Assembly: GCA_003151495.1 (NCBI GenBank)
Contig: PLXR01000056.1
Span: 1-54,855, forward strand
DNA: 54,855 nt
Source of the DNA: Opitutaceae bacterium
GTDB taxonomy: Bacteria > Verrucomicrobiota > Verrucomicrobiia > Opitutales > Opitutaceae
Reading direction: 5' to 3'
The notes below the pieces were generated by a model. It was not told where the DNA came from. It did not search any database and saw only the letters and a list, made by a program, of their open reading frames with translations. Positions 1-54,855 of the stretch are shown here, piece by piece; position 1 is the stretch's first letter, and each line of letters starts with the position of its first letter. The translations under genes were made by a program, and so were the position numbers.

Positions 1-2
1 CC

Positions 3-578
3 GGGACCGACTGCGTCGGCACCGCCATGCGCCACGGCTGCAGGAGCCTCGTCCAGATCGAGATCCTGCCGAAGCCGCCGATGGAGCGGGCCGCCGACAA
101 CCCCTGGCCCGAGTGGCCGAAGACCTACAAGCTCGACTACGGCCAGGAGGAGGCCGCGGCCCGGTTCGGGGACGACCCCAGGGTCTACGTGACGACCGTG
201 AAGAAGTTCACGGGGGACGCCGAGGGACGCGTAAAGGAGCTCACCACGGTCCAGATAAAGTGGGAGCGCAACGAGCAGGGCCAGTTTATCCCGAAGGAGC
301 AGCCCGGCACGGAGCAGGTGCGCCCGGCGCAGCTCGTCCTTCTCGCGATGGGCTTCCTCGGGCCGGAGCAGGCGCTCCTCAAGGAGATCGGCGTCGCGTG
401 CGACGGCCGGAGCAATGTGAAGGCCGACTTTGAGAGGTACACGACCAGCATCCCGGGCGTCTTCGCGGCCGGCGACTGCCGCCGCGGGCAGAGCTTGGTG
501 GTGTGGGCGATCAACGAGGGACGCGGCGCCGCGCGCGAGTGCGACCGCTTCCTGATGGGCACGACGGACCTCCCGTAG
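3..578 (+). CDS. gltD: Glutamate synthase small subunit, C-terminal part (5' end outside window)
   Basis: Reads open from the first bases of the window, so only the C-terminal ~191 residues are seen. GltD is the FAD/NADPH subunit that feeds electrons to GltB for making glutamate from glutamine and 2-oxoglutarate in the cytoplasm. The visible part starts inside the NADPH-binding domain ([13 protein letters not shown]) and contains the typical family segment [17 protein letters not shown]. It ends with the FAD-closing motif [18 protein letters not shown]. The combination is specific for GltD rather than other pyridine nucleotide oxidoreductases. gltB is expected just upstream, outside the window. 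The gene converges on the GreA-like gene with 3 bases between the stops. Confidence 0.95.
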
Positions 579-581
579 GCA

Positions 582-1061
582 CTATTCGACCGACGCCACC
601 CGGTGGGCGACCGGCCCGAGCCGGTCCGCGATCTTGACGACGTCGCCCTCCTTCTGCCCCAGGAGCTGCCTGCCGAGCGGGGAGGATGCCGTAACGACCG
701 TCGCGGCGGACTTCCCGTCGCGGGCCTCGAGCCCGCCCGAGAGCGGGCCCATGAGGTAGGCTGTCGTCCTTCCGTCCGCCTCCAGGGTCACAAGGGCCCC
801 CGCCGCGATCCCCTCGCCCGGCCCGAACGCCCTCAGGTTGAGCGCCTTCCACGCCGTGATCGCGTCGGCGATCTCGGACGCGATCCGGGCCTGGCCGGCG
901 GCCAGGTAGGCTGCGCTCTGGCTCCGCATGTCGAACTTGTCCTCGGCCCGGCTCTCCTCGTTCGTCGCCTCCTCGCGCGAGCCGAGCGCGGCCTCGGTCT
1001 GCAGCGCGAGCTCGGCCTCGAGCTGCGAAATCACCGACCGGGTAAGGGCGCTCTTGTCCAT
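582..1061 (-). CDS. GreA/GreB-family transcription elongation factor
   Basis: A 159-residue protein of normal GreA length. An N-terminal helical, charged region (residues ~1-75) fits the Gre coiled coil. The C-terminal FKBP-like domain carries the typical ending ASSPLGRQLLGQKEGDVV at ~125-143. Known Gre factors insert the coiled coil into the RNA polymerase secondary channel and stimulate cleavage of backtracked RNA. The N-terminal part is not a close match to canonical GreA, so it could be a lineage-specific Gre paralogue or polymerase-binding factor. ATG at 1061 is the first good start. It is transcribed divergently from the DUF5069 gene with a ~30-bp gap, so the two promoters must overlap. 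Confidence 0.8.
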   Translation of the reverse strand: MDKSALTRSVISQLEAELALQTEAALGSREEATNEESRAEDKFDMRSQSAAYLAAGQARIASEIADAITAWKALNLRAFGPGEGIAAGALVTLEADGRTTAYLMGPLSGGLEARDGKSAATVVTASSPLGRQLLGQKEGDVVKIADRLGPVAHRVASVE

Positions 1062-1093
1062 GGGGGGTTAAGGGGTATACCTCCTTGTCCCCG

Positions 1094-1555
1094 ATGCCGT
1101 CAAAGCCCATCCCCGGATCGACCGGCGAGGTCCTAACCTGCCTCCCGTCGCCCTACTGCGCGCACGCCCGGACGGGTCTCCTCTACCTGCCGAGGTTCCT
1201 GGCCAAATGCCGGTATGTGAAGGACCATGGCGCGCTTCCGGCTAGCTATGCCAAGAACTTCAAGCGGGGACTCGACCGGTTCCTCTGCCTGCACCTCGGG
1301 ATCGACCCGGCCGCCGTCGAGCAGCTTGTGAGGGACTCGGGCGACGACGACGAGACCGAGCGCGGGCTCGCCCGGATCCTGCCCGCGGACGTGCGCGCCG
1401 CGAAATGGAACCGGGAGCTGGTCCAGAAGGGCATGACGGCGGCGGGCCGCGAGTTCCTCCTGGAGGCGCTGACAAAGATGGGGTGCGCCGACCGTGCGGA
1501 GGACATCAAGAGCGTCCCCGACCTGATCGACTTCGACGAGGGCCGCATCGAATGA
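1094..1555 (+). CDS. DUF5069 domain protein
   Basis: A 153-residue soluble protein from ATG 1094; a TTG three codons earlier is also possible. It resembles the DUF5069 family, common in Verrucomicrobia and other environmental bacteria: near the N terminus it has the TGLLYLPRFLAKCR segment, followed by helical regions and a short acidic C terminus. No catalytic motif is evident and the function is unknown. It overlaps the next gene by ATGA (1552-1555), so the two are translationally coupled. Confidence 0.7.
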   Translation: MPSKPIPGSTGEVLTCLPSPYCAHARTGLLYLPRFLAKCRYVKDHGALPASYAKNFKRGLDRFLCLHLGIDPAAVEQLVRDSGDDDETERGLARILPADVRAAKWNRELVQKGMTAAGREFLLEALTKMGCADRAEDIKSVPDLIDFDEGRIE

Positions 1556-1881
1556 TCAAGGGCCAAAAGGTCGTCTGCATCAACGACACCTTCAACGGGT
1601 TCGTGAAGGCCGTGTACAAGGAGCTCCCCGTGAAGGGGACGACCTACACGATCCGAGAGGTGTTCCTGGGAAGGGAAAAGGTCGTCGAGGGCGGGGATTC
1701 GGCGACCGTGGGGCTGCTCCTCGTGGAGCTCACCAATCCCCCGGACCCCTTCCATGTCGGCAAGCAGGAGCTCGGGTTCTCGTCGGAGAGGTTCGCGCCG
1801 CTCGAGGAGCTCCCGCCCGAGGAGGCCGAGGTCGGCGAGGAGGCGGGGGTTGGAGCCGACGCGGGATACTGGGCGAACTGA
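1552..1881 (+). CDS. Small conserved protein of unknown function
   Basis: A 109-residue protein whose ATG (1552-1554) overlaps the stop of the DUF5069 gene. It opens with KGQKVVCINDTFNGFVKAVY and continues with LPVKGTTYTIREVF. This pattern is seen in short beta-rich proteins of bacteria and phages that are annotated as hypothetical. The last ~20 residues are acidic (EELPPEEAEVGEEAG). No signal peptide or membrane segment. The fold could be a small SH3/KOW-like barrel, but that is only an inference from the KGxxVVCI...G.TYTIREV pattern. It ends 7 bp before the stop of the convergent lipoprotein gene. Confidence 0.65.
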   Translation: MIKGQKVVCINDTFNGFVKAVYKELPVKGTTYTIREVFLGREKVVEGGDSATVGLLLVELTNPPDPFHVGKQELGFSSERFAPLEELPPEEAEVGEEAGVGADAGYWAN

Positions 1882-1888
1882 CCCCCGG

Positions 1889-2305
1889 TCAGTCGACCAC
1901 CCGCACCGTCAGCTTGCACGTCGCGACGGGGACCGCCTCCATCGCAGCGGGGTTGATCAGGACGAACAGAAGGTCGCTCTTCCCCGGCTTGAGCGAATAG
2001 AACGACACCTCGGTCGCGGGCCCGGGAGCCGCGGTGGCCGACGCCTTCAGCCCTCCCATCTGCTCCAGAACCTTGTTGTTGTTGGCAACGATCTCCCAGG
2101 AGAGGCCCGAGCCCGCGGCCGGGCCCGGCAGCACGACCCGGATGGCGGACACGAGGCCCATCTCGACGTCCGGAGTGGGCTGGTCGGCGGAGAGGACGAA
2201 GGTCCGGTTCGTCTTGGGCGAGCGCGAGGGCGCCGAGTCGCAGCCCGCGGCCAAAAGCGCTGCGGCAAGGCCGGCGCAGAGGAGGAGTCTTGGGGAGGGT
2301 TTCAT
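1889..2305 (-). CDS. Lipoprotein, possibly chagasin-like fold
   Basis: A 138-residue protein with a lipoprotein signal: a hydrophobic stretch then LAAALLAAGC, placing the lipidated Cys at residue 22. The mature part is beta-rich, with SGLSWEIVANNNKVLEQMGG at mid-protein and GKSDLLFVLINPA later. The glycine/SW pattern is faintly like I42 (chagasin) protease inhibitors, which use loops NPTTGY.W and a GG-rich loop, but the match is weak. ATG 2305 overlaps the stop of the upstream kinase-like gene (ATGA), so it is the last cistron of the 6792-1889 operon. Confidence 0.6.
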   Translation of the reverse strand: MKPSPRLLLCAGLAAALLAAGCDSAPSRSPKTNRTFVLSADQPTPDVEMGLVSAIRVVLPGPAAGSGLSWEIVANNNKVLEQMGGLKASATAAPGPATEVSFYSLKPGKSDLLFVLINPAAMEAVPVATCKLTVRVVD

Positions 2306-3408
2306 CGGAGTTTGGATTCCAGGGCGGCGAGCACGGGACGGCCGACGTGGCGTCGGATGGATTCGAGGTTCTCCCTGACGAGGGCGCCCATGGATTCGCA
2401 GAGCCTGTATTCGGGCCTCCCGTAGTGCTCGGCAAGCGAATCCCGCAGCATGTGGACCTTCTCGGGGGGGGCGAGCGGGTCGCGCTCCATGGCCCCGAGG
2501 AGGAGGCCGAGGCGGCCCGCCGCGAGCTCGGCCCGGTGCAGCATGAGGGTCTGCTCCTCGCGCAGGTACTGGTTGGCCGTCTCGGTCCGAAGCTGCCTCG
2601 TGCAGTAGCGCACCAGGGGCGCGTTCTCCTTGAAGAACTGCGGCCGGTAGAAGTTCTTGAGCCCGTTGTAGCTCTGCTGGTCAAAGTCCATGGCCCGGAC
2701 GCGCAGCTGGGTGTCCTCGAAGTCGGGCGTGACCACGAACACGAAATTGTAGGAGCGCATGTCGCCGAGCAGCCGGACGAAGCACCGCTCGTTGAACTTC
2801 ACGAGCTCCTTGGCGACCCTCACCGGGGAAAGCTCGGGCCTGTCGAGCCAGCGCTCGATGAAGATGTCGCCCGGGATCCCCGGGATGTGCTCCTCGACGA
2901 GCGTGTCCCCGTGCGTGAGGAAGTTCAGGCGGTTCGGGGAGAGCAGGTGCTCGAGCTCAAGGCCGTAGACCCGGGATGCGTCCGCCTTCTTCACGTAGAA
3001 GTAGTCCTGGTTGTCGTTGTACGCGTTGACGATGCGGATCCTGAACGGCGTCGAGTTTCCGAAGGTGCAGAAGTCCACGCGGTCGGCGTAGAGGTGCTGG
3101 ACCACGGACATGTCCCCGTCGACCTTCAGGAGGGCGTAGATCTGCTTGAGCCCCTCGTTGAGCGAGCGCATCTCCTCCCCGTCGTAGATCACCGTGTCCC
3201 AGAGCGTGGGCTTGCCGTCCGAGTCCGAGAGGGGGATCACCTCCGTGAAGCCGCGGAGCCGCTCGTAGGTGACCGGCAGGTCGCGCTCCCGCTTGTACGC
3301 GCGCAGGTACCCCCGGAGCCCCTCCCCTATCGGGACGGACGGCTTCCTCCGGGTCGCCGGGATCGCCTCGGGGGGGGCCGGCGGGGCGGCGGCGCGGCGG
3401 GGTTTCAA
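2302..3408 (-). CDS. Uncharacterised protein with kinase-like active-site residues
   Basis: A 368-residue protein starting at a TTG (3408) that overlaps the TGA of the upstream permease-type gene. The open frame extends further 5', but that stretch lies in another gene. I do not recognise a named family. Its order of residues does resemble a protein-kinase/aminoglycoside-kinase fold: YFYVKK at 136-141, an acidic helix GLELEHLL at 149-156, a hinge-like TLVEEHIPGIPG at 169-180, GDMRSYN at 215-221 (Asp then Asn at +5, as in kinase catalytic loops) and MDFD at 240-243 in the DFG position. No glycine-rich loop is evident. Family and substrate are unknown. It is coupled to the lipoprotein downstream. 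Confidence 0.75.
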   Translation of the reverse strand: MKPRRAAAPPAPPEAIPATRRKPSVPIGEGLRGYLRAYKRERDLPVTYERLRGFTEVIPLSDSDGKPTLWDTVIYDGEEMRSLNEGLKQIYALLKVDGDMSVVQHLYADRVDFCTFGNSTPFRIRIVNAYNDNQDYFYVKKADASRVYGLELEHLLSPNRLNFLTHGDTLVEEHIPGIPGDIFIERWLDRPELSPVRVAKELVKFNERCFVRLLGDMRSYNFVFVVTPDFEDTQLRVRAMDFDQQSYNGLKNFYRPQFFKENAPLVRYCTRQLRTETANQYLREEQTLMLHRAELAAGRLGLLLGAMERDPLAPPEKVHMLRDSLAEHYGRPEYRLCESMGALVRENLESIRRHVGRPVLAALESKLR

Positions 3409-4445
3409 CGGGGGGAAGGGACCTGGTCGCGGCAGGTTTCCCAGTGCCCGGCCAGCTCGTGGGTGACGCGGCTGCCGACCCGGTACGCGGCCTCGAGGGA
3501 GGGGATGTACCCCGCGTATTCCGAGTGGAGGCTCTTGTTCACGTCCTGCTGCGGCGACTGCATGCAGTAGTTGCTCGCGGTCCTCAGGAAGAGCACCCGC
3601 TGGAAGTCGACCCTGCCCATCTTCGAAAGCCGGCTGAGCGCCGCGGCGATCCCCTGGTCCTCCATGTCGCTCATCGCAAGCTCCCCCTTTCCGTCCGTCC
3701 AGAGCCGGGTCCAGTCCGACGCCCACTGGGTCAGCGCCTTCCCGTGCCAGTAGCGGCACGACCCGAAGGTCTCGCCGCAAAGGACAAACGGGGGCTTCTG
3801 CGCGTTCGGGAAGCCCACGTAGAGAGCCCTGTAGGCCCTCATGCCGTCCGTGTCGGGGATCTGGGTCTCCCTCGTAAGGCCGTAGGCCCAGTCGACGAGC
3901 GACCGGTTCAGGGGGTACGCCATCGTGTCCGGCTCCCACCCCTCCCTCTTGGGTTTCTGGTTGGGAAGGGTGGAGCCGATGGGTATGATCCCGTAGGGCC
4001 ATGAGGCGTCGGCCTCGCGGGAATCGATCTCGTAGGCGACGTCCCCGTCGATCACGAAATGCGCCCATGCGGCGCTCCCGATCGAAGCCGCCGCCGGGTT
4101 GACCCCCGCGATCCCGTTGACGACCCAGTACGTCCTCGAGAAGTCGAACTTCCCGCTCATCACGAGTGCCATGATCTGGTTCGACGAGCGCACCGTCGCG
4201 CCGGAGACGACCCCGATCGTCCCGTTCCCGTCGGTGAGGACCGGGTGGTCCACGCCCGGCACGTCGATCGACTGCGTCCAGTTCTCGCGCTCCACCCAGA
4301 ACTGGAACTCGCCCGGCCTGTCTCCCCGGTCGGCGCCCACCTCGAAGGTCACTACGACCGCGACCTTGACCGGGATGGGTTCCGACGCCGCCTGGGCCGC
4401 CTGGACAAGGAGAAACGGGACAAGGAATCGGGCGGCGCGCGTCAT
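3405..4445 (-). CDS. Purine nucleoside permease (NUP) family protein, exported
   Basis: A 346-residue protein with an N-terminal signal sequence (ARFLVPFLLVQAAQA). The mature protein has the family's features: VKVAVVVTFEVGADRGDRPGEF at the start, GTIGVVSGATVRSSNQI, the YWVVNGIAGVNPA nucleoside-phosphorylase-like motif at ~110, and MEDQGIAAALSRL plus FLRTASNYCMQSP towards the C terminus. In fungi the family is linked to purine nucleoside uptake, but the fold is that of nucleoside phosphorylase/nucleosidase. A periplasmic nucleosidase role is therefore equally plausible. Its ATG is one base after the stop of the peptidase gene, and its stop overlaps the next TTG start. Confidence 0.85.
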   Translation of the reverse strand: MTRAARFLVPFLLVQAAQAASEPIPVKVAVVVTFEVGADRGDRPGEFQFWVERENWTQSIDVPGVDHPVLTDGNGTIGVVSGATVRSSNQIMALVMSGKFDFSRTYWVVNGIAGVNPAAASIGSAAWAHFVIDGDVAYEIDSREADASWPYGIIPIGSTLPNQKPKREGWEPDTMAYPLNRSLVDWAYGLTRETQIPDTDGMRAYRALYVGFPNAQKPPFVLCGETFGSCRYWHGKALTQWASDWTRLWTDGKGELAMSDMEDQGIAAALSRLSKMGRVDFQRVLFLRTASNYCMQSPQQDVNKSLHSEYAGYIPSLEAAYRVGSRVTHELAGHWETCRDQVPSPR

Positions 4446-4446
4446 T

Positions 4447-6792
4447 TCAAAGGCCGTCCGGGGCGGGCGGGGGCGTCGGCCGGGCGGCGGGCCTGGACTG
4501 GCCGAGCCTCGGGACGAGCTGCGTCGCGGCCTCGTCAAGTCGCGCCGCCGCGGAGTTGAGCGCGGCCGCCACGTCGGGGATCGAGTCGACGGCGGCGGCC
4601 CAATTGCGCTGCTCCACGGACTCGCGCACCGACGGAAGCGTCTTTGCGGCGTAGCCCGTGTAGATTCCGGGCGCATAGAGCATGTGCCGGTACCACGCGC
4701 GGCCCGGGAGGCCCCTCGCGCGGGTGAGGGACTGCTCGACGCCCTGGAGCAGCTCGTTGAGGCGCGCGAGCTCGACGGCGGGCAGCCGGAAATCCGTGCC
4801 CAGGGCCCGGTCGAAGGCCGCGTCGTAGGCCTCCGCGCTCGCCTTGAGGCGGGCCGCGGCCGCGGTGAGCGGGGCGAAGTCGAACCTCGGCACGTCCCCA
4901 GGGCTCTCGGGCGGCGCGTACGCCTCGCCCGGGTCGGCGGCCAGCCGGAACGCCCCGGAATCGATCAGCTGCCTGAGCTTCCGGGAGTCCTCCCTCTCGT
5001 CGTCGGCGAGCTTCACGACCTCCGACACGTAGCGCCCGGCCACGTCGGCGAGGCCGCCAAACCTCATCGGGAGCACGTCCGCGTCCGCCGTGCGCAGGAC
5101 GAGGCGGCCCGCGGTCTCGGCAAGCGCGACACCGTAGAGGAACTTCGGGTCGCCGAACCGGATGAAGTGGTCGAACGAGTCGTAGGTCGAATGATAGATC
5201 CCCCCGTCGGCGTCCTCTCCCTGGAAACCGAGGTTGACGGACGCGATGCCCAGGTGCTGGAGGAACGGCGTGTAGTCCGAGCCCGACCCGAGCGCCTCGA
5301 TCGGGAATTCGGCGCCGGACTCCACCGCGTCCTTCTCGGCCTGACCGTCGGAGCCCGACGTGGCGGGGACTCCGTCGACTTTGATCCTGGCGCGCAGCCG
5401 GTCCAGGATGCTGGCGCCGGTCTCGGGGTCGGTCACGGCGCCGCCCACCTCGTTGACCAGGCGCTGGTAGGAGTGGCTGCCGCCGACATAGAGGAAGCCC
5501 CTGCCGTTCGTGTCCGAATTCACATAGAGGACGGCCTTCCTCTGGAGCTCCTCCGCGTGCGTCTCGGCCCACTCGGTGGACCCGATGAGGCCGGGCTCCT
5601 CCGCGTCCCAGCTCGCGTAGACGATCGTCCGCTTCGGCCTCCAGCCGGACTTTGCGAGGGTCCCGATCGCCTTGGCCTCGGCCATCACCGCCGTGTTGCC
5701 GGCGAGGGGATCCCAGGCGCCGAAGACCCAGCCGTCGTGGTGGTTGCCCCGGATCACCCACTGGTCCGGGTAGGTCGCACCCCGCATCACCGCGACGACG
5801 TCGTAGATCGTCTTCTGCCCCCAGTCCGAGGCGACGGCGAGGTGGACCTTCGCGGGACCGGGGCCCATGTGGTAGGTGAAGGGAAGGGCTCCGCGCCAGC
5901 CCGCGGGAGCCACCGGCCCCTCGAGCGCGGCGAGGAGAGGCGTCGCATCGCGGGACGAGATGGGAATGACCGGGATCTTGAGGAGGGTCCTGGCCTCGGC
6001 GATCGGCAGGCGCTTCGCGTCCTTGGTCGCCCCGATCCCCGGCGTGAGCGGGTCGCCCGAGTACTGGGTGATGTCCCCCACCGAGCCGCGCTGCACGCCG
6101 TCCTCGGGGCGGTAGCCCCCCTTGGGATAGGTGTCGCCGGACCAGTACCCGTATTCGTGGGGGTCGGAGTAGATGATGCAGGCCACGGCGCCGTGCTCCT
6201 GGGCGAGCTTCGGCTTCAGCCCCCGCCAGCACTGCCCGTACCGGGCGATGACGATCTTCCCCCGGACATCGATCCCGCGGCGCCCGAGCTCGGCATAGTC
6301 CTCCAGGGTTCCGAAGTTCACGTACACCAGGTCGGCGGTGGCGTCCCCGTCGGCACCGTAGATGTTGTAGGGGGGCAGGCCGCCCCCGGCGTGGCCGGAG
6401 GTCCGGTCGCCCTGCACCTCGGGCTCCGCGAGCCGGGCCCTGTAGGAGGTGGGCGCCACCATCTCGAGCGCCATGCTCCTCGGGGTCGGGTAGAGCACCT
6501 CGAAGGTCTCGATCCGCGCTTCCCATCCCCACTCCTTGAATTTCCCCAGCATGAACTCCGCGTTCGCCTTGTCGTGCGGGGAGCCGACCTGGTTCGGCTC
6601 CGAGGACATCTGCTCAAGCCATGTGCGGAGCTCGGCCGGGTCGATCGCGGCATCGAAGGCCTTTTCGCGGGCGAGCTCGGCCGCCGCCGCCGCCGCCTTG
6701 AAGCCCAGCGGGGCCGCGGGCTCCGCGAGCACCATCGACCCGGGAATCGCCGCGCAGGCCAGCGCCGCGCCGATTGCTCGAATCGATCTCAT
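4447..6792 (-). CDS. M28-family zinc peptidase with PA and TFR-dimerisation domains (glutamate carboxypeptidase II-like), exported
   Basis: A 781-residue protein with a signal peptide (cut after AEPAA). Domain order matches glutamate carboxypeptidase II: an N-terminal segment, a protease-associated (PA) insert around GKIVIARYGQCWRG, a zinc peptidase domain, and a helical transferrin-receptor-like dimerisation domain in the last ~120 residues. The metal ligands and catalytic Glu are visible: GNHHDGWVFGAWDP (His/Asp), SWDAEEPGLIGS (catalytic EE), YVNSDTNGRG (Asp) and IYHSTYDSFDHF (His). Such enzymes remove C-terminal acidic or other residues from peptides in the periplasm. It is the first gene of a four-gene minus operon. 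Confidence 0.92.
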   Translation of the reverse strand: MRSIRAIGAALACAAIPGSMVLAEPAAPLGFKAAAAAAELAREKAFDAAIDPAELRTWLEQMSSEPNQVGSPHDKANAEFMLGKFKEWGWEARIETFEVLYPTPRSMALEMVAPTSYRARLAEPEVQGDRTSGHAGGGLPPYNIYGADGDATADLVYVNFGTLEDYAELGRRGIDVRGKIVIARYGQCWRGLKPKLAQEHGAVACIIYSDPHEYGYWSGDTYPKGGYRPEDGVQRGSVGDITQYSGDPLTPGIGATKDAKRLPIAEARTLLKIPVIPISSRDATPLLAALEGPVAPAGWRGALPFTYHMGPGPAKVHLAVASDWGQKTIYDVVAVMRGATYPDQWVIRGNHHDGWVFGAWDPLAGNTAVMAEAKAIGTLAKSGWRPKRTIVYASWDAEEPGLIGSTEWAETHAEELQRKAVLYVNSDTNGRGFLYVGGSHSYQRLVNEVGGAVTDPETGASILDRLRARIKVDGVPATSGSDGQAEKDAVESGAEFPIEALGSGSDYTPFLQHLGIASVNLGFQGEDADGGIYHSTYDSFDHFIRFGDPKFLYGVALAETAGRLVLRTADADVLPMRFGGLADVAGRYVSEVVKLADDEREDSRKLRQLIDSGAFRLAADPGEAYAPPESPGDVPRFDFAPLTAAAARLKASAEAYDAAFDRALGTDFRLPAVELARLNELLQGVEQSLTRARGLPGRAWYRHMLYAPGIYTGYAAKTLPSVRESVEQRNWAAAVDSIPDVAAALNSAAARLDEAATQLVPRLGQSRPAARPTPPPAPDGL

Positions 6793-6902
6793 ACGTGCAG
6801 AAAAGCCGCTGCCCCACCCGAGGGCAAGCGCCCAACGGGCCCCAGTTAGGGTTTGCGATTCCGCAGCGGTGGAGGCAACGTCGCCCGTCCCCGAGGCCCA
6901 CG

Positions 6903-7361
6903 ATGAGAAAGACCACCATTGCCGTCATGGCATCCGCGCTGGCGATCCTCGCGGGCTGCTCCCAATCCGCCACGGAGAAGGCCAAGGCGGAGATCCTCGC
7001 CGCGGACAAGGCATTCTGCGCGCTGTCCCAGAAGTCCGGCGCAAAGGCCGCATTCCTCGCGAACATCGCGATGGACGGCAAGCTCCTGAGCAGCGAGGCG
7101 ATCGGGCCCGAGGCGGTCCGCGGCGCGTTCGCCCAGCTGCCGGAGACCGCCTCCCTCACCTGGGAGCCATCCTTCGTCGATGTGTCCGCCTCGGGCGACC
7201 TCGGCTACACCTGGGGGCGGTATACAATGGCCATCCCGCTTCCGAAGTACGGGCCCAAGCCCTACCTCCGGCAGGGGACCTATGTGACGGTCTGGCGCCG
7301 CGACCCCTCCGGGGCGTGGAAGGTGGCGCTGGACGGGGGAACCCCGGACGGGCAGAAGTGA
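6903..7361 (+). CDS. Lipoprotein with NTF2/SnoaL-like (DUF4440-type) domain
   Basis: A 152-residue protein with a lipoprotein signal ending LAILAGC (Cys ~18). The mature part is one small alpha+beta domain. It begins with a helix (KAKAEILAADKAFCALSQK), has the typical IGPEAVRGAFAQLP and DLGYTWGRY segments, and ends TVWRRDPSGAWKVALDGG. This is the layout of DUF4440/SnoaL-like proteins of the NTF2 superfamily, which often bind small ligands and rarely have a known reaction. It converges on the phosphoesterase gene with an 18-bp gap and is divergent from the peptidase operon. Confidence 0.8.
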   Translation: MRKTTIAVMASALAILAGCSQSATEKAKAEILAADKAFCALSQKSGAKAAFLANIAMDGKLLSSEAIGPEAVRGAFAQLPETASLTWEPSFVDVSASGDLGYTWGRYTMAIPLPKYGPKPYLRQGTYVTVWRRDPSGAWKVALDGGTPDGQK

Positions 7362-7379
7362 CGGTGCGGCCCGCCGCGG

Positions 7380-8780
7380 CTACTTTGAGATATCCTCGGA
7401 GTCGAGCGGCCTCCCGTCGCCATCGAACATCGCGATCCGCATGAGCGCCTGGTCGGCATCGAGCGTGAGGAATCCAAACGAAGACTCGGCGAACTCGGTG
7501 CCGGGGGCCTTCCCGGAGACCTTGCCCAGAGGCGCGCCCCCGCCGCCGCTCATGAAGAAATGCACCCCGTCCCGCGGCTCCATGCGGGCCATCGCGTGCT
7601 GGTGGCCGCAGAGGTAGGCGTCGACCCTTCCCCTGAGCAAGGGCCAGAGCCGGGCGCGCATGTATTCCATGTACCTTCCCGCCTTGGCGTTTCGCTCCGG
7701 GGCGAAGATCGGGTGGTGCCCATAGGCCACCTTCCACCGGGCGGTGCTGGAGGCGATCGCCCTGTCCAGCCAGAGGACCTCGGCCTCCGAGATCTCCGTC
7801 GTGTCGAGCGCGAAGAACTGCACCGGCCCTGCGGTGAAGGAGTAGTAGGGCGCGGGGAACCTCCAGGTCGGGCTGCGATAGGCGATCTCGGACGCGGCGC
7901 CGTCGTCGGAGTACCACTCGTGGTTCCCGAGCGTGGGATAGAACGCTATCCCCAACGGCCCGTAGGGCGCCTCCCACCAGTCCCTCCACCTCGGGTCGTC
8001 GGTGCCCGTCATCCCCGACGGGTAGAAGTTGTCGCCGAACGTCAGCCCAAGGTCGAAGGGCCTCGCCCTTCCCATGGCCGCGATCGCTGCAGCGACCGCT
8101 TTCTGGCCCCCCGATCCGGTGCCGAAGTCGCCCATCCCCACGACCCTGAGGCGCTGGCCCGGCGGCTTTACCCCGAACACGCCCGGGGGCCTGCGCATGA
8201 ACCCCGGAAGGGACGCGCCCCGCTCGAGCATCTCCCAGCGCTCGTCGGCTGCCGCAAGCTCCCCGAGCGTCCCCGTGTCGCCCGCCTTCCGCGCGGCCGC
8301 TATCCGCGCCGTGAGGACCTCGCGCATCCGCCGGGCATCGACGCGGCGCTCCGCGTCGAGGCACGCGAGCATCAGGTCCGCGTCGACGGCCGACCGGGCA
8401 AGCGCCTCAAGCGCCACCCCGACGCCCGCCTGGTCCGCCCAGAACCCGTCGACCGCGATCACCTTTAGGACAAGCAGGGCAGTCGCCGGGGGCTCGCTGG
8501 GGAGGCGCCCGAGCACGAAGCCCGCGGCCGCGGGCTCGCTGGCGAGCCTGACCATGACCTCCTGCTCAAGCTCGGCGGGCGAGAACGCGAGGAGGGACCT
8601 GAACTCCTTGTCATCCTCCCGGAGCCACCTGCGCGCCGCGTCGCCCACCTCGCGCGGAAGCCGCCCGGCCACCTCCTCGACCCGCGATGCACCCGCCGGG
8701 GGGCCGTCGGCCCGGGAGGCCGAGGGGCACGCCGCGAGGATTGCTGAAAGCAGGATAGGGAGGCTCCAGGGCGGTCTCAT
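7380..8780 (-). CDS. Metallophosphoesterase, purple acid phosphatase-like, exported
   Basis: A 466-residue protein with a signal peptide ending near ASRADG. Residues ~25-190 are a helical region not found in compact acid phosphatases. The C-terminal ~270 residues carry the full set of calcineurin-type metal motifs in order: MGDFGTGS, TFGDNFYPSG, LGNHEWYSDD, AYGHHPIFAPE and LCGHQHAMARM, then FFMSGGGGAPLG. The set and spacing resemble tartrate-resistant acid phosphatase (type 5), so hydrolysis of phosphomonoesters outside the cytoplasm is the likely role. It stands alone, with ~100 bp between its start and the next minus-strand gene upstream. Confidence 0.9.
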   Translation of the reverse strand: MRPPWSLPILLSAILAACPSASRADGPPAGASRVEEVAGRLPREVGDAARRWLREDDKEFRSLLAFSPAELEQEVMVRLASEPAAAGFVLGRLPSEPPATALLVLKVIAVDGFWADQAGVGVALEALARSAVDADLMLACLDAERRVDARRMREVLTARIAAARKAGDTGTLGELAAADERWEMLERGASLPGFMRRPPGVFGVKPPGQRLRVVGMGDFGTGSGGQKAVAAAIAAMGRARPFDLGLTFGDNFYPSGMTGTDDPRWRDWWEAPYGPLGIAFYPTLGNHEWYSDDGAASEIAYRSPTWRFPAPYYSFTAGPVQFFALDTTEISEAEVLWLDRAIASSTARWKVAYGHHPIFAPERNAKAGRYMEYMRARLWPLLRGRVDAYLCGHQHAMARMEPRDGVHFFMSGGGGAPLGKVSGKAPGTEFAESSFGFLTLDADQALMRIAMFDGDGRPLDSEDISK

Positions 8781-8878
8781 GGGTGGAATTCTCGCGCGCG
8801 GGAACGGCGACTCGAGGGATATTTTTGGGGTTCGCCGACCGGGCCGTTACGTTCGTGCGACGGCGGGAAAGCCCCGGC

Positions 8879-9409
8879 TCAGTAGTCGTCCATCACGAAG
8901 AAGAGGATCCAGCCGAACATCGAGGTTACGAGCGTGATGGCTGCCACCCCGTAGATCAGGGTGATGGCGCCCGGCATCGTCTTCATTAGGACGATGATTG
9001 CCAGGTCCGTGCCCCCCACAAGGATGACGAAGTCCCGGGTCCGGCGCGACTTCCTCCTCCTCCAGCGCTTGATCCTGCCCCATCCGGAGCGCTCCTCGGC
9101 AAGCCGGTTCTCGAGGAGGATGCCGGGGACGCTGATCACCTCCTCGTCTCCGGGGGCCGACGGAGGGTCGAGGGGGGCGATCTCCTTCGGCCTGAAGGCC
9201 GGGGAAAGGACCGGGTCGGCCACGGGCGCCGGCATCGCGATTCCCTCCTTCTTTCTCCAGGCGGCGCGCTCCTCGGCGGCCTTGTTCTGGCCGTGGATCA
9301 GCTGGGCGCTGATCGCGTTGCCGTCGCCCGCGCGCGTCGGCAGGTCGGTGGGGACGATCTCCTTCGGCTTGAGCACCAGGTGGCTCGTCTTCGGCTTCTC
9401 GTCCTCCAT
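8879..9409 (-). CDS. Membrane-anchored repeat protein, paralogue 2
   Basis: A 176-residue protein of no family known to me. It has two copies of a ~35-residue motif, KPKEIVPTDLPTRAGDG...I...NKAAEER near residues 15-47 and RPKEIAPLDPPSAPGDEEVI...ENRLAEER near 73-105. A basic patch (RRRKSRRTRD) follows, then two C-terminal membrane segments and a short FFVMDDY tail. The architecture is a cytoplasmic repeat domain tethered by a C-terminal hairpin. ATG 9409 is four bases after the stop of paralogue 1, so they are co-transcribed. Confidence 0.7.
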   Translation of the reverse strand: MEDEKPKTSHLVLKPKEIVPTDLPTRAGDGNAISAQLIHGQNKAAEERAAWRKKEGIAMPAPVADPVLSPAFRPKEIAPLDPPSAPGDEEVISVPGILLENRLAEERSGWGRIKRWRRRKSRRTRDFVILVGGTDLAIIVLMKTMPGAITLIYGVAAITLVTSMFGWILFFVMDDY

Positions 9410-9413
9410 GGGC

Positions 9414-9941
9414 TCAGTACTTATCCATCACCCCGAAGAGTATCCAAGTGAAAACCAGCACGAGGAGCGCGATCGCCGACAGCGCGAGGCCGATCACCGG
9501 CAGGTCGTGCCTGAAGACGATGACGAGCACGGCGCCCGCGATTGCCGCGGTCCCCAAGATCAGTGCAAAGTCGCGGTTCCTTCGGGACTTCCTTCGCACA
9601 GGCATCGCGATGAGCTCCGGGAATGCGGCGCGCAGCCTCTCCTGGTTCTCGCGCAGGATGTCGTCGACGGTGATCACCGCATCGTCGCCCGGACGCGCCG
9701 GGGGGTCCACAGGGGTGAAGTCGTTCCTCTTGAACCCCGCGGGATCGCCGGCCTCGGGCGCCGGCTGTGCGGGAACGCCGCGGCCCCCTGCGGCCAGCCT
9801 GGCCTCCGCCAGCTGGTTCTCCTTTATCATGAGCGCGATGCTGATCTCCGTCCCGTCCCCCGGGCGCGAGCGCGCGTCCGTGGGGATGACCTCCCTGGGC
9901 TTCAGCCCGAGGCGCCGGACCGGGGTCTTTTCGTCGTCCAT
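9414..9941 (-). CDS. Membrane-anchored repeat protein, paralogue 1
   Basis: About 175 residues from ATG 9941, chosen because the start MDDEKTP lines up with MEDEKPK of the downstream paralogue; an upstream TTG at 9977 is possible. It has the same build: repeat 1 KPREVIPTDARSRPGDG...KENQLAEAR, repeat 2 KRNDFTPVDPPARPGDDAVI...RENQERLR, the basic patch RRKSRRNRD, two hydrophobic segments and the tail ILFGVMDKY. It begins 66 bp downstream of bshA in the same direction and may be the tail of that operon. Function unknown. Confidence 0.7.
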   Translation of the reverse strand: MDDEKTPVRRLGLKPREVIPTDARSRPGDGTEISIALMIKENQLAEARLAAGGRGVPAQPAPEAGDPAGFKRNDFTPVDPPARPGDDAVITVDDILRENQERLRAAFPELIAMPVRRKSRRNRDFALILGTAAIAGAVLVIVFRHDLPVIGLALSAIALLVLVFTWILFGVMDKY

Positions 9942-10007
9942 GGGTGAGGGTTCCAACCGAAGCAGCTCACCCTCCAAAGCGCAATGGAACTCCGGGCGTC
10001 CCGCCGC

Positions 10008-11156
10008 TCAGCGGGGCCCGCGGCCCGCGCAGACGCGGCGGTAGAGCTCGACGTAGCGGGACACGATCGTGTCCGCGGAGAAGAGAGCACGGGCCCTCTG
10101 CCGGGCGGCCCCGCCGAGCCTCAAGCGCAGCTCCGGATTGCCGATGAGGGTCTCGGCGGCGCGGGCCACCGCGTCCGCGTCGCCGTGCGGGACCAGGAGC
10201 CCTGAGATGCCCGACTCCACCACCTCGGGGATGCCCCCCACCGCCGTCGCGACGCTGGGGCAGGAGAAGCACATCGCCTCCAGGAGGCTCAGGCAGAAGC
10301 TCTCGAGCTCGGAGGTGAAGATCCCCACGTCGGCCGCCTGCAGGTAGTCCTCAACGTCGCTCACCTGCTCGCGAACAATGACGCGGTCCGCAAGGCCGAG
10401 CCGCTGGACCTCTCCCGCAAAGGGCGAGAAGTCCGCCCCCGCGAGGATCAGGAGCTTGAAGGAGTCGCGCGGGCGGACACGGGCGACGGCCTCGAGCAGG
10501 ATGTCGATCCGCTTGAGGGGTCTGAGGTTGGAGGCGTGCAGGAGCAGGGCCTCGGATCCGACGCCCAGCTCGCGGCGGACCTCCCCACGGGGGCGCCGCG
10601 CCGGCCGCGGCTCGAAGAAGTTGTGGATGACGTCGATCGGCCTCTCGACGCCGAGCAGCTCCACGGTCTCGCGCCTTAAGAAGTCGGAGACGGTGGTCAC
10701 GGCGTCCGACTGGTCCAGGGCGTGCCGGATGGCGGGCCCGTATCCCGGGTCGCGCCCAAGCAGCGTGGTGTCGGTGCCGTGGAGCGTGGTCACGACCGCG
10801 GGTCCCCTGCCCTCCGGCAGCATCCAGCGCGCGAGGATCGCCGCCGTGGCGTGCGGGACGGCATAATGGACGTGGAGGACGTCTAGCCCGTGGTCGCGGG
10901 TCACCTCGGCCATCTTGACAGAGAGCGGAAGCGTGTAGTCCGGGTATTTGAAGAGCCCGTAGTCGTTGATCACGACCGGGTGGAAGAATATCCCCGGCGC
11001 GCCCCAGGGAAGCCGGAACGGGCGCTCGTAGCCGATGAAGTGGGCCTCGTGGCCCCGGCGTGCGAGCTCCTCGCCTAGCGCGGAGGCCAGGATGCCGCTG
11101 CCCCCCACGGATGGGTAGCAGGTGATCCCGATCTTCAGGGGCCGCCCGGTCTCCAT
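10008..11156 (-). CDS. bshA: N-acetyl-alpha-D-glucosaminyl L-malate synthase BshA
   Basis: A 382-residue GT-B glycosyltransferase (family GT4). BshA joins GlcNAc from UDP-GlcNAc to L-malate, the first step of bacillithiol synthesis. BshA hallmarks are CYPSVGGSGILASALGEELA at the N terminus, HFIGYERPFRL, VLHVHYAVPHATAA, VTTLHGTDTTLLG, SDFLRRETVELLG and VIHNFFEP. The donor-site motif is ELESFCLSLLEAMCFSCP, with Cys-Leu in place of the usual Gly-Leu/Val. ATG 11156 sits 2 bases after the bshB stop. The neighbour genes (BshB, BshC-like) support the call. Confidence 0.93.
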   Translation of the reverse strand: METGRPLKIGITCYPSVGGSGILASALGEELARRGHEAHFIGYERPFRLPWGAPGIFFHPVVINDYGLFKYPDYTLPLSVKMAEVTRDHGLDVLHVHYAVPHATAAILARWMLPEGRGPAVVTTLHGTDTTLLGRDPGYGPAIRHALDQSDAVTTVSDFLRRETVELLGVERPIDVIHNFFEPRPARRPRGEVRRELGVGSEALLLHASNLRPLKRIDILLEAVARVRPRDSFKLLILAGADFSPFAGEVQRLGLADRVIVREQVSDVEDYLQAADVGIFTSELESFCLSLLEAMCFSCPSVATAVGGIPEVVESGISGLLVPHGDADAVARAAETLIGNPELRLRLGGAARQRARALFSADTIVSRYVELYRRVCAGRGPR

Positions 11157-11158
11157 GG

Positions 11159-11896
11159 TCAGAAGCGGCGGGCGGCGCGCGCCAGGGGTTCGAGCGAACC
11201 GAACACGAGCGGGTCGTTCGGGTAGAGGGCCTGCGCGTAGCCGACACCGGACCTGAGGCCGTGCACGCGTGCGCGTGCGAGCTGGAGTTCGACGTAGTTC
11301 CGGGTCGAGAGTTGCGAGGCGTGGGCGCCCATGGCCGCCGTCCACGCCGCGACGACCTCCGGGTCCGAGATGTCCACCAGGATGGGCAGAGTGCCCGGCG
11401 GCTCGGCCTCCGGGCTCACCGCGTAGAACATCAGCAGGCCGATGGCGTGGGCCGGCCTCCGGCGCAGCGCGGCCACGCCGCCGTAGCGTGCGAGCCTCGC
11501 CGCGTCGCGGACGATCCGGCCCAGGCGGGGGTGGTCGGGGTGCTGGTTCCCGACCAGGGTCGGCGCGAGCACGATCCCCGGGCGCACCCTCCGGATGACC
11601 GCGGCCAGCGCCGCCGAGTGCGCGGGCTTCTCCTCGAGCATGGCGTCGCCGTCGAGCCTCACGAATTCCAGCGTCGCACCCAGGAGCGCCGCGGCCCTCC
11701 GCGCCTCCGCGGCGCGCCTGGCCGGCGTTCCGCTCGAGGCGGACTCGCCGCGGGAGCACACGACCAGGTGGGCGGCGCGGCCGGCGCGGGTCTCGCGGGC
11801 GATCACCCCGCCGCACCCGAACTCGACGTCGTCGGGGTGGGCGCCGAACGCGAGGAGGGGGGCGGGCTCAGGCCGAGTTTTCGCAGTAGGCTTCAT
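11159..11896 (-). CDS. bshB1: PIG-L deacetylase BshB (GlcNAc-malate deacetylase)
   Basis: A 245-residue LmbE/PIG-L zinc deacetylase. BshB removes the acetyl group from GlcNAc-malate. The metal/active-site motif is FGAHPDDVEFGCGG at residues ~17-30, followed by SRGESASSGTPARRAAEARRAA and later VGNQHPDHPRLGRIV (third metal ligand, His). MFYAVSPEAEPPGTLPILVDIS is typical of the BshB1 branch. The start at 11896 overlaps the upstream BshC-like gene by 29 bp, which supports translational coupling. It is distinct from the much larger PIG-L protein at 14475-17003. Confidence 0.9.
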   Translation of the reverse strand: MKPTAKTRPEPAPLLAFGAHPDDVEFGCGGVIARETRAGRAAHLVVCSRGESASSGTPARRAAEARRAAALLGATLEFVRLDGDAMLEEKPAHSAALAAVIRRVRPGIVLAPTLVGNQHPDHPRLGRIVRDAARLARYGGVAALRRRPAHAIGLLMFYAVSPEAEPPGTLPILVDISDPEVVAAWTAAMGAHASQLSTRNYVELQLARARVHGLRSGVGYAQALYPNDPLVFGSLEPLARAARRF

Positions 11897-12641
11897 CGGA
11901 GCGGTCGATCGGGTCCCGGTTCACAAAGGTGATCTCGGGCGCGTCCTCGCGCCTGAGGTAGGCCTGCTCCCCCGCGCCCGCGATGTAGTGGGTGCAGTGC
12001 ACCACCGACTGCATCCAGCGCAGGCGGGAGTCTCTCGTGGGGCTGACCTGGGACTTGTCGAAGGGCATGGCGGGCAGGGACACGAATGAATCCCCACCCT
12101 CGTGCAGTTGCAATGCCCCGTCGACGAACCGCGCCCGCACGGTCTCCCCGCCGAACGGCACGTCCACGAAGAACTCGGCGATGTCGCATGCGGCGCGGCG
12201 CAGGGCGGCGTCGCCGGAGCGCACGACGCGGACCCCCTCCAGGAGCCCCATCCGGGAGTACATCGCCAGGCAGAAGTCCGCGACCTGCGCCGCCTCAACG
12301 CCCCGGAAGGCCTCGACCCAGCGCGGGTCGACGAAGGCGGGCAGCTGCCGCGCGGTGTTGTCGCGCCAGCCCGCGGGGATCCGCTTCGCGAAGAGCGGCG
12401 AGAACTTCCGCTGGAGCTTGTTCTCGAACGTGAAGTTCATCGTCCGGCACTCGCCGGTCTGGCGGTGCCGGAGCGTGGTCTGCGTCTCCCGGGGGTCGTG
12501 GTCGCTGTCGTGGCAGAAGAACACGACCTCGCCCCCGAGCTCCGCCTGGAGCCGGCGCGCCGTGAACACCTTGGCCGCAAGGAACCGCCTCGGGAAGAAC
12601 CCGCACGGCTGCTGGCCGAAGCATATGACCGGGCTGCTCAT
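11868..12641 (-). CDS. Short BshC-like protein (candidate cysteine-adding enzyme)
   Basis: A 257-residue protein. Its N terminus resembles the core of BshC, the cysteine-adding enzyme of bacillithiol synthesis: CFGQQPCGFF matches the GQQAGL glycine/glutamine loop, and VVFFCHDSDHDPRE matches the family's W.AGEDHD motif. The rest (MNFTFENKLQRKFSP..., a C-terminal GAGEQAYLRRED... segment) could match later BshC parts but is too divergent to align by eye. Known BshC proteins are about twice as long, with a C-terminal coiled coil missing here. Position between a symporter and bshB-bshA supports a thiol role. ATG 12641 overlaps the symporter stop (ATGA). Confidence 0.65.
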   Translation of the reverse strand: MSSPVICFGQQPCGFFPRRFLAAKVFTARRLQAELGGEVVFFCHDSDHDPRETQTTLRHRQTGECRTMNFTFENKLQRKFSPLFAKRIPAGWRDNTARQLPAFVDPRWVEAFRGVEAAQVADFCLAMYSRMGLLEGVRVVRSGDAALRRAACDIAEFFVDVPFGGETVRARFVDGALQLHEGGDSFVSLPAMPFDKSQVSPTRDSRLRWMQSVVHCTHYIAGAGEQAYLRREDAPEITFVNRDPIDRSDEAYCENSA

Positions 12642-14347
12642 GCGGCGGACGGCGTCGGGCCGGCCCTCGTCCCGATCGCCGCCTGGAGGGCGACGCTGAA
12701 CGCCATGCATGCGGCGCAGCCTATGACGTTGTACCAGAGGTACGAGATGCCGAGGTTGAAGTAGAGGACGAACACGAGCGCCTGCGCCGCGAGGGCCGAC
12801 CAGAACACGGCGGTGCCCCCTATCCTCTTCAGGAAGAACGCCACGAGGAAGAGCCCGAGCACGACACCGTAGAAGATCGAGCCGAGGATGTTGACCGCCT
12901 GGATCAGGTTCTCGGCGAGGTTCGCGAAGAGGGCGAAGCCGATCGCGACGAGGCCCCAGAACGCGGTGAAGCACTTCGTGGCGACGACGTAGTGGGCGTC
13001 GGAGGCGTCGCGCCGGACCAGGTGCCGGTACACGTCGACCGTCGTCGTGGACCCCAGGGCGTTGAGCTCCCCCGCCTTGGACGAGAGAGCGGCGCCGAAG
13101 AACGCCGTCACCAGGAGGCCGATGAGGCCGTGGGGAAGCTGGTCGAGGATGAACGTGATGAACACGTAGTCGGAGTCGTTCGCCTTTGTCCCCGGGCTTG
13201 CCGAGTCCAGGGCGGCCCTGGTCCCGGCGCGGATGGCGTCGACCCGCGCGTGGGCCGAGAGAGCGCCCGCGCGCGCCTCCGCCTCCCCGGCCCTGTCGCC
13301 GGCGTGCCGGGCCGCGAGCCAGGCCAGGAGCGTCGCCTTCTCGGCCGCGTGCGCCTCGGTGAACTGCGCGTCCAGGGAGCGGAGCCGCCCGTCGGTCGCG
13401 CGGGCCGCCTGGGCGTTCCAGGCGGCCCTGTTGAAATAGACAGGGGGGCGCTCGAACTGGTAGAACACGAATATCAGGACCCCGAGGAGCAGGATGAAGA
13501 ACTGCATCGGGATCTTGAAGACCGCGTTGAACATGAGCCCGAGGCGGCTCTCCCGGATGGAGGCCCCGGAGAGGTAGCGCTGGACCTGGGACTGGTCCGT
13601 CCCGAAGTAGGACAGGGCTAGGAACATGCCGCCGAGCATGCCCGACCAGATCGTGTAGCGCCGGTCGAAGCTCAGCGAGAAGTCCACCGCCTCCATCTTG
13701 TGGAACCCTCCGGCGAGCGCCAGCGCGTCGGAAAAGCCGAGCCCCGCCGGCAGCCGGGCGAGGAGGACGAGGAATGCGGCCACCATGCCGGCGAAGATGA
13801 CGCCGATCTGGTACTTCTGGGTGAGGCTCACGGCGTCGCATCCGCCGGCCACCGTGTAGACGACGACGAGGAGCCCGCTGCACACGATCGTCGCGTCGAG
13901 CCTCCAGCCCATGACGGTCGAAAGCACGATCGCCGGCGCGTAGATGGTGATCCCGGCCCCGAGGCCCCGCTGGAGGAGGAAGAGCCCGGCCCCGAGGAGC
14001 CGCGTCTTGGGGTCGAACCGGTGGCCCAGGTACTCGTAGGCGGTGTAGACCTTCAGCCTGCGGTAGATCGGGAGGAACACGACGGCGATGATGACGAGCG
14101 CCAGCGGGGCGCCGAAGTAGTTCTGCACGAATCCCAGGCCGCTCTCGTAGCCCTGACCGGGGGTCGAGAGGAAGGTGATCGCGCTGGCCTGTGTTGCCAT
14201 GACCGAGAGGCCGATCGTGAGCCAGCCGGTCCCGCCGGCCCCCTTCAGGTACCGGTTGAGGTCGTGCCGCCCCCGGGTGCTCCAGACCGCATAGGCGGCG
14301 ATCCCGAGCATCGTGCCGACAAGGATCGAGTAATCGAGGGCGTTCAC
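12638..14347 (-). CDS. Sodium/solute symporter (SSS family)
   Basis: A 569-residue polytopic protein with about 13 hydrophobic segments. SSS-family signatures include GGTGWLTIGLSVMATQASAI (first sodium-site region), EYLGHRFDPKTRLLGAGLF and YFGTDQSQVQRYLS. A hydrophilic Ala/Arg-rich loop of ~80 residues (after PPVYFNRAAWN) interrupts the middle and looks helical. The GTG start (14347) overlaps the stop of the 44-residue membrane protein gene. Substrate is unknown. Its placement between a PIG-L deacetylase and bsh genes suggests transport of a bacillithiol precursor, conjugate or breakdown product. Confidence 0.88.
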   Translation of the reverse strand: MNALDYSILVGTMLGIAAYAVWSTRGRHDLNRYLKGAGGTGWLTIGLSVMATQASAITFLSTPGQGYESGLGFVQNYFGAPLALVIIAVVFLPIYRRLKVYTAYEYLGHRFDPKTRLLGAGLFLLQRGLGAGITIYAPAIVLSTVMGWRLDATIVCSGLLVVVYTVAGGCDAVSLTQKYQIGVIFAGMVAAFLVLLARLPAGLGFSDALALAGGFHKMEAVDFSLSFDRRYTIWSGMLGGMFLALSYFGTDQSQVQRYLSGASIRESRLGLMFNAVFKIPMQFFILLLGVLIFVFYQFERPPVYFNRAAWNAQAARATDGRLRSLDAQFTEAHAAEKATLLAWLAARHAGDRAGEAEARAGALSAHARVDAIRAGTRAALDSASPGTKANDSDYVFITFILDQLPHGLIGLLVTAFFGAALSSKAGELNALGSTTTVDVYRHLVRRDASDAHYVVATKCFTAFWGLVAIGFALFANLAENLIQAVNILGSIFYGVVLGLFLVAFFLKRIGGTAVFWSALAAQALVFVLYFNLGISYLWYNVIGCAACMAFSVALQAAIGTRAGPTPSAA

Positions 14348-14478
14348 GGGAACATCCGGGAGAGCGCGGCGAGGAGCGCAACCCACCCGGCGAACACCGC
14401 CATCACAAGGGCGTACACCCCCCTCCAGCTGCGCGGCCAGGGCAGGCCGGTTGTCTGGTCTTCCGGGGGCGGGGTCAT
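14344..14478 (-). CDS. 44-residue single-pass membrane protein
   Basis: A very short gene fixed by overlaps at both ends: its ATG (14478) overlaps the PIG-L stop, and its TGA overlaps the GTG of the symporter. The product has a polar N terminus (MTPPPEDQTTGLPWPRSW), one membrane segment (GVYALVMAVFAGWVALLAAL) and a two-residue tail. Small one-helix proteins next to SSS transporters are often accessory subunits or stability factors, so I infer the same here. No homologue is recognisable from memory. Confidence 0.7.
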   Translation of the reverse strand: MTPPPEDQTTGLPWPRSWRGVYALVMAVFAGWVALLAALSRMFP

Positions 14479-17003
14479 TTTCCCAGGGACACCAGGTTCG
14501 CGAAGAGGCGGTACGCACCGGGGACCCCGGCGGGGAGCTGCCGGAAGAACGAGAGGCCGGTGTAGGCGATGTAGCCGCGCCCATGGCGGGCGACGAGCAG
14601 GCCGCCCTTCAGCGGCGCCTCGCCCGCGTCGCTGCAGGCCAGGAGCGCCTCGAGGTGCCCCTCGTCCCACTCGCTTGCGAAATCGAGGCCGCGCTCCTGC
14701 ACCCATCCGTCGAAGTCCGCGGGGCCGATGCGGTTGGGCACGTTGAACGCGGGATGCCCCGGGACGAGGAGGGTGACGGGCGACTTCTCGTCGGTCACGC
14801 GGAAGTGCGGCAGGTCTCGGGAGAGCTTGAGCGTGTAGGGCGTCAGCTGCTGCGTCTTGAGCGTGCCCGGCGTGTCGTACTGCTCGACGACCGTGCCCCC
14901 GGCCTCGACCCAGGCGAAGAGGTCGGGGAGGCGCGGCGGCAAATCGCCCCTCGTGTCGAAGGCCCGGACTCCGATGACGACGGCGTCCAGTCCCTTGAGT
15001 CCCGCGGGGGTCAGGTCCGCGTCGGTCAGCTGCGTGACCGAGTAGCCCATCTGCTCCAGGCTCGCGGCCGTGGAGTCGCCCGCGCCCGGGAGGTAGCCGA
15101 CCTTGTGGCCGCGGATCGAGAGGTCCAGGCACACGGCCTTCATCCGCGCGGGCGGGTGCAGCACCTGGAGCGGGATGTGGCCGTAGCTGATCTCCAGCCT
15201 CCCGTTGCCGAAATCCGCCTTCCCGATCTCGGCTACGGCGCGGATCTCGGCCGACGCGGGGGCCGCAGGGGCCGTCACCTCGAAGGTGAGCCGCACCCGT
15301 TCGCCGACCGCGCTGGAATGGAAGGCCTGCCTCTCGGGGCGGACCCGCCACCCGCGGGGGGCCTCAAGCCGAAGGGTCCCCGCCGCGTCCGCGCGGTACG
15401 CCGTAACCTCGACGTCGACCTTTCGCACGGCTAGCGGCTGGAAGAGGACGACGGGGGACCCGAGGCTGAGCGAGACAGGGGGTATCACGTCCGGACGGCG
15501 CCGGACCAATCCCTTTGCGGGGTCCGGCGCGATGAAGGCCGGCTCGTCGCGCACGACCAGCGTCTGGCCACCGACCTCGAACACGTATTCGACCGGAATG
15601 GCGGACGGGCTCTCGGGGAGGCCGATCAGCGAGGGATCGTCGACTCGGAACATCCCGGGCGTGCCCTCCTCGCGCAGCCAGTACGGCTGGCTGAGCGGCG
15701 TCGATGGGGGGAGCGTCCGCGTCTCATCCAGGGCCGATGCCACGCCCCGGGCCAGGGCCCCCGGTCCCCTCGCCTTCCTGCCCATCCCGCCATAGCGAAC
15801 CGCAGTCCACATGACGGGAACCGCCGAGCTCACGGTCGCCCTATGGTGGAACCTGACCGGCTCGCCGGGCACGATCTCGGGCGACGGCACGGCCGTCTCC
15901 ACCATGAGCCCGAGGCAGGACTGGAGGATCCGGTCGAGCTGCCGGCGTTTCTCGTCCACGACCGGGTCGGCGGCCAGCCCTGAAAGCCTCGACCTTAGGG
16001 CGAGGATCGCCGGGACGCTCGCGGCGGGATCCTCCGGGTTGAAATTCGCGAGGGCCTCGCCCGCAAGGCGCCCGATCTCGGCGCCCCCGGGGATCCGGGC
16101 CCACGAGGTGTCGACGCCGTCCATGAAGTCCTCTGTCACGGGCTGCCCGGCCAGCACGCGGAAGGTCTCGACATCCGGCCCGGAGCCGGCCGCGGCGACG
16201 GAGAAGTTCGCGAAGCCCTGCGTGCGGTGCATCGAGCGGCTCCGCGCCGCGAGCGTCGCGAACGACGCGCCCGTCACGGGGTCGGTGCCGTCGATCCCGA
16301 CCTGGAGGATCCCCGGCCCCGTCTCCGGGGGGCCGGTGCGGCCCCAGTTGTATCCGTTCCACAGGATCCGCCTGGGCTGCCAGGGCTTGAGCGAGGCGAG
16401 CTGCTCCGGGAAGGCCCTGGGGTCGCCGGCGAGCCTGAACGCCTCGAGCGCCAGGGCGGACGAGGCGGTGTGGTGCCCGTGGGTTCCGCTGGGCTCGGGC
16501 GGGAAGCGCGTGACGATCACGTCCGGCCTGAAGACCCGGATCACGCGCACGATGTCGGAAAGCACCTGCTGGTGGTCCCACTTCGTGAGCGTCTGGCGGT
16601 AGTCCTTCGAGTAGCCGAAGTCCCGCGCCCGGCTGAAGAACTGCCTTCCCCCGTCGACCGCGCGCGCGGCCAGGAGCTCCTGGGTGCGGATGACTCCCAG
16701 GAGGTCTCCGAACTCGGGGCCCAGGACGTTCTGGCCCCCGTCCCCCCGCGTGAGCGAGAGGTAGGCGGTCCGGTAGGCCCGCCCCCGGGCGAGGTAGGCG
16801 ATCAGCTGGGTGTTCTCGTCGTCGGGATGGGCCGCAATGTAGAGCACGCTCCCGAACACGCCGAAGCTCCTGAGCTCCTGCGCGATTGCGGCCGGCGGCG
16901 GGCCCGCCCCGGGAGCGGGCCCGCCGGAGGCGGCCAGCGACGCCAGGAGAACGGCGCACGCGGCCACGCCGAAAGCCCGTTTCGGCGCGGATCGCGGACG
17001 CAT
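14475..17003 (-). CDS. Large PIG-L family deacetylase, exported
   Basis: An 842-residue protein with a signal peptide (VAACAVLLASLAASGG). The PIG-L domain follows, with VLYIAAHPDDENTQLIAYL as zinc motif, LTRGDGGQN and the later ligand GTHGHHTAS. A beta-rich middle part (FEVTAPAAPASAEIRA...) leads to a C-terminal flavodoxin/GATase-like domain (LDAVVIGVRAFDTRGDLPP...VEAGGTVVEQYDTPG). This large architecture is known next to symporters and bsh genes in Bacteroidetes and Acidobacteria. Deacetylation of an N-acetylglucosaminyl compound outside the cytoplasm is likely. ATG 17003 is 26 bp after the DUF2911 stop. Confidence 0.85.
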   Translation of the reverse strand: MRPRSAPKRAFGVAACAVLLASLAASGGPAPGAGPPPAAIAQELRSFGVFGSVLYIAAHPDDENTQLIAYLARGRAYRTAYLSLTRGDGGQNVLGPEFGDLLGVIRTQELLAARAVDGGRQFFSRARDFGYSKDYRQTLTKWDHQQVLSDIVRVIRVFRPDVIVTRFPPEPSGTHGHHTASSALALEAFRLAGDPRAFPEQLASLKPWQPRRILWNGYNWGRTGPPETGPGILQVGIDGTDPVTGASFATLAARSRSMHRTQGFANFSVAAAGSGPDVETFRVLAGQPVTEDFMDGVDTSWARIPGGAEIGRLAGEALANFNPEDPAASVPAILALRSRLSGLAADPVVDEKRRQLDRILQSCLGLMVETAVPSPEIVPGEPVRFHHRATVSSAVPVMWTAVRYGGMGRKARGPGALARGVASALDETRTLPPSTPLSQPYWLREEGTPGMFRVDDPSLIGLPESPSAIPVEYVFEVGGQTLVVRDEPAFIAPDPAKGLVRRRPDVIPPVSLSLGSPVVLFQPLAVRKVDVEVTAYRADAAGTLRLEAPRGWRVRPERQAFHSSAVGERVRLTFEVTAPAAPASAEIRAVAEIGKADFGNGRLEISYGHIPLQVLHPPARMKAVCLDLSIRGHKVGYLPGAGDSTAASLEQMGYSVTQLTDADLTPAGLKGLDAVVIGVRAFDTRGDLPPRLPDLFAWVEAGGTVVEQYDTPGTLKTQQLTPYTLKLSRDLPHFRVTDEKSPVTLLVPGHPAFNVPNRIGPADFDGWVQERGLDFASEWDEGHLEALLACSDAGEAPLKGGLLVARHGRGYIAYTGLSFFRQLPAGVPGAYRLFANLVSLGK

Positions 17004-17029
17004 GCCGGCGATCGGGGGGGCGCTCCGGG

Positions 17030-18376
17030 TCACTTCAGGCCGGCGATCAGCGCCTCGTTCAAGCGGGTGTACTCGTCCTTCGCGGGGCCGGTGGTCTTCG
17101 AGGCGAGCTCGATGGAGTGCCTGGCCTCGGCTTCGGCCCCGGCCTTGTCGCCCTTCTTCGCCAGGATCCGGGCCTTGTGGTAGACAAGGTAGAACGCGTC
17201 GGGCTGCTCGGCTATGGCGGCATCCATCCACGCCGCGGCCTTGTCTAGGTCGAGGTTGTTGTCGATGTAGAACATGGCCGCCTGCGCGTAGGGTTTCGCC
17301 CCGGGCGCCGCCATCGCCGCCTCGATCCTCGGGACCATCACGCCCACCAGGTCGGTGTCGATCTTCACGGACACATGCGTCTTCTCCCACTTGAGGTTCA
17401 GCGTGGCCGTGCCCCCGCTCAGGTCGTTGAACCCGATGGTGAAGGTCTCGATGGGCTCCGCGAGCGTGCCCGCCCTCGCCGTGACGCGCAGGACGTCGTT
17501 CTTCGCGTCGTAGGCATAGGCCCCCCACTGGTTCCCGGCCTTCTGGAATATGAAGGTCCATTCGTCCGCCCCGGGGAGGGTGAACAGCTCGTAGGTGCCC
17601 GCGTCGAGGTGCTGCCCCTGGACGGTCACGGGCGTGCTGAAGCTGATCCGCGTCGCACTGTTCGCACCCGTGCGCCAGACCTGGCCGTACGGGTTGTTGC
17701 CGCCGAGCATCACGCGCCCCCTGGCGCTCGGGCGCGAATACACGACCTCGATGTCCGTCACCCCGACGCGCTGCTTGAGCGTCTCCGTCGGGCTGGCCTG
17801 GGGGAAGGCGAGCTGGGCGGCGGGAGCCTTCAGCGCCACCGAGAACTGGGTCTTCTCCCACATGATCCTGAGCGTGCCGCCGCCCGACTTGTCCTCGTCA
17901 ATTGCCAGGGTCAGCTGGTCCACGGGTTGATCAAGAGCCTCCTTCTTCAATTCCACGCGGGCGAGGTCGTGGGTCTCGTCGACCGGCACGCCCCACTTGC
18001 CCACGCTGGTGCTGATCGCGAGCCTCGACGGCCCGGTCGCCGACGGGATCGTGTACAGCGTGTAGGTCCCCGCCGGAACCGTGGCATCGCCCACGATCAG
18101 GGGCTTCTGGGTGATGAGGGTCGTCGCCTCGTCGGCTCCGAGCCGGTCGGCCTTGTCCCAGGCGACCAGGCCGCCCCAGATGACGCGCGGCTGGCCGGTC
18201 TTCGGGTCCTTCGTGTAGGGCCGGCCGTAGGTGAGGGTGACCCGGTTGCCCGTCCGCCAGTCGCCGAAGACGACGCTCACGGTCTCATGGGGGCTCTTCC
18301 GGTTTTGCTGGGCCTTCAGCGGCATGGCCGCGCAGGCGGCGAGGAACAGGGCTAGGATGTATCTGAGGTGTCTCAT
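17030..18376 (-). CDS. Exported protein with two DUF2911 domains and TPR-like tail
   Basis: A 448-residue protein with a signal peptide cut near LKAQQ. It contains two copies of DUF2911: the first (~30-170) has VTLTYGRPYTKDP and WGGLVAWDKADRLGADEATT; the second (~195-335) has VVYSRPSARGRVMLGGNNPY and GQVWRTGANSATRI. Each is followed by the AGTYTLYTIP/AGTYELFTLP and EKTQF/EKTHV strands. The last ~100 residues are helical and fit two TPR-like repeats. Function unknown. ATG 18376 has a well-placed AGGAG. Only 26 bp separate it from the large PIG-L gene, so it may lead that operon. Confidence 0.85.
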   Translation of the reverse strand: MRHLRYILALFLAACAAMPLKAQQNRKSPHETVSVVFGDWRTGNRVTLTYGRPYTKDPKTGQPRVIWGGLVAWDKADRLGADEATTLITQKPLIVGDATVPAGTYTLYTIPSATGPSRLAISTSVGKWGVPVDETHDLARVELKKEALDQPVDQLTLAIDEDKSGGGTLRIMWEKTQFSVALKAPAAQLAFPQASPTETLKQRVGVTDIEVVYSRPSARGRVMLGGNNPYGQVWRTGANSATRISFSTPVTVQGQHLDAGTYELFTLPGADEWTFIFQKAGNQWGAYAYDAKNDVLRVTARAGTLAEPIETFTIGFNDLSGGTATLNLKWEKTHVSVKIDTDLVGVMVPRIEAAMAAPGAKPYAQAAMFYIDNNLDLDKAAAWMDAAIAEQPDAFYLVYHKARILAKKGDKAGAEAEARHSIELASKTTGPAKDEYTRLNEALIAGLK

Positions 18377-18382
18377 GGGAAT

Positions 18383-18387
18383 CTCCT
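18383..18387 (-). promoter_or_regulatory. Ribosome binding site of the DUF2911 gene
   Basis: AGGAG on the minus strand, six bases before ATG 18376. It is a clear Shine-Dalgarno match and supports that start; many other genes in this window lack one because they are coupled by overlaps. Confidence 0.7.
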
Positions 18388-18485
18388 GACAGCTTGATTT
18401 CGGGTTGTCCCGTTTTTGGGGATAAGCGGTCGAAACACGTAGTCCAACTGCGCGGTTTCGGCAAGTACCGGCGCGCCTGTTGGCC

Positions 18486-19397
18486 CTAGTTCCTCTCGAG
18501 GAGGCCCAGGCCCCGCATCCAGTCGGCCGCGCGATCGGGCCAGGTCGTCACAGTGTCCCTCGTTCGCCTCAGCCCGTATCCGTGGCCCCCTGTCGGGTAG
18601 ACATGCAGCTCAAAGGGAACCTTCGCCTCCCTCAGGGCCATCGCGTAGCCAAGGACGTTCTCGACATGGATCGGGTCGTCCACGGCCATCACGAGGAAGG
18701 TGGGGGGCGTGGCCGGGTTGACCGCCGCCTCCGGGGCGATCGCATACCCGCCCGCGTCACTTACGAGGTAGGCCGGGTAGATGAGGAGCTGGAAATCCGG
18801 GCGGCAGCTCGCGTCGTCCGAGCTGTCCACGCGGGGATAGGTCCGCGACGAAGCCTGGGCGCTCAGGACGGCGCAGAGGTTCCCCCCGGCCGAGAAGCCG
18901 AGCACGCCGATGCGGCCCGGGTTGAGCCCCCACTCGCCGGCGTGCGACCGGACGATGCCGACGGCGCGCTGGGCGTCCTGGAGCGGAGCCGCGTAGGGCG
19001 GCCTCCCCTCGCGCCTCGGGACGCGGTACTTCACGAGCACGGCGGTGACCCCGATGGAGTTGAGCCACTCGCAGACCTCGGTCCCCTCGAGATCGATCGC
19101 GAGAATGTAGTAGCCGCCCCCGGGGCAGACCACGACCGTCGTGCCGGTGTCGGCGAAGGGCATGGGCCTATAGACCGTGATCGTGGGCTCCGAGACATTC
19201 CCGAGCGCAATGACCTTCCGGCCGGCCTGGAGGCCGTCGGTCGGCTTCCTCACGTCGCGCTCCTCCCCTATCCCGCCCGTCTCCCCGGGCGCGGCCGCGG
19301 GCCACAGCCTCATCGGTGGCGACTGGGCCCCGAGGCAGGCTGCCCCAAGGAGCGCGAGCGCCAATCCGGCAGAGGTTCTTCTGCGCCTAGTTTGCAC
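18486..19397 (-). CDS. Exported alpha/beta hydrolase (esterase/lipase family), tandem copy 2
   Basis: A 303-residue protein with a signal peptide ending LGAQSPP. It is an acetyl-xylan-esterase-like alpha/beta hydrolase: CPGGGYYILAIDLEG forms the oxyanion-hole region, GVLGFSAGGNLCAVLS holds the nucleophile Ser, VMAVDDPIHVENV the acid and PTGGHGYGLRR the His. The family removes acyl groups from plant polysaccharides or small esters. The GTG start (19397) lies inside the end of the upstream copy with an 11-bp overlap. It is strikingly similar to copy 1 along its whole length. Confidence 0.88.
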   Translation of the reverse strand: MQTRRRRTSAGLALALLGAACLGAQSPPMRLWPAAAPGETGGIGEERDVRKPTDGLQAGRKVIALGNVSEPTITVYRPMPFADTGTTVVVCPGGGYYILAIDLEGTEVCEWLNSIGVTAVLVKYRVPRREGRPPYAAPLQDAQRAVGIVRSHAGEWGLNPGRIGVLGFSAGGNLCAVLSAQASSRTYPRVDSSDDASCRPDFQLLIYPAYLVSDAGGYAIAPEAAVNPATPPTFLVMAVDDPIHVENVLGYAMALREAKVPFELHVYPTGGHGYGLRRTRDTVTTWPDRAADWMRGLGLLERN

Positions 19398-20292
19398 CCA
19401 GGATCCCCCGGCCTTTCATCCAGTCCGCGGCGCGCTTCGGCCAGGTGGTGACAAAGTCCTTTGTGGGCCTGAGCCCATAGCCGTGGCCCCCTGTCGGGTA
19501 GACGTGCAGCTCAAAGGGAACCTTGGCCTCCTTCAGGGCCATCGCGTAGCCGAGGACGTTCTCGACGCGGACCGGGTCGTCGAGCGCCATCGCAAGGAAG
19601 GTCGGGGGAGTGCCGGCCGTCACGGCGGCCTCAGGGCCGACCGTGTACGCCTTTTCCTTCTCCTTCCCGACCAGGCCGCCGGGATAGATGAGGATCTGGA
19701 AGTCGGGGCGGCAGCTCGCGTCGTCCGATTCATCGACACGGGGATAGGTCCGGGCGTCCGCGTGCGCGCAAAGCGTCGCGCTGAGGTGCCCCCCCGCTGA
19801 AAAGCCGAGGATGCCCACCCTTGCCGGGTCAATGCCCCACTCCTTGGCGTGGGAGCGGACGATCCCAACGGAGCGCTGCGCATCCTGGAGTGGCGCCGCA
19901 TAGGCGGGCTGGCCCTCCCGCGCAGGGACCCGGTACTTGAGCAGCACGCCCGTGATCCCGATGGAATTGAGCCATTCGCACACCTCGGTGCCCTCGAGGT
20001 CCATCGCCAGGATGTGGTATCCGCCGCCCGGGCAGACCAGAACGGCGGCGCCGGTGTCCCCGGAGGCGGGACGGTACACGGTGAGGGTCGGGTCGGAGAC
20101 GTTGCCGAGCCGGATCAGCGGCCTCCCGGCAATCAGGTTGTCCTTCGGCGTGGTCGTGTCCCCCTCCACTCCGATCCCGCCCTTTTCCCCGGGTGCGGCC
20201 CCCGGCCAGACCCTCATCGGCGGCGACTGGGCCCCGAGGCTTGCGGCGCACAGGAGCGCAAGGACAACACAGCGGGGCGCTTGCGGGGTCAT
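19387..20292 (-). CDS. Exported alpha/beta hydrolase (esterase/lipase family), tandem copy 1
   Basis: A 301-residue paralogue of the downstream gene. It has signal peptide ASLGAQSPP, oxyanion region CPGGGYHILAMDLEG, nucleophile elbow GILGFSAGGHLSATL, acid region AMALDDPVRVENV and His region PTGGHGYGLRP. The two share long identical stretches, such as LEGTEVCEWLNSIG, DAQRxVGIVRSHA and VENVLGYAMAL. They clearly arose by tandem duplication and may act on related acylated sugars. ATG 20292 follows 55 bp after the stop of the sugar kinase gene, so co-transcription is possible. Confidence 0.88.
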   Translation of the reverse strand: MTPQAPRCVVLALLCAASLGAQSPPMRVWPGAAPGEKGGIGVEGDTTTPKDNLIAGRPLIRLGNVSDPTLTVYRPASGDTGAAVLVCPGGGYHILAMDLEGTEVCEWLNSIGITGVLLKYRVPAREGQPAYAAPLQDAQRSVGIVRSHAKEWGIDPARVGILGFSAGGHLSATLCAHADARTYPRVDESDDASCRPDFQILIYPGGLVGKEKEKAYTVGPEAAVTAGTPPTFLAMALDDPVRVENVLGYAMALKEAKVPFELHVYPTGGHGYGLRPTKDFVTTWPKRAADWMKGRGILGAN

Positions 20293-20347
20293 CCCGCGAG
20301 CGAACTCCCACGGGACGGGACAGTCGATCCAATTTGTCGCGACGGCC

Positions 20348-21427
20348 CTATGCGGCCGCCGAGAGGATCCGGTGCAGGAGCGCCTCGTCCCCGAACCCGC
20401 CCGACTTGGAGACGACGATCGTCCCGTCCCAGCGCCCCCCGACGAACCTCGACACGGGCACCCCGGGGATGACCTGGCCCACGACCTCCAGGTGGTGCGT
20501 CCCCAGCGCCTGGCAGAGGGCGCGCAGGGTCTCCCCCCCGGATGCAATGAGAGTCCGGGGCTTCGGGATCTTCTCCGCGAGCCGCCCGAATCCGCCCGAG
20601 ATCCGGCGAGCGGCCTCCGCCCGGGCCGTGCCGGGCGGCAGGGCGAAGCGCACGAGGCAGACCCCGGGGTCGCCGAGCCGTGCAGCCACCCGCGCCGCGT
20701 CACTCTCCCCGTCCCCGATAGAGAGGACGACGGGGCCGCACCTCTCGAGCTGCGCCGCGGTCGCGGGATGGTCCGTGCCGAAAAGCCCAAGGACCGGGCT
20801 CGCAAGGGCCGGGGCCATGGGCACCCTTCCCCCCGCGATCGCCGCCGCGAGCCCCCCGCTTCCGCACCACAGCACGGGCGACTGCAGCTCCTTCCCCGCG
20901 TCGGCGATGCGGCGGAGGTCCGCGTCGGTCTCCGCGTCCCAGAGGCTCACGCCTTCAGGCACGGGCCCCCCCGCCCGCGCGAGGACCATGGGGATTCCAT
21001 GGGAGAGGAGGGCGGCCCCGAGATCCTCCCCGCTTGGCCCGGGGGCGCCCGCCTGGAACTGACGTCCCCCGCGGGTGACCCGCCCGTGCAGCGGGAAGGC
21101 CGGGGCGACGATGCAGTATCGCGGGAGCGTCGCGCGGAGCGTGGCGGCCAGCTCCAGGCCCGGATGCCCTCGCAGGAGGCTGTCGACCTTCCTGTAGGAG
21201 ATCGCCCCGGATTCCCGCAGGAGGATGCCGGCAAGGCGCGCGGCCTCCGACGCCGCGGACGCCGCGTCCAGCTCCCGTGTGGCGGAATCAACCGCCATCT
21301 CCCCCGGAAGCGGCGAGGGAAGCCTCCCGCCGAGATAGACGGGCAGCGCGCGCCCAACGCCCACGAATTGCGCCGCGGTGTCGAGGGCTCCTGTTAGGTC
21401 GTCGGCGACGAGACGGAGGGGCTTCAT
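20348..21427 (-). CDS. Four-carbon acid sugar kinase family protein (DUF1537)
   Basis: A 359-residue cytoplasmic protein. The N-terminal domain begins with the family signature LRLVADDLTGALDTAAQF. It contains YRKVDSLLRGHPGLEL and CIVAPAFPLHGRVTRGGRQ, which bind the four-carbon acid sugar. The C-terminal nucleotide-binding domain has LIASGGETLRALCQALG and the typical end GGRWDGTIVVSKSGGFGDE. Known members phosphorylate 3-dehydrotetronate, erythronate or threonate. The protein is somewhat shorter than usual. The expected partners (PdxA2 and class II aldolase) are not adjacent, so the substrate is open. Confidence 0.88.
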   Translation of the reverse strand: MKPLRLVADDLTGALDTAAQFVGVGRALPVYLGGRLPSPLPGEMAVDSATRELDAASAASEAARLAGILLRESGAISYRKVDSLLRGHPGLELAATLRATLPRYCIVAPAFPLHGRVTRGGRQFQAGAPGPSGEDLGAALLSHGIPMVLARAGGPVPEGVSLWDAETDADLRRIADAGKELQSPVLWCGSGGLAAAIAGGRVPMAPALASPVLGLFGTDHPATAAQLERCGPVVLSIGDGESDAARVAARLGDPGVCLVRFALPPGTARAEAARRISGGFGRLAEKIPKPRTLIASGGETLRALCQALGTHHLEVVGQVIPGVPVSRFVGGRWDGTIVVSKSGGFGDEALLHRILSAAA

Positions 21428-21458
21428 GCGTTCCCCCGAATCTCGGAGCTTTCCCGCG

Positions 21459-23141
21459 CTATTGCCAGAATGGAGCGGGGTCCTGGACCGGCTTGTCCTC
21501 CGCCATCGGGATCTCGAAATTCTGAAGGACCACCGTCTTTTCCAGCGTCCCTGCGGGCTCGGCCGAGAGGATGATGAGCTCCGCATCGGCAAGCCACGCG
21601 TCGTCGATGGGACCCTTCACCGGAATTCCGCCGGCCTGCCAGCGGTCCCCGAACTTGATGTGCTTCAGGTTGATCTCCATGGCCCAGATGGGGGTGTCCT
21701 GCGAGTTCCAGCGGTCCGCCGAGAGCGCGAACTCTCCCCGCTTCCGATTGAGCAGCACGAATCCATGCTTGTTGTTGTTCCAGGGGTCCGGCCGGGCCTC
21801 CCCCTCGGTGATGAGCATGCTCGTGATGCGCAGGTGCCTAAGCTCCGCAACGGCCCCGCCGTCGACGATGCCAACCTTGCCCACGCTCCACATCTGGCCC
21901 TCGCGGACCCAGGTTGCCCCCGGCTTCGCCGGCAGCCTTATGTCCTCCCTGAACGCCAGCTCGTGAAGGTTGAGCGCGACGGACAGCGTGCCGCGCCGCC
22001 CCGAGTATTTCCTGGCCATCTCGTTGGAGAATGAGAAAAGCCTGAGCCAGCTTGGCCGCACCTTTTCGGCATCAAGCGTGGGGGGCGTGAGGCCGAGGCG
22101 CCTGCAGATGGAGGACGCCTGGGCCTGCTGGGTCCAATGGTTCCAGAAGACCCTGGAGTTCACGGGAAATACACCCTGCTCGCCGTTCTCGAAGAGCACC
22201 CTGGAGGATAGCGAGTCGAGCTGGACAATCCGGCCTTCCGGGACGCTCCGCACCGCCGCATTGATCGCCACCGTGTGCGTCCGGATGGTGCGGCCGGTCG
22301 ACGGGTCGCGCTCATAGCCGCTGGTCCAGAGCTGCGACGGGGGAAACAGCATGACCTGGACCCCGGGGGACGGCTCGGGCGCGGACACGATCGCGGCTTC
22401 GCCTCTCGGCGCCACCCTAATTGAAACCGGCAACATTGTTCCGGAGAAAAGCACCGCCGGTATCAGGGCTCCGAGGATCACGAGCGTCCTCGCGGTGCGC
22501 CGGGTCATGAACTGGTGGTAAAGTAGGAGGACGGCCGCGATCCCGGAATAGAGCCCCAGGGCCGCCATGCGGGGCGCATGGTCGGGTATGTCGAACCTCC
22601 AGGGGGCGAATATAGGCAGGTCGGGTTTCATGACCGCGAACACGACCGCGGCCACATTGGCCCCTAGCAGGGCCGCGGCCGCCTGTATCAGGCTGCTCGT
22701 CATCGACCCGATGAATGCGGCCACGAGGGCCTCGGCCATGATCATGCCTGTCGACTCGATCACCATCCCCGCCAGGACCGGAAGCGACGCATCCATGGAG
22801 GACGCAAGGTAGATGTTGACCAGGAGCGACGGGACCGCGAACACCCCGAACAGGAAGGCAAGTTTTGCGGTGAGGAGCGCGCCAGGCGGGATCGGGCGGG
22901 TGCGCCAGAAGGCCTTGTCCCCGACGGTGGGGTCCGCCTGCACGATCGCAACGGACAGGATGAACTCGACAATCATTGGGCTGATCTGGCCCACGAAGAG
23001 GGACGACGTCATCCCGCCCAAGGCCGGGATGAAGGCCCAGTACCACCCGAGCGTCGCGAGCAGGCTGAACGCGACGCTTAGGGCGGCGAGGAACCAGTAG
23101 TGGCGGAGGTCCTTCCGGATGATGTGGAGGACGATGCTCAT
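21459..23141 (-). CDS. ABC transporter permease-type membrane protein
   Basis: A 560-residue protein. The N-terminal half has about six hydrophobic segments in the manner of ABC-2-type permeases (IIRKDLRHYWFLAALSVAFS, then a polar loop with FWRTRPIPPGALLTAKL, a usual ABC-2 motif). The C-terminal ~330 residues form a large extracytoplasmic-looking beta-rich domain without a recognised family. Its ATG overlaps the stop of the ATPase gene, so it is the membrane partner of that ATPase. Export or sensing of an unknown compound is likely; GntR/YtrA-type loci often answer to antimicrobials or envelope stress. Confidence 0.8.
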   Translation of the reverse strand: MSIVLHIIRKDLRHYWFLAALSVAFSLLATLGWYWAFIPALGGMTSSLFVGQISPMIVEFILSVAIVQADPTVGDKAFWRTRPIPPGALLTAKLAFLFGVFAVPSLLVNIYLASSMDASLPVLAGMVIESTGMIMAEALVAAFIGSMTSSLIQAAAALLGANVAAVVFAVMKPDLPIFAPWRFDIPDHAPRMAALGLYSGIAAVLLLYHQFMTRRTARTLVILGALIPAVLFSGTMLPVSIRVAPRGEAAIVSAPEPSPGVQVMLFPPSQLWTSGYERDPSTGRTIRTHTVAINAAVRSVPEGRIVQLDSLSSRVLFENGEQGVFPVNSRVFWNHWTQQAQASSICRRLGLTPPTLDAEKVRPSWLRLFSFSNEMARKYSGRRGTLSVALNLHELAFREDIRLPAKPGATWVREGQMWSVGKVGIVDGGAVAELRHLRITSMLITEGEARPDPWNNNKHGFVLLNRKRGEFALSADRWNSQDTPIWAMEINLKHIKFGDRWQAGGIPVKGPIDDAWLADAELIILSAEPAGTLEKTVVLQNFEIPMAEDKPVQDPAPFWQ

Positions 23142-24052
23142 GCCGCCTCCTTCCCGCCGTCGCCGCGGTGCTGCCGTGCAAGCACGAGGAATATCTCGCT
23201 CAGCGTCATCGCCTGGAGCGAGACGGTCGCGCCGGGGAACATCCCGCCGAGCTCCGACTCCGTCGCGGGCGAGAACGCGCCGTGCACCAGCTGGAGGACG
23301 TTCTCCGAGGGCTGCCTCACCTCGAGCCATCCCGCGGGCCTCGCCGCGGGCGCCGCGACCCGGCTCCCGACGATCTCCACGGTCCGGAACCTCCCCCTCA
23401 TCGAGTCCGCGGACTCGTGGACGAGGAGCCGGCCCCCGGCGAGGAATCCCACGTCGTCCGCCAGCCTCTCGACCTCGTCGATGTCGTGCGAGGAGACGAT
23501 GAAGGTCCGGGGCCTGTCGTCGCCGGGCAGCTCGAGGAGGCCCTGGATGAACTCGTCCCGTACCAGGGGATCGAGGCCGCCGAACGGCTCGTCCAGCACC
23601 ATGAGCTCGGGCCGGAATGCGAGGCTGCTGAGGAGGGCCGCCTTCATGCGCATGCCCCGGGAGAGCTTCTTGATCGGACGATCGCCCGGCAGGTCGAACA
23701 TCGTCTGCAGGCGCAGGGCAAGCGCCCGGTCCCATGTGGGATAGAGCGGCCGGCAGAACTCCATGAGCTGCGCGACGGTCATCCAGTCCGGGAGGTCCTG
23801 GCCGTCGGCCACGTAGCCGATGCGGCGGAACTCCGAGGCCGTGAGCCGGGTGCTTTCGTGGCCCAGCACCCTGGACACTCCCCCTGTCGGGTGCAGCAGG
23901 TTCAGGAGCAGCTTCAGGAGCGTCGACTTGCCGGCCCCGTTGGGCCCCAGGAGGGCGAAGAAGCTTCCCTCGGGGACCGCTAGCGTCAGCTCGCGCACCG
24001 CCGGGACGCGGCCGAAGGAGCGGCTCAGTTTCTCACATTCGATGGCATTCAT
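23138..24052 (-). CDS. ABC transporter ATP-binding protein
   Basis: A 304-residue ATPase with Walker A GPNGAGKSTLLK (~40), Q-loop region around GYVADGQDLPDW, signature KKLSRGMRMKAALL (LSRGM rather than LSGGQ, as in many ABC-2 drug-type ATPases), Walker B LMVLDEPFGGLDP and the switch His SSHDIDEVE. The last ~90 residues are an added C-terminal domain. It is coupled on both sides by ATGA overlaps, to the GntR regulator upstream and the permease downstream, so the three act as one unit. Confidence 0.93.
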   Translation of the reverse strand: MNAIECEKLSRSFGRVPAVRELTLAVPEGSFFALLGPNGAGKSTLLKLLLNLLHPTGGVSRVLGHESTRLTASEFRRIGYVADGQDLPDWMTVAQLMEFCRPLYPTWDRALALRLQTMFDLPGDRPIKKLSRGMRMKAALLSSLAFRPELMVLDEPFGGLDPLVRDEFIQGLLELPGDDRPRTFIVSSHDIDEVERLADDVGFLAGGRLLVHESADSMRGRFRTVEIVGSRVAAPAARPAGWLEVRQPSENVLQLVHGAFSPATESELGGMFPGATVSLQAMTLSEIFLVLARQHRGDGGKEAA

Positions 24053-24435
24053 TGGATTCTTTGGAATTTCCGCCAGTGGCCGCGGACCGCGGCGACGACG
24101 CGCTCCTCGTCGAGGCCGAGCCTGCGCGCCTCCACGACGAGCCTCTCGAGCTCGCCGTTGAGGAGCGCCGAGCGGTCGGCGGCGGAGCCGGCCGCCGGCG
24201 GCGCCACGATCGTGCCGATGCCCGGATGGACAAGGAGGACGCCCTCGGCCGTAAGGGAGGCCACCACCTTGTGGGCCGTGTTCGGGTTGATCCGGAGCTC
24301 CTGGCTGAGCGTGCGCACGGCCGGGAAACGCGATCCCGCCGCGAGCTGCCCGGTGGCGATCGCCCTCTTCACCGCATAGGTGACCTGCTCGTAAACCGGC
24401 TCCCCTGGCCGAAAATTTACGCTGAATGGAAGCAT
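24049..24435 (-). CDS. GntR-family (YtrA-type) transcriptional regulator
   Basis: A 128-residue protein: winged helix at ~10-75 (EPVYEQVTYAVKRAIATGQL, FPAVRTLSQELRINPNTAHK, GVLLVHPGIGTIV) followed by a short helical dimerisation tail instead of a large ligand domain. That is the YtrA subfamily, which usually represses its own ABC operon. The start MLPFSVNFRPGEPVYEQV fits the family exactly, so ATG 24435 is firm even though no Shine-Dalgarno precedes it. A 21-bp palindrome overlaps its promoter. The stop overlaps the ATPase ATG. Confidence 0.9.
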   Translation of the reverse strand: MLPFSVNFRPGEPVYEQVTYAVKRAIATGQLAAGSRFPAVRTLSQELRINPNTAHKVVASLTAEGVLLVHPGIGTIVAPPAAGSAADRSALLNGELERLVVEARRLGLDEERVVAAVRGHWRKFQRIQ

Positions 24436-24437
24436 CG

Positions 24438-24474
24438 TGTACTATGTATACTAGTACACATAATGCACCGTCAA
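24438..24474 (-). promoter_or_regulatory. Promoter and palindromic operator of the GntR-ABC operon
   Basis: On the minus strand TTGACG (24469-24474) and TATACA (24445-24450) are 18 bp apart, a good -35/-10 pair. Only nine bases separate the -10 from ATG 24435, so the transcript should start within about three bases of the ATG and be essentially leaderless. The -10 lies inside a 21-bp palindrome, TGTACTA-N7-TAGTACA (24438-24458), whose seven-base arms match perfectly and whose centre contains GTATAC. Position and symmetry fit the operator of the GntR protein, giving autorepression by blocking the -10. Confidence 0.75.
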
Positions 24475-24573
24475 CACAAATTTCAGCGGGAAGCACGATG
24501 GTCGGACCCGGCTTCCGGTCGTCGTCTCACGTTTCCATTGAAGCCCGGCCGCGACTGGACTAGTTTGGGGGAG

Positions 24574-25002
24574 ATGACGGACCCACGCGTTCCCGTGCTC
24601 CTCTATGACGGCGAATGCGGCCTCTGCAACGGGGTGGTCAGGTTCCTGATCCGCCGAGATCCCGGGGGCCGCCTGCATTTTGCGACGCTCCAAGGCGATG
24701 CCGCGCAGGACTTCCTGCGATCCCAGGGCCTTCCGCTGGACGACTTTGACAGCCTTGTGTTCGCGCCGGACTGGGGCGACCGGCGGCGCGGCGCCCACCT
24801 GCTGCGCACGGCCGGGGCCCTCGCCTGCTTTGCGGAGCTGCAGGGGCCATGGCGCGCGGTATCATGGCTGCGCATCGTCCCGGCCTTCGTGCGCGACCCC
24901 GTGTACAGGCTCGTCGCCAGGACGCGCTACGCCCTTTTCGGAAGCTACAGGCCAAGCCCCCTGCCCGACCCCGCATGGAACCGGAGATTCCTGGACCGAT
25001 AG
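24574..25002 (+). CDS. DUF393 thiol-disulfide oxidoreductase-like protein
   Basis: A 142-residue protein of the DCC1/DUF393 family. The hallmark VLLYDGECGLCNGVVRFLIR carries the CxxC-type pair (Cys16-Cys19), followed by LHFATLQGDAAQDFLRSQGL. The later HLLRTAGALACFAEL and the C-terminal YRLVARTRYALFG are typical. The family is annotated as thioredoxin-like but has few tested members. ATG 24574 is preceded immediately by GGGGGAG, so the ribosome site is very close and a TTG three codons upstream is an alternative. Its end overlaps the DUF2062 gene by 28 bp. Confidence 0.85.
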   Translation: MTDPRVPVLLYDGECGLCNGVVRFLIRRDPGGRLHFATLQGDAAQDFLRSQGLPLDDFDSLVFAPDWGDRRRGAHLLRTAGALACFAELQGPWRAVSWLRIVPAFVRDPVYRLVARTRYALFGSYRPSPLPDPAWNRRFLDR

Positions 25003-25493
25003 CAGCGAAGCGGGGTTTCTGGCGCCGCTGGGTTCTGGACCCGGTGGTGAGGCAGCTCACCCAGGGGGTCTCCCCCGACAAGATCGCGCTCAGCATCGCC
25101 GTCGGCAGCGTCGTCGCGATCTTCCCTATCCTCGGTACCACAACCACGCTCTGCGTGATCGCAGGGGTGGCCCTAGGCCTTAACCAGCCGATCATCCAGG
25201 GCGTGAACGCCCTCTGCACGTTCATCTACTTCCCGCTCCTCGTCGCCTTCGTGCGCCTGGGGGACGCGCTCGCCGGCCGGGGCCGTTCCAGCCTGGACGT
25301 CCCGCTCATGATAGCGCTCCTCAGGCGCGAGCCCCGGGAATTCCTCCACCAGTTCGGCTCGACCGCCCTGCACGGCATGATCGGGTGGGCGGTGGTGGCC
25401 CCCGTCTGGGTGGCCGCAGTCTACCTCCTCGCCCTCAGGCCCCTGCGGGCCACGGCGCGCAGGCTGGGACGCCGCCGGGACAGCGGCCTATAG
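24975..25493 (+). CDS. DUF2062 membrane protein
   Basis: A 172-residue protein with about three membrane segments. It has the DUF2062 pattern: a basic N terminus (AAKRGFWRRWVLDPVVRQL), then GVSPDKIALSIAVGSVVAIF, PILGTTTTLCVIAGVALGLNQP and a conserved NALCTFIYFPLLVAFVRLG. The family is often found near glycosyltransferases and is of unknown function. ATG 24975 lies inside the end of the DUF393 gene, so the two are co-translated. Confidence 0.85.
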   Translation: MEPEIPGPIAAKRGFWRRWVLDPVVRQLTQGVSPDKIALSIAVGSVVAIFPILGTTTTLCVIAGVALGLNQPIIQGVNALCTFIYFPLLVAFVRLGDALAGRGRSSLDVPLMIALLRREPREFLHQFGSTALHGMIGWAVVAPVWVAAVYLLALRPLRATARRLGRRRDSGL

Positions 25494-25543
25494 CTTAAAA
25501 AATTGTCTGCCCATGGCGGGTCCCAGCGTCTTGTATCACCGTG

Positions 25544-26776
25544 ATGAATAGACGCAGGGTTGTAGTAACGGGTATGGGTGTCGCCGCGTGCAACGGGGTG
25601 GGCGTCCAGGATTTCTGGCGCGCCAACGTCGAGGGACGGTCCGGGATCTCCCTAATTGACGCCTTTGACACCACGGACCTTGCGTCGAAGGTCGGCGGCC
25701 AGGTGAGGGGGTTCGTCCCCACCCACTATATCCCCGACGACATCGCGAAACGGGTGGACCGCTTCGTCCACTTTGGCCTGGCCTGCACCGAGATGGCCCT
25801 TAAGGAAAGCGGCCTCAGGCCCGAGGCGGAGGATACCGACCGCGTCGCGGTGGTCATGGGCTCGGGACTGGGGGGCCTCATGTTCCACGAGGAGCAGATG
25901 GTCGCCGCGTTCGACCGGGGCGCCCACCGCATAAACCCCGCGTCAGTCGCCCGCATTAGCCCCAATGCCGTGGCGAGCCAGATCGCGATCCGGTACGGGT
26001 TCAGGGGCCCCAACATGGTCATCTCCACCGCGTGCGCCTCGGGAGCCCACGCGATCGGCGAGGCCTTCAGGAAGGTCCAATACGGCGAAACCGACATCTG
26101 CCTGACGGGCGGAGTGGAGGCCCCCCTGACCCAGTTCAATTTCGGCGCGTACTGCGCGCTGCGGGTGCTCTCCAAGAACAACGCCAACCCCACGGGCGCC
26201 TCCCGTCCTTTCGATCTCGGACGCGACGGCTTTGTCATGAGCGAGGGGGGCGCGGTGCTCATCCTCGAGGAGAGGGAGCGCGCGCTCCGGCGGGGTGCGG
26301 CCGTCCTCGCGGAGATCTCCGGCTACGCGAGCAACTCGGGGGCCCACCACATGGTGATGCCCGAATCCGAGGGTGCCGACGCCGCCAGGGTCATGGCGGC
26401 GGCGCTAAGGGACGCACGGCTGGACCGCGTCGACTACATCAACGCCCACGCGACCTCCACCCGCGCCAACGATGCCGCCGAGACGAAGGCGATCAAGGCG
26501 GTCTTCGGCGCGGAGGCCCGGAAGATCCCGGTTTCCTCCACCAAGTCGATGATCGGCCATGCGATCGGGGCCGCCGGGGCGATCGAGGCCGTGGTGTGCG
26601 TGAAGGCCCTCCAGGACCAGGTCGTCCCCCCCACGATCAACCTTAATATTCCCGACCCCGCCTGCGACCTCGACTATGTCCCGCGCGAGAGCCGCCAGAT
26701 AAAATTGGAACATGTGATGTCCAATTCGTTCGGATTTGGTAATTGCAATGTCGCGCTCATCTTTTCAAAGCCCTAA
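25544..26776 (+). CDS. Beta-ketoacyl-ACP synthase II-type (FabF-like)
   Basis: A 410-residue thiolase-fold condensing enzyme. The catalytic triad is visible: Cys in STACASGAHAIGEAF (~165), His in YINAHATSTRANDAAE (~304) and His in KSMIGHAIGAAGAIEAVV (~340). N-terminal RRVVVTGMGVAACNGVG and C-terminal SNSFGFGNCNVALIF are standard. It condenses malonyl-ACP with an acyl-ACP. No fabD, fabG or fabZ is adjacent; instead it sits 9 bp ahead of a dedicated ACP and opposite an aminotransferase operon. That suggests a specialised role rather than bulk fatty-acid synthesis. A GTG one codon earlier is possible. Confidence 0.93.
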   Translation: MNRRRVVVTGMGVAACNGVGVQDFWRANVEGRSGISLIDAFDTTDLASKVGGQVRGFVPTHYIPDDIAKRVDRFVHFGLACTEMALKESGLRPEAEDTDRVAVVMGSGLGGLMFHEEQMVAAFDRGAHRINPASVARISPNAVASQIAIRYGFRGPNMVISTACASGAHAIGEAFRKVQYGETDICLTGGVEAPLTQFNFGAYCALRVLSKNNANPTGASRPFDLGRDGFVMSEGGAVLILEERERALRRGAAVLAEISGYASNSGAHHMVMPESEGADAARVMAAALRDARLDRVDYINAHATSTRANDAAETKAIKAVFGAEARKIPVSSTKSMIGHAIGAAGAIEAVVCVKALQDQVVPPTINLNIPDPACDLDYVPRESRQIKLEHVMSNSFGFGNCNVALIFSKP

Positions 26777-26785
26777 TAAACTGTC

Positions 26786-27055
26786 ATGACGACCCAGGAG
26801 ATAGACCTGAAGGTAAGGGGGATTCTCTCGAAGAAGCTCAATGTCGAGCTGGACAAGATCGGAGGGGAATCCCGCCTTGCGGAGGACCTCGGGGTCGACT
26901 CCTTCGGGGCCGTCGAGCTCATGTTCGAGATCGAGGAGGCCTTCGGGCTCAAGATTCCCGACAGTGACATCGAGCACGTCAGGAGCGTGAAGGATATCGT
27001 CGGGTACCTGGACGGCTGGCTCAACAGGCCTGCCGAGGCATTGCCCCCGAAATAG
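26786..27055 (+). CDS. Acyl carrier protein
   Basis: An 89-residue acidic protein with the ACP fold. The phosphopantetheine attachment site is DLGVDSFGAVELMFEIEE, with Ser39 as the modified residue (DSF rather than the common DSL). Helix 3 and the end (IPDSDIEHVRSVKDIVGYL) are typical. The divergence from housekeeping ACP and the position 9 bp after a FabF-like gene suggest a dedicated carrier. It converges on the aminotransferase operon with only 17 bp between stops, and I see no clear terminator there. Confidence 0.93.
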   Translation: MTTQEIDLKVRGILSKKLNVELDKIGGESRLAEDLGVDSFGAVELMFEIEEAFGLKIPDSDIEHVRSVKDIVGYLDGWLNRPAEALPPK

Positions 27056-27072
27056 CCCCGGCCACGGTCCTT

Positions 27073-28479
27073 CTACCCCGTCTCGGCGATGCCCCGCCGC
27101 ATGGCCTCCTCGAACAGCGTCACGGCGGTGTCGATCTCCTCCTCGGTGATATAAAGCGACGGTGCGATGGTGAAGACGTTCTTGTAGTAGCCGCCCACAT
27201 CAAGGATCAGGCCCTTGCTCGCACCCCCGGAGGTAAGCGTCCCGCTCAGGCCGATGTTCATCATGGCGTCCGTCAACTCGCGGTTCGGAGTGAACCCGTC
27301 CTTCTGGCACATCTCGACCCTGAGGGCGAGGCCGAGCCCACCCACGTCGCCCATCTGGGGATACCTCTTCGCCAGGTCCTTGAGCCGGGCGAGGAAATAG
27401 GCCCCGCTCTTCATCACGCGCCCCTCAAAGTCCTCCTCCTCCATCATGTTCATGGCTGCGAGCGCCACGGCCGTCCCCTGGGTGTTCGCGGAGAACGTGG
27501 AATGCGTGGAACCCGGGGGAAACACCGCCGGTGAGATGAGGTCCTCCCTCGCCCAGATCGCCGAGATCGGGTTCATCCCGTTGGTAAGGGCCTTCCCGAA
27601 GACGATGATGTCGGGCTTCACGCCGAAGTGCTCAAGCGCGAAGAATTTTCCGGTCCGGTAAAAGCCCATCTGGATCTCGTCGTCGACCAGGAGGATGCCG
27701 TGTTTCTCAAGGAGCTTCTTGAGCCCGGGGAAATATCCCTCGGGGGGCACGACATAACCCCCGGTTCCCTGGACGGCCTCGACGAAGAAGGCGCCAAACT
27801 CCGACTTGCCGGTCTTGTTCACCACGCCGTAGTACTCGGTCTCGAAGAGCCGCTCGACCTGCTTCAGGCAGTAAAGCTCGCATGACTCCCTCTTCATCCC
27901 GTAAGGGCAGCGGAAGCAATAGGGGTACGGGATGAAGTTCGCCCGGTCGCCGAAGTGGCCGAACTTCTCGCGGTACCTGTAGCTCGACGTGATGGCGGAC
28001 GCCCCGAGCGTGCGGCCGTGGTACCCCCCCATGAAGGCGAATGCCAGGTTCTTCTTCGTGTGGTTGCGGACCACCTTCCATGCGTCCTCGATGGCGCTCG
28101 CCCCGCCGACATTGAAGTGGATCCGGCCCTTCTCCCCGAACACGGACTCCACCTTCCGCGCGAGCTTCGCCGCTAGGAGGATCTTCTCCTTGTGGAGGTA
28201 CTGGCAGGCCAGCTGCGGAAGCACGTCGATCTGGTCCTTAAGGGCCTCGTTCAGGCGGGCGTTGCCGTATCCGAAGCTCGCAGCGGAATACCACATCTGC
28301 AGGTCGAGGTACTGGGTGCCCTTGTCGTCATAGAGGTAGCTGCCCGCCGCGCGGGCGAACATCGTGAGCTCCTTGGCATAATGCACGGTGTCGCCCCAGG
28401 AGCAGTATTTCGCCTCGAGCTCGAGGAGGTCCTCGCCAGTCGGATCCGGGGCCGCGGGCACGGCGGGTGATGGTTTCAT
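27073..28479 (-). CDS. Class III PLP-dependent aminotransferase
   Basis: A 468-residue enzyme of the acetylornithine/4-aminobutyrate class. FMGGYHGRTLGASAITSSY binds the PLP ring, GILLVDDEIQMGFYRTGKFF holds the cofactor Asp, and DIIVFGKALTNGMNPISAI holds the Schiff-base Lys. It carries a Cys-rich insert, PYPYCFRCPYGMKRESCELYC, where metal binding is possible but unproven. Substrate unknown. It is the third cistron of a coupled operon (hydrolase, HAD phosphatase, aminotransferase) facing the ketosynthase and ACP genes. Its ATG overlaps the HAD stop. Confidence 0.92.
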   Translation of the reverse strand: MKPSPAVPAAPDPTGEDLLELEAKYCSWGDTVHYAKELTMFARAAGSYLYDDKGTQYLDLQMWYSAASFGYGNARLNEALKDQIDVLPQLACQYLHKEKILLAAKLARKVESVFGEKGRIHFNVGGASAIEDAWKVVRNHTKKNLAFAFMGGYHGRTLGASAITSSYRYREKFGHFGDRANFIPYPYCFRCPYGMKRESCELYCLKQVERLFETEYYGVVNKTGKSEFGAFFVEAVQGTGGYVVPPEGYFPGLKKLLEKHGILLVDDEIQMGFYRTGKFFALEHFGVKPDIIVFGKALTNGMNPISAIWAREDLISPAVFPPGSTHSTFSANTQGTAVALAAMNMMEEEDFEGRVMKSGAYFLARLKDLAKRYPQMGDVGGLGLALRVEMCQKDGFTPNRELTDAMMNIGLSGTLTSGGASKGLILDVGGYYKNVFTIAPSLYITEEEIDTAVTLFEEAMRRGIAETG

Positions 28480-29135
28480 GATAGGAGATCTTTGAGGTGG
28501 GAGTGGACCGTGCCGAGGTTCTCGAAGCGTATGCAATCCTTCCGGATTGCGGAGTAATGCTCGAACAGCGTCCCTTTTGCAAAAAGGATCTCGCAGAAGC
28601 GCGCAGGGCAGATGTCCGACCGTCCGTCGCCGACGTAGATCTTCCTGGTTCCCGCCGGCCTGTCGCGCCTGAACAGGTGCGAGGTCTTGCAGTTGCCGGC
28701 CGTGCTGCAGATCGACTGGTGATACGGAAACCCCAGGACGGGCTGGTCGCCCTCGATCCGGATCTCGTTCGCGTACACCTCGATTCCGCGAACGCCGTTG
28801 TTCTCCAGAATCGCCCTTATTATCGATGTGAAGCTGTCGCTCAGGATCGCCAGACTCACCCCGGCGCCGCGCAGAAGCTCCACTATGGGGCCAAACGAGG
28901 GGTCGATGCGGATTGTGCGCACATAGTCCTCTAGCGCCTGGCCGGTCACGCGCACCCGGGAGAACTGCCTCTCCAGGCATTCCCGGGAGCCGATCTCGCC
29001 CGATTCCCAAACCGCCTCCGCAGCCCTCCAGCCCTCGTCCACCGAGAAGCGCCCGATGATATCATCCACCACGTCGAACTCCGTCACGGTGTTGTCGAAG
29101 TCGAAATACGCCTCGAGGTTGTGGTTGGGCTTCAA
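28476..29135 (-). CDS. HAD-superfamily phosphatase (MtnX/phosphoserine phosphatase-like)
   Basis: A 219-residue HAD enzyme. Motif I is AYFDFDNTVTEFDVVDDII (nucleophile Asp12, general acid Asp14), motif II LAILSDSFTSII, and motif III/IV KIYVGDGRSDICPAR. The middle contains ICSTAGNCKTSHLF, as in MtnX-type phosphatases. Those dephosphorylate 2-hydroxy-3-keto-5-methylthiopentenyl-1-phosphate, but no methionine salvage genes are present, so the substrate differs here. Serine-type phosphate esters or a lipid head group are possible. Coupled by ATGA to both neighbours. Confidence 0.88.
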   Translation of the reverse strand: MKPNHNLEAYFDFDNTVTEFDVVDDIIGRFSVDEGWRAAEAVWESGEIGSRECLERQFSRVRVTGQALEDYVRTIRIDPSFGPIVELLRGAGVSLAILSDSFTSIIRAILENNGVRGIEVYANEIRIEGDQPVLGFPYHQSICSTAGNCKTSHLFRRDRPAGTRKIYVGDGRSDICPARFCEILFAKGTLFEHYSAIRKDCIRFENLGTVHSHLKDLLS

Positions 29136-29998
29136 ATCGCCTCCAGGAATTCGAGCGTCTCGCTTGCGACCTTTTCACGTTCCTGGTCGGCCGTGATGAC
29201 GTGGTAGGAGTCCTTCAGGACCACGAGCTTCTTCACGGCGGAGGCGATGCTGCCGTAGATAAGCTCGGAATTCCTCACGCTCGCGGTGTCGTCCTCCTCT
29301 GGATGGATGAGGAGCATGGGCGTCTTGATCCGCCCGAGGAGCGGGATGACCTTCCTGGCCAGCTTGTGCAGCTGGTGGAAGAGCGAGACGGGGAAGAAGG
29401 CATAGCCGAACTTGGAGATCCCCTCGGTGTCCTCCAGCCGCGCCTTGCTGTAGTAGCGGTGAACCATGCCTCGCATCTTCTCGTTCTTGATGCCGTACGG
29501 CGGGTCCTCCTTGAAGTAGACGCTGTACTTGAGCGGAGTGTACGAGGCAAGCGGGAGAAGCCGGTTGTACCAGGGGACGTTCCATCCGTCGAAGAAAAGG
29601 GTCGGGGCAAAGCAGATGCCCCCGGCCAGCCGATCGCCGAACTCCTCGGCAAGGAGGAGGACGAAGAGGGCGCTCATCGACAGGCCCGCCACGAACACCT
29701 TGTCACCCGTCTCGAGTGCCTCGACGAACACCCCGCGCAGGGAGGCGTACAGCTGCTGCCATTGCGTGTGCTTTAGGATGTGCAGGGACTGGCCGTGATC
29801 CGCGAGCCGCGGGCAGATCACGCTGTAGCCTCGCTTGTTCAATGTGAACGCCAGGTAGCGCATCTCGTTGGGGGTTCCCGTCAGACCGTGGACAAGGATG
29901 ACAGTGCGACGAAGATCGCCCTTCAGGCGTATCTCATCGTCCGGGATTGCTACTCGTTTGGGTGTCTTCTTTAGGTTCGGAAGGAAGATTAGGGACAT
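29132..29998 (-). CDS. Alpha/beta hydrolase (carboxylesterase/thioesterase-like)
   Basis: A 288-residue cytoplasmic hydrolase. TVILVHGLTGTPNEMRYLAF gives the oxyanion loop, VFVAGLSMSALFVLLLAEEF the nucleophile Ser in GLSMS, MLLIHPEEDDTASVRN the acid and LVVLKDSYHVITADQE the His. The build resembles monoacylglycerol lipase/carboxylesterase proteins; in this context a role as thioesterase or lipase for an ACP-bound product is an inference. First gene of the operon. ATG 29998 has a GC-rich hairpin 20 bp upstream. Its stop overlaps the HAD start. Confidence 0.88.
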   Translation of the reverse strand: MSLIFLPNLKKTPKRVAIPDDEIRLKGDLRRTVILVHGLTGTPNEMRYLAFTLNKRGYSVICPRLADHGQSLHILKHTQWQQLYASLRGVFVEALETGDKVFVAGLSMSALFVLLLAEEFGDRLAGGICFAPTLFFDGWNVPWYNRLLPLASYTPLKYSVYFKEDPPYGIKNEKMRGMVHRYYSKARLEDTEGISKFGYAFFPVSLFHQLHKLARKVIPLLGRIKTPMLLIHPEEDDTASVRNSELIYGSIASAVKKLVVLKDSYHVITADQEREKVASETLEFLEAI

Positions 29999-30407
29999 GT
30001 CGCGGTCGCTGCATAGCCGGCCCGGGCTCGCATGGGCCGGGTGGATCTCCCGTAATGCGAGCCGTTGCCCTGCAAGGGGGGGCAATAGGACCAGAGTCTA
30101 GACGTTTTTGGAATTGGATGGCCGCGTCAACTGCCAACGATGGCGGCGGGTGGCGGTCGCATCGTGGACCTCCGCAAGGTCGCGCCGGGCTATGCGATTA
30201 GGGCAGTCGGCGACCCCGGGGAAATTCGGCCACGGGCCCCGGTGGGCGCGCACCCATGGGGAGCCCGTGCTTCCATGAATCGCGCTCATCCGAAGCAGCA
30301 AAACAAATAGCCGCGTTGGGCTTCGGAGACCCCCTTCTTGGCATGTCGTCAGCTGACCCGTGTGCGGAAGCGGGAAGCCTCCCGCCGCCGAGAACACCCC
30401 ACACCTG
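29999..30407. other. Gene-free stretch between hydrolase operon and nitrate-locus relic
   Basis: About 400 bases without a convincing coding frame. It should hold the promoter of the minus-strand hydrolase operon, though I cannot point to a good -35/-10 pair. It contains the hairpin at 30017-30040. Short open frames here have no codon bias or recognisable motif. The right part would be the old upstream region of the truncated narK-like gene. Confidence 0.5.
30017..30040 (-). promoter_or_regulatory. GC-rich hairpin in the leader of the hydrolase operon
   Basis: CCGGCCC (30017-30023) and GGGCCGG (30034-30040) form a perfect seven-base stem with a ten-base loop, 19 bases ahead of the hydrolase ATG on the minus strand. 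There is no T-run after it, so it is not a simple terminator. It may affect translation or mRNA stability of the operon. Confidence 0.35.
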
Positions 30408-30624
30408 ATGAACCTTTCCGAGCTCAAGAAGGCCGGCCATTGGCCCACGCTGCTCTCCGCGTTCCTCTACTTCGGCGTGAGCCTCATGATCTGGATGCTC
30501 CTCCGGCCGCTCGGGGTCCAGATCGGCGAGAGCCTCGGCCTGTCGCCCCAGCAGAAGAGGCTCATGGTCGCCATCCCGATACTCGCCGGCGCCTTCCTTA
30601 GGATAGTCCTCGGGGGCGTCGTCG
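30408..30624 (+). pseudogene. Truncated NarK/NasA nitrate-nitrite transporter, N-terminal fragment
   Basis: The first ~72 residues of an MFS nitrate/nitrite transporter: MNLSELKKAGHWPTLLSAFL is the usual start, followed by YFGVSLMIWMLLRPLGVQIG (TM1), GLSPQQKRLMVAIPILAGAF and LRIVLGGVV (TM2). Homology stops at about 30624, after which the same frame runs on to 30797 as nonsense translated from the antisense of an NrtA-like gene. More than ten membrane helices are missing, so it cannot work as a transporter. It is the left half of a tail-to-tail fusion of two gene starts. Confidence 0.8.
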
Positions 30625-30818
30625 AGCCCGCCCAGCCGGATCTTCTCGCGGAAGGTCGCCGATCCGACCTCGCGGCTGAGTTCAACCTCCACGCCGCTTC
30701 GCGCGAACATGCCAGGGCTACTCGCGGCTACGACGGGCGCCGCGTCGGTAAGCGGCAGGAGCCAATTCGGATCGTTCGGGATCGGGAGGAAGGTTAGCGG
30801 GCGGCATTCCCGCCCCAC
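30617..30818 (-). pseudogene. Truncated NrtA/CmpA-like nitrate-binding protein, N-terminal fragment
   Basis: On the minus strand from 30818 the frame encodes PLTFLPIPNDPNWLLPLTDA, then APVVAASSPGMFARSGVEVE and LSREVGSATFREKIRLGGLD. That is the standard N terminus of NrtA/CmpA-type nitrate or bicarbonate ABC binding proteins and their regulator-like cousins (PLTDxAPLVVA, GLFxxxGLxVELSRE, R(D/E)K). Homology ends near residue 68, where the frame enters the antisense of the NarK fragment. It was once transcribed divergently from the LysR gene, which begins 83 bp away. Confidence 0.75.
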
Positions 30819-30901
30819 GGCGCACCCCCCCGCCAGATGGGAAGTCTGGCTCGAATCGTGCTATTTGACCCGGCCGTGGGAACGATGGACGCAAATAATT
30901 C

Positions 30902-31837
30902 TTGAAGACGACGGTCGACAGTAGGCAGCTGAGCGCGTTTGCCGCGCTTGCCCGCTGCGGCAGTTTTACCTTGGCCGCCAAGCACCTGGTCCTCACCCAG
31001 TCTGCGGTGAGCCATGCCATTAAGGCCCTGGAGAATGACCTGGGATGCCGGCTGGTCGACCGAGTCGGCAAGCGGATCCGGCTCACGCTTCTCGGCGAGC
31101 AGTTCCTTCGTCACACCGAGAACATCCTCAGGGAGATGCAGTCCGCGCGCGCCGGCACGGAGGACCTTTCGCGGCGAGGGAACGGCCGGCTTCGTGTGGG
31201 GGCGAGCACCACCGCGTGCCAACACCTCCTTCCAATGGTGCTGCGCGAATTCCGGGAGAGCTTTCCCAAATGCGTGATCCGGATCGAGCCCGGGGAGCAA
31301 TCCCGGCAGCTTGAGCTCCTGAGGGCGGGCCACGTCGACCTTGCGTTCCTCCTGCAGTCCCACTCGGAGGTCTCGGGGGACCTCGTCGTCGTGCCCCTCT
31401 TCGAGGACGAGCTGCGCTTCTTTGTCGCGCCCCAGCATCCCTGGGCCGGCCTCCAGGCCGTTCCTCCGGCGGCGCTGGAGACGGAAACCCTAATCCTCAA
31501 CATTAAGTCGAGCTACACGTTCAGGCTCGTGGCCGATTATTTCAGGGAGGAGAAGGTCGTGATCAGCAATTTCATCGCGCTCGACAGCATGGAGGCGATC
31601 AAGGAGCTGGTTAAGCTGGGCCTCGGGGCCGGTGTCATGGCCCCGTGGATCGCGGGCTCTGAGCTGGCCGACGGCACCCTCGTCTCTTTGCCCCTCGGAA
31701 AGCGGAAACTTCGCCGCCAGTGGTGTGTCGCCTACTGGAAGGGACGCCGCCTCGCGCCCGCCGAGGAATTCTTCGTGGGCCTCTGCAAGACCATGGCGAA
31801 GAACCTCGGGGTCGCCGAGTTGGAGGTCGCAGGCTGA
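30902..31837 (+). CDS. LysR-family transcriptional regulator
   Basis: A 311-residue regulator. The winged HTH is at ~7-66: SRQLSAFAALARCGSFTLAA, HLVLTQSAVSHAIKALENDL, then CRLVDRVGKRIRLTLLGEQF. The effector domain begins near GRLRVGASTTACQHLLPMVL and is of normal length. The start is a TTG (30902). The divergent position next to the NrtA-like relic, with MobA and MOSC genes beyond, suggests it once controlled nitrate assimilation (Cbl/NAC/CbbR-like role). It appears intact, so it may now act elsewhere. Confidence 0.9.
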   Translation: MKTTVDSRQLSAFAALARCGSFTLAAKHLVLTQSAVSHAIKALENDLGCRLVDRVGKRIRLTLLGEQFLRHTENILREMQSARAGTEDLSRRGNGRLRVGASTTACQHLLPMVLREFRESFPKCVIRIEPGEQSRQLELLRAGHVDLAFLLQSHSEVSGDLVVVPLFEDELRFFVAPQHPWAGLQAVPPAALETETLILNIKSSYTFRLVADYFREEKVVISNFIALDSMEAIKELVKLGLGAGVMAPWIAGSELADGTLVSLPLGKRKLRRQWCVAYWKGRRLAPAEEFFVGLCKTMAKNLGVAELEVAG

Positions 31838-31874
31838 GGCCGGGACCCGTCGGCGGACCTAGGCCGCGGGCTTC

Positions 31875-32474
31875 CTATCTTCCCCGGGTAAGTTCCCAGG
31901 CGCTGAACTGGGACCGGGTGTTGACGCTCCCGAGCCGGGACGCCTCCGCCCCTTCCAGGGGAAGAAGCGTCATCCTCCCGACCGAGGCCAGGGAAAGCGC
32001 GAGATGCTGGAGCGAGTGGTACTTCGCGCCGATCTGGGCCTCAACCGCGGCGAGCGCCTCGGCTGGGTAGATGGCGGCCAGGGGCTCGCACACGTCGGCG
32101 TGCCGCGCCATGGCCCCGGACCCCTCCCGGCAGAAGCCCGAGAGCCACTCGAACCAGCCGGGCCCGATCCCGGGCATGTCGACCGCGAGCACGGCGACGA
32201 AGTCCGCGGCCCTCGGCAGCAGGGCCGCGTGCAGCCCGGCAAGGGGTCCGATTCCCTCGATGCAGTCGCGCCAGCACTCGACCCCCGGGGGCGCGTCCTG
32301 GTCCTGCCTGCGGACAAGGACCACCCTGCCCAGCCCCGCGCCCGCGAGCACGCCCACCTGGCGGCGCCAGAGGGGCTCGCTGTCGAGGACGAGCCCCGCC
32401 TTGTCCTCCCCCATGCGCCGCGACATTCCCCCGGCGAGGACGGCGCCGATCATGGATCCTGTCGAGGGGATCAT
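31875..32474 (-). CDS. mobA: Molybdenum cofactor guanylyltransferase MobA
   Basis: A 199-residue protein with the MobA nucleotide-binding motif AVLAGGMSRRMGEDKAGLVL at ~11-30 and the metal-binding Asp in AVLAVDMPGIGP. ECWRDCIEGIGPLAGLHAAL is the usual substrate-side segment. MobA transfers GMP from GTP to Mo-molybdopterin, giving the bis-MGD cofactor used by nitrate reductase and related enzymes. The start at 32474 is chosen because it overlaps the MOSC stop by ATGA; a second ATG six codons on would also leave the domain whole. Confidence 0.9.
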   Translation of the reverse strand: MIPSTGSMIGAVLAGGMSRRMGEDKAGLVLDSEPLWRRQVGVLAGAGLGRVVLVRRQDQDAPPGVECWRDCIEGIGPLAGLHAALLPRAADFVAVLAVDMPGIGPGWFEWLSGFCREGSGAMARHADVCEPLAAIYPAEALAAVEAQIGAKYHSLQHLALSLASVGRMTLLPLEGAEASRLGSVNTRSQFSAWELTRGR

Positions 32475-32995
32475 GCCGTCCGGATGAGGCCGTCGCACAG
32501 CACCCGGGCCCTGAGGCCGCCCGCGCGCCATTCAGAGAGGGCCTCGAACGCGCCCGGAGCAAACGCGGAATCCATCCATGCGCACGGCTTGCAGTATTCG
32601 GATCCGATGAAGCGGACCCCCTGGATCCCGAATTCGCGGCCGACAAGCGAGGGCAGGTCGGCGCCCCGGGTGATAAGGTTGCGGCGGAACACACCCGGGC
32701 CGAGGTCGGATCGCCCGAATTCCGCGCACAGCCTCTCCCATGCCTCCTCGGCGAAGAGGGTAACCTGCCCCTTGTGTCCCCGCGGATAGTCAAAGTAGCG
32801 GTCGCCCGCGATGCCCCGCCCCGCCACGAGGTCCATCGTCGTGGACTCGCGCATCGGGTCGCCGCCCGGAGCGCGGCCGAAATGCCCCACGTAGACGTGC
32901 ACCGGGCACGAGAAGAGCCGCACGACGGTGACAGGGGGCCCCGGCTCGCTGCAGTCCGCCGAGGGGAGGTCGACCTGCGGGGAAAGTGTGGGCAT
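32471..32995 (-). CDS. MOSC-domain protein
   Basis: A 174-residue protein from ATG 32995; an earlier in-frame ATG at 33091 would add 32 low-complexity residues. MOSC features: VVRLFSCPVHVYVGHFGR at the start, RGIAGDRYFDYPRGHKGQVT, LFAEEAWERL, FRRNLITRGADLPSLVG, and the conserved Cys in GSEYCKPCAWMDSAFAPG. MOSC domains are the sulfur-carrier/Moco-binding fold of Moco sulfurases and YiiM-type reductases. Coupling to mobA points to a molybdenum-cofactor role. Confidence 0.88.
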   Translation of the reverse strand: MPTLSPQVDLPSADCSEPGPPVTVVRLFSCPVHVYVGHFGRAPGGDPMRESTTMDLVAGRGIAGDRYFDYPRGHKGQVTLFAEEAWERLCAEFGRSDLGPGVFRRNLITRGADLPSLVGREFGIQGVRFIGSEYCKPCAWMDSAFAPGAFEALSEWRAGGLRARVLCDGLIRTA

Positions 32996-33071
32996 GGGGG
33001 CGGTGCGAGCGTGCCCCGTGCCATAAGCGCGGCCCGGCCCAACTTGGGCGGCGCATCTTTTTTTCAACGGC

Positions 33072-33088
33072 GATGAAATGTTTTCATC
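33072..33088. promoter_or_regulatory. Palindrome upstream of MOSC-mobA
   Basis: GATGAAA-TGT-TTTCATC, a perfect inverted repeat with seven-base arms, 77 bp before the preferred MOSC start and overlapping the alternative start at 33091. It may be an operator for the MOSC-mobA pair. No T-run follows on the minus strand, so a terminator is unlikely. Confidence 0.4.
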
Positions 33089-33123
33089 CATGGCGGTCCC
33101 GGGCCCGCAACGCCCGGATCCGG

Positions 33124-34329
33124 CTATGGCTTCTTCTCGTTGCCCCATAGCGTCGGGCCCCCGCCCTGCTGCTTTCGCCAGGCGTCCCTCCAGAGGTGGA
33201 TGTCCGAGGCCGAGATCTCGGGCATAGGCTGGCGCTCCTCCTTGGTGAACGACCTGGGGAGCGGGCTCGCCTCGTCCTGGTACCAGTAGGCCACCGAGGC
33301 CAGGTCGAGCGTCAGGCAGTTGTTGTGCCCGTGCTCTATCGTGTAGCGGCAGGCCTTGTCGAAGTAGATGGGGTCGGCGACGTGGAACCGGTAGAGGTGC
33401 GTCCGCCCCAGCCAGCCCGTCTCGCCGTTGACCCTCGCGTACCCGAAGAAGGGGTGCTGGAACAGCTCCTTCGGGGACCACGAGGTGTTGAAGTAGTCCT
33501 CGGTGCCCGTCCCATTGAGTGACGGCAGCGCCTCCCCGTCGATGAACACCATCTCGTCGCCCTCGCCGTACCACATGGTGCCCGGCGAGTTCACATAGTA
33601 GTTCACCCCTACCAGGTGCCCCCTGCCCTTGATGTCGGCGAAGACGTAGTTTCCCTTGCCGTCCAGGTTCTTCCCCTGCGGCCCGAGGAGGCTCCACTCG
33701 TCCTCGCCCCCAGGGGGCGCCTTCGTGAGCTCATGGTTGTACCATGCGTGGAACCGGCCAAGGTCGGCCGGGAGCTTCGGCATCTCCTCGTAGTCTATGT
33801 TGTAGTAGAGGGCGTCGATCTTCCGGCCGCTCTGGTTCTCGATCTCAATCCGCGCCCCATCCGAGTAGGGCATGGCGAAGTAGCTCACGTAGGACTTCCC
33901 CCAGCCTGGCGTGACGGCGAGCGGGGCGCTCACGAAATTGTACGACTCGCCCCATCCGTTCCCGAAGAAGGGCCCGACCGGCGCCTCGACGGAGGGATAG
34001 GGCTTCCCGTCCCAGTACATCCGGATGACGACATTGTTGCGGTCCAGCGTGTCCGGGCCCGGGGCCAGGGTGATCCAGATGTGCGTGATGACGCCCGCCC
34101 CCTTGACGTCCATGATCGTCACCCGCGCCCCGTCCGCGACGTTGGAGACGTTGTCGGCGTTGCCGCCCGTGCGGTCGTAGCTGCCCGAGCGCCGGGAGCG
34201 GATGCCGGTGTGGATCTTGGCCAGGCCCACGAACTCGCTCGCGGGCTCCTGCGCAAGCAGGCTCGTGCAGGTCAGCGCCGCCCACGCGAGGTGGAGCAGC
34301 GTTCGGAGGGGTCTGGGGGTCGTGTTCAT
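33124..34329 (-). CDS. Exported GH172-family (DUF2961) glycoside hydrolase
   Basis: A 401-residue protein with a signal peptide (AWAALTCTSLLAQ). It shows the DUF2961 pattern: FVGLAKIHTGIRSRRSGSYD near the start, IMDVKGAGVITHIWITLAPG, a VRMYWDGKPYPSVEAPVGPF-like core (here IRMYWDGKPYPSVEAP), FFGNGWGES and the conserved SLNGTGTEDYFNTSW. Family GH172 includes exo-alpha-fructofuranosidases/difructose dianhydride synthases and arabinofuranosidases; the Glu in GTGTED is probably part of the active site. It acts outside the cytoplasm, perhaps with the CBM-like protein 28 bp upstream. Confidence 0.88.
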   Translation of the reverse strand: MNTTPRPLRTLLHLAWAALTCTSLLAQEPASEFVGLAKIHTGIRSRRSGSYDRTGGNADNVSNVADGARVTIMDVKGAGVITHIWITLAPGPDTLDRNNVVIRMYWDGKPYPSVEAPVGPFFGNGWGESYNFVSAPLAVTPGWGKSYVSYFAMPYSDGARIEIENQSGRKIDALYYNIDYEEMPKLPADLGRFHAWYNHELTKAPPGGEDEWSLLGPQGKNLDGKGNYVFADIKGRGHLVGVNYYVNSPGTMWYGEGDEMVFIDGEALPSLNGTGTEDYFNTSWSPKELFQHPFFGYARVNGETGWLGRTHLYRFHVADPIYFDKACRYTIEHGHNNCLTLDLASVAYWYQDEASPLPRSFTKEERQPMPEISASDIHLWRDAWRKQQGGGPTLWGNEKKP

Positions 34330-34357
34330 GGGGTTTGTGGAAGGCGGGCTGCCGGGT

Positions 34358-35035
34358 TCAGCGCTGCGGCCCCGGGAGGGGCTCGAAGACAAAGTAGGCA
34401 AAGTTGTTTCCCTTGCCGTACTGGAATGTCAGCACCTGCACCCCCGCGTCGGCAAACGCGATTGTGCCAATCTCGGCGTAGTTCCACCGGTGCCAGTGCC
34501 CGGTCGCCACAGGCATGCGGCAATCCGCCGCGAACCGGCCGTTGACCAGGAAATGGACGTTTGTGACCTCGTTGGAGTAGAGGGCGCTGACCCGGTACGC
34601 ACCGGCCCTCGCGACCGTGACGGTGTAGTTGCACCACTCGCCGTCGGCGGTCCAGCCGATGTAGAGCTGGTTCACGAGCGGGGTGACGAGGTTCGGGTGG
34701 TTCAGGTCGGCAAAGTCCTTCACAAAGGAGATGTCCACCCCCTCGTCCTTTCTGAACCCCCAGATGTAGGGGCCCGCATGGGGCCGCTGGTGGAGGGGCT
34801 GCTGGTTGAGCTCGCCGCTGCCATGGTTGACGGCGTCGGTGTCGTGGTAGGCGACGCCCTCCCCCCCGAGGTCGTAGTAGGCGCACTGGACCACGCCGGG
34901 AATTGACTGCGGGCCGGCCTTGCAGGCGGAGTCCTCGAACGGGAGGCCCCCATATCCAGGGGGAACCGCGGCCGGGCAGGTGGCCGCCAGGCAGAGGGCG
35001 CCGGTGAGGAGGGCTCGGACGCGGGGAGGGGTCAT
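34358..35035 (-). CDS. Exported carbohydrate-binding (CBM6/malectin-like) protein
   Basis: A 225-residue protein with a signal peptide (LTGALCLAATCPAAVP). The mature chain has the features of CBM6/CBM35-type beta sandwiches: YDLGGEGVAYHDTDAVN and GFRKDEGVDISFVKDFAD early on, the sugar-facing WTADGEWCNYTVTVARAGAY, then VHFLVNGRF and a final VQVLTFQYGKGNNFAYF. There is no catalytic domain attached. It precedes the GH172 gene by 28 bp on the same strand, so the two are probably co-expressed for plant or algal glycan use. Confidence 0.75.
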   Translation of the reverse strand: MTPPRVRALLTGALCLAATCPAAVPPGYGGLPFEDSACKAGPQSIPGVVQCAYYDLGGEGVAYHDTDAVNHGSGELNQQPLHQRPHAGPYIWGFRKDEGVDISFVKDFADLNHPNLVTPLVNQLYIGWTADGEWCNYTVTVARAGAYRVSALYSNEVTNVHFLVNGRFAADCRMPVATGHWHRWNYAEIGTIAFADAGVQVLTFQYGKGNNFAYFVFEPLPGPQR

Positions 35036-35146
35036 GAGTCGGACCGGGTGGCAGCGGGGGACGGGCCCCCGGGGCCGCGGGGCCAGGTACCAGAGGATTC
35101 AGAAATCTCCTGTAACCTCAACGCCCCTTGTTGTGTTATCTATGCG

Positions 35147-37594
35147 GTGCACTCGCTATTCTCCCTGGCCGAGCTCAGGCAGGCCCTGCGTCGTCTCTGC
35201 CGCGAGCGCGGCTTCACCGCGACCGCGCTGCTGACCCTGGCGCTGTGCGTGGGGGCCAACGTGGCCATCTACGCCGTGGTCGACGCGATCCTCGTGCGGT
35301 CGCTCCCCTTCCCGGAGCCCGACAGGCTCGTGGTGACGATAAACGCCTATCCAAAGGCCGGCGTCGACCGGTCGGGCGCCTCGCTCCCCAACTACTACGA
35401 CCGCAAGGTCGCGATCAAGGCGTTTGCCTCAACCTCGATCCACCAGTCCGGCAACGGGATCGTGGGCGAGGCCGGGTCCCCGAGCCGCGTCGACTGCGAC
35501 CGGGTCTCGCCGGAGTTCTTCGCCACGCTCGGCGTGCCCCTGGCGATGGGGCGCACCTTCAACGACGACGAGATGTTCTACAAGGGCAGCTCCGTGGCCA
35601 TCCTCACCGACGCCTTCTGGCACAAGCAGTTCAACGCGGATCCCAAGGTGGTCGGGCGCACCTTCCAGATGAATTCCCAGCAGTTCACGGTCGTCGGGGT
35701 GCTCCCTCCCGGCTTCCGCTACCTCTCCAGCAAGGCCCAGCTTTTCACCCCGGCGGCCTCGAACAAGGAGGACCGTGGGATCGACCGGCGCCACTCCAAC
35801 AACTTTGACCTGATAGCCCGGCTGGCGCCTGGCGCGACCCTCGCCGTCGCCCAGGCGCAGGTCGACTCCCTCAACGCGCAGCAGCTCAAGGACGATCCCT
35901 ACGCCGACCTTATAAAGGGTGTCGGCTACCACACCACGGTGTACCCCCTCCACGCCGACCATGTGCGGGAGGTCCGGCCGATCCTCCTTCTCCTCCAGTC
36001 GGGCGTGCTCTTCCTGCTGCTCATAGGTGGGGTCAACCTGGCCAACCTCCTGCTGATCCGCGCGAGCGGGCGGACCAAGGAGCTCGCGGTCCGCCAGGCG
36101 CTCGGGGCCGGCCGCAGGCACATCGCAACGGACGTGATGCTCGAGACCCTCCTCCTCGCGCTCGGCGGCGGCGCCCTCGGGCTCGGCCTGGGGGCGCTCG
36201 GCATCCGGCTCCTCTCGGCGCTGGGGACCGACCAGCTCCCCCTGGGGGCGACCATCGCCTTTGACTTCCGCCTGGCCGCCGTCTCGCTCGCCGCCTCGCT
36301 GCTGGTCGGCGTCGTGCTCGGGATCCCCGTCGTGTGGTTCAACCTGCACTCCCGGCTCGCGCTCGTGCTCCAGACCGAGACGCGCGGCGGCACGGTCAGC
36401 CGGGCGGCCCAGCGGGTCAGGCACGGCTTCATCATCACCCAGGTCGCGCTGGCCTTCGTGCTGCTCACGGGGGCCGGCCTCCTGTCCGCCAGCCTCCAGC
36501 GTGTGCTCAGGACCTCCCCGGGGTTCCGCCCGGATAGTGTCCTGACGGGGCAGGTGTCGCTGCCCTGGAAGAACTATCCCGAGCCCCCGCCGCGCCTGGC
36601 CTTCATCGAGCGCCTCCTTGCCGAGCTGAAGGCCCAGCCCGGGGTCGTCGCGGTTGGCATCTGCTCGGGGCTTCCCATGACCGGGACCGTCAGCAACAAC
36701 GCGACGACGGTCGAGGGGGTCGCGTCGACGCCCGGCGACCCCGTCCGGGCCCACTACACCTCCACGGCCACCTCCGGGTACTGGTCGGCAATGGGCATAC
36801 CCCTGCGCGAGGGCCGGTTCCTCGAGGACGCCGACAACCACCGCGACCTGAAGGCATGCGTCGTCGACCAGGACTTCGCCGACCGCTACTTTCCCGGCAA
36901 GAGCGCGCTCGGCCACCGCATCTCGAACAACCCCCGCTTCGAGGCGAAGGACGCCTTCACGATCGTGGGCGTGGTGGGCAGGGTGAAGCAGAACAGCCTT
37001 TCCGACACGGAGGCCCAGGGGGCGGTCTATTTCCCGTACCGGGACTATGCCTCGCAGGGATTCTCCGTGGTGGTGCGCACAGCGATGGCGCCCGAGGCGA
37101 TGGCCCCGACGCTCAGGAGGATCGTGCTGAAGCTCGACCCGGAGCTCCCGATCGACGACCTGAAGCCGATGCAGATGCTGATCGACGACAGCCTGGTCTC
37201 GCGAAGGTCGCCCGCGCTCCTTTCCGGCATCTTCGCAGGGGTCGCCCTCGTGCTGGCCGCCATCGGCACCTACGGGGTCCTTGCGTACGCCGTCGGACAG
37301 CGCCGCAGGGAGATCGGCGTGCGCATGGCGATAGGCGCCCTTCCGAGCCAGATCCTCGCCCATTTCCTGGTCCTCGGGGCAAAGCTGCTTGCCGCCGGCA
37401 TCGTCATCGGCCTCATCGGCTCGTGGGCCGCCGGCCGGGCCATGCAGGGCATGCTCTTCGGCGTGGGGTCCATGGACGCCGGGATCCTGCTGACGACCTC
37501 GGCAGTCTTGATGGCCGTCGTGCTTCTCGCGACGTTCCTGCCCTCGCGCCGCGCCTCGCGCGTCTCCCCGATCGAGGCGCTCCGGGACGAGTAG
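35147..37594 (+). CDS. ADOP-family (MacB/FtsX-type) duplicated permease
   Basis: An 815-residue protein from GTG 35147, chosen because it gives the normal family N terminus (LAELRQALRRLCRERGFTAT). TM1 and the FtsX start ALLTLALCVGANVAIYAVVD lead to a periplasmic MacB-type domain (VSPEFFATLGVPLAMGRTF, FTVVGVLPPGF). A membrane block with LLIRASGRTKELAVRQALGA follows, then the whole arrangement repeats and ends YAVGQRRREIGVRMAIGALP and RASRVSPIEALRDE. Two FtsX halves without an ATPase match acidobacterial duplicated orphan permeases. Substrate unknown. Confidence 0.9.
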   Translation: MHSLFSLAELRQALRRLCRERGFTATALLTLALCVGANVAIYAVVDAILVRSLPFPEPDRLVVTINAYPKAGVDRSGASLPNYYDRKVAIKAFASTSIHQSGNGIVGEAGSPSRVDCDRVSPEFFATLGVPLAMGRTFNDDEMFYKGSSVAILTDAFWHKQFNADPKVVGRTFQMNSQQFTVVGVLPPGFRYLSSKAQLFTPAASNKEDRGIDRRHSNNFDLIARLAPGATLAVAQAQVDSLNAQQLKDDPYADLIKGVGYHTTVYPLHADHVREVRPILLLLQSGVLFLLLIGGVNLANLLLIRASGRTKELAVRQALGAGRRHIATDVMLETLLLALGGGALGLGLGALGIRLLSALGTDQLPLGATIAFDFRLAAVSLAASLLVGVVLGIPVVWFNLHSRLALVLQTETRGGTVSRAAQRVRHGFIITQVALAFVLLTGAGLLSASLQRVLRTSPGFRPDSVLTGQVSLPWKNYPEPPPRLAFIERLLAELKAQPGVVAVGICSGLPMTGTVSNNATTVEGVASTPGDPVRAHYTSTATSGYWSAMGIPLREGRFLEDADNHRDLKACVVDQDFADRYFPGKSALGHRISNNPRFEAKDAFTIVGVVGRVKQNSLSDTEAQGAVYFPYRDYASQGFSVVVRTAMAPEAMAPTLRRIVLKLDPELPIDDLKPMQMLIDDSLVSRRSPALLSGIFAGVALVLAAIGTYGVLAYAVGQRRREIGVRMAIGALPSQILAHFLVLGAKLLAAGIVIGLIGSWAAGRAMQGMLFGVGSMDAGILLTTSAVLMAVVLLATFLPSRRASRVSPIEALRDE

Positions 37595-37605
37595 CCGCCC
37601 CCCGG

Positions 37606-38709
37606 CTACCAGGGAGTCTCGGCCGGCAGGTCGACGCGCCTTCCCGTGCGGGCCGACTCCTTTGCCGCGTCGAGGATCTCGCTGACCACGAGGTTCGTCT
37701 CGACGGACGAGAGGCCCGACGGCCTGATCGACCCGTGGACGACGGCTGCCAGGTAGGAAAGCGGGTTTGAGTCCGTGTCGCTCAGCTCGGGCGCGGCAAT
37801 CGTGCTCACCTGCGTTTCGCCCCTTCGCAGCAGCAGCGTGTTTCGGTCGGGCAGGAAGAGCGCTCCGGTCTGCCCGTACACCTGCATGTCCTTGCGGCCG
37901 TAGGGCCAGTTCCACGAGGCCTCAAGGATGGCCTGCGCGCGCGGGTACGTGAGCACGATCGTGGCCTCGTCCTCGACATTGGGATAGAGGTCCGGCTGGA
38001 AGTGCTGCATGACCGCGAATACCGAGGTGGGGCGCTTCCCCTCCATGAGCCAGGTGGCGAGGTCGGCCCCGTAGCACCCGAAATCCATCGCGGCGCCTCC
38101 CCCGTTGAGGGCGGGGTTGGTGAGCCACTTGAGGAAGGAGGGGGAGCACCCGATCTTCTTCGGGCCCTGGTGCCCGTCGTGGACGACGATCTTGCGCACG
38201 TCCCCGATGGCGTGCCTCGAGTGGATCTGCTCGTAGGCGCTCCCGTTGCTGCGGTACCACGTGGTCTCGTAGTTCACGACGACCTGGATGCCGCCCTTTG
38301 CCGCCGCCGAGGCGATGGCACGGGCCTCGGCCAGGCTGACGGCCATGGGCTTCTCCATCATCACGTCGACCCCTAGCGCCGCGCATTTCTCGACGACCGT
38401 CCTGTGGTCGAGGGTGGAGGTGAAGGCCGCGACGGCCTGCACCCGCGCCGCCGCGAGCGCCTCTATGCTCGGGTAGAACAGGCTATCGCTCAGGTGGAAC
38501 TCCTCCGCGTAGAGGGCGGCAAGGTCGTGGTCGGGCTCAACGATCCCCACGAGCTGGACATCCTTGCGGCCGGCGAGCGCCGGGAAAAAGCCCCTTGCGT
38601 GGTCATGCACCAGGCCTACGACCGCGATCCGCACCGGGGCCGAGCCCGGCTGGGACCGGCCGGAGACGATGCTCATGCAGGCTGCCACAATGATGAGTAT
38701 TCTTTTCAT
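37606..38709 (-). CDS. Exported Gfo/Idh/MocA-family oxidoreductase
   Basis: A 367-residue protein with an N-terminal signal sequence (ILIIVAACMSIVSGRSQ). The Rossmann start is VRIAVVGLVHDHARGFFPAL, in which the usual GxGxxG glycines are largely replaced. The MMEKPMAVSLAEARAI motif with the conserved Lys is kept, and the C-terminal sheet domain is of normal size. Exported members are common in Verrucomicrobia and Planctomycetes and act on sugars or as non-canonical lyases/oxidoreductases. It converges on the ADOP permease (11 bp between stops). Confidence 0.85.
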   Translation of the reverse strand: MKRILIIVAACMSIVSGRSQPGSAPVRIAVVGLVHDHARGFFPALAGRKDVQLVGIVEPDHDLAALYAEEFHLSDSLFYPSIEALAAARVQAVAAFTSTLDHRTVVEKCAALGVDVMMEKPMAVSLAEARAIASAAAKGGIQVVVNYETTWYRSNGSAYEQIHSRHAIGDVRKIVVHDGHQGPKKIGCSPSFLKWLTNPALNGGGAAMDFGCYGADLATWLMEGKRPTSVFAVMQHFQPDLYPNVEDEATIVLTYPRAQAILEASWNWPYGRKDMQVYGQTGALFLPDRNTLLLRRGETQVSTIAAPELSDTDSNPLSYLAAVVHGSIRPSGLSSVETNLVVSEILDAAKESARTGRRVDLPAETPW

Positions 38710-38863
38710 GGGGGTCGATTCTGGGTGCTGTTCTCCGGTTCGGGCTGCGGTCAGGTCTCCGGGCAGGGGCCCGGTTCCGCGGCGTCGCACAAGGGCATAG
38801 CCGCTGAGCGGGCGTATGCCAACACTTCGGTTTTGGCCAACGGCCCGAGGGGTGCGCCCGCCG

Positions 38864-39838
38864 CTACCGGGACGCCTTGCCGCCGCCTCCGCCCGCCGCG
38901 TCCACCACGCGCATCGTGCCGATGGTGACATGGGCGTCGTAGTTGTCGCGCACGAGGCCGCGGCTGTCCCTGCCGAAATACCTTGAGGCGTCCTTGGCCA
39001 TCGCCGCCACATCCTTCCCGAAGTCGTGGCCGCGGGCCCGGATGCTGAAGCGGGTCTCCCACAGGAGCTTCCGCTCCTTGCGCAGCAGGAGGGTCCGGAA
39101 GTCGTAGGCCATGAGCACCACATAGTAGCGGCTCTCCTCCACCTCATCGACGAGCTCCTGGCGGCGCAGGTTGAGGGCCGTCGGCGCCGAGGGGCCCATG
39201 GTCTTCATCTCGGCGGAATACCCGAGGAGGTCGGCGCTCTCCGCGTCCAGCCTGTCGCGCTTCTGGTTTGCGACGTTCTCGAGCGCCATGGCCCCGGTGA
39301 GGGCGTTGTCCGCGGCGGCCTTTTGGATGTTGATCGCCTGCGCCTTGAAGCCGTTGCCAGCCATCGCGGGGTCGGCCGTGCCGTTGTCGCCCATGGCCGA
39401 CCCGCCGTTCGGCACATCCGGCAGATTGGGCGGGGGAGGCAGGGAAATGTCGTCCCCGGCGAGGTTGCGCTCGGCAAGCGAGTTGGTTCCGTCGGTCGCA
39501 CCCCAGTACACCATGATCAGCAGGTCGGTCGTCTTTGGGTCGCTTGCCGCAACGTAGTCCCTCGCCGCGAGGGACGGCGCCAGGAGCCGGGCGATGTCGC
39601 CTATCCTCAGCTTGTCGAGGGTCAGGTCGGCCATGGTCCCTCCGAGTTGGCCGCCGTCCCCGAACGCGAAGGTCTCGGGCTTGAAGCCGCCGTCCGGCAG
39701 GGCGGTCCGGTTGTAGGCGGGGCTCACGCTCGAGTACATCGCGACGACGTCGAGCCTGCCGTCGGCACGCGCCGGCAGGCACGCCGCGGCCATGGCTGCC
39801 ACCGCGGCAAGGAGAGTGGGAATGGTGCGTGTGCGCAT
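38864..39838 (-). CDS. Exported protein of unknown function
   Basis: A 324-residue protein with a signal peptide ending LPARADG. I do not recognise the family. Visible features are a first part with MYSSVSPAYNRTALPDGGFK and LLAPSLAARDYVAASDPKTT leading to DLLIMVYWGATDGTN, a Gly/Pro/Asn-rich middle (LPPPPNLPDVPNGGSA), and a C-terminal part with EESRYYVVLMAYDFRTLLLR and LLWETRFSIRARGHDFG. The phrasing of TDLLIMVYWGxTDG and the aromatic LMAYDFRTLL segment suggests a small beta-rich secreted or periplasmic domain. No neighbour is closely linked. Confidence 0.7.
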   Translation of the reverse strand: MRTRTIPTLLAAVAAMAAACLPARADGRLDVVAMYSSVSPAYNRTALPDGGFKPETFAFGDGGQLGGTMADLTLDKLRIGDIARLLAPSLAARDYVAASDPKTTDLLIMVYWGATDGTNSLAERNLAGDDISLPPPPNLPDVPNGGSAMGDNGTADPAMAGNGFKAQAINIQKAAADNALTGAMALENVANQKRDRLDAESADLLGYSAEMKTMGPSAPTALNLRRQELVDEVEESRYYVVLMAYDFRTLLLRKERKLLWETRFSIRARGHDFGKDVAAMAKDASRYFGRDSRGLVRDNYDAHVTIGTMRVVDAAGGGGGKASR

Positions 39839-40140
39839 GGCGTGGATTGGGGCCCCGGCGCGGGGGAGTGTCTTCAGCTTCGGGTTTTGGGGCGAATTCC
39901 CCCGCATAACACCATGATCCCGCCAATCCCTTCGGCTGAGTTCGACCGACTAGCGGAGCGTTCCGGTCCGGCCGCAGCCGCCGGATTTCCCGCGGCTTGC
40001 GCCGCGCCGGAATCAAGATTCGCTGTAACCCCGGAAGGACTGGACCGGTTCAGGAACGGGTCCCGTCACCCAGCGGCCCGGTCTTCCCCTTGCCCCCGGG
40101 CCTCCGGTCGCCGCCAAAACCCAAACAACACCCCAGCCCC
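39839..40140. other. Divergent intergenic region, no gene seen
   Basis: 302 bases between the minus-strand exported protein and the plus-strand esterase. It contains a possible ATG at 39914 with an open frame, but the translation (Ala/Arg/Pro-rich) looks like random high-GC sequence. The inverted repeat TTTCCCGCGGCTTGCGCCG is partial only. Promoters for both genes should lie here. Confidence 0.4.
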
Positions 40141-41013
40141 ATGATGCCAGCCCCAACACCCCGCATCCTAGTCGCCCTCCTTCTTCCCGTCCTCGCCGGA
40201 GCGCAGACGCCGCCCCAGGTGGTCCATCTCTGGGCGAACGGCGCGCCCGGGTTCGAGAGCCGCAAGGATGAACCCGAGCTGGCCAAGGACTACTGGGTGA
40301 AGAACATCAACAACCCGTCGGTCACGGTCTTTCCGGCGCCAAGGGAGAAGGCCAACGGCTGCGCGGTGGTGGTCGCCCCGGGAGGGGGATTCCGGGAGCT
40401 CGTCTTCGACGCCGAGGGCAAGCAGGCCGCGCAGGCCCTCAACGCCCTGGGGGTGACCGTGTTTGCGCTGAAGTACCGCCTGCCCAACGAGGAGCACTCG
40501 CCCTACACCGTGGACAACGTCCGCCAGGATGCCCTGCGAGCGATCAGGCTCGTGCGGAGCCGTTCGGCCGAGTTCGGCATCGATCCCAACAGGATCGGGC
40601 TCATGGGGTTCTCGGCCGGGGGCGCCCTGGTGATGATGGTCTGCTTCGACAAGGGCGACGGCGACCCGAAGGCGCCGGACCCAGTCGACAGGGTGAACGG
40701 CCGGCCGAATTTCGAGATCATCGTGTATCCGGGCGGCACAGACCTCATACCCAAGCCCATTCCCGCCGACACCCCCCCGGCGTTCCTCATCTGCGCCAAT
40801 GACGACGACTACGGCTGCGATAAGGTGACGCTCGCGCTCCTCGAGGGATTCCGCGACGCGAAGGTCTCGGTCGAGGCCCACTTCATGGCGCAGGGCCGGC
40901 ATGCCTTCAACATGGGGGACCGTTCGGCCTACCTTGCCGTGCGACATTGGCCGGACCGCATGGCGGACTGGCTGGGGGACCGGGGCTTCCTAAGGCCGCT
41001 CCCGGCCCGGTGA
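40141..41013 (+). CDS. Exported alpha/beta hydrolase (esterase)
   Basis: A 290-residue protein with a signal peptide (ILVALLLPVLAGAQTPP). It is related to the tandem esterases at 18.5-20.3 kb: VHLWANGAPGFESRKDEPE at the start, VAPGGGFRELVFDAEG as oxyanion region, GLMGFSAGGALVMMV with the nucleophile Ser, LICANDDDYGCDKV with the acid and QGRHAFNMGDRSA with the His. The usual role is deacylation of sugars outside the cytoplasm. Two adjacent ATGs (40141, 40144) serve equally well as start. Confidence 0.88.
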   Translation: MMPAPTPRILVALLLPVLAGAQTPPQVVHLWANGAPGFESRKDEPELAKDYWVKNINNPSVTVFPAPREKANGCAVVVAPGGGFRELVFDAEGKQAAQALNALGVTVFALKYRLPNEEHSPYTVDNVRQDALRAIRLVRSRSAEFGIDPNRIGLMGFSAGGALVMMVCFDKGDGDPKAPDPVDRVNGRPNFEIIVYPGGTDLIPKPIPADTPPAFLICANDDDYGCDKVTLALLEGFRDAKVSVEAHFMAQGRHAFNMGDRSAYLAVRHWPDRMADWLGDRGFLRPLPAR

Positions 41014-41328
41014 CGGGGAGATGGCGGCGATCGCGACGATCACTGCGCGGCGCAGGTCCCGTCACGCCTGCTCGAGCCACTCGCGCTCAGGCAGCCCCAT
41101 GAAGAACTCCTGGGCGGCGTCCCCCATCGGACGAGCCGTCGGGCTCGGGCGAAATCTCCTTTCCGCTCGTTGCCGTACGATCTGACGGCCGGCGCACGAC
41201 CGCGAGAAAACGGGCCCCAAACGGATTGTTGGCCCGGGGGTCGAGGCCGACGCCCACGGCCGCCCGACCGCGCGCGGCTGAAGGGAAACCTTTGCGCGCG
41301 GTGTTATTCGGATAAGCCCCCCATTACC
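41014..41328. other. Intergenic region with a possible 21-residue open frame
   Basis: 315 bases without a confident gene. On the minus strand 41127-41062 encodes MGDAAQEFFMGLPEREWLEQ plus one Ala and a stop, and the frame stays open for tens of codons upstream. The composition reads like a natural protein end, so it could be a gene relic or a tiny gene, but no ribosome site is seen. The right part should carry the promoter of the TonB-C protein. Confidence 0.3.
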
Positions 41329-42063
41329 ATGAACACCTCCAAGACAATGCTCGCGTTAGCCGGAGCGCTCCTCCTCGCGCTCCCCACGGCCTCGAGGGCC
41401 GACACCCAGGACTACACACCCGTCAAGTTCAACCAGACCGAGAATCCCGCCTTCCCGAAGTCGCTGATCACCGCGGGCCTGAGGAGCGGCGCCGCGAGCA
41501 TCGCCGTGGCGGTCGACGAGAACGGCAAGTTGACCGACTACCTGATCACGGCCTACAGCCACCCCGCCTTTGCGGAGAGCGCGCTTGCGTCCCTCAAGAA
41601 ATGGACCTTCGAGCCCATGCGGATCCACGGCGCGCCCAGGAATTCCAAGACGGACCTCACCTTCCGCTTTGAGGTCGAGGGCACCGTCGTGGTTAGCATG
41701 TCCGCCCTCGAATCCACGGACCTCATCCGATTCAGGGTCGCACCCGGCTCCGAGGCCTACAGTGCGCTCCGGCCCCAGCAGCTGAGCCACGCCCCGAGGC
41801 CCACGAAGGTTGTGAATCCCGCCTACACGAGGGAACTCGCCCGCGCCAGCCACGGGGGCCGCGTCAACGTGGAATTCTACATCGACGAGCTGGGGCACGT
41901 CAGGATGCCCTCGGTCAGCCGGGAGACCAATGAGACGAACGAGGACCTTGCCGCGATGGTTGTCTCCACGATGGCCCAATGGGAGTTCGAACCGCCCGTT
42001 TCGGAAGGGAAACCCGTGCTCGTGAGGGCGCAGCAGTCCTTCAACTTCAAGGGGACCAACTGA
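41329..42063 (+). CDS. Exported protein with two TonB C-terminal domains
   Basis: A 244-residue protein with a cleavable-looking signal (ALAGALLLALPTASRAD) rather than the membrane anchor and Pro-rich linker of true TonB. Two TonB_C domains follow. The first (~35-110) has IAVAVDENGKLTDYLITAYS and ALASLKKWTFEPMRIHGAP; the second (~160-240) has GGRVNVEFYIDELGHVRMPS and VVSTMAQWEFEPPVSEGKPV. Without a link to ExbBD it is unlikely to be an energy transducer, and may be a periplasmic binding or scaffold protein. Such duplicated TonB_C proteins are frequent in this group. Confidence 0.85.
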   Translation: MNTSKTMLALAGALLLALPTASRADTQDYTPVKFNQTENPAFPKSLITAGLRSGAASIAVAVDENGKLTDYLITAYSHPAFAESALASLKKWTFEPMRIHGAPRNSKTDLTFRFEVEGTVVVSMSALESTDLIRFRVAPGSEAYSALRPQQLSHAPRPTKVVNPAYTRELARASHGGRVNVEFYIDELGHVRMPSVSRETNETNEDLAAMVVSTMAQWEFEPPVSEGKPVLVRAQQSFNFKGTN

Positions 42064-42117
42064 GGCATTCGCCTCCAGCGGGAGAGCGCCCGCGCCGGCC
42101 CGCGCGTCTCCCGCCCC

Positions 42118-42918
42118 TCAGGCGCTCGTGGACTTTGCGCTCGGGTCACCCGTAGGGGGCGGAGCGTGGTCCACCGGCGCGGGTGGGCCAAGCAGCTCAA
42201 TGAGAAGGGGCCTGAGTCCCTCGGCCCACGCCTGGTAGCCCTTCTCACTGGGGTGCAGCTTATCGAGGGTCATGCCCTCGAATAGCACGCCGTCCTTGTC
42301 GGCGAGCCTGCCGTTGATGTTGAGGAAGCGGACCGACGAGCCGTCGGCGAATCTGGAAATATTCTGGTTGATCCGGTTGATGGTGGGGATGACCGCCGGG
42401 TTGTCGTTCCGGGGGAAAATCGCCATCAGCACGACGGTGGCCGACGGGGCCTTCTGCCGGCAGAGGTCGACGAGCGCCCTGATTCCGCGCGTGATTTCGT
42501 CAACCTTTGCATCGTCACCCGGCGCCCGCCCGACGTTGTTGGTCCCGGCCAGTATCACGATCACCTTCGGATTTACCCCGTCGAGCTCTCCGTTCTTCAG
42601 GCGCCAGAGGATGTTCTCGATGCAGTCCCCGCCCCATCCGAAGTCCGCGGCATTCCAGCCGAAGAAATTCCTCCTCCAGTTGGCGAGAAATTCGGGATAG
42701 TCGGTGGCCCCCCAGCGCCGGGTGATCGAGTCCCCGACAAAGTACAAGTCGATGCCCCCGTGCCGGGCCTTCTCGAGCAGGCGTTCGTGGGCGATCTGCG
42801 AGTTCCCGTCCGTGCGGGGCGCGGCCAGGAAGGCAGGCGCCCGATTGTCCGACCGCCCGATGGGCGCAATAGCCAGACCGCCAAGGCAAAGGCATAGAGT
42901 CGCAAGGGGTGTTTTCAT
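42118..42918 (-). CDS. Exported SGNH/GDSL hydrolase
   Basis: A 266-residue protein with a signal peptide (LATLCLCLGGLAIAPIG). All four SGNH blocks are visible: LYFVGDSITRRWG (Ser), FGWGGDCIENILWRL (Gly), VILAGTNNVGRAPGD (Asn) and LDKLHPSEKGYQAWAEGL (Asp/His). This set is typical of platelet-activating-factor-acetylhydrolase-like and carbohydrate esterases. It probably deacylates glycans or small esters outside the cytoplasm. The C terminus ends in a Pro-rich tail (GPPAPVDHAPPPTGDP). Confidence 0.9.
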   Translation of the reverse strand: MKTPLATLCLCLGGLAIAPIGRSDNRAPAFLAAPRTDGNSQIAHERLLEKARHGGIDLYFVGDSITRRWGATDYPEFLANWRRNFFGWNAADFGWGGDCIENILWRLKNGELDGVNPKVIVILAGTNNVGRAPGDDAKVDEITRGIRALVDLCRQKAPSATVVLMAIFPRNDNPAVIPTINRINQNISRFADGSSVRFLNINGRLADKDGVLFEGMTLDKLHPSEKGYQAWAEGLRPLLIELLGPPAPVDHAPPPTGDPSAKSTSA

Positions 42919-43143
42919 TTTCGACAGGCAGGGCCAAGTCGGCGGCTTCTTTGCCGCACGCCCAAAACCGACGCGAGATCGAACAACCTCACACATCAGA
43001 GTCCCGCAGCTCGCAACCCGCGATTCTGCAGCCTTCATGGTATGAAGTGAACGCCCCAAGGGACATGGGCTACCAAGCCAAGCAGCCCCCTGAGGGACCC
43101 GCATCCGGACGGAACTCAAGAACGACGGCGCCCCAGGCGGGCT

Positions 43144-44322
43144 CTACACCCAGACGGGCTGGGACGACCGCAGGGCGCTCTCGGCGAGGTGCTCGCAGGC
43201 CGCGAGCGCCTCGCCTCCCCGTCCCGATGCCAGGACCGTAGGCATCGAGGGTCCATCAATCCAAGTTCCGTCCACCATCGTTGACGTGGCCACCGCAGGC
43301 GCGCCACGCAGGTTTTGCTGTATCTGGCCCACAAGCATGGCCGTCGCCACCTCACCGGCGATCTCGCCGTTTTGCCGGACCCCGGCGACGCCACTGTCCA
43401 CTCCGTCGAGGCAAAGGTCGACGTAGGCCACATCCCTCGGGACAGCCAACCCGAGCTGCCCGATCTTGCCAAGGACGGCCAGGGAAGACCCAACGATCAC
43501 CTCGGGACGGCAATCCTGATACCACCTTCCAAAGGCTGCCAGCTCGCAAAGACTCTTCTGTTCTGACTGGCCCGGACGCCATTCCCGCTGGACGCGCGCA
43601 AGTCGGAGAATGGGGATGCGCATGCTGGCCGGAAATTTGCTCTGTTCGATGAGATATCCGGCGGACCACGCTTGGTCGACAAAGTCATCCCAGCCCTGCC
43701 CCAGAACGAGGCCTATGCGCTCGAACCCGGCCGCCTGGATCCTGCGCGTTGCCAGCCGGACCATGCCGGTGTGGTCCTCGATCACGCGGTGCAGCGCGGG
43801 TGCTGGCGGAAAGCAGCCAATCTTCACCGCGCTCAACTTCGACCAGTCGATCTCGGAGAGTTCATCGCTGGTTTCGCCATGCGCGGCCACCAAAACCCCG
43901 TTGATGCCGCGGTGATAGAGCATTTGGCTCATTCGGCGCTGGTTCATGCCAGGCTCCCCCAGCCAAAAATGCTCCAGTTGGTACCCGAGCTCGGCGGCCT
44001 TGCGCTGTGCTCCCAGGTAGGACCGTTCGTGTGTGGGCAAGGCACGCCAGCCCCAGCGCGAGCTCCAGTTTGTAAGGTAGGCCAGCGTGGCCTTCTGCCG
44101 GTTGGACGGACGGCCCTTCCGGTAGGCGATCAAGGCCTGGAGCGCCGGGTCCGGGTAGTAGCCCATCGCGTCCGCCAGCGCCCGTATCCTCTTGCGCGTT
44201 GCCTCGGGGATTGAAGGGCAGTTCCGCAGGGAAAGGGAAACCGTCGTGTTATGCACCCCCGCGACCCGCGCAACATCGGACTGCGTCACGCGCTGTCCTA
44301 TCAATGTTTCGTTTGGGGGCAT
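43144..44322 (-). CDS. LacI-family transcriptional regulator
   Basis: A 392-residue regulator. The HTH is RVTQSDVARVAGVHNTTVSL at ~11-30, followed by the hinge and linker PEATRKRIRALADAMGYYPD then PALQALIAYRKGRPS, a wording characteristic of Opitutae regulators. The effector domain has GINGVLVAAHGETSDELSE and later YQDCRPEVIVGSSLAVLGKI, and keeps normal length. It probably senses a sugar. No sugar operon is attached directly, so its targets are open. It is divergent from the sensor kinase with ~360 bp between. Confidence 0.9.
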   Translation of the reverse strand: MPPNETLIGQRVTQSDVARVAGVHNTTVSLSLRNCPSIPEATRKRIRALADAMGYYPDPALQALIAYRKGRPSNRQKATLAYLTNWSSRWGWRALPTHERSYLGAQRKAAELGYQLEHFWLGEPGMNQRRMSQMLYHRGINGVLVAAHGETSDELSEIDWSKLSAVKIGCFPPAPALHRVIEDHTGMVRLATRRIQAAGFERIGLVLGQGWDDFVDQAWSAGYLIEQSKFPASMRIPILRLARVQREWRPGQSEQKSLCELAAFGRWYQDCRPEVIVGSSLAVLGKIGQLGLAVPRDVAYVDLCLDGVDSGVAGVRQNGEIAGEVATAMLVGQIQQNLRGAPAVATSTMVDGTWIDGPSMPTVLASGRGGEALAACEHLAESALRSSQPVWV

Positions 44323-44681
44323 GGGATTTTCGGATTTCTAGCGGCGGGCGACGGCGGCAAGTGCCAAGGGCAATGCCATGCGTAGACATGGAGAGCTCCG
44401 GGGAATTGCAGGGGGTAGCGGTGTTTCACGCATACGGGCGTGGTGGGGTAGCCAGTCGAATCGTCGATCCGGCATGGGGCCGGTCCGGCAGCATCGCCAA
44501 GCCTTAGGTGTCGCGATAAGGCCCCCCGTGAGAACCCTGCTCAACCAGACAGTGGTCATAGGTTGTCTATGGCCTAGGTCATAGGCGCCTCGGCGGCGGT
44601 CCCGCCGTCTATTGCGATTCCGCGGCGGGAAACCTCTTTACGCGCCATGGAGGGGGGCGCAGACTGCGCCCCCCAAATCCG
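44323..44681. other. Divergent control region of LacI gene and sensor kinase
   Basis: 359 bases without a gene, holding repeats that look like regulator sites. A nine-base direct repeat GGTCATAGG occurs at 44554-44562 and 44577-44585, 23 bp apart start to start (about two helix turns). An inverted partner CTATGGCC lies between at 44567-44574. Further right is the perfect palindrome at 44652-44674. I see no convincing -35/-10 for either gene. Confidence 0.5.
44652..44674. promoter_or_regulatory. Perfect 23-bp palindrome at the sensor kinase start
   Basis: GGGGGGCGCAG-A-CTGCGCCCCCC: two 11-base arms match perfectly around one central base. It ends seven bases before ATG 44682. In DNA it could be an operator. 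In RNA it would put a very stable stem where the ribosome should bind, and no Shine-Dalgarno is visible after it. Either way it is placed to limit expression of the two-component pair. Confidence 0.55.
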
Positions 44682-47600
44682 ATGAGTCGCGATGTTATCA
44701 GCGGGCTGGTCCCGGCCGCGCTTATTAGGATTTTACAGCCGCCCGTGCGCCTGTTTGGCCCGAGATTGGCGCGATGGGGTTTTACCGCCGCACTGGTCTC
44801 GCCGTTGCTTGGCGACGCCGGGAGGGATGCTCCTGAAGTCGAGGGGCCCGCGGCGCTCCACGGGTTGCCGTTCACCCGCTCCTACCCCCTCGAGGAGGTC
44901 GGAAACGTCCCGCGAGGGGCCAGGCTGAGCTTCGATCGCTTTGGCCGCCTGGCCGTAATGTACGACGGCTTCTACTCGGTGCTTAACGACTCAACGTGGC
45001 TCGACATGGCCGACAGGAGCAGCGGTGGCGACGGCATGCCGTTGGTTGTCCAGGGAGATGACGGCCGCGGTTACTATTGCAACTTCGGCTCCTGGGGATT
45101 CGTCGAGCAAACTGCGGACGGCAAGCTGAAGCCCCACAAGCTCATGCCGCCCAATCCGCCAAAATGGGTGCTTACGGCGGGCTTCAGCGACATTGTCGTC
45201 ACCACGCAAGGTGTCTTTTTCGGAGGCTGGAGCGGCGTGGTCTGTTGGGATTTCGCGTCCAAGCGGAATCAGTATTTCGAGATCCTGGGGCTCTCAAAGA
45301 TCTTCAAGGTGGGAGACGGTGTCTTTGTTTCCTCAACGGGCGGCCCCCTTCAACACATCGACTTGGCCAGCCATACCTTGCAGCCGGTCGAGGGCACGAT
45401 GCTCGGCGAGGACGGGGTCACACAAGCTACCGTCCTGGATCGGTCGAGCACCCTCGTTGCCACGCGCAAGGGCCGAATTTTTCTGTTCGACGGCACCCGG
45501 CTCTCCCCATGGCCCGGCCAGATCCGCAACGATCTGGCCGGTCGCGTCACCTGCCTGCAGCACCTGGAGGAGGGTGGCGCCGCGGTTGCCATTGCCGGAA
45601 AGGGCCTGTTCCTCGTTTCGGAAGACGGGGCAATGATCTCCGCCCTCACGAGTTCAGAGTTTCAGCGGGTCACACAGCTAGCGACGCGCGAGCCAGGCGT
45701 GCTATGGGCGGCTGGGGAGGACGCGATTCAAAAGGTGTTGTATGGAAGCGCGCTCACCGTTTTCGGGCAGCGACTCGGACTCAACCCCAGCTGGCCGGTC
45801 GTCGTTCGCTGGAATGACAAGATTGTCGTGTCGTCGAGCGGCCTCTTGTACGAGGCGATTCCCGCCAAGGGCGGATCGGGCAGCCGCTTCGAACAGATGA
45901 AATACCAGCCCCCCGCTGGAGCGTGGGCGCTTGCGTCGAGCGGACCGCATCTGCTGATCGGGAACGAGAAGGGAGCCTTCTCCGAGGAGAACGACGGACG
46001 TTTTTCGCCGATCCTGCCGAACATGGATGTGGCCCGCCTCGCAATGGTGGGAACCGATATTTGCCTCGCCATAGGTCGCGTTGAGATCGCCGCCATCCGC
46101 TGGGTGGACGACAGGTGGGTTGAATTCGCCCCGCGCATACCCACGGTGGGTTTCCCCTCGGTGGTGCACAGCGCCGGGAATTCCGTATGGATCGAGTTGG
46201 GCATCAATCGGGTTGCGCGGATTTCCCTCCAAAGGGGGAAACTCAAATCGCAGGTGTTTGATAATTTTCCGTGGAAGGAAGCCCGCTGGATCAATGTGGG
46301 AGTCGTCGACGACACCGTGGTGCTAAGTGGGCCTCCGGGCGGCCGGATGTTCTTCGACGAGAACACCGAGACCTTTGGCCCGGCGCCGCAGCTGCAGCGC
46401 CTGCTCGATCAATCCCCGAGCTGGATTGTGCGCATCCAGAAGGACGGTGACGGAATACTTTGGGCGACCCACGAACAGGGCGTCATCACCTTTGTCCCGA
46501 GGGACGGAGCATATGAGATGGATGCCACGACTTTCGATCTCAACAACGAGCACTTCCCCGCGGTACAGCTGCTTCCGGGAAACGACGTCTGGCTGTCCAC
46601 GGGGCAATCGCTATACCATGTCGACCAACACCGCGCCTTCGGTGCGGACGGCGCGGAAGGGTCGTCGAGGCGCGTCCAGTCGATTACACCGAAACTGGTG
46701 TCCATAACGGACGATCGCTCCAACGCAGAGTTGCTCACCGACTCGGCGGCCTTTCCGCCGCCTCTCCAGCTGCCGTACTCAAAGAACAGTCTCGGGTTCC
46801 GCTTCTTTTCCGGGAGCTATGCCTGGAGGCGCACGCCGGTCTATGAATTTCGCTTCGGCGGCGGGCAGGCCGAGTGGACCAGCCTTGGGACGGGTTCGCT
46901 CCTGAGTTTCCCCACGCTGCACGAGGGCCACTATCGCCTCGCGGTGCGGATCGCCAACGCCCAGGGCCCGACAGGTCCGGCCGCGTCCCTCCAGTTTGAG
47001 ATCCTGCCTCCATGGCACCGGACATTGCCTGCGTATGCCCTTTATGCCCTGAGCGCCGCACTTGCCGTATTGGGTCTCGTGCGGTGGTCAGTGCGGCGCG
47101 CCCATCATCATAACCTCGCCCTCGAGGGAATCATCCGGGAGCGAACCGATCAGCTGAAGGCCACCATGCAGAAGCTGAACGAGGAGACGCGAAACGCAGC
47201 GACGCTGGCCGAGCGGGGGCGGCTGGCTGGCGAGATACATGACAGCCTCCAGCAGGGCCTGAGTGGCCTGATGCTTCAGCTCGACGCCACGCTGAAACTG
47301 CCGGGGATCACGGGCGATGTCCGATCGCGCCTCAACGTCGCGCGCAACATGATCTCGTTCACAAGGGAAGAGGTGCAACACGCCGTTTGGGACATGGAGT
47401 CGCCGCTGCTCGAAGGCACCGAACTTGGCGACGCCCTGCGAAAGATCGCAGCACTCATCGGATCCGGGGCGGCCAAGATCGAAATCTCGGTGTCCGGGAC
47501 GGCTGTTCAGCTTCCGTCGGCTGTTCAGCACCACCTCCTCAGGATAGCCCAGGAAGCCATCACGAACGCGGTGCGGCATGCCGGCCCGACCACGATCAAC

Positions 47601-47852
47601 GTCCGCCTGGAGTTTAGGGAGGATGCCGTATATCTGTGCGTGACGGACAAGGGTGCCGGATTTGCGCCCACCGAGGTCTTCGAGAAGAACGTCGGCCATT
47701 TTGGACTGCGCGGGCTCCGGGGTCGCGCGGCCAAGATCGGGGGTGCGCTCAGGGTCGAGAGCTCACCGGGCAAGGGCACTTCCATCGAGATCGTCGTTCC
47801 CCTGACCGAGCAATCCAGGGTTTTGGAGCATGCAGTCGCCAACTCAGCCTAA
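44682..47852 (+). CDS. Sensor histidine kinase with beta-propeller sensor, Y_Y_Y and HisKA_3 domains
   Basis: A 1056-residue membrane sensor. Residues ~60-680 form repeated beta-propeller (Reg_prop-like) blades. A Y_Y_Y domain follows (~690-775; NSLGFRFFSGSYAWRRTPVY, PTLHEGHYRLAVRIANAQG), then one membrane helix (LPAYALYALSAALAVLGLV) and the kinase core. HisKA_3 has the phospho-acceptor His in LAGEIHDSLQQGLSGLMLQL (~853). HATPase follows with AQEAITNAVRHAGPTTINV and DKGAGFAPTE, GHFGLRGLRGRA. Such proteins sense sugars or oligosaccharides in the periplasm. It is not a hybrid; the partner regulator overlaps its end. Confidence 0.93.
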   Translation: MSRDVISGLVPAALIRILQPPVRLFGPRLARWGFTAALVSPLLGDAGRDAPEVEGPAALHGLPFTRSYPLEEVGNVPRGARLSFDRFGRLAVMYDGFYSVLNDSTWLDMADRSSGGDGMPLVVQGDDGRGYYCNFGSWGFVEQTADGKLKPHKLMPPNPPKWVLTAGFSDIVVTTQGVFFGGWSGVVCWDFASKRNQYFEILGLSKIFKVGDGVFVSSTGGPLQHIDLASHTLQPVEGTMLGEDGVTQATVLDRSSTLVATRKGRIFLFDGTRLSPWPGQIRNDLAGRVTCLQHLEEGGAAVAIAGKGLFLVSEDGAMISALTSSEFQRVTQLATREPGVLWAAGEDAIQKVLYGSALTVFGQRLGLNPSWPVVVRWNDKIVVSSSGLLYEAIPAKGGSGSRFEQMKYQPPAGAWALASSGPHLLIGNEKGAFSEENDGRFSPILPNMDVARLAMVGTDICLAIGRVEIAAIRWVDDRWVEFAPRIPTVGFPSVVHSAGNSVWIELGINRVARISLQRGKLKSQVFDNFPWKEARWINVGVVDDTVVLSGPPGGRMFFDENTETFGPAPQLQRLLDQSPSWIVRIQKDGDGILWATHEQGVITFVPRDGAYEMDATTFDLNNEHFPAVQLLPGNDVWLSTGQSLYHVDQHRAFGADGAEGSSRRVQSITPKLVSITDDRSNAELLTDSAAFPPPLQLPYSKNSLGFRFFSGSYAWRRTPVYEFRFGGGQAEWTSLGTGSLLSFPTLHEGHYRLAVRIANAQGPTGPAASLQFEILPPWHRTLPAYALYALSAALAVLGLVRWSVRRAHHHNLALEGIIRERTDQLKATMQKLNEETRNAATLAERGRLAGEIHDSLQQGLSGLMLQLDATLKLPGITGDVRSRLNVARNMISFTREEVQHAVWDMESPLLEGTELGDALRKIAALIGSGAAKIEISVSGTAVQLPSAVQHHLLRIAQEAITNAVRHAGPTTINVRLEFREDAVYLCVTDKGAGFAPTEVFEKNVGHFGLRGLRGRAAKIGGALRVESSPGKGTSIEIVVPLTEQSRVLEHAVANSA

Positions 47853-48468
47853 GAAGATCCGCCTGCTGCTCGTGGACGACCACATCGTCCTCCGGATGGG
47901 TGTGACCACGGCGACAAACGGCGAGCCGGACATGGAGGTTGTGGCCGACGCCGAAAATGGGACCGAGGCGATCAAGGCCTACCGCGCGCACAGGCCGGAT
48001 GTCGTGGTACTTGACCTGCGCATGCATGGAATCAACGGAATCGAAACAATAAAGGTGCTTAGGGACGAGTTTCGCGAGGCCCGCGTGCTCGTCTTCAGCA
48101 ACTACGCCGGCGGCGACGAGGTCTACCAGGCGCTCAGGGCAGGCGCCTGCGGATTCGTCGTCAAGGACATGGCCCTCGACCGGCTGCTCGAGGCGATCCG
48201 AAAGGTCCACCAGGGCGAGCAGTATCTTCCGCCCGAGATCGCCACCCGGATGAGCGAAAGGGTCGTGTCACAGCTCTCGCCCAGGGAGCTCGAGGTATTG
48301 CGGCTGGTGGCGAAGGGTCTTAGCAACAAGGAGATAGGGGCGTCGCTCCACGTCGTCGAGGGCACGATCAAGATCCACCTGACAAACATTCTGGCGAAAC
48401 TCGGGGTCTCGGATCGCACCCAGGCGATCCTTGCCGCCGTGAAGCGGGGCATAATACAGATTGAGTAG
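47830..48468 (+). CDS. NarL/FixJ-family response regulator
   Basis: A 212-residue regulator. The receiver domain has the acidic pair in LLLVDDHIVLRMG, the phospho-acceptor Asp in DVVVLDLRMHGINGIET (~59), Ser in VLVFSNYAGGDEV and Lys in GFVVKDMALD. The C-terminal LuxR-type HTH is LSPRELEVLRLVAKGLSNKE then VVEGTIKIHLTNILAKLGVS. Its start lies inside the kinase gene (23-bp overlap), so it is the cognate partner. The repeated GGTCATAGG sites upstream of the pair are possible targets. Confidence 0.95.
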   Translation: MQSPTQPKKIRLLLVDDHIVLRMGVTTATNGEPDMEVVADAENGTEAIKAYRAHRPDVVVLDLRMHGINGIETIKVLRDEFREARVLVFSNYAGGDEVYQALRAGACGFVVKDMALDRLLEAIRKVHQGEQYLPPEIATRMSERVVSQLSPRELEVLRLVAKGLSNKEIGASLHVVEGTIKIHLTNILAKLGVSDRTQAILAAVKRGIIQIE

Positions 48469-48551
48469 CCGGCGGTGCAGCCACGCCCGGTGCGCGGTTC
48501 AATCGGGCTAGTTATCTCCAACACCCGACGGCAGCGGGCGCATGGTGCACC

Positions 48552-48998
48552 TCAATCCGGAATTTCCGGCTCGACCAGCATCGCAAGAAGGGCGAGCGAT
48601 TCCTGCCAGCCGAGATAACAAGCCTCGGCTGGAATCACGGCGGGAACCCCCTGTTGCACGATATTCACCTCGGTCCCGCAAAATACCTTTCTCAAAGTCA
48701 CCGTCACTTGGATTTCGCCGGGCACGTTCGGATCGTCGAATTTGTCCGTGTAACAGATGCGCTCGTGGGGCACCAATTCGACGTATCTCCCGCCAAAGGT
48801 GTGCGCCTTCCCGGTCGTGAAGTTCGTGAACGACATCTTGAACGTGCCGCCCACCTTGGCGTCCATGTGGTGCACCTTCCCGGTGAATCCGTTTGGGGGA
48901 AGCCATTTGCTCATGGCATCCGCGTCTATGAATGCGCGATACACCTTCTCGGGTGACGAACGAAAAACGCGGTGAAGTCGGATTGTATGCGTGGACAT
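48552..48998 (-). CDS. SRPBCC/AHSA1-family protein (START-like fold)
   Basis: A 148-residue protein. The opening IRLHRVFRSSPEKVYRAFID and KWLPPNGFTGKVHHMDAKVG then GTFKMSFTNF are typical of the AHSA1/CalC-like branch. The end has CYLGWQESLALLAMLVEPEI. Members form a hydrophobic cup for small ligands; many are stress or detoxification proteins without a known reaction. ATG 48998 is preceded by ACAGGGAAA, which could serve as a weak ribosome site. The promoter region ahead contains a lone copy of the GTGTAAGTG motif described further right. Confidence 0.88.
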   Translation of the reverse strand: MSTHTIRLHRVFRSSPEKVYRAFIDADAMSKWLPPNGFTGKVHHMDAKVGGTFKMSFTNFTTGKAHTFGGRYVELVPHERICYTDKFDDPNVPGEIQVTVTLRKVFCGTEVNIVQQGVPAVIPAEACYLGWQESLALLAMLVEPEIPD

Positions 48999-49186
48999 TT
49001 TCCCTGTGTTTCCTGACAATATAGAGTGTGGGTCGACAATGGGAAGTGTAAGTGAAATCCGGCCTCGGGCTTACCCAACGTTCCTGGCGTTTCCCATCTG
49101 TATCCGGTGCGCCTTCTATTGGCCCAGATCGACCAGAATGTCTGAAGCAACTTGCCACCCTGATACTCCGTAACTAGTTTGTGATC

Positions 49187-49510
49187 ATGGCGCCGCCGGT
49201 ACACAGCCAAAGCACGGTCCTTGCCTTTCAGGAGTCAATGAAGCCGCTCGAAATCATCGCAAGGCGCGTCGCTTGGTGGAAGACGCCGGCTGACGCCCTG
49301 GCCAATAGAAATGATTTTCTTTGCCGCGTAATGACATTCGGCCTTTGGACGGATGTGACCTATGTTGCCGAAATGTTTGGCGACGACGCTATGCGCCGAG
49401 CGCTTACGCAAGCTCCTGCAGGTGTTTTTGACCCGCCTTCATGGCATTATTGGCATTACCGTCTTGGCATTGACCACGTCCCAGGATTGCCCAAGCGCGA
49501 GTTTCGATGA
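49187..49510 (+). CDS. Small protein upstream of AbiEii-type gene (antitoxin-like)
   Basis: About 107 residues from ATG 49187; GTG 49181 or ATG 49238 (MKPLEII, with AGGAG close by) are alternatives. The core is WWKTPADALANRNDFLCRVM followed by TFGLWTDVTYVAEMFGDDAM and PAGVFDPPSWHYWHYRLGID. Proteins of this kind are found directly before AbiEii/nucleotidyltransferase genes. I infer that it is the antitoxin or partner. Its stop overlaps the next ATG (ATGA). Base composition is poorer in GC than the surrounding genes, suggesting transfer. Confidence 0.65.
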   Translation: MAPPVHSQSTVLAFQESMKPLEIIARRVAWWKTPADALANRNDFLCRVMTFGLWTDVTYVAEMFGDDAMRRALTQAPAGVFDPPSWHYWHYRLGIDHVPGLPKREFR

Positions 49511-50250
49511 AAACGGTCACGCCGCGCATCGGGACTCTGCCGCCGTCACAAAGGAACCTTTGGCATCAACTCGGCTCTGTTGGTGATCATTTCGTGCTTT
49601 ATGGCGGAACGGCACTTTCGCTCCAACTGGGGGGTCGTCAGTCCATCGATTTCGATTTCTTTACGCCCCAAACGGTAGATGCCGATGCCCTGTCCAAGAG
49701 CCTTCCATTCCTGAACGGGGCATCCCTCTTACAGAGAGCGAATTCGACAGCCACATTCTCGGTCAATTGCCCCGAACCTGTGAAGATATCGTTCTTTGGG
49801 GGGTTGGATTTTGGGCGTGTTGATGAGCCTCAGTGTTTTTCTGACAATAAGGTGATTGTCGCTGGGCTTCTGGATCTCGCCGCGCAAAAAGTTAAGGTCG
49901 TGCAGCTGAGGGCTGAGATGAAGGATTACCTCGATGTCTGCACCCTCTTGCGAAATGGGGTCACCCTCGAGAGAGCGCTGGGTGCCGCGCAGTCGCTGTA
50001 TCCCGAATTCAATCCCATGGTCACACTAAAGGCGCTGACTTTTTTCGACGACGGTGATTTGGGAACTCTCGATGCATCCAGCAGATCTCAGCTCATCGCG
50101 GCGGTCACCAATGTGCGGGATGTTCCCCTGGTTCCGAAGTTGGGTAAATCGTTGTTGCCAACAGCTCGCATCCCGTCGTGGAACCTCGACCCGTTCATCG
50201 ACAAAGAGCCGCCCATTTCGCGCGAAAAGGAACCTGAAATCGGCGAGTAG
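49507..50250 (+). CDS. AbiEii/AbiGii-type nucleotidyltransferase (toxin-like)
   Basis: A 247-residue protein with the nucleotidyltransferase signature HFVLYGGTALSLQLGGRQSI followed by DFDFF (~31-55), giving the G-G/T and DxD catalytic residues. LLDLAAQKVKVVQLRAEMKD then YLDVCTLLRNGVTLE is the usual family helix with a Lys/Asp pair. AbiEii-like enzymes are toxins of type IV toxin-antitoxin and abortive-infection systems; some members modify tRNA. It is coupled to the small upstream gene. GC is lower than in neighbours, in keeping with an acquired module. Confidence 0.85.
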   Translation: MKTVTPRIGTLPPSQRNLWHQLGSVGDHFVLYGGTALSLQLGGRQSIDFDFFTPQTVDADALSKSLPFLNGASLLQRANSTATFSVNCPEPVKISFFGGLDFGRVDEPQCFSDNKVIVAGLLDLAAQKVKVVQLRAEMKDYLDVCTLLRNGVTLERALGAAQSLYPEFNPMVTLKALTFFDDGDLGTLDASSRSQLIAAVTNVRDVPLVPKLGKSLLPTARIPSWNLDPFIDKEPPISREKEPEIGE

Positions 50251-50653
50251 CCTGTCGAATTCGGGCTGAACCCAGCCAAGACTATTCCCGTAAGAGCCAA
50301 AGGAACGAGTTAGATTGCCGGGCAATACCTCTCTGCTTACACGTCGTTTGCCGGCACTCACGCTTACCGTGCCAATCCGGTCACTTTGCAATGCCAGGAA
50401 ACAGTCTCTGTACCTGAATAATGCAGAATGTAAGTGATCTTCCTCTAGGAGATTGGCACGCGGAATAATTCAATGTGTTGGCCTAGGAATAATACAAATG
50501 TAAGTGAAGAATAAATGAAATGTAAGTCCCGAGCGGCACATCGATTCCCATCTTTTACCTCGAACATCCCTTTCACGCATTAGAATCGGCAGGTTGCAGG
50601 CTCGGCAGCATCGCGCATGGAGCCAGTCCAGGAGGAGGCCGAGGCTATCGGCA
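50251..50653. other. AT-richer intergenic region with repeat cluster
   Basis: About 400 bases without a convincing gene. Its right half holds the repeat cluster at 50416-50527. A minus-strand frame over 50470-50691 reads NLPILMRERDVRGKRWES and might be a relic of a mobile element, but I cannot name it. Confidence 0.5.
50416..50527 (+). repeat. Cluster of ~20-bp repeats, consensus GAATAAT..AATGTAAGTG
   Basis: Four copies in direct orientation: 50416-50436 (GAATAATGCAG then AATGTAAGTG), 50463-50480 (GAATAATTCAATGTGTTG, decayed), 50487-50506 (GAATAATACAAATGTAAGTG) and 50509-50527 (GAATAAATGAAATGTAAGT). The same unit recurs in the opposite orientation at 53892-53968, and a lone core GTGTAAGTG lies at 49046-49054. 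The layout resembles multi-copy transposase-binding ends. Confidence 0.75.
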
Positions 50654-52567
50654 TCAACGCTGCCGTGCGAGACGCAGATCGTATATGGCAAAGGCTAGCG
50701 AGCGAGCTGTTGAGCTTGCCGATTCACGCACTCCGGGTTCATCGCTTGAAAAGGCGATGTCGGTCGCCCTCTCCATCGACACGGGGACGGCGGCCTCCCA
50801 CTGAGAGATGTCCCTGCCGACTCGGGCGCTCCAGATGACTCGGCCGTCGACCCTCGCCGTGACCGTACAGTCTGAGAGACTGCGCATGCCGAATCGAAGC
50901 TTCACCGGTGCGGCTTCCTGCCGTCCACACGGAATGAGCTCCAGCATCGCGGCGCCACTACTCCAGGCCCATGTGTCGCGGCCGTCTCCCTCGCGCTGGA
51001 ACCAGCCCGCTCTCGTGACGGCCCTGACCTCCCCACCGGCGCCCCGCGTCGCGGCCAGCTCGTTGGGGGCCAGCTGGCCGCTGAAGGCGCCTAGGACCAT
51101 GCAGGAGGCGGCCGCATTGAGCCCTGCAAACACGGCTAGCCTTGCGCGCGCACGGCCAGCAAATCCGGCGGATTCAGCTGGCAGCGATGATGGAGAGGCT
51201 CGGCGAAATACTGCTAGGCACCAAAACAAGAGGGTGGCCGGCCAGAGCTGGAGAAGGAGCCTATCGATCGAGTTTTCAATGTGCCAGGCCGGATCCTTGG
51301 GCGTCAGGAGGTAGACAACGTAATAGCCGGCAAGCATTAGAAGGACGGCCGCGCCGGCTCCCATCTCCACGGGGGACATTCGCCTCCAGGGGCCGACCAA
51401 GAGCGGGAGGAGAAGCGCGAGATGCGGCGCGAAGCGCCATTCTCCAAACCTTTCGCCGTGGCGCCACATCGCTGCCAGGATGAGGCGGTGGCGTGCGCCG
51501 TCGCCAAGGAAACCAAGGCGCTCGATCGGCCGGCTCGCGATCAGGTCGTTAGGGGGCGCCATCGCGATCTTGAACAAGAGGACCGGAACAAGTGCTATCA
51601 CCAGTCCACCGAGGAACGGAATCCCATCCCGGAGCGACCCGCGCCTCCATCTGCTGGCAACCCATACCAGGACCGCGACCAGGACAAAAAGCCATCCCTC
51701 GTTCTTCGCCCACGGGGCCAATCCGGCGAAGGCCCCGGCCAAGGCCGAAATTCCACGGCTCTCCGGAGCGCGCTCGCTCAGCAAGAGCAAAACCAGAGTC
51801 GCGAGGATCAAGTATCCAAGCGGGATATCGGCATATTGGCTTATCGAAAAGGTGACGAAAAAGGGCGTTCCGAGAAGCACCAGGCCTCCGATCACCGAGG
51901 CGGTCCAGCTCCTCAAATGGGCCACGGACGAAAGGAAAAGTACCATGGTGGCGACTCCGAACGTCATTGAAATCACGGCCGGGGCCTCTGGCGTCATCCG
52001 ACCCATGATACTCCACGTTCGAGCGGCAGCCGCCGGCAGGAGCAGCGGGTAGTCCGGATGAGACCAGGCGATCTGGGGACTGCGCAAGAGGTCTGGCCAC
52101 TTCTCGCCTCCGAAGAACATTAGTCGCGCGTGAAGATTCCAGATGGCCCAAGCGTCCCAGCCTCCGAAGGGCTGAGCTTCCCAGTTCCGGGCCGCGACAA
52201 CCAATGATGCAACGCAGGCTTGTGCAAGGACGGTGGCGAGAGCGAGGATTCCGAGCGAGACTCGCCAACGCCGCGCGAAGCCGTCTGGTGAAGGCTCCGG
52301 CTCTTTCAGCCGCCACGACCGCCAGAAGAGGGCAATCGCAAGCACTCCCGACAGCTCAATCACGCCGTCGAGGCGCCCGGGGTGGGAGGAGACCAGGGAT
52401 ACGGCGAAAAAGACAGCGGAGGTGATACCGAGGCCCAGGCCCGCGCCAATGCCGAGAAGTAGCGACAGCGAGGAAACCGACATCTCCCTTCGCGGCCAGA
52501 GCACCGTGGTCGCGAGCGTTCCCAGGGCCACGGGCGCCAGGATGGCGGCGATGGATACCGCAATCAT
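50654..52567 (-). CDS. Polytopic membrane protein, GT-C glycosyltransferase-like
   Basis: A 637-residue protein with about a dozen hydrophobic segments in the first ~500 residues and a C-terminal globular part (~500-637) rich in beta strands (LRFGMRSLSDCTVTARVDGR). A polar loop after the fourth helix has FGGWDAWAIWNLHARLMFFG and AWSHPDYPLLLPAA, in the place where GT39-like (PMT/ArnT) enzymes keep catalytic acids. I therefore suggest a lipid-linked-sugar glycosyltransferase, without a firm family. ATG 52567 overlaps the stop of the upstream gene. Confidence 0.7.
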   Translation of the reverse strand: MIAVSIAAILAPVALGTLATTVLWPRREMSVSSLSLLLGIGAGLGLGITSAVFFAVSLVSSHPGRLDGVIELSGVLAIALFWRSWRLKEPEPSPDGFARRWRVSLGILALATVLAQACVASLVVAARNWEAQPFGGWDAWAIWNLHARLMFFGGEKWPDLLRSPQIAWSHPDYPLLLPAAAARTWSIMGRMTPEAPAVISMTFGVATMVLFLSSVAHLRSWTASVIGGLVLLGTPFFVTFSISQYADIPLGYLILATLVLLLLSERAPESRGISALAGAFAGLAPWAKNEGWLFVLVAVLVWVASRWRRGSLRDGIPFLGGLVIALVPVLLFKIAMAPPNDLIASRPIERLGFLGDGARHRLILAAMWRHGERFGEWRFAPHLALLLPLLVGPWRRMSPVEMGAGAAVLLMLAGYYVVYLLTPKDPAWHIENSIDRLLLQLWPATLLFWCLAVFRRASPSSLPAESAGFAGRARARLAVFAGLNAAASCMVLGAFSGQLAPNELAATRGAGGEVRAVTRAGWFQREGDGRDTWAWSSGAAMLELIPCGRQEAAPVKLRFGMRSLSDCTVTARVDGRVIWSARVGRDISQWEAAVPVSMERATDIAFSSDEPGVRESASSTARSLAFAIYDLRLARQR

Positions 52568-53037
52568 GGAGACCCTTTTTTGAGGAGGAGCGTCCCGTCG
52601 CCAAAATCCTCAACGACATTCCAACCTAAAGGAGCGCGGGCAGATAGCTGGTCACGCGTAAGATCCGCCACGATCCATTCGTTGCCGCCCGCATCGGCGT
52701 CAAGAATCAACGGTGCAAGCGCGAACTGCGCGAGATAGTAGTCCTCCACCGATTTCGAGTCTGCGTCCGCCCGCCATCTTGCTCGAGGCTCCTCGCCGAT
52801 GTAGCCCAAGATTCCGCTAATGCCACGTGCCGCGACGGCGGCGCGAACGGCCGAATACCGGAGCTCGTGCCTCGCGATCAGATTGCTGGGTAATCCGGTA
52901 GTGTCGATCGGCGCAGGCGGGGTCCCAACCGACATCCAGACAATGTTTGCAGACGAAACAGCAACGACGATTCCGAGCGCCACACTCCGGAAAGCCTCCA
53001 CACCGGACTTTTTACCCAATGCACCATGGTCCGTCAT
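52564..53037 (-). CDS. Small protein with one membrane helix, partner of GT-C-like protein
   Basis: A 157-residue protein: a short cytoplasmic start, one membrane segment (SVALGIVVAVSSANIVWMSV) and an extracytoplasmic domain with LRYSAVRAAVAARGISGILG, YYLAQFALAPLILDADAGG and a final DFGDGTLLLKKG. No family is recognised. The phrase pattern (YxxAQFALAPL..., W.VV.DFGDGT.LL) is common in periplasmic proteins encoded next to polytopic glycosyltransferases, suggesting an accessory role. It is coupled to that gene by ATGA. Confidence 0.65.
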   Translation of the reverse strand: MTDHGALGKKSGVEAFRSVALGIVVAVSSANIVWMSVGTPPAPIDTTGLPSNLIARHELRYSAVRAAVAARGISGILGYIGEEPRARWRADADSKSVEDYYLAQFALAPLILDADAGGNEWIVADLTRDQLSARAPLGWNVVEDFGDGTLLLKKGSP

Positions 53038-53138
53038 ATCGCAGATGAGCAATGACCTGCAAAACCCAAGGCGAGTCAATCCGGGAGGTCACTCATAAAG
53101 GGAGAAAGCTTGTGCGAGCGCCGGAAGTCGGACCCGGC

Positions 53139-53675
53139 TCAATGGCTTCGGAGGCCACCCGTTCCAATCCGAAGGTCAGTTTCTCCTCTTACTCTGCGTG
53201 CAGCCTTCATGACGAGATCGATGTCTCCTGCCTGCGCACGGTGAACCAGACTTTCATTTGCGACCGGCGTGTCGGCCATCTTCGAGCGAGGGACAGTCAC
53301 GACCTCGACGAACGCCCATCCATTCAGGTCGAACGCTTTGATAAGTGGAGCAACCCATGGGTATATCGATTTACACCCGGAGAACTGCCATGCCGGCAGG
53401 CGCAGTCTCCTTCCGACGCCGCGGTACCCTACACAACGGTTAGTCGTCACCCAGGACCGAACTGTTCCAGCGGTGACCCCAAAACGCGCGGCCACCTCAA
53501 CTGTCGAGAACGAGCGCCCGCTCCGCTTTTCAATGAGGGGTTTCGCGGCTTCACCCTGAGCGAGAAGCAGATTCCGTACCTTCAGGATACGTCCTGGTAA
53601 ATGTGCTGGCGAGTGGCGTCTACATACCCTCGGGCATGTGGGTGCCTCTTCCGCCCGTTCCGTAACAAAGGGCAA
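53139..53675 (-). CDS. HTH protein with ParS/MbcA-like antitoxin domain
   Basis: The open frame is 178 residues, but the first ~35 look non-natural, so the true start may be internal, before VRNLLLAQGEAAKPLIEKRS. The core has an HTH (STVEVAARFGVTAGTVRSWV), an arginine-rich wing ending LRLPAWQF, and a C-terminal domain with PWVAPLIKAFDLNGWAFVEV and HRAQAGDIDLVMKAARRV. This is the build of Xre/MbcA/ParS-type antitoxins, whose last domain binds a RES-family toxin. No RES toxin gene is visible next to it, so it is orphan or decayed. Confidence 0.65.
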   Translation of the reverse strand: MPFVTERAEEAPTCPRVCRRHSPAHLPGRILKVRNLLLAQGEAAKPLIEKRSGRSFSTVEVAARFGVTAGTVRSWVTTNRCVGYRGVGRRLRLPAWQFSGCKSIYPWVAPLIKAFDLNGWAFVEVVTVPRSKMADTPVANESLVHRAQAGDIDLVMKAARRVRGETDLRIGTGGLRSH

Positions 53676-53841
53676 CGCCGCTTATCAATTCCCGTGCAAC
53701 CGCAGTTTCGAAGTCTTCCCTTAGGAATCGCTGGATGTCAGCCACAAATTCATCGAAGGACTTCTTCGGTGTATAGGCATAGTAGGCCCCGATTACTGAT
53801 CCACCGGATATTCGCGGTTTAAGGTGCCTTAAAGGCTCTCC
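53620..53841 (-). pseudogene. Protein-like open frame without a start (gene relic)
   Basis: 73 codons with natural-looking content: GEPLRHLKPRISGGSVIGAY, then YAYTPKKSFDEFVADIQRFL and REDFETAVARELISGVALCY, ending in a stop at 53620. A TAA stands directly before it and there is no ATG, so it is probably the end of a broken gene. It overlaps the 5' part of the ParS-like frame. Family not recognised. Confidence 0.4.
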
Positions 53842-53992
53842 TTACCAAAGGGCCCACGAAAAGAAGGACGAATTCAGGATAGCCTGAGAACGCCATTAGA
53901 TTATCCGCCACTTATACTTGGATTATCCCCACTTACATTTTACTTCGCGCACTTACATTCCTCATTAACGAGGAACAAGTCCCCTCCTGCCG
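53676..53992. other. AT-richer gap between the ParS-like gene and gnd
   Basis: 317 bases holding the startless relic frame and the inverted repeat cluster, and no intact gene. It marks the right border of the accessory block; normal high-GC coding resumes with gnd. Confidence 0.5.
53892..53968 (-). repeat. Inverted cluster of the AATGTAAGTG repeat
   Basis: Read on the minus strand: TTAATGAGGAATGTAAGTG (53950-53968), GAAGTAAAATGTAAGTG (from ~53946 to 53930), GGATAATCCAAGTATAAGTG (53909-53928) and a decayed GGATAATCTAATGG (53893-53906). These match the units at 50416-50527 but point the other way, so both clusters face inward over a ~3.4-kb interval. Confidence 0.7.
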
Positions 53993-54855
53993 TCAAACCT
54001 CCAGTTGCGGCCTCTCGGGATTCAGCCAGTCGAGGTGGAAGAACTTCCCTCGCGGCTGGTCGACCCTCTCGTAGGTGTGCGCTCCGAAGAAGTCGCGCTG
54101 GGCCTGGAGCAGGTTCGCGGGAAGGCGGGCGGAACGGTAGCCGTCGTAGTAGGCGAGCGATGCGCTGAACGTCGGCGCCGGCACGCCGCACTCGGCAGAG
54201 AGCGCCACGACCCTGCGCCAGTTCTCCTGCGCGGCCTTGAAGGTCCTGTTGAAGTACGGGTCGAGGAGCAGGTTCGCCAGGTCGGGGTTCCGCGCGTAGG
54301 CTTGGGTGATCTTCTGGAGGAACGCGGCGCGGATGATGCAGCCTCCCCGCCAGATCTGCGCGATCTCCCCGAAGTTCAGCTTCCAGCCGTACTCCTGCGC
54401 CCCGGTGCGCATGAGCTGGAAGCCCTGGGCGTAGCTGCAGATCTTCGAGCAGTAGAGCGCGTCGTGGATAGCCGCGACGAGCGCCTTCTTCGACCCGCGG
54501 TACTTCCTTGACGGGCCCTTGAGTATCTTGGAGGCCGCGACGCGCTCCGCCTTTATGGCCGAGACGCACCGGGCGAACACCGCCTCCGCGATCGTCGGGG
54601 CCGGCACGCCCATGTCGAGGGCGCTCGTCGAGGTCCACTTTCCCGTGCCCTTCTGTCCGGCGGCGTCGAGAACGACGTCCACGAAGGGCTTCCGCGTGAC
54701 GGGATCCCTCTGCTTGAGGATATCGGCCGTTATCTCGATCAGGAAGCTGTCGAGGATCCCGGTGTTCCACTCGGTGAAGATCGCCCCCATCTCGGCGGGC
54801 TTGAGGCCAAGTAGCCCCTTCATCAGGGCGTAGGCCTCGCAGATCATCTGCATGT
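53993..54855 (-). CDS. gnd: 6-phosphogluconate dehydrogenase (decarboxylating), partial
   Basis: The C-terminal ~287 residues of Gnd; the NADP-binding N terminus lies beyond the window's right edge. Gnd oxidises 6-phosphogluconate to ribulose 5-phosphate, CO2 and NADPH in the pentose phosphate pathway. Clear family segments are [40 protein letters not shown] (with the substrate-site KGTGKW), [35 protein letters not shown] and the C-terminal [20 protein letters not shown] then [16 protein letters not shown]. The stop is followed by the repeat-bearing border of the accessory block. Confidence 0.95.

Follow-up and report, generated by a model that had tools for sequence, protein, structure and literature searches.

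A putative compact BshC relative encoded beside bshB and bshA in Verrucomicrobia

Gene organization of the locus

The window, that is, the whole stretch of DNA analysed (54,855 nucleotides, contig PLXR01000056.1 of an Opitutaceae bacterium), carries a tightly packed operon encoding, in order, a putatively secreted PIG-L protein, a sodium:solute symporter, a protein of 257 residues designated X here, BshB and BshA (Table 1). The ATG of X overlaps the stop of the symporter gene (12638), the 3′ end of X overlaps the bshB ATG (11896) by 29 bases, and there are two bases between the bshB stop (11159) and the bshA ATG (11156). A preliminary description made from the sequence had noted the overlaps that tie X to its two neighbours, and had called bshA and bshB clear and tightly linked. 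The linkage is as described, and the identity of BshA is clear because of its score on TIGR03999 (Table 1). BshB, however, is a PIG-L deacetylase that is nearest to BshB1 but falls under the cut-off of that model (TIGR04001, 122.9 bits against 182.5); the BshB at locus L142, beside a canonical BshC in the same phylum, reaches 207.3. Of 140 homologous loci, a partly redundant set, 139 keep the AHPDD motif of BshB and 139 keep its HPDH motif.

Table 1. Features of the operon, with positions in the window.
Feature	Position	Strand	Observation
bshA, N-acetyl-glucosaminyl L-malate synthase	10008..11156	(-)	TIGR03999 387.2 bits, cut-off 273.7
bshB, GlcNAc-malate deacetylase-like PIG-L protein	11159..11896	(-)	PF02585 E 3.3e-24
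X, 257-aa minimal BshC-like protein (putative)	11868..12641	(-)	Intact ORF; predicted fold matches 4wbd; BshC profile match; BshA co-occurrence
GAGEQAY of X, residues 222-228	11958..11978	(-)	Aligned with BshC G350-Y356; G, E, Y conserved in both families
R206..Q211 of X	12009..12026	(-)	Aligned with BshC R334..Q338; invariant in both families
HDSDHD of X, residues 44-49	12495..12512	(-)	DHD aligns with BshC DHD
GQQ motif of X, residues 9-11	12609..12617	(-)	Equals GQQ of BshC; invariant in both alignments
Sodium:solute symporter	12638..14584 (longest ORF)	(-)	PF00474 and TIGR00813 over cut-off
842-aa PIG-L protein	14475..17003	(-)	PF02585 over cut-off; signal-peptide-like start by eye

On the other side of X, the stretch up to 17003 is made up of the symporter, whose true start, judged by eye, is probably nearer 14340 than the longest-ORF start, and the separate 842-residue PIG-L protein. 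The latter bears a distant resemblance to the mycothiol conjugate amidase Mca (TIGR03446, 40.4 bits, under the cut-off); the query of these profile searches ran to 17150.

This arrangement recurs beyond the window. Among 80 loci with X, BshB is a neighbour in 79, BshA lies nearby in 74, the symporter is present in 74 and a counterpart of the 842-residue PIG-L protein in 63. Furthermore, the order X-bshB-bshA matches bshC-bshB-bshA as it stands at both canonical loci from this phylum. Neighbour clusters of 99 X loci (ORFs of at least 110 codons present in at least eight loci, so that a small thioredoxin of less than 110 aa would escape) showed by eye no amino-acid supply gene, methyltransferase or thiol reductase.

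Conservation of X and its relation to BshC

The ORF of X is intact and, as had been described, about half the size of a BshC. All 121 homologues fetched (109 distinct) are 253-282 residues long, and an alignment of 60 homologues has 52 invariant columns. In six comparisons (two pairs of rows are identical, so that four are distinct), differences at third codon positions are 2.2 to 5.9 times as frequent as at first and second positions. Because of the invariant columns and this codon-position pattern, the ORF is not a product of chance. The mean distance over 80 loci is lowest for X (0.308), with 0.343 for BshA and 0.405 for BshB. Apparent X-BshB fusions of about 500 aa at four loci were rejected, as stops were found in between. 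One stop was flagged inside the X match in three of 70 X genomes (G018, G062 and G088), and it is probably natural since these matches extend to residue 255-257.

X shares a set of invariant residues with BshC. With invariance taken as 95% of 60 X rows and five of five BshC sequences, 21 aligned positions are invariant on both sides, of which 13 are identical and eight differ, and the 13 are spread along X. Both motifs named in the preliminary description, GQQPCGFF and HDSDHD, are present, and the invariant D47, H48 and D49 of X align with D133, H134 and D135 of BshC. That description had also held the long C-terminal part and the coiled coil to be missing; the coiled coil is indeed absent, but the late BshC motif R..Q...G.E..Y is retained at residues 206-228. 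X is therefore a compacted core, more than just an N-terminal half of BshC. After GQQ, X has PCGFF or close variants, whereas the five BshC sequences have AG, two residues and then (T/S)G. Residues H44, D45, C124, R169-A170-R171, C216 and H218 are invariant and specific to X.

The predicted structure of X (pLDDT 95.4) has a BshC-like fold. A Foldseek comparison with the PDB places the model closest to B. subtilis BshC (4wbd; E 3.5e-9, prob 1.00), the only match at E<=0.001 (50 of 828 matches listed). A second model, predicted for a divergent homologue with some of the same alignment rows, again finds 4wbd (E 4.3e-10, prob 1.00) as its only match at that threshold. X and 4wbd superpose with a moderate TM-score (0.64 by the length of X; rmsd 6.6). 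Thus, on the model, the Rossmann core of BshC that had been proposed as a point of comparison is matched by the predicted fold. Class I aminoacyl-tRNA synthetases (TyrRS, GluRS) form second-rank fold matches that are not significant (E about 0.01, TM-scores about 0.3), and these distant matches to the model are consistent with a nucleotide-binding Rossmann core in X. MshC, the mycothiol cysteine ligase, is a CysRS relative that performs the analogous step in mycothiol synthesis; it is absent among the 50 of 828 PDB matches listed for the X model.

Sequence comparison links the two families more faintly. The hhalign comparison of X with five BshC sequences gives E 8.3e-4 with an HH probability of only 24%, and none of 300 column-shuffled controls is as good; 17 divergent X members against the BshC profile give E 4.6e-5 and a probability of 69% over 218 columns. 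The profile alignment stops at BshC residue 358, or 419 if forced. The HMM check proposed earlier gave a divided result: the X of the window has no match to PF10079 or TIGR03998 at E<=10, but some of the 60 members do match, all under the cut-offs. PF10079 matches five of 60 at E<=1 (best E 8.5e-6, 25.8 bits against a cut-off of 27) and TIGR03998 matches seven of 60 (best E 2e-4, 20.4 bits against 265.8), while canonical BshC controls score 347 and 647 on TIGR03998. Since it lies under the curated BshC cut-offs, X is a new, unannotated variant. A phmmer search of X against the PDB found no match, and hmmsearch with A1 returned only a response regulator (E 1.1).

With the predicted fold also considered, X resembles a BshC pared down to its core. 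The two proteins have in common the predicted core fold, the GQQ, K, DHD, E, R, Q, G, E and Y positions, and the slot before bshB-bshA. They differ in length (257 aa against about 520-540), in the sequence GQQPCGFF where BshC has GQQAG, and in that X appears to do without three parts of BshC: the N-terminal ~80 residues, some of the helical middle, and the coiled coil at the C-terminus, which is the dimerisation element of BshC.

Distribution of X and of other thiol genes

Three overlapping genome draws (family, 120; phylum, 288; class, 188) were searched; since the sampled genomes are related, the co-occurrence counts do not amount to independent observations. A BshA match is present in 84 distinct genomes, of which 82 have X and the other two canonical BshC; X and canonical BshC occur together in none of the 74 of these that were searched for BshC. 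X takes the place of BshC in BshA genomes. Conversely, BshA is found in 82 of 83 X genomes, and in the remaining one the contig terminates inside bshB. The family draw contains X in 70 genomes, BshA in 69 (68 over the cut-off, the exception, G088, being cut by a contig end) and canonical BshC over the cut-off in none. In the phylum draw 19 genomes have BshA, 17 with X and two with BshC, and in the class draw X and BshA occur in the identical 23 genomes. X and BshA still co-occur in G001, G079 and G102, where they lie on separate contigs. A full-length bshC elsewhere in the genome of the window, which would have spoken against the earlier reading, was not found with PF10079 at E<=10 in an assembly that is 80% complete.

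Several weaker matches were set aside. A phylum match to X in G243 (E 9e-4) was dropped as chance, none of the five ORFs of at least 200 aa at that locus being X-like; the largest of them resembles a membrane permease. Sub-cut-off PF10079 matches in G048 and G078 are the X homologues themselves and were rejected as BshC, and those in G308 and G325 (E 0.004-0.006, ~107 profile positions in ~1200-aa frames) were not counted. Beyond the phylum, the distribution of X was covered by a scan of contigs of relatives, which kept 80 of 250, all 80 with titles naming verrucomicrobial taxa, and a plasmid collection gave no X match.

Among the 120 family genomes, none reaches the cut-off for the bacillithiol disulfide reductase YpdA (TIGR04018), with 11 weaker matches at E<=1e-20; three BshA-positive control genomes all reach it. 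Bacilliredoxin BrxA/B (PF06491) is likewise found in none of the 120, a weak test given that two of the three controls also lack it and only B. subtilis has PF06491. The glutathione synthetase model TIGR01380 has no match in the 120 genomes.

Proposed function of X

X is likely to be a compact BshC relative that performs the last step of the bacillithiol pathway. In the proposed route, BshA would join UDP-GlcNAc and malate, BshB would take off the acetyl group, and X, in which the Rossmann core of BshC and its conserved positions are retained, would attach cysteine to the amine thus exposed on GlcN-malate, yielding bacillithiol. Catalysis by X, its use of cysteine and the nature of the thiol produced are inferences; the minimal cysteine-adding enzyme of the preliminary description gains support from gene order and co-occurrence.

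It is unlikely that X is instead a BshC-type ligase that adds an amino acid or thiol donor other than cysteine, giving a bacillithiol-related but distinct thiol. The PCGFF that follows GQQ where BshC has AG, the invariant residues of X's own, a BshB that is also atypical in lying under the BshB1 cut-off, and the lack of YpdA over the cut-off in the 120 family genomes all fit such a donor change, but BshA is an ordinary malate enzyme over its cut-off, the residues common to X and BshC are spread along the core, and an amino-acid supply gene is not seen by eye among the recurrent neighbour clusters of the 99 loci. An extended form of this idea, which we likewise regard as improbable, has a new thiol built on the GlcN-malate scaffold in X-bearing Verrucomicrobia by a divergent BshB and a reduced ligase whose specificity has changed, recycled by a system unrelated to YpdA, with conjugate turnover outside the cytoplasm by the linked secreted PIG-L enzyme and the symporter.

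Less likely still is a role for X as a BshC-derived partner or regulator of BshB/BshA, the ligase being an unrelated gene elsewhere. Half of BshC is missing from X and, according to a 2015 review, BshC activity had never been demonstrated in vitro (PMC4360819). Nevertheless, no other BshC relative exceeds the cut-off in the 120 family genomes, X occupies the bshC slot, and the strictly conserved BshC core residues argue for catalysis. Finally, the reading of X as a bshC remnant left by decay or mis-assembly, for which its shortness relative to BshC is the sole point, is refuted by the uniform length of all 121 homologues, by the invariant columns of the alignment, by a codon-position pattern that fits purifying selection and by a mean distance below those of BshB and BshA.

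A last step performed by X would make it the missing third gene of the pathway, a clear prediction for one verrucomicrobial lineage. A 2025 survey took as BshC only matches of similar length, >80% coverage and 25% identity, and would exclude X on these length, coverage and identity criteria (PMC12719100). The sequence of X shows residues that may suffice for BshC function, and a natural core of 257 residues without the coiled coil could make the ligation mechanism of BshC, which the 2015 review described as unknown (PMC4360819), easier to attack. According to a 2018 survey, Verrucomicrobia are without a documented or predicted low-molecular-weight thiol (PMC6282198). If X does the job of BshC, this group of Verrucomicrobia would have a predicted thiol buffer.

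Relation of X to BshC

The AlphaFold2 model of X, a 257-residue minimal BshC-like protein, has a mean pLDDT of 95.4 and a pTM of 0.92. Foldseek comparison of this model with the PDB gave 828 matches, one of which reached E<=0.001, namely B. subtilis BshC, the canonical cysteine-adding enzyme of bacillithiol synthesis (4wbd; E 3.5e-9, probability 1.00, TM-score 0.64 over the length of X, rmsd 6.6, 15% identity). Class I aminoacyl-tRNA synthetases followed at E about 0.01. For the model of a homologue that shares about 55% identity with X, 4wbd was again the single significant match (E 4.3e-10), which is a repeat rather than an independent data set because the alignment rows of the homologue are a subset of those of X.

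The X of the window has no Pfam or NCBIfam match at E<=10. When the profile of 60 X members was compared with that of five BshC, the match covered 54 columns (E 8.3e-4) at an HH probability of just 24%, and none of 300 column-shuffled controls for this 60-member comparison reached its score of 34.8 (best control 26.6, reversed 17.9). With 17 divergent members, the comparison extended to 218 columns (E 4.6e-5, probability 69%). Among single X members, PF10079 matched 5/60 at E<=1 (best 8.5e-6) and TIGR03998 matched 7/60 (best 2e-4), in both cases below cut-off; three of ten members scanned singly had a match, all of them belonging to the family's divergent end. Matches of single members to non-BshC families were scattered and weaker (best 0.0088).

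A forced full-length alignment has 21 positions that are invariant in X as well as in BshC, and at 13 of them the residue is the same (G9, Q10, Q11, K24, D47, H48, D49, E52, R206, Q211, G222, E225, and Y228). These span X from its start to near its end, so X is a compacted core. Relative to BshC, it is missing ~80 residues at the N-terminus, roughly 30-40 in the middle, and the C-terminal region that carries the coiled coil. Judged by sequence profiles and predicted fold, X is a relative of BshC. Since it scores below the curated BshC cut-offs and has no C-terminal domain, it lies outside the BshC family as currently modelled, and it is filed here as a new variant of BshC, homologous to it and with a predicted BshC-like fold. 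No description of a short BshC was found in the titles, abstracts, and passages searched. A 2025 survey, in the parts consulted, applies length and coverage criteria to BshC (PMC12719100), by which X would be excluded.

The X operon and its conservation

X lies in a five-gene operon in which the symporter stop is overlapped by the X start, X shares 29 bases with bshB, and bshB and bshA are separated by 2 bases. The source assembly comprises 4.1 Mb in 165 contigs and is 80% complete.

Genes of the X operon in the window, in order of transcription
Feature	Position	Strand	Place in operon
PIG-L protein with signal-like start	14475-17003	-	first
sodium:solute symporter	12638-14584 (stop at 12638)	-	second, before X
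X	11868-12641	-	third, between symporter and bshB
bshB	11159-11896	-	fourth, after X
bshA	10008-11156	-	last

The encoded BshA passes the equivalog cut-off (387.2 bits versus 273.7). The BshB belongs to the PIG-L proteins and is nearest to BshB1, but falls below the BshB1 cut-off (122.9 bits versus 182.5); the BshB beside one canonical BshC of the same phylum scores 207.3 bits, and the X-operon BshB is divergent from BshB1. Upstream of the operon, the gene at 17030-18376 (-) resembles tandem DUF2911, and a cluster similar by eye is close to X in 54/99 loci. Two similar adjacent ORFs at 18486-20805 (-) appear by eye to be tandem duplicated alpha/beta-hydrolase-type proteins.

A contig scan found 271 stretches for X, 250 of which encode a relative. 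The best 80 of these 250 (67-86% identity) are all verrucomicrobial, mostly Opitutaceae or Opitutae/Opitutia, and the sequence around them includes BshB in 79/80, BshA and the symporter in 74/80 each, and the large PIG-L protein in 63/80. Of the six loci without nearby BshA, L047 and L048 reach the contig end in or before bshB; in the other four (L008, L016, L073, and L080) the sequence continues for more than 3 kb past bshB, so bshA is not closely linked there. In L073, the complete X gene (6001-6768) is preceded, ~1.5 kb upstream, by a piece coding the first 28 residues of X (4458-4541), which looks like a duplication of the gene start by an insertion.

All 121 collected homologues (109 distinct) span 253-282 residues, and 52 columns are invariant in an alignment of 60 members with 54-84% identity to X. 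In six comparisons, four of them distinct, third positions differ in 31-39% of codons versus 7-16% for the other two positions. On this sequence evidence, X is a real, conserved, short protein family. Cysteines C124 and C216 are invariant in the 60-member alignment and C13 is nearly so, accompanied by H44, H48, and H218, and these residues may together make up a metal or redox site. Among the five BshC in the comparison, no cysteine is invariant.

Co-occurrence of X with BshA

Three overlapping genome samples were drawn at family, phylum, and class level. In the family draw (120 genomes), X occurs in 70 and BshA in 69 (E<=1e-60; 68 of the 69 over the model cut-off), and PF10079 is over its cut-off in 0/120. 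The two sets are identical save for one genome, G028, whose contig stops inside bshB. X and BshA are on separate contigs in G001, G079, and G102, which indicates that the pathway can be unlinked; G079 carries two BshA. The phylum draw (288 genomes) has BshA in 19, of which 17 have X and two, belonging to another family, have canonical BshC. One X match in this draw (G243) was dropped as chance. In the class draw (188 genomes), 23 have X, and BshA is found in exactly these 23. The union of the draws holds 84 BshA genomes and 83 X genomes, with 82 having both, and the association has a Fisher p of ~1e-30 or less, which is overstated because the genomes are related. The canonical BshC search covered the family and phylum draws, and thus all BshA genomes but ten of the class draw. 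X replaces BshC in BshA genomes.

Gene order at the two canonical loci is bshC-bshB-bshA, with the symporter and large PIG-L gene absent within 14 kb. At 21 of 22 X loci checked, bshB directly follows X. At the remaining one (L141, in G356), X is followed by bshA and there is no bshB in the 12.7 kb examined, and here the deacetylase may be encoded elsewhere or have been replaced.

A proposed bacillithiol-type pathway

In the proposed pathway, BshA and BshB would supply GlcN-malate, and X, by analogy with BshC, would activate cysteine and attach it to this acceptor. According to the portions consulted of a 2015 review, BshC activity had not been demonstrated in vitro, its dimerisation requires the coiled coil, and its active site was observed with citrate and glycerol, with ADP in a second pocket (PMC4360819). 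Loss of the coiled coil predicts that X is a monomer or a different dimer.

The disulfide reductase YpdA is over its cut-off in 0/120 family genomes, with 11 weaker matches, and this, together with the atypical BshB, counts against a fully canonical bacillithiol system. The bacilliredoxin PF06491 was found in 0/120 and is also missing from 2/3 BshA-positive control genomes. The linked PIG-L protein bears a faint likeness to mycothiol conjugate amidase and, speculatively, may process thiol conjugates; with the symporter, it would possibly serve their processing and uptake.

Nothing in the literature searched describes bacillithiol synthesis in Opitutaceae, and Verrucomicrobia are named, in the text seen of one paper, as being without a documented or predicted thiol (PMC6282198). 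For glutathione, the synthetase model TIGR01380 was the route covered, and it has no match in any of the 120 family genomes; this is in line with a bacillithiol-type thiol serving as a main buffer in genomes with X.
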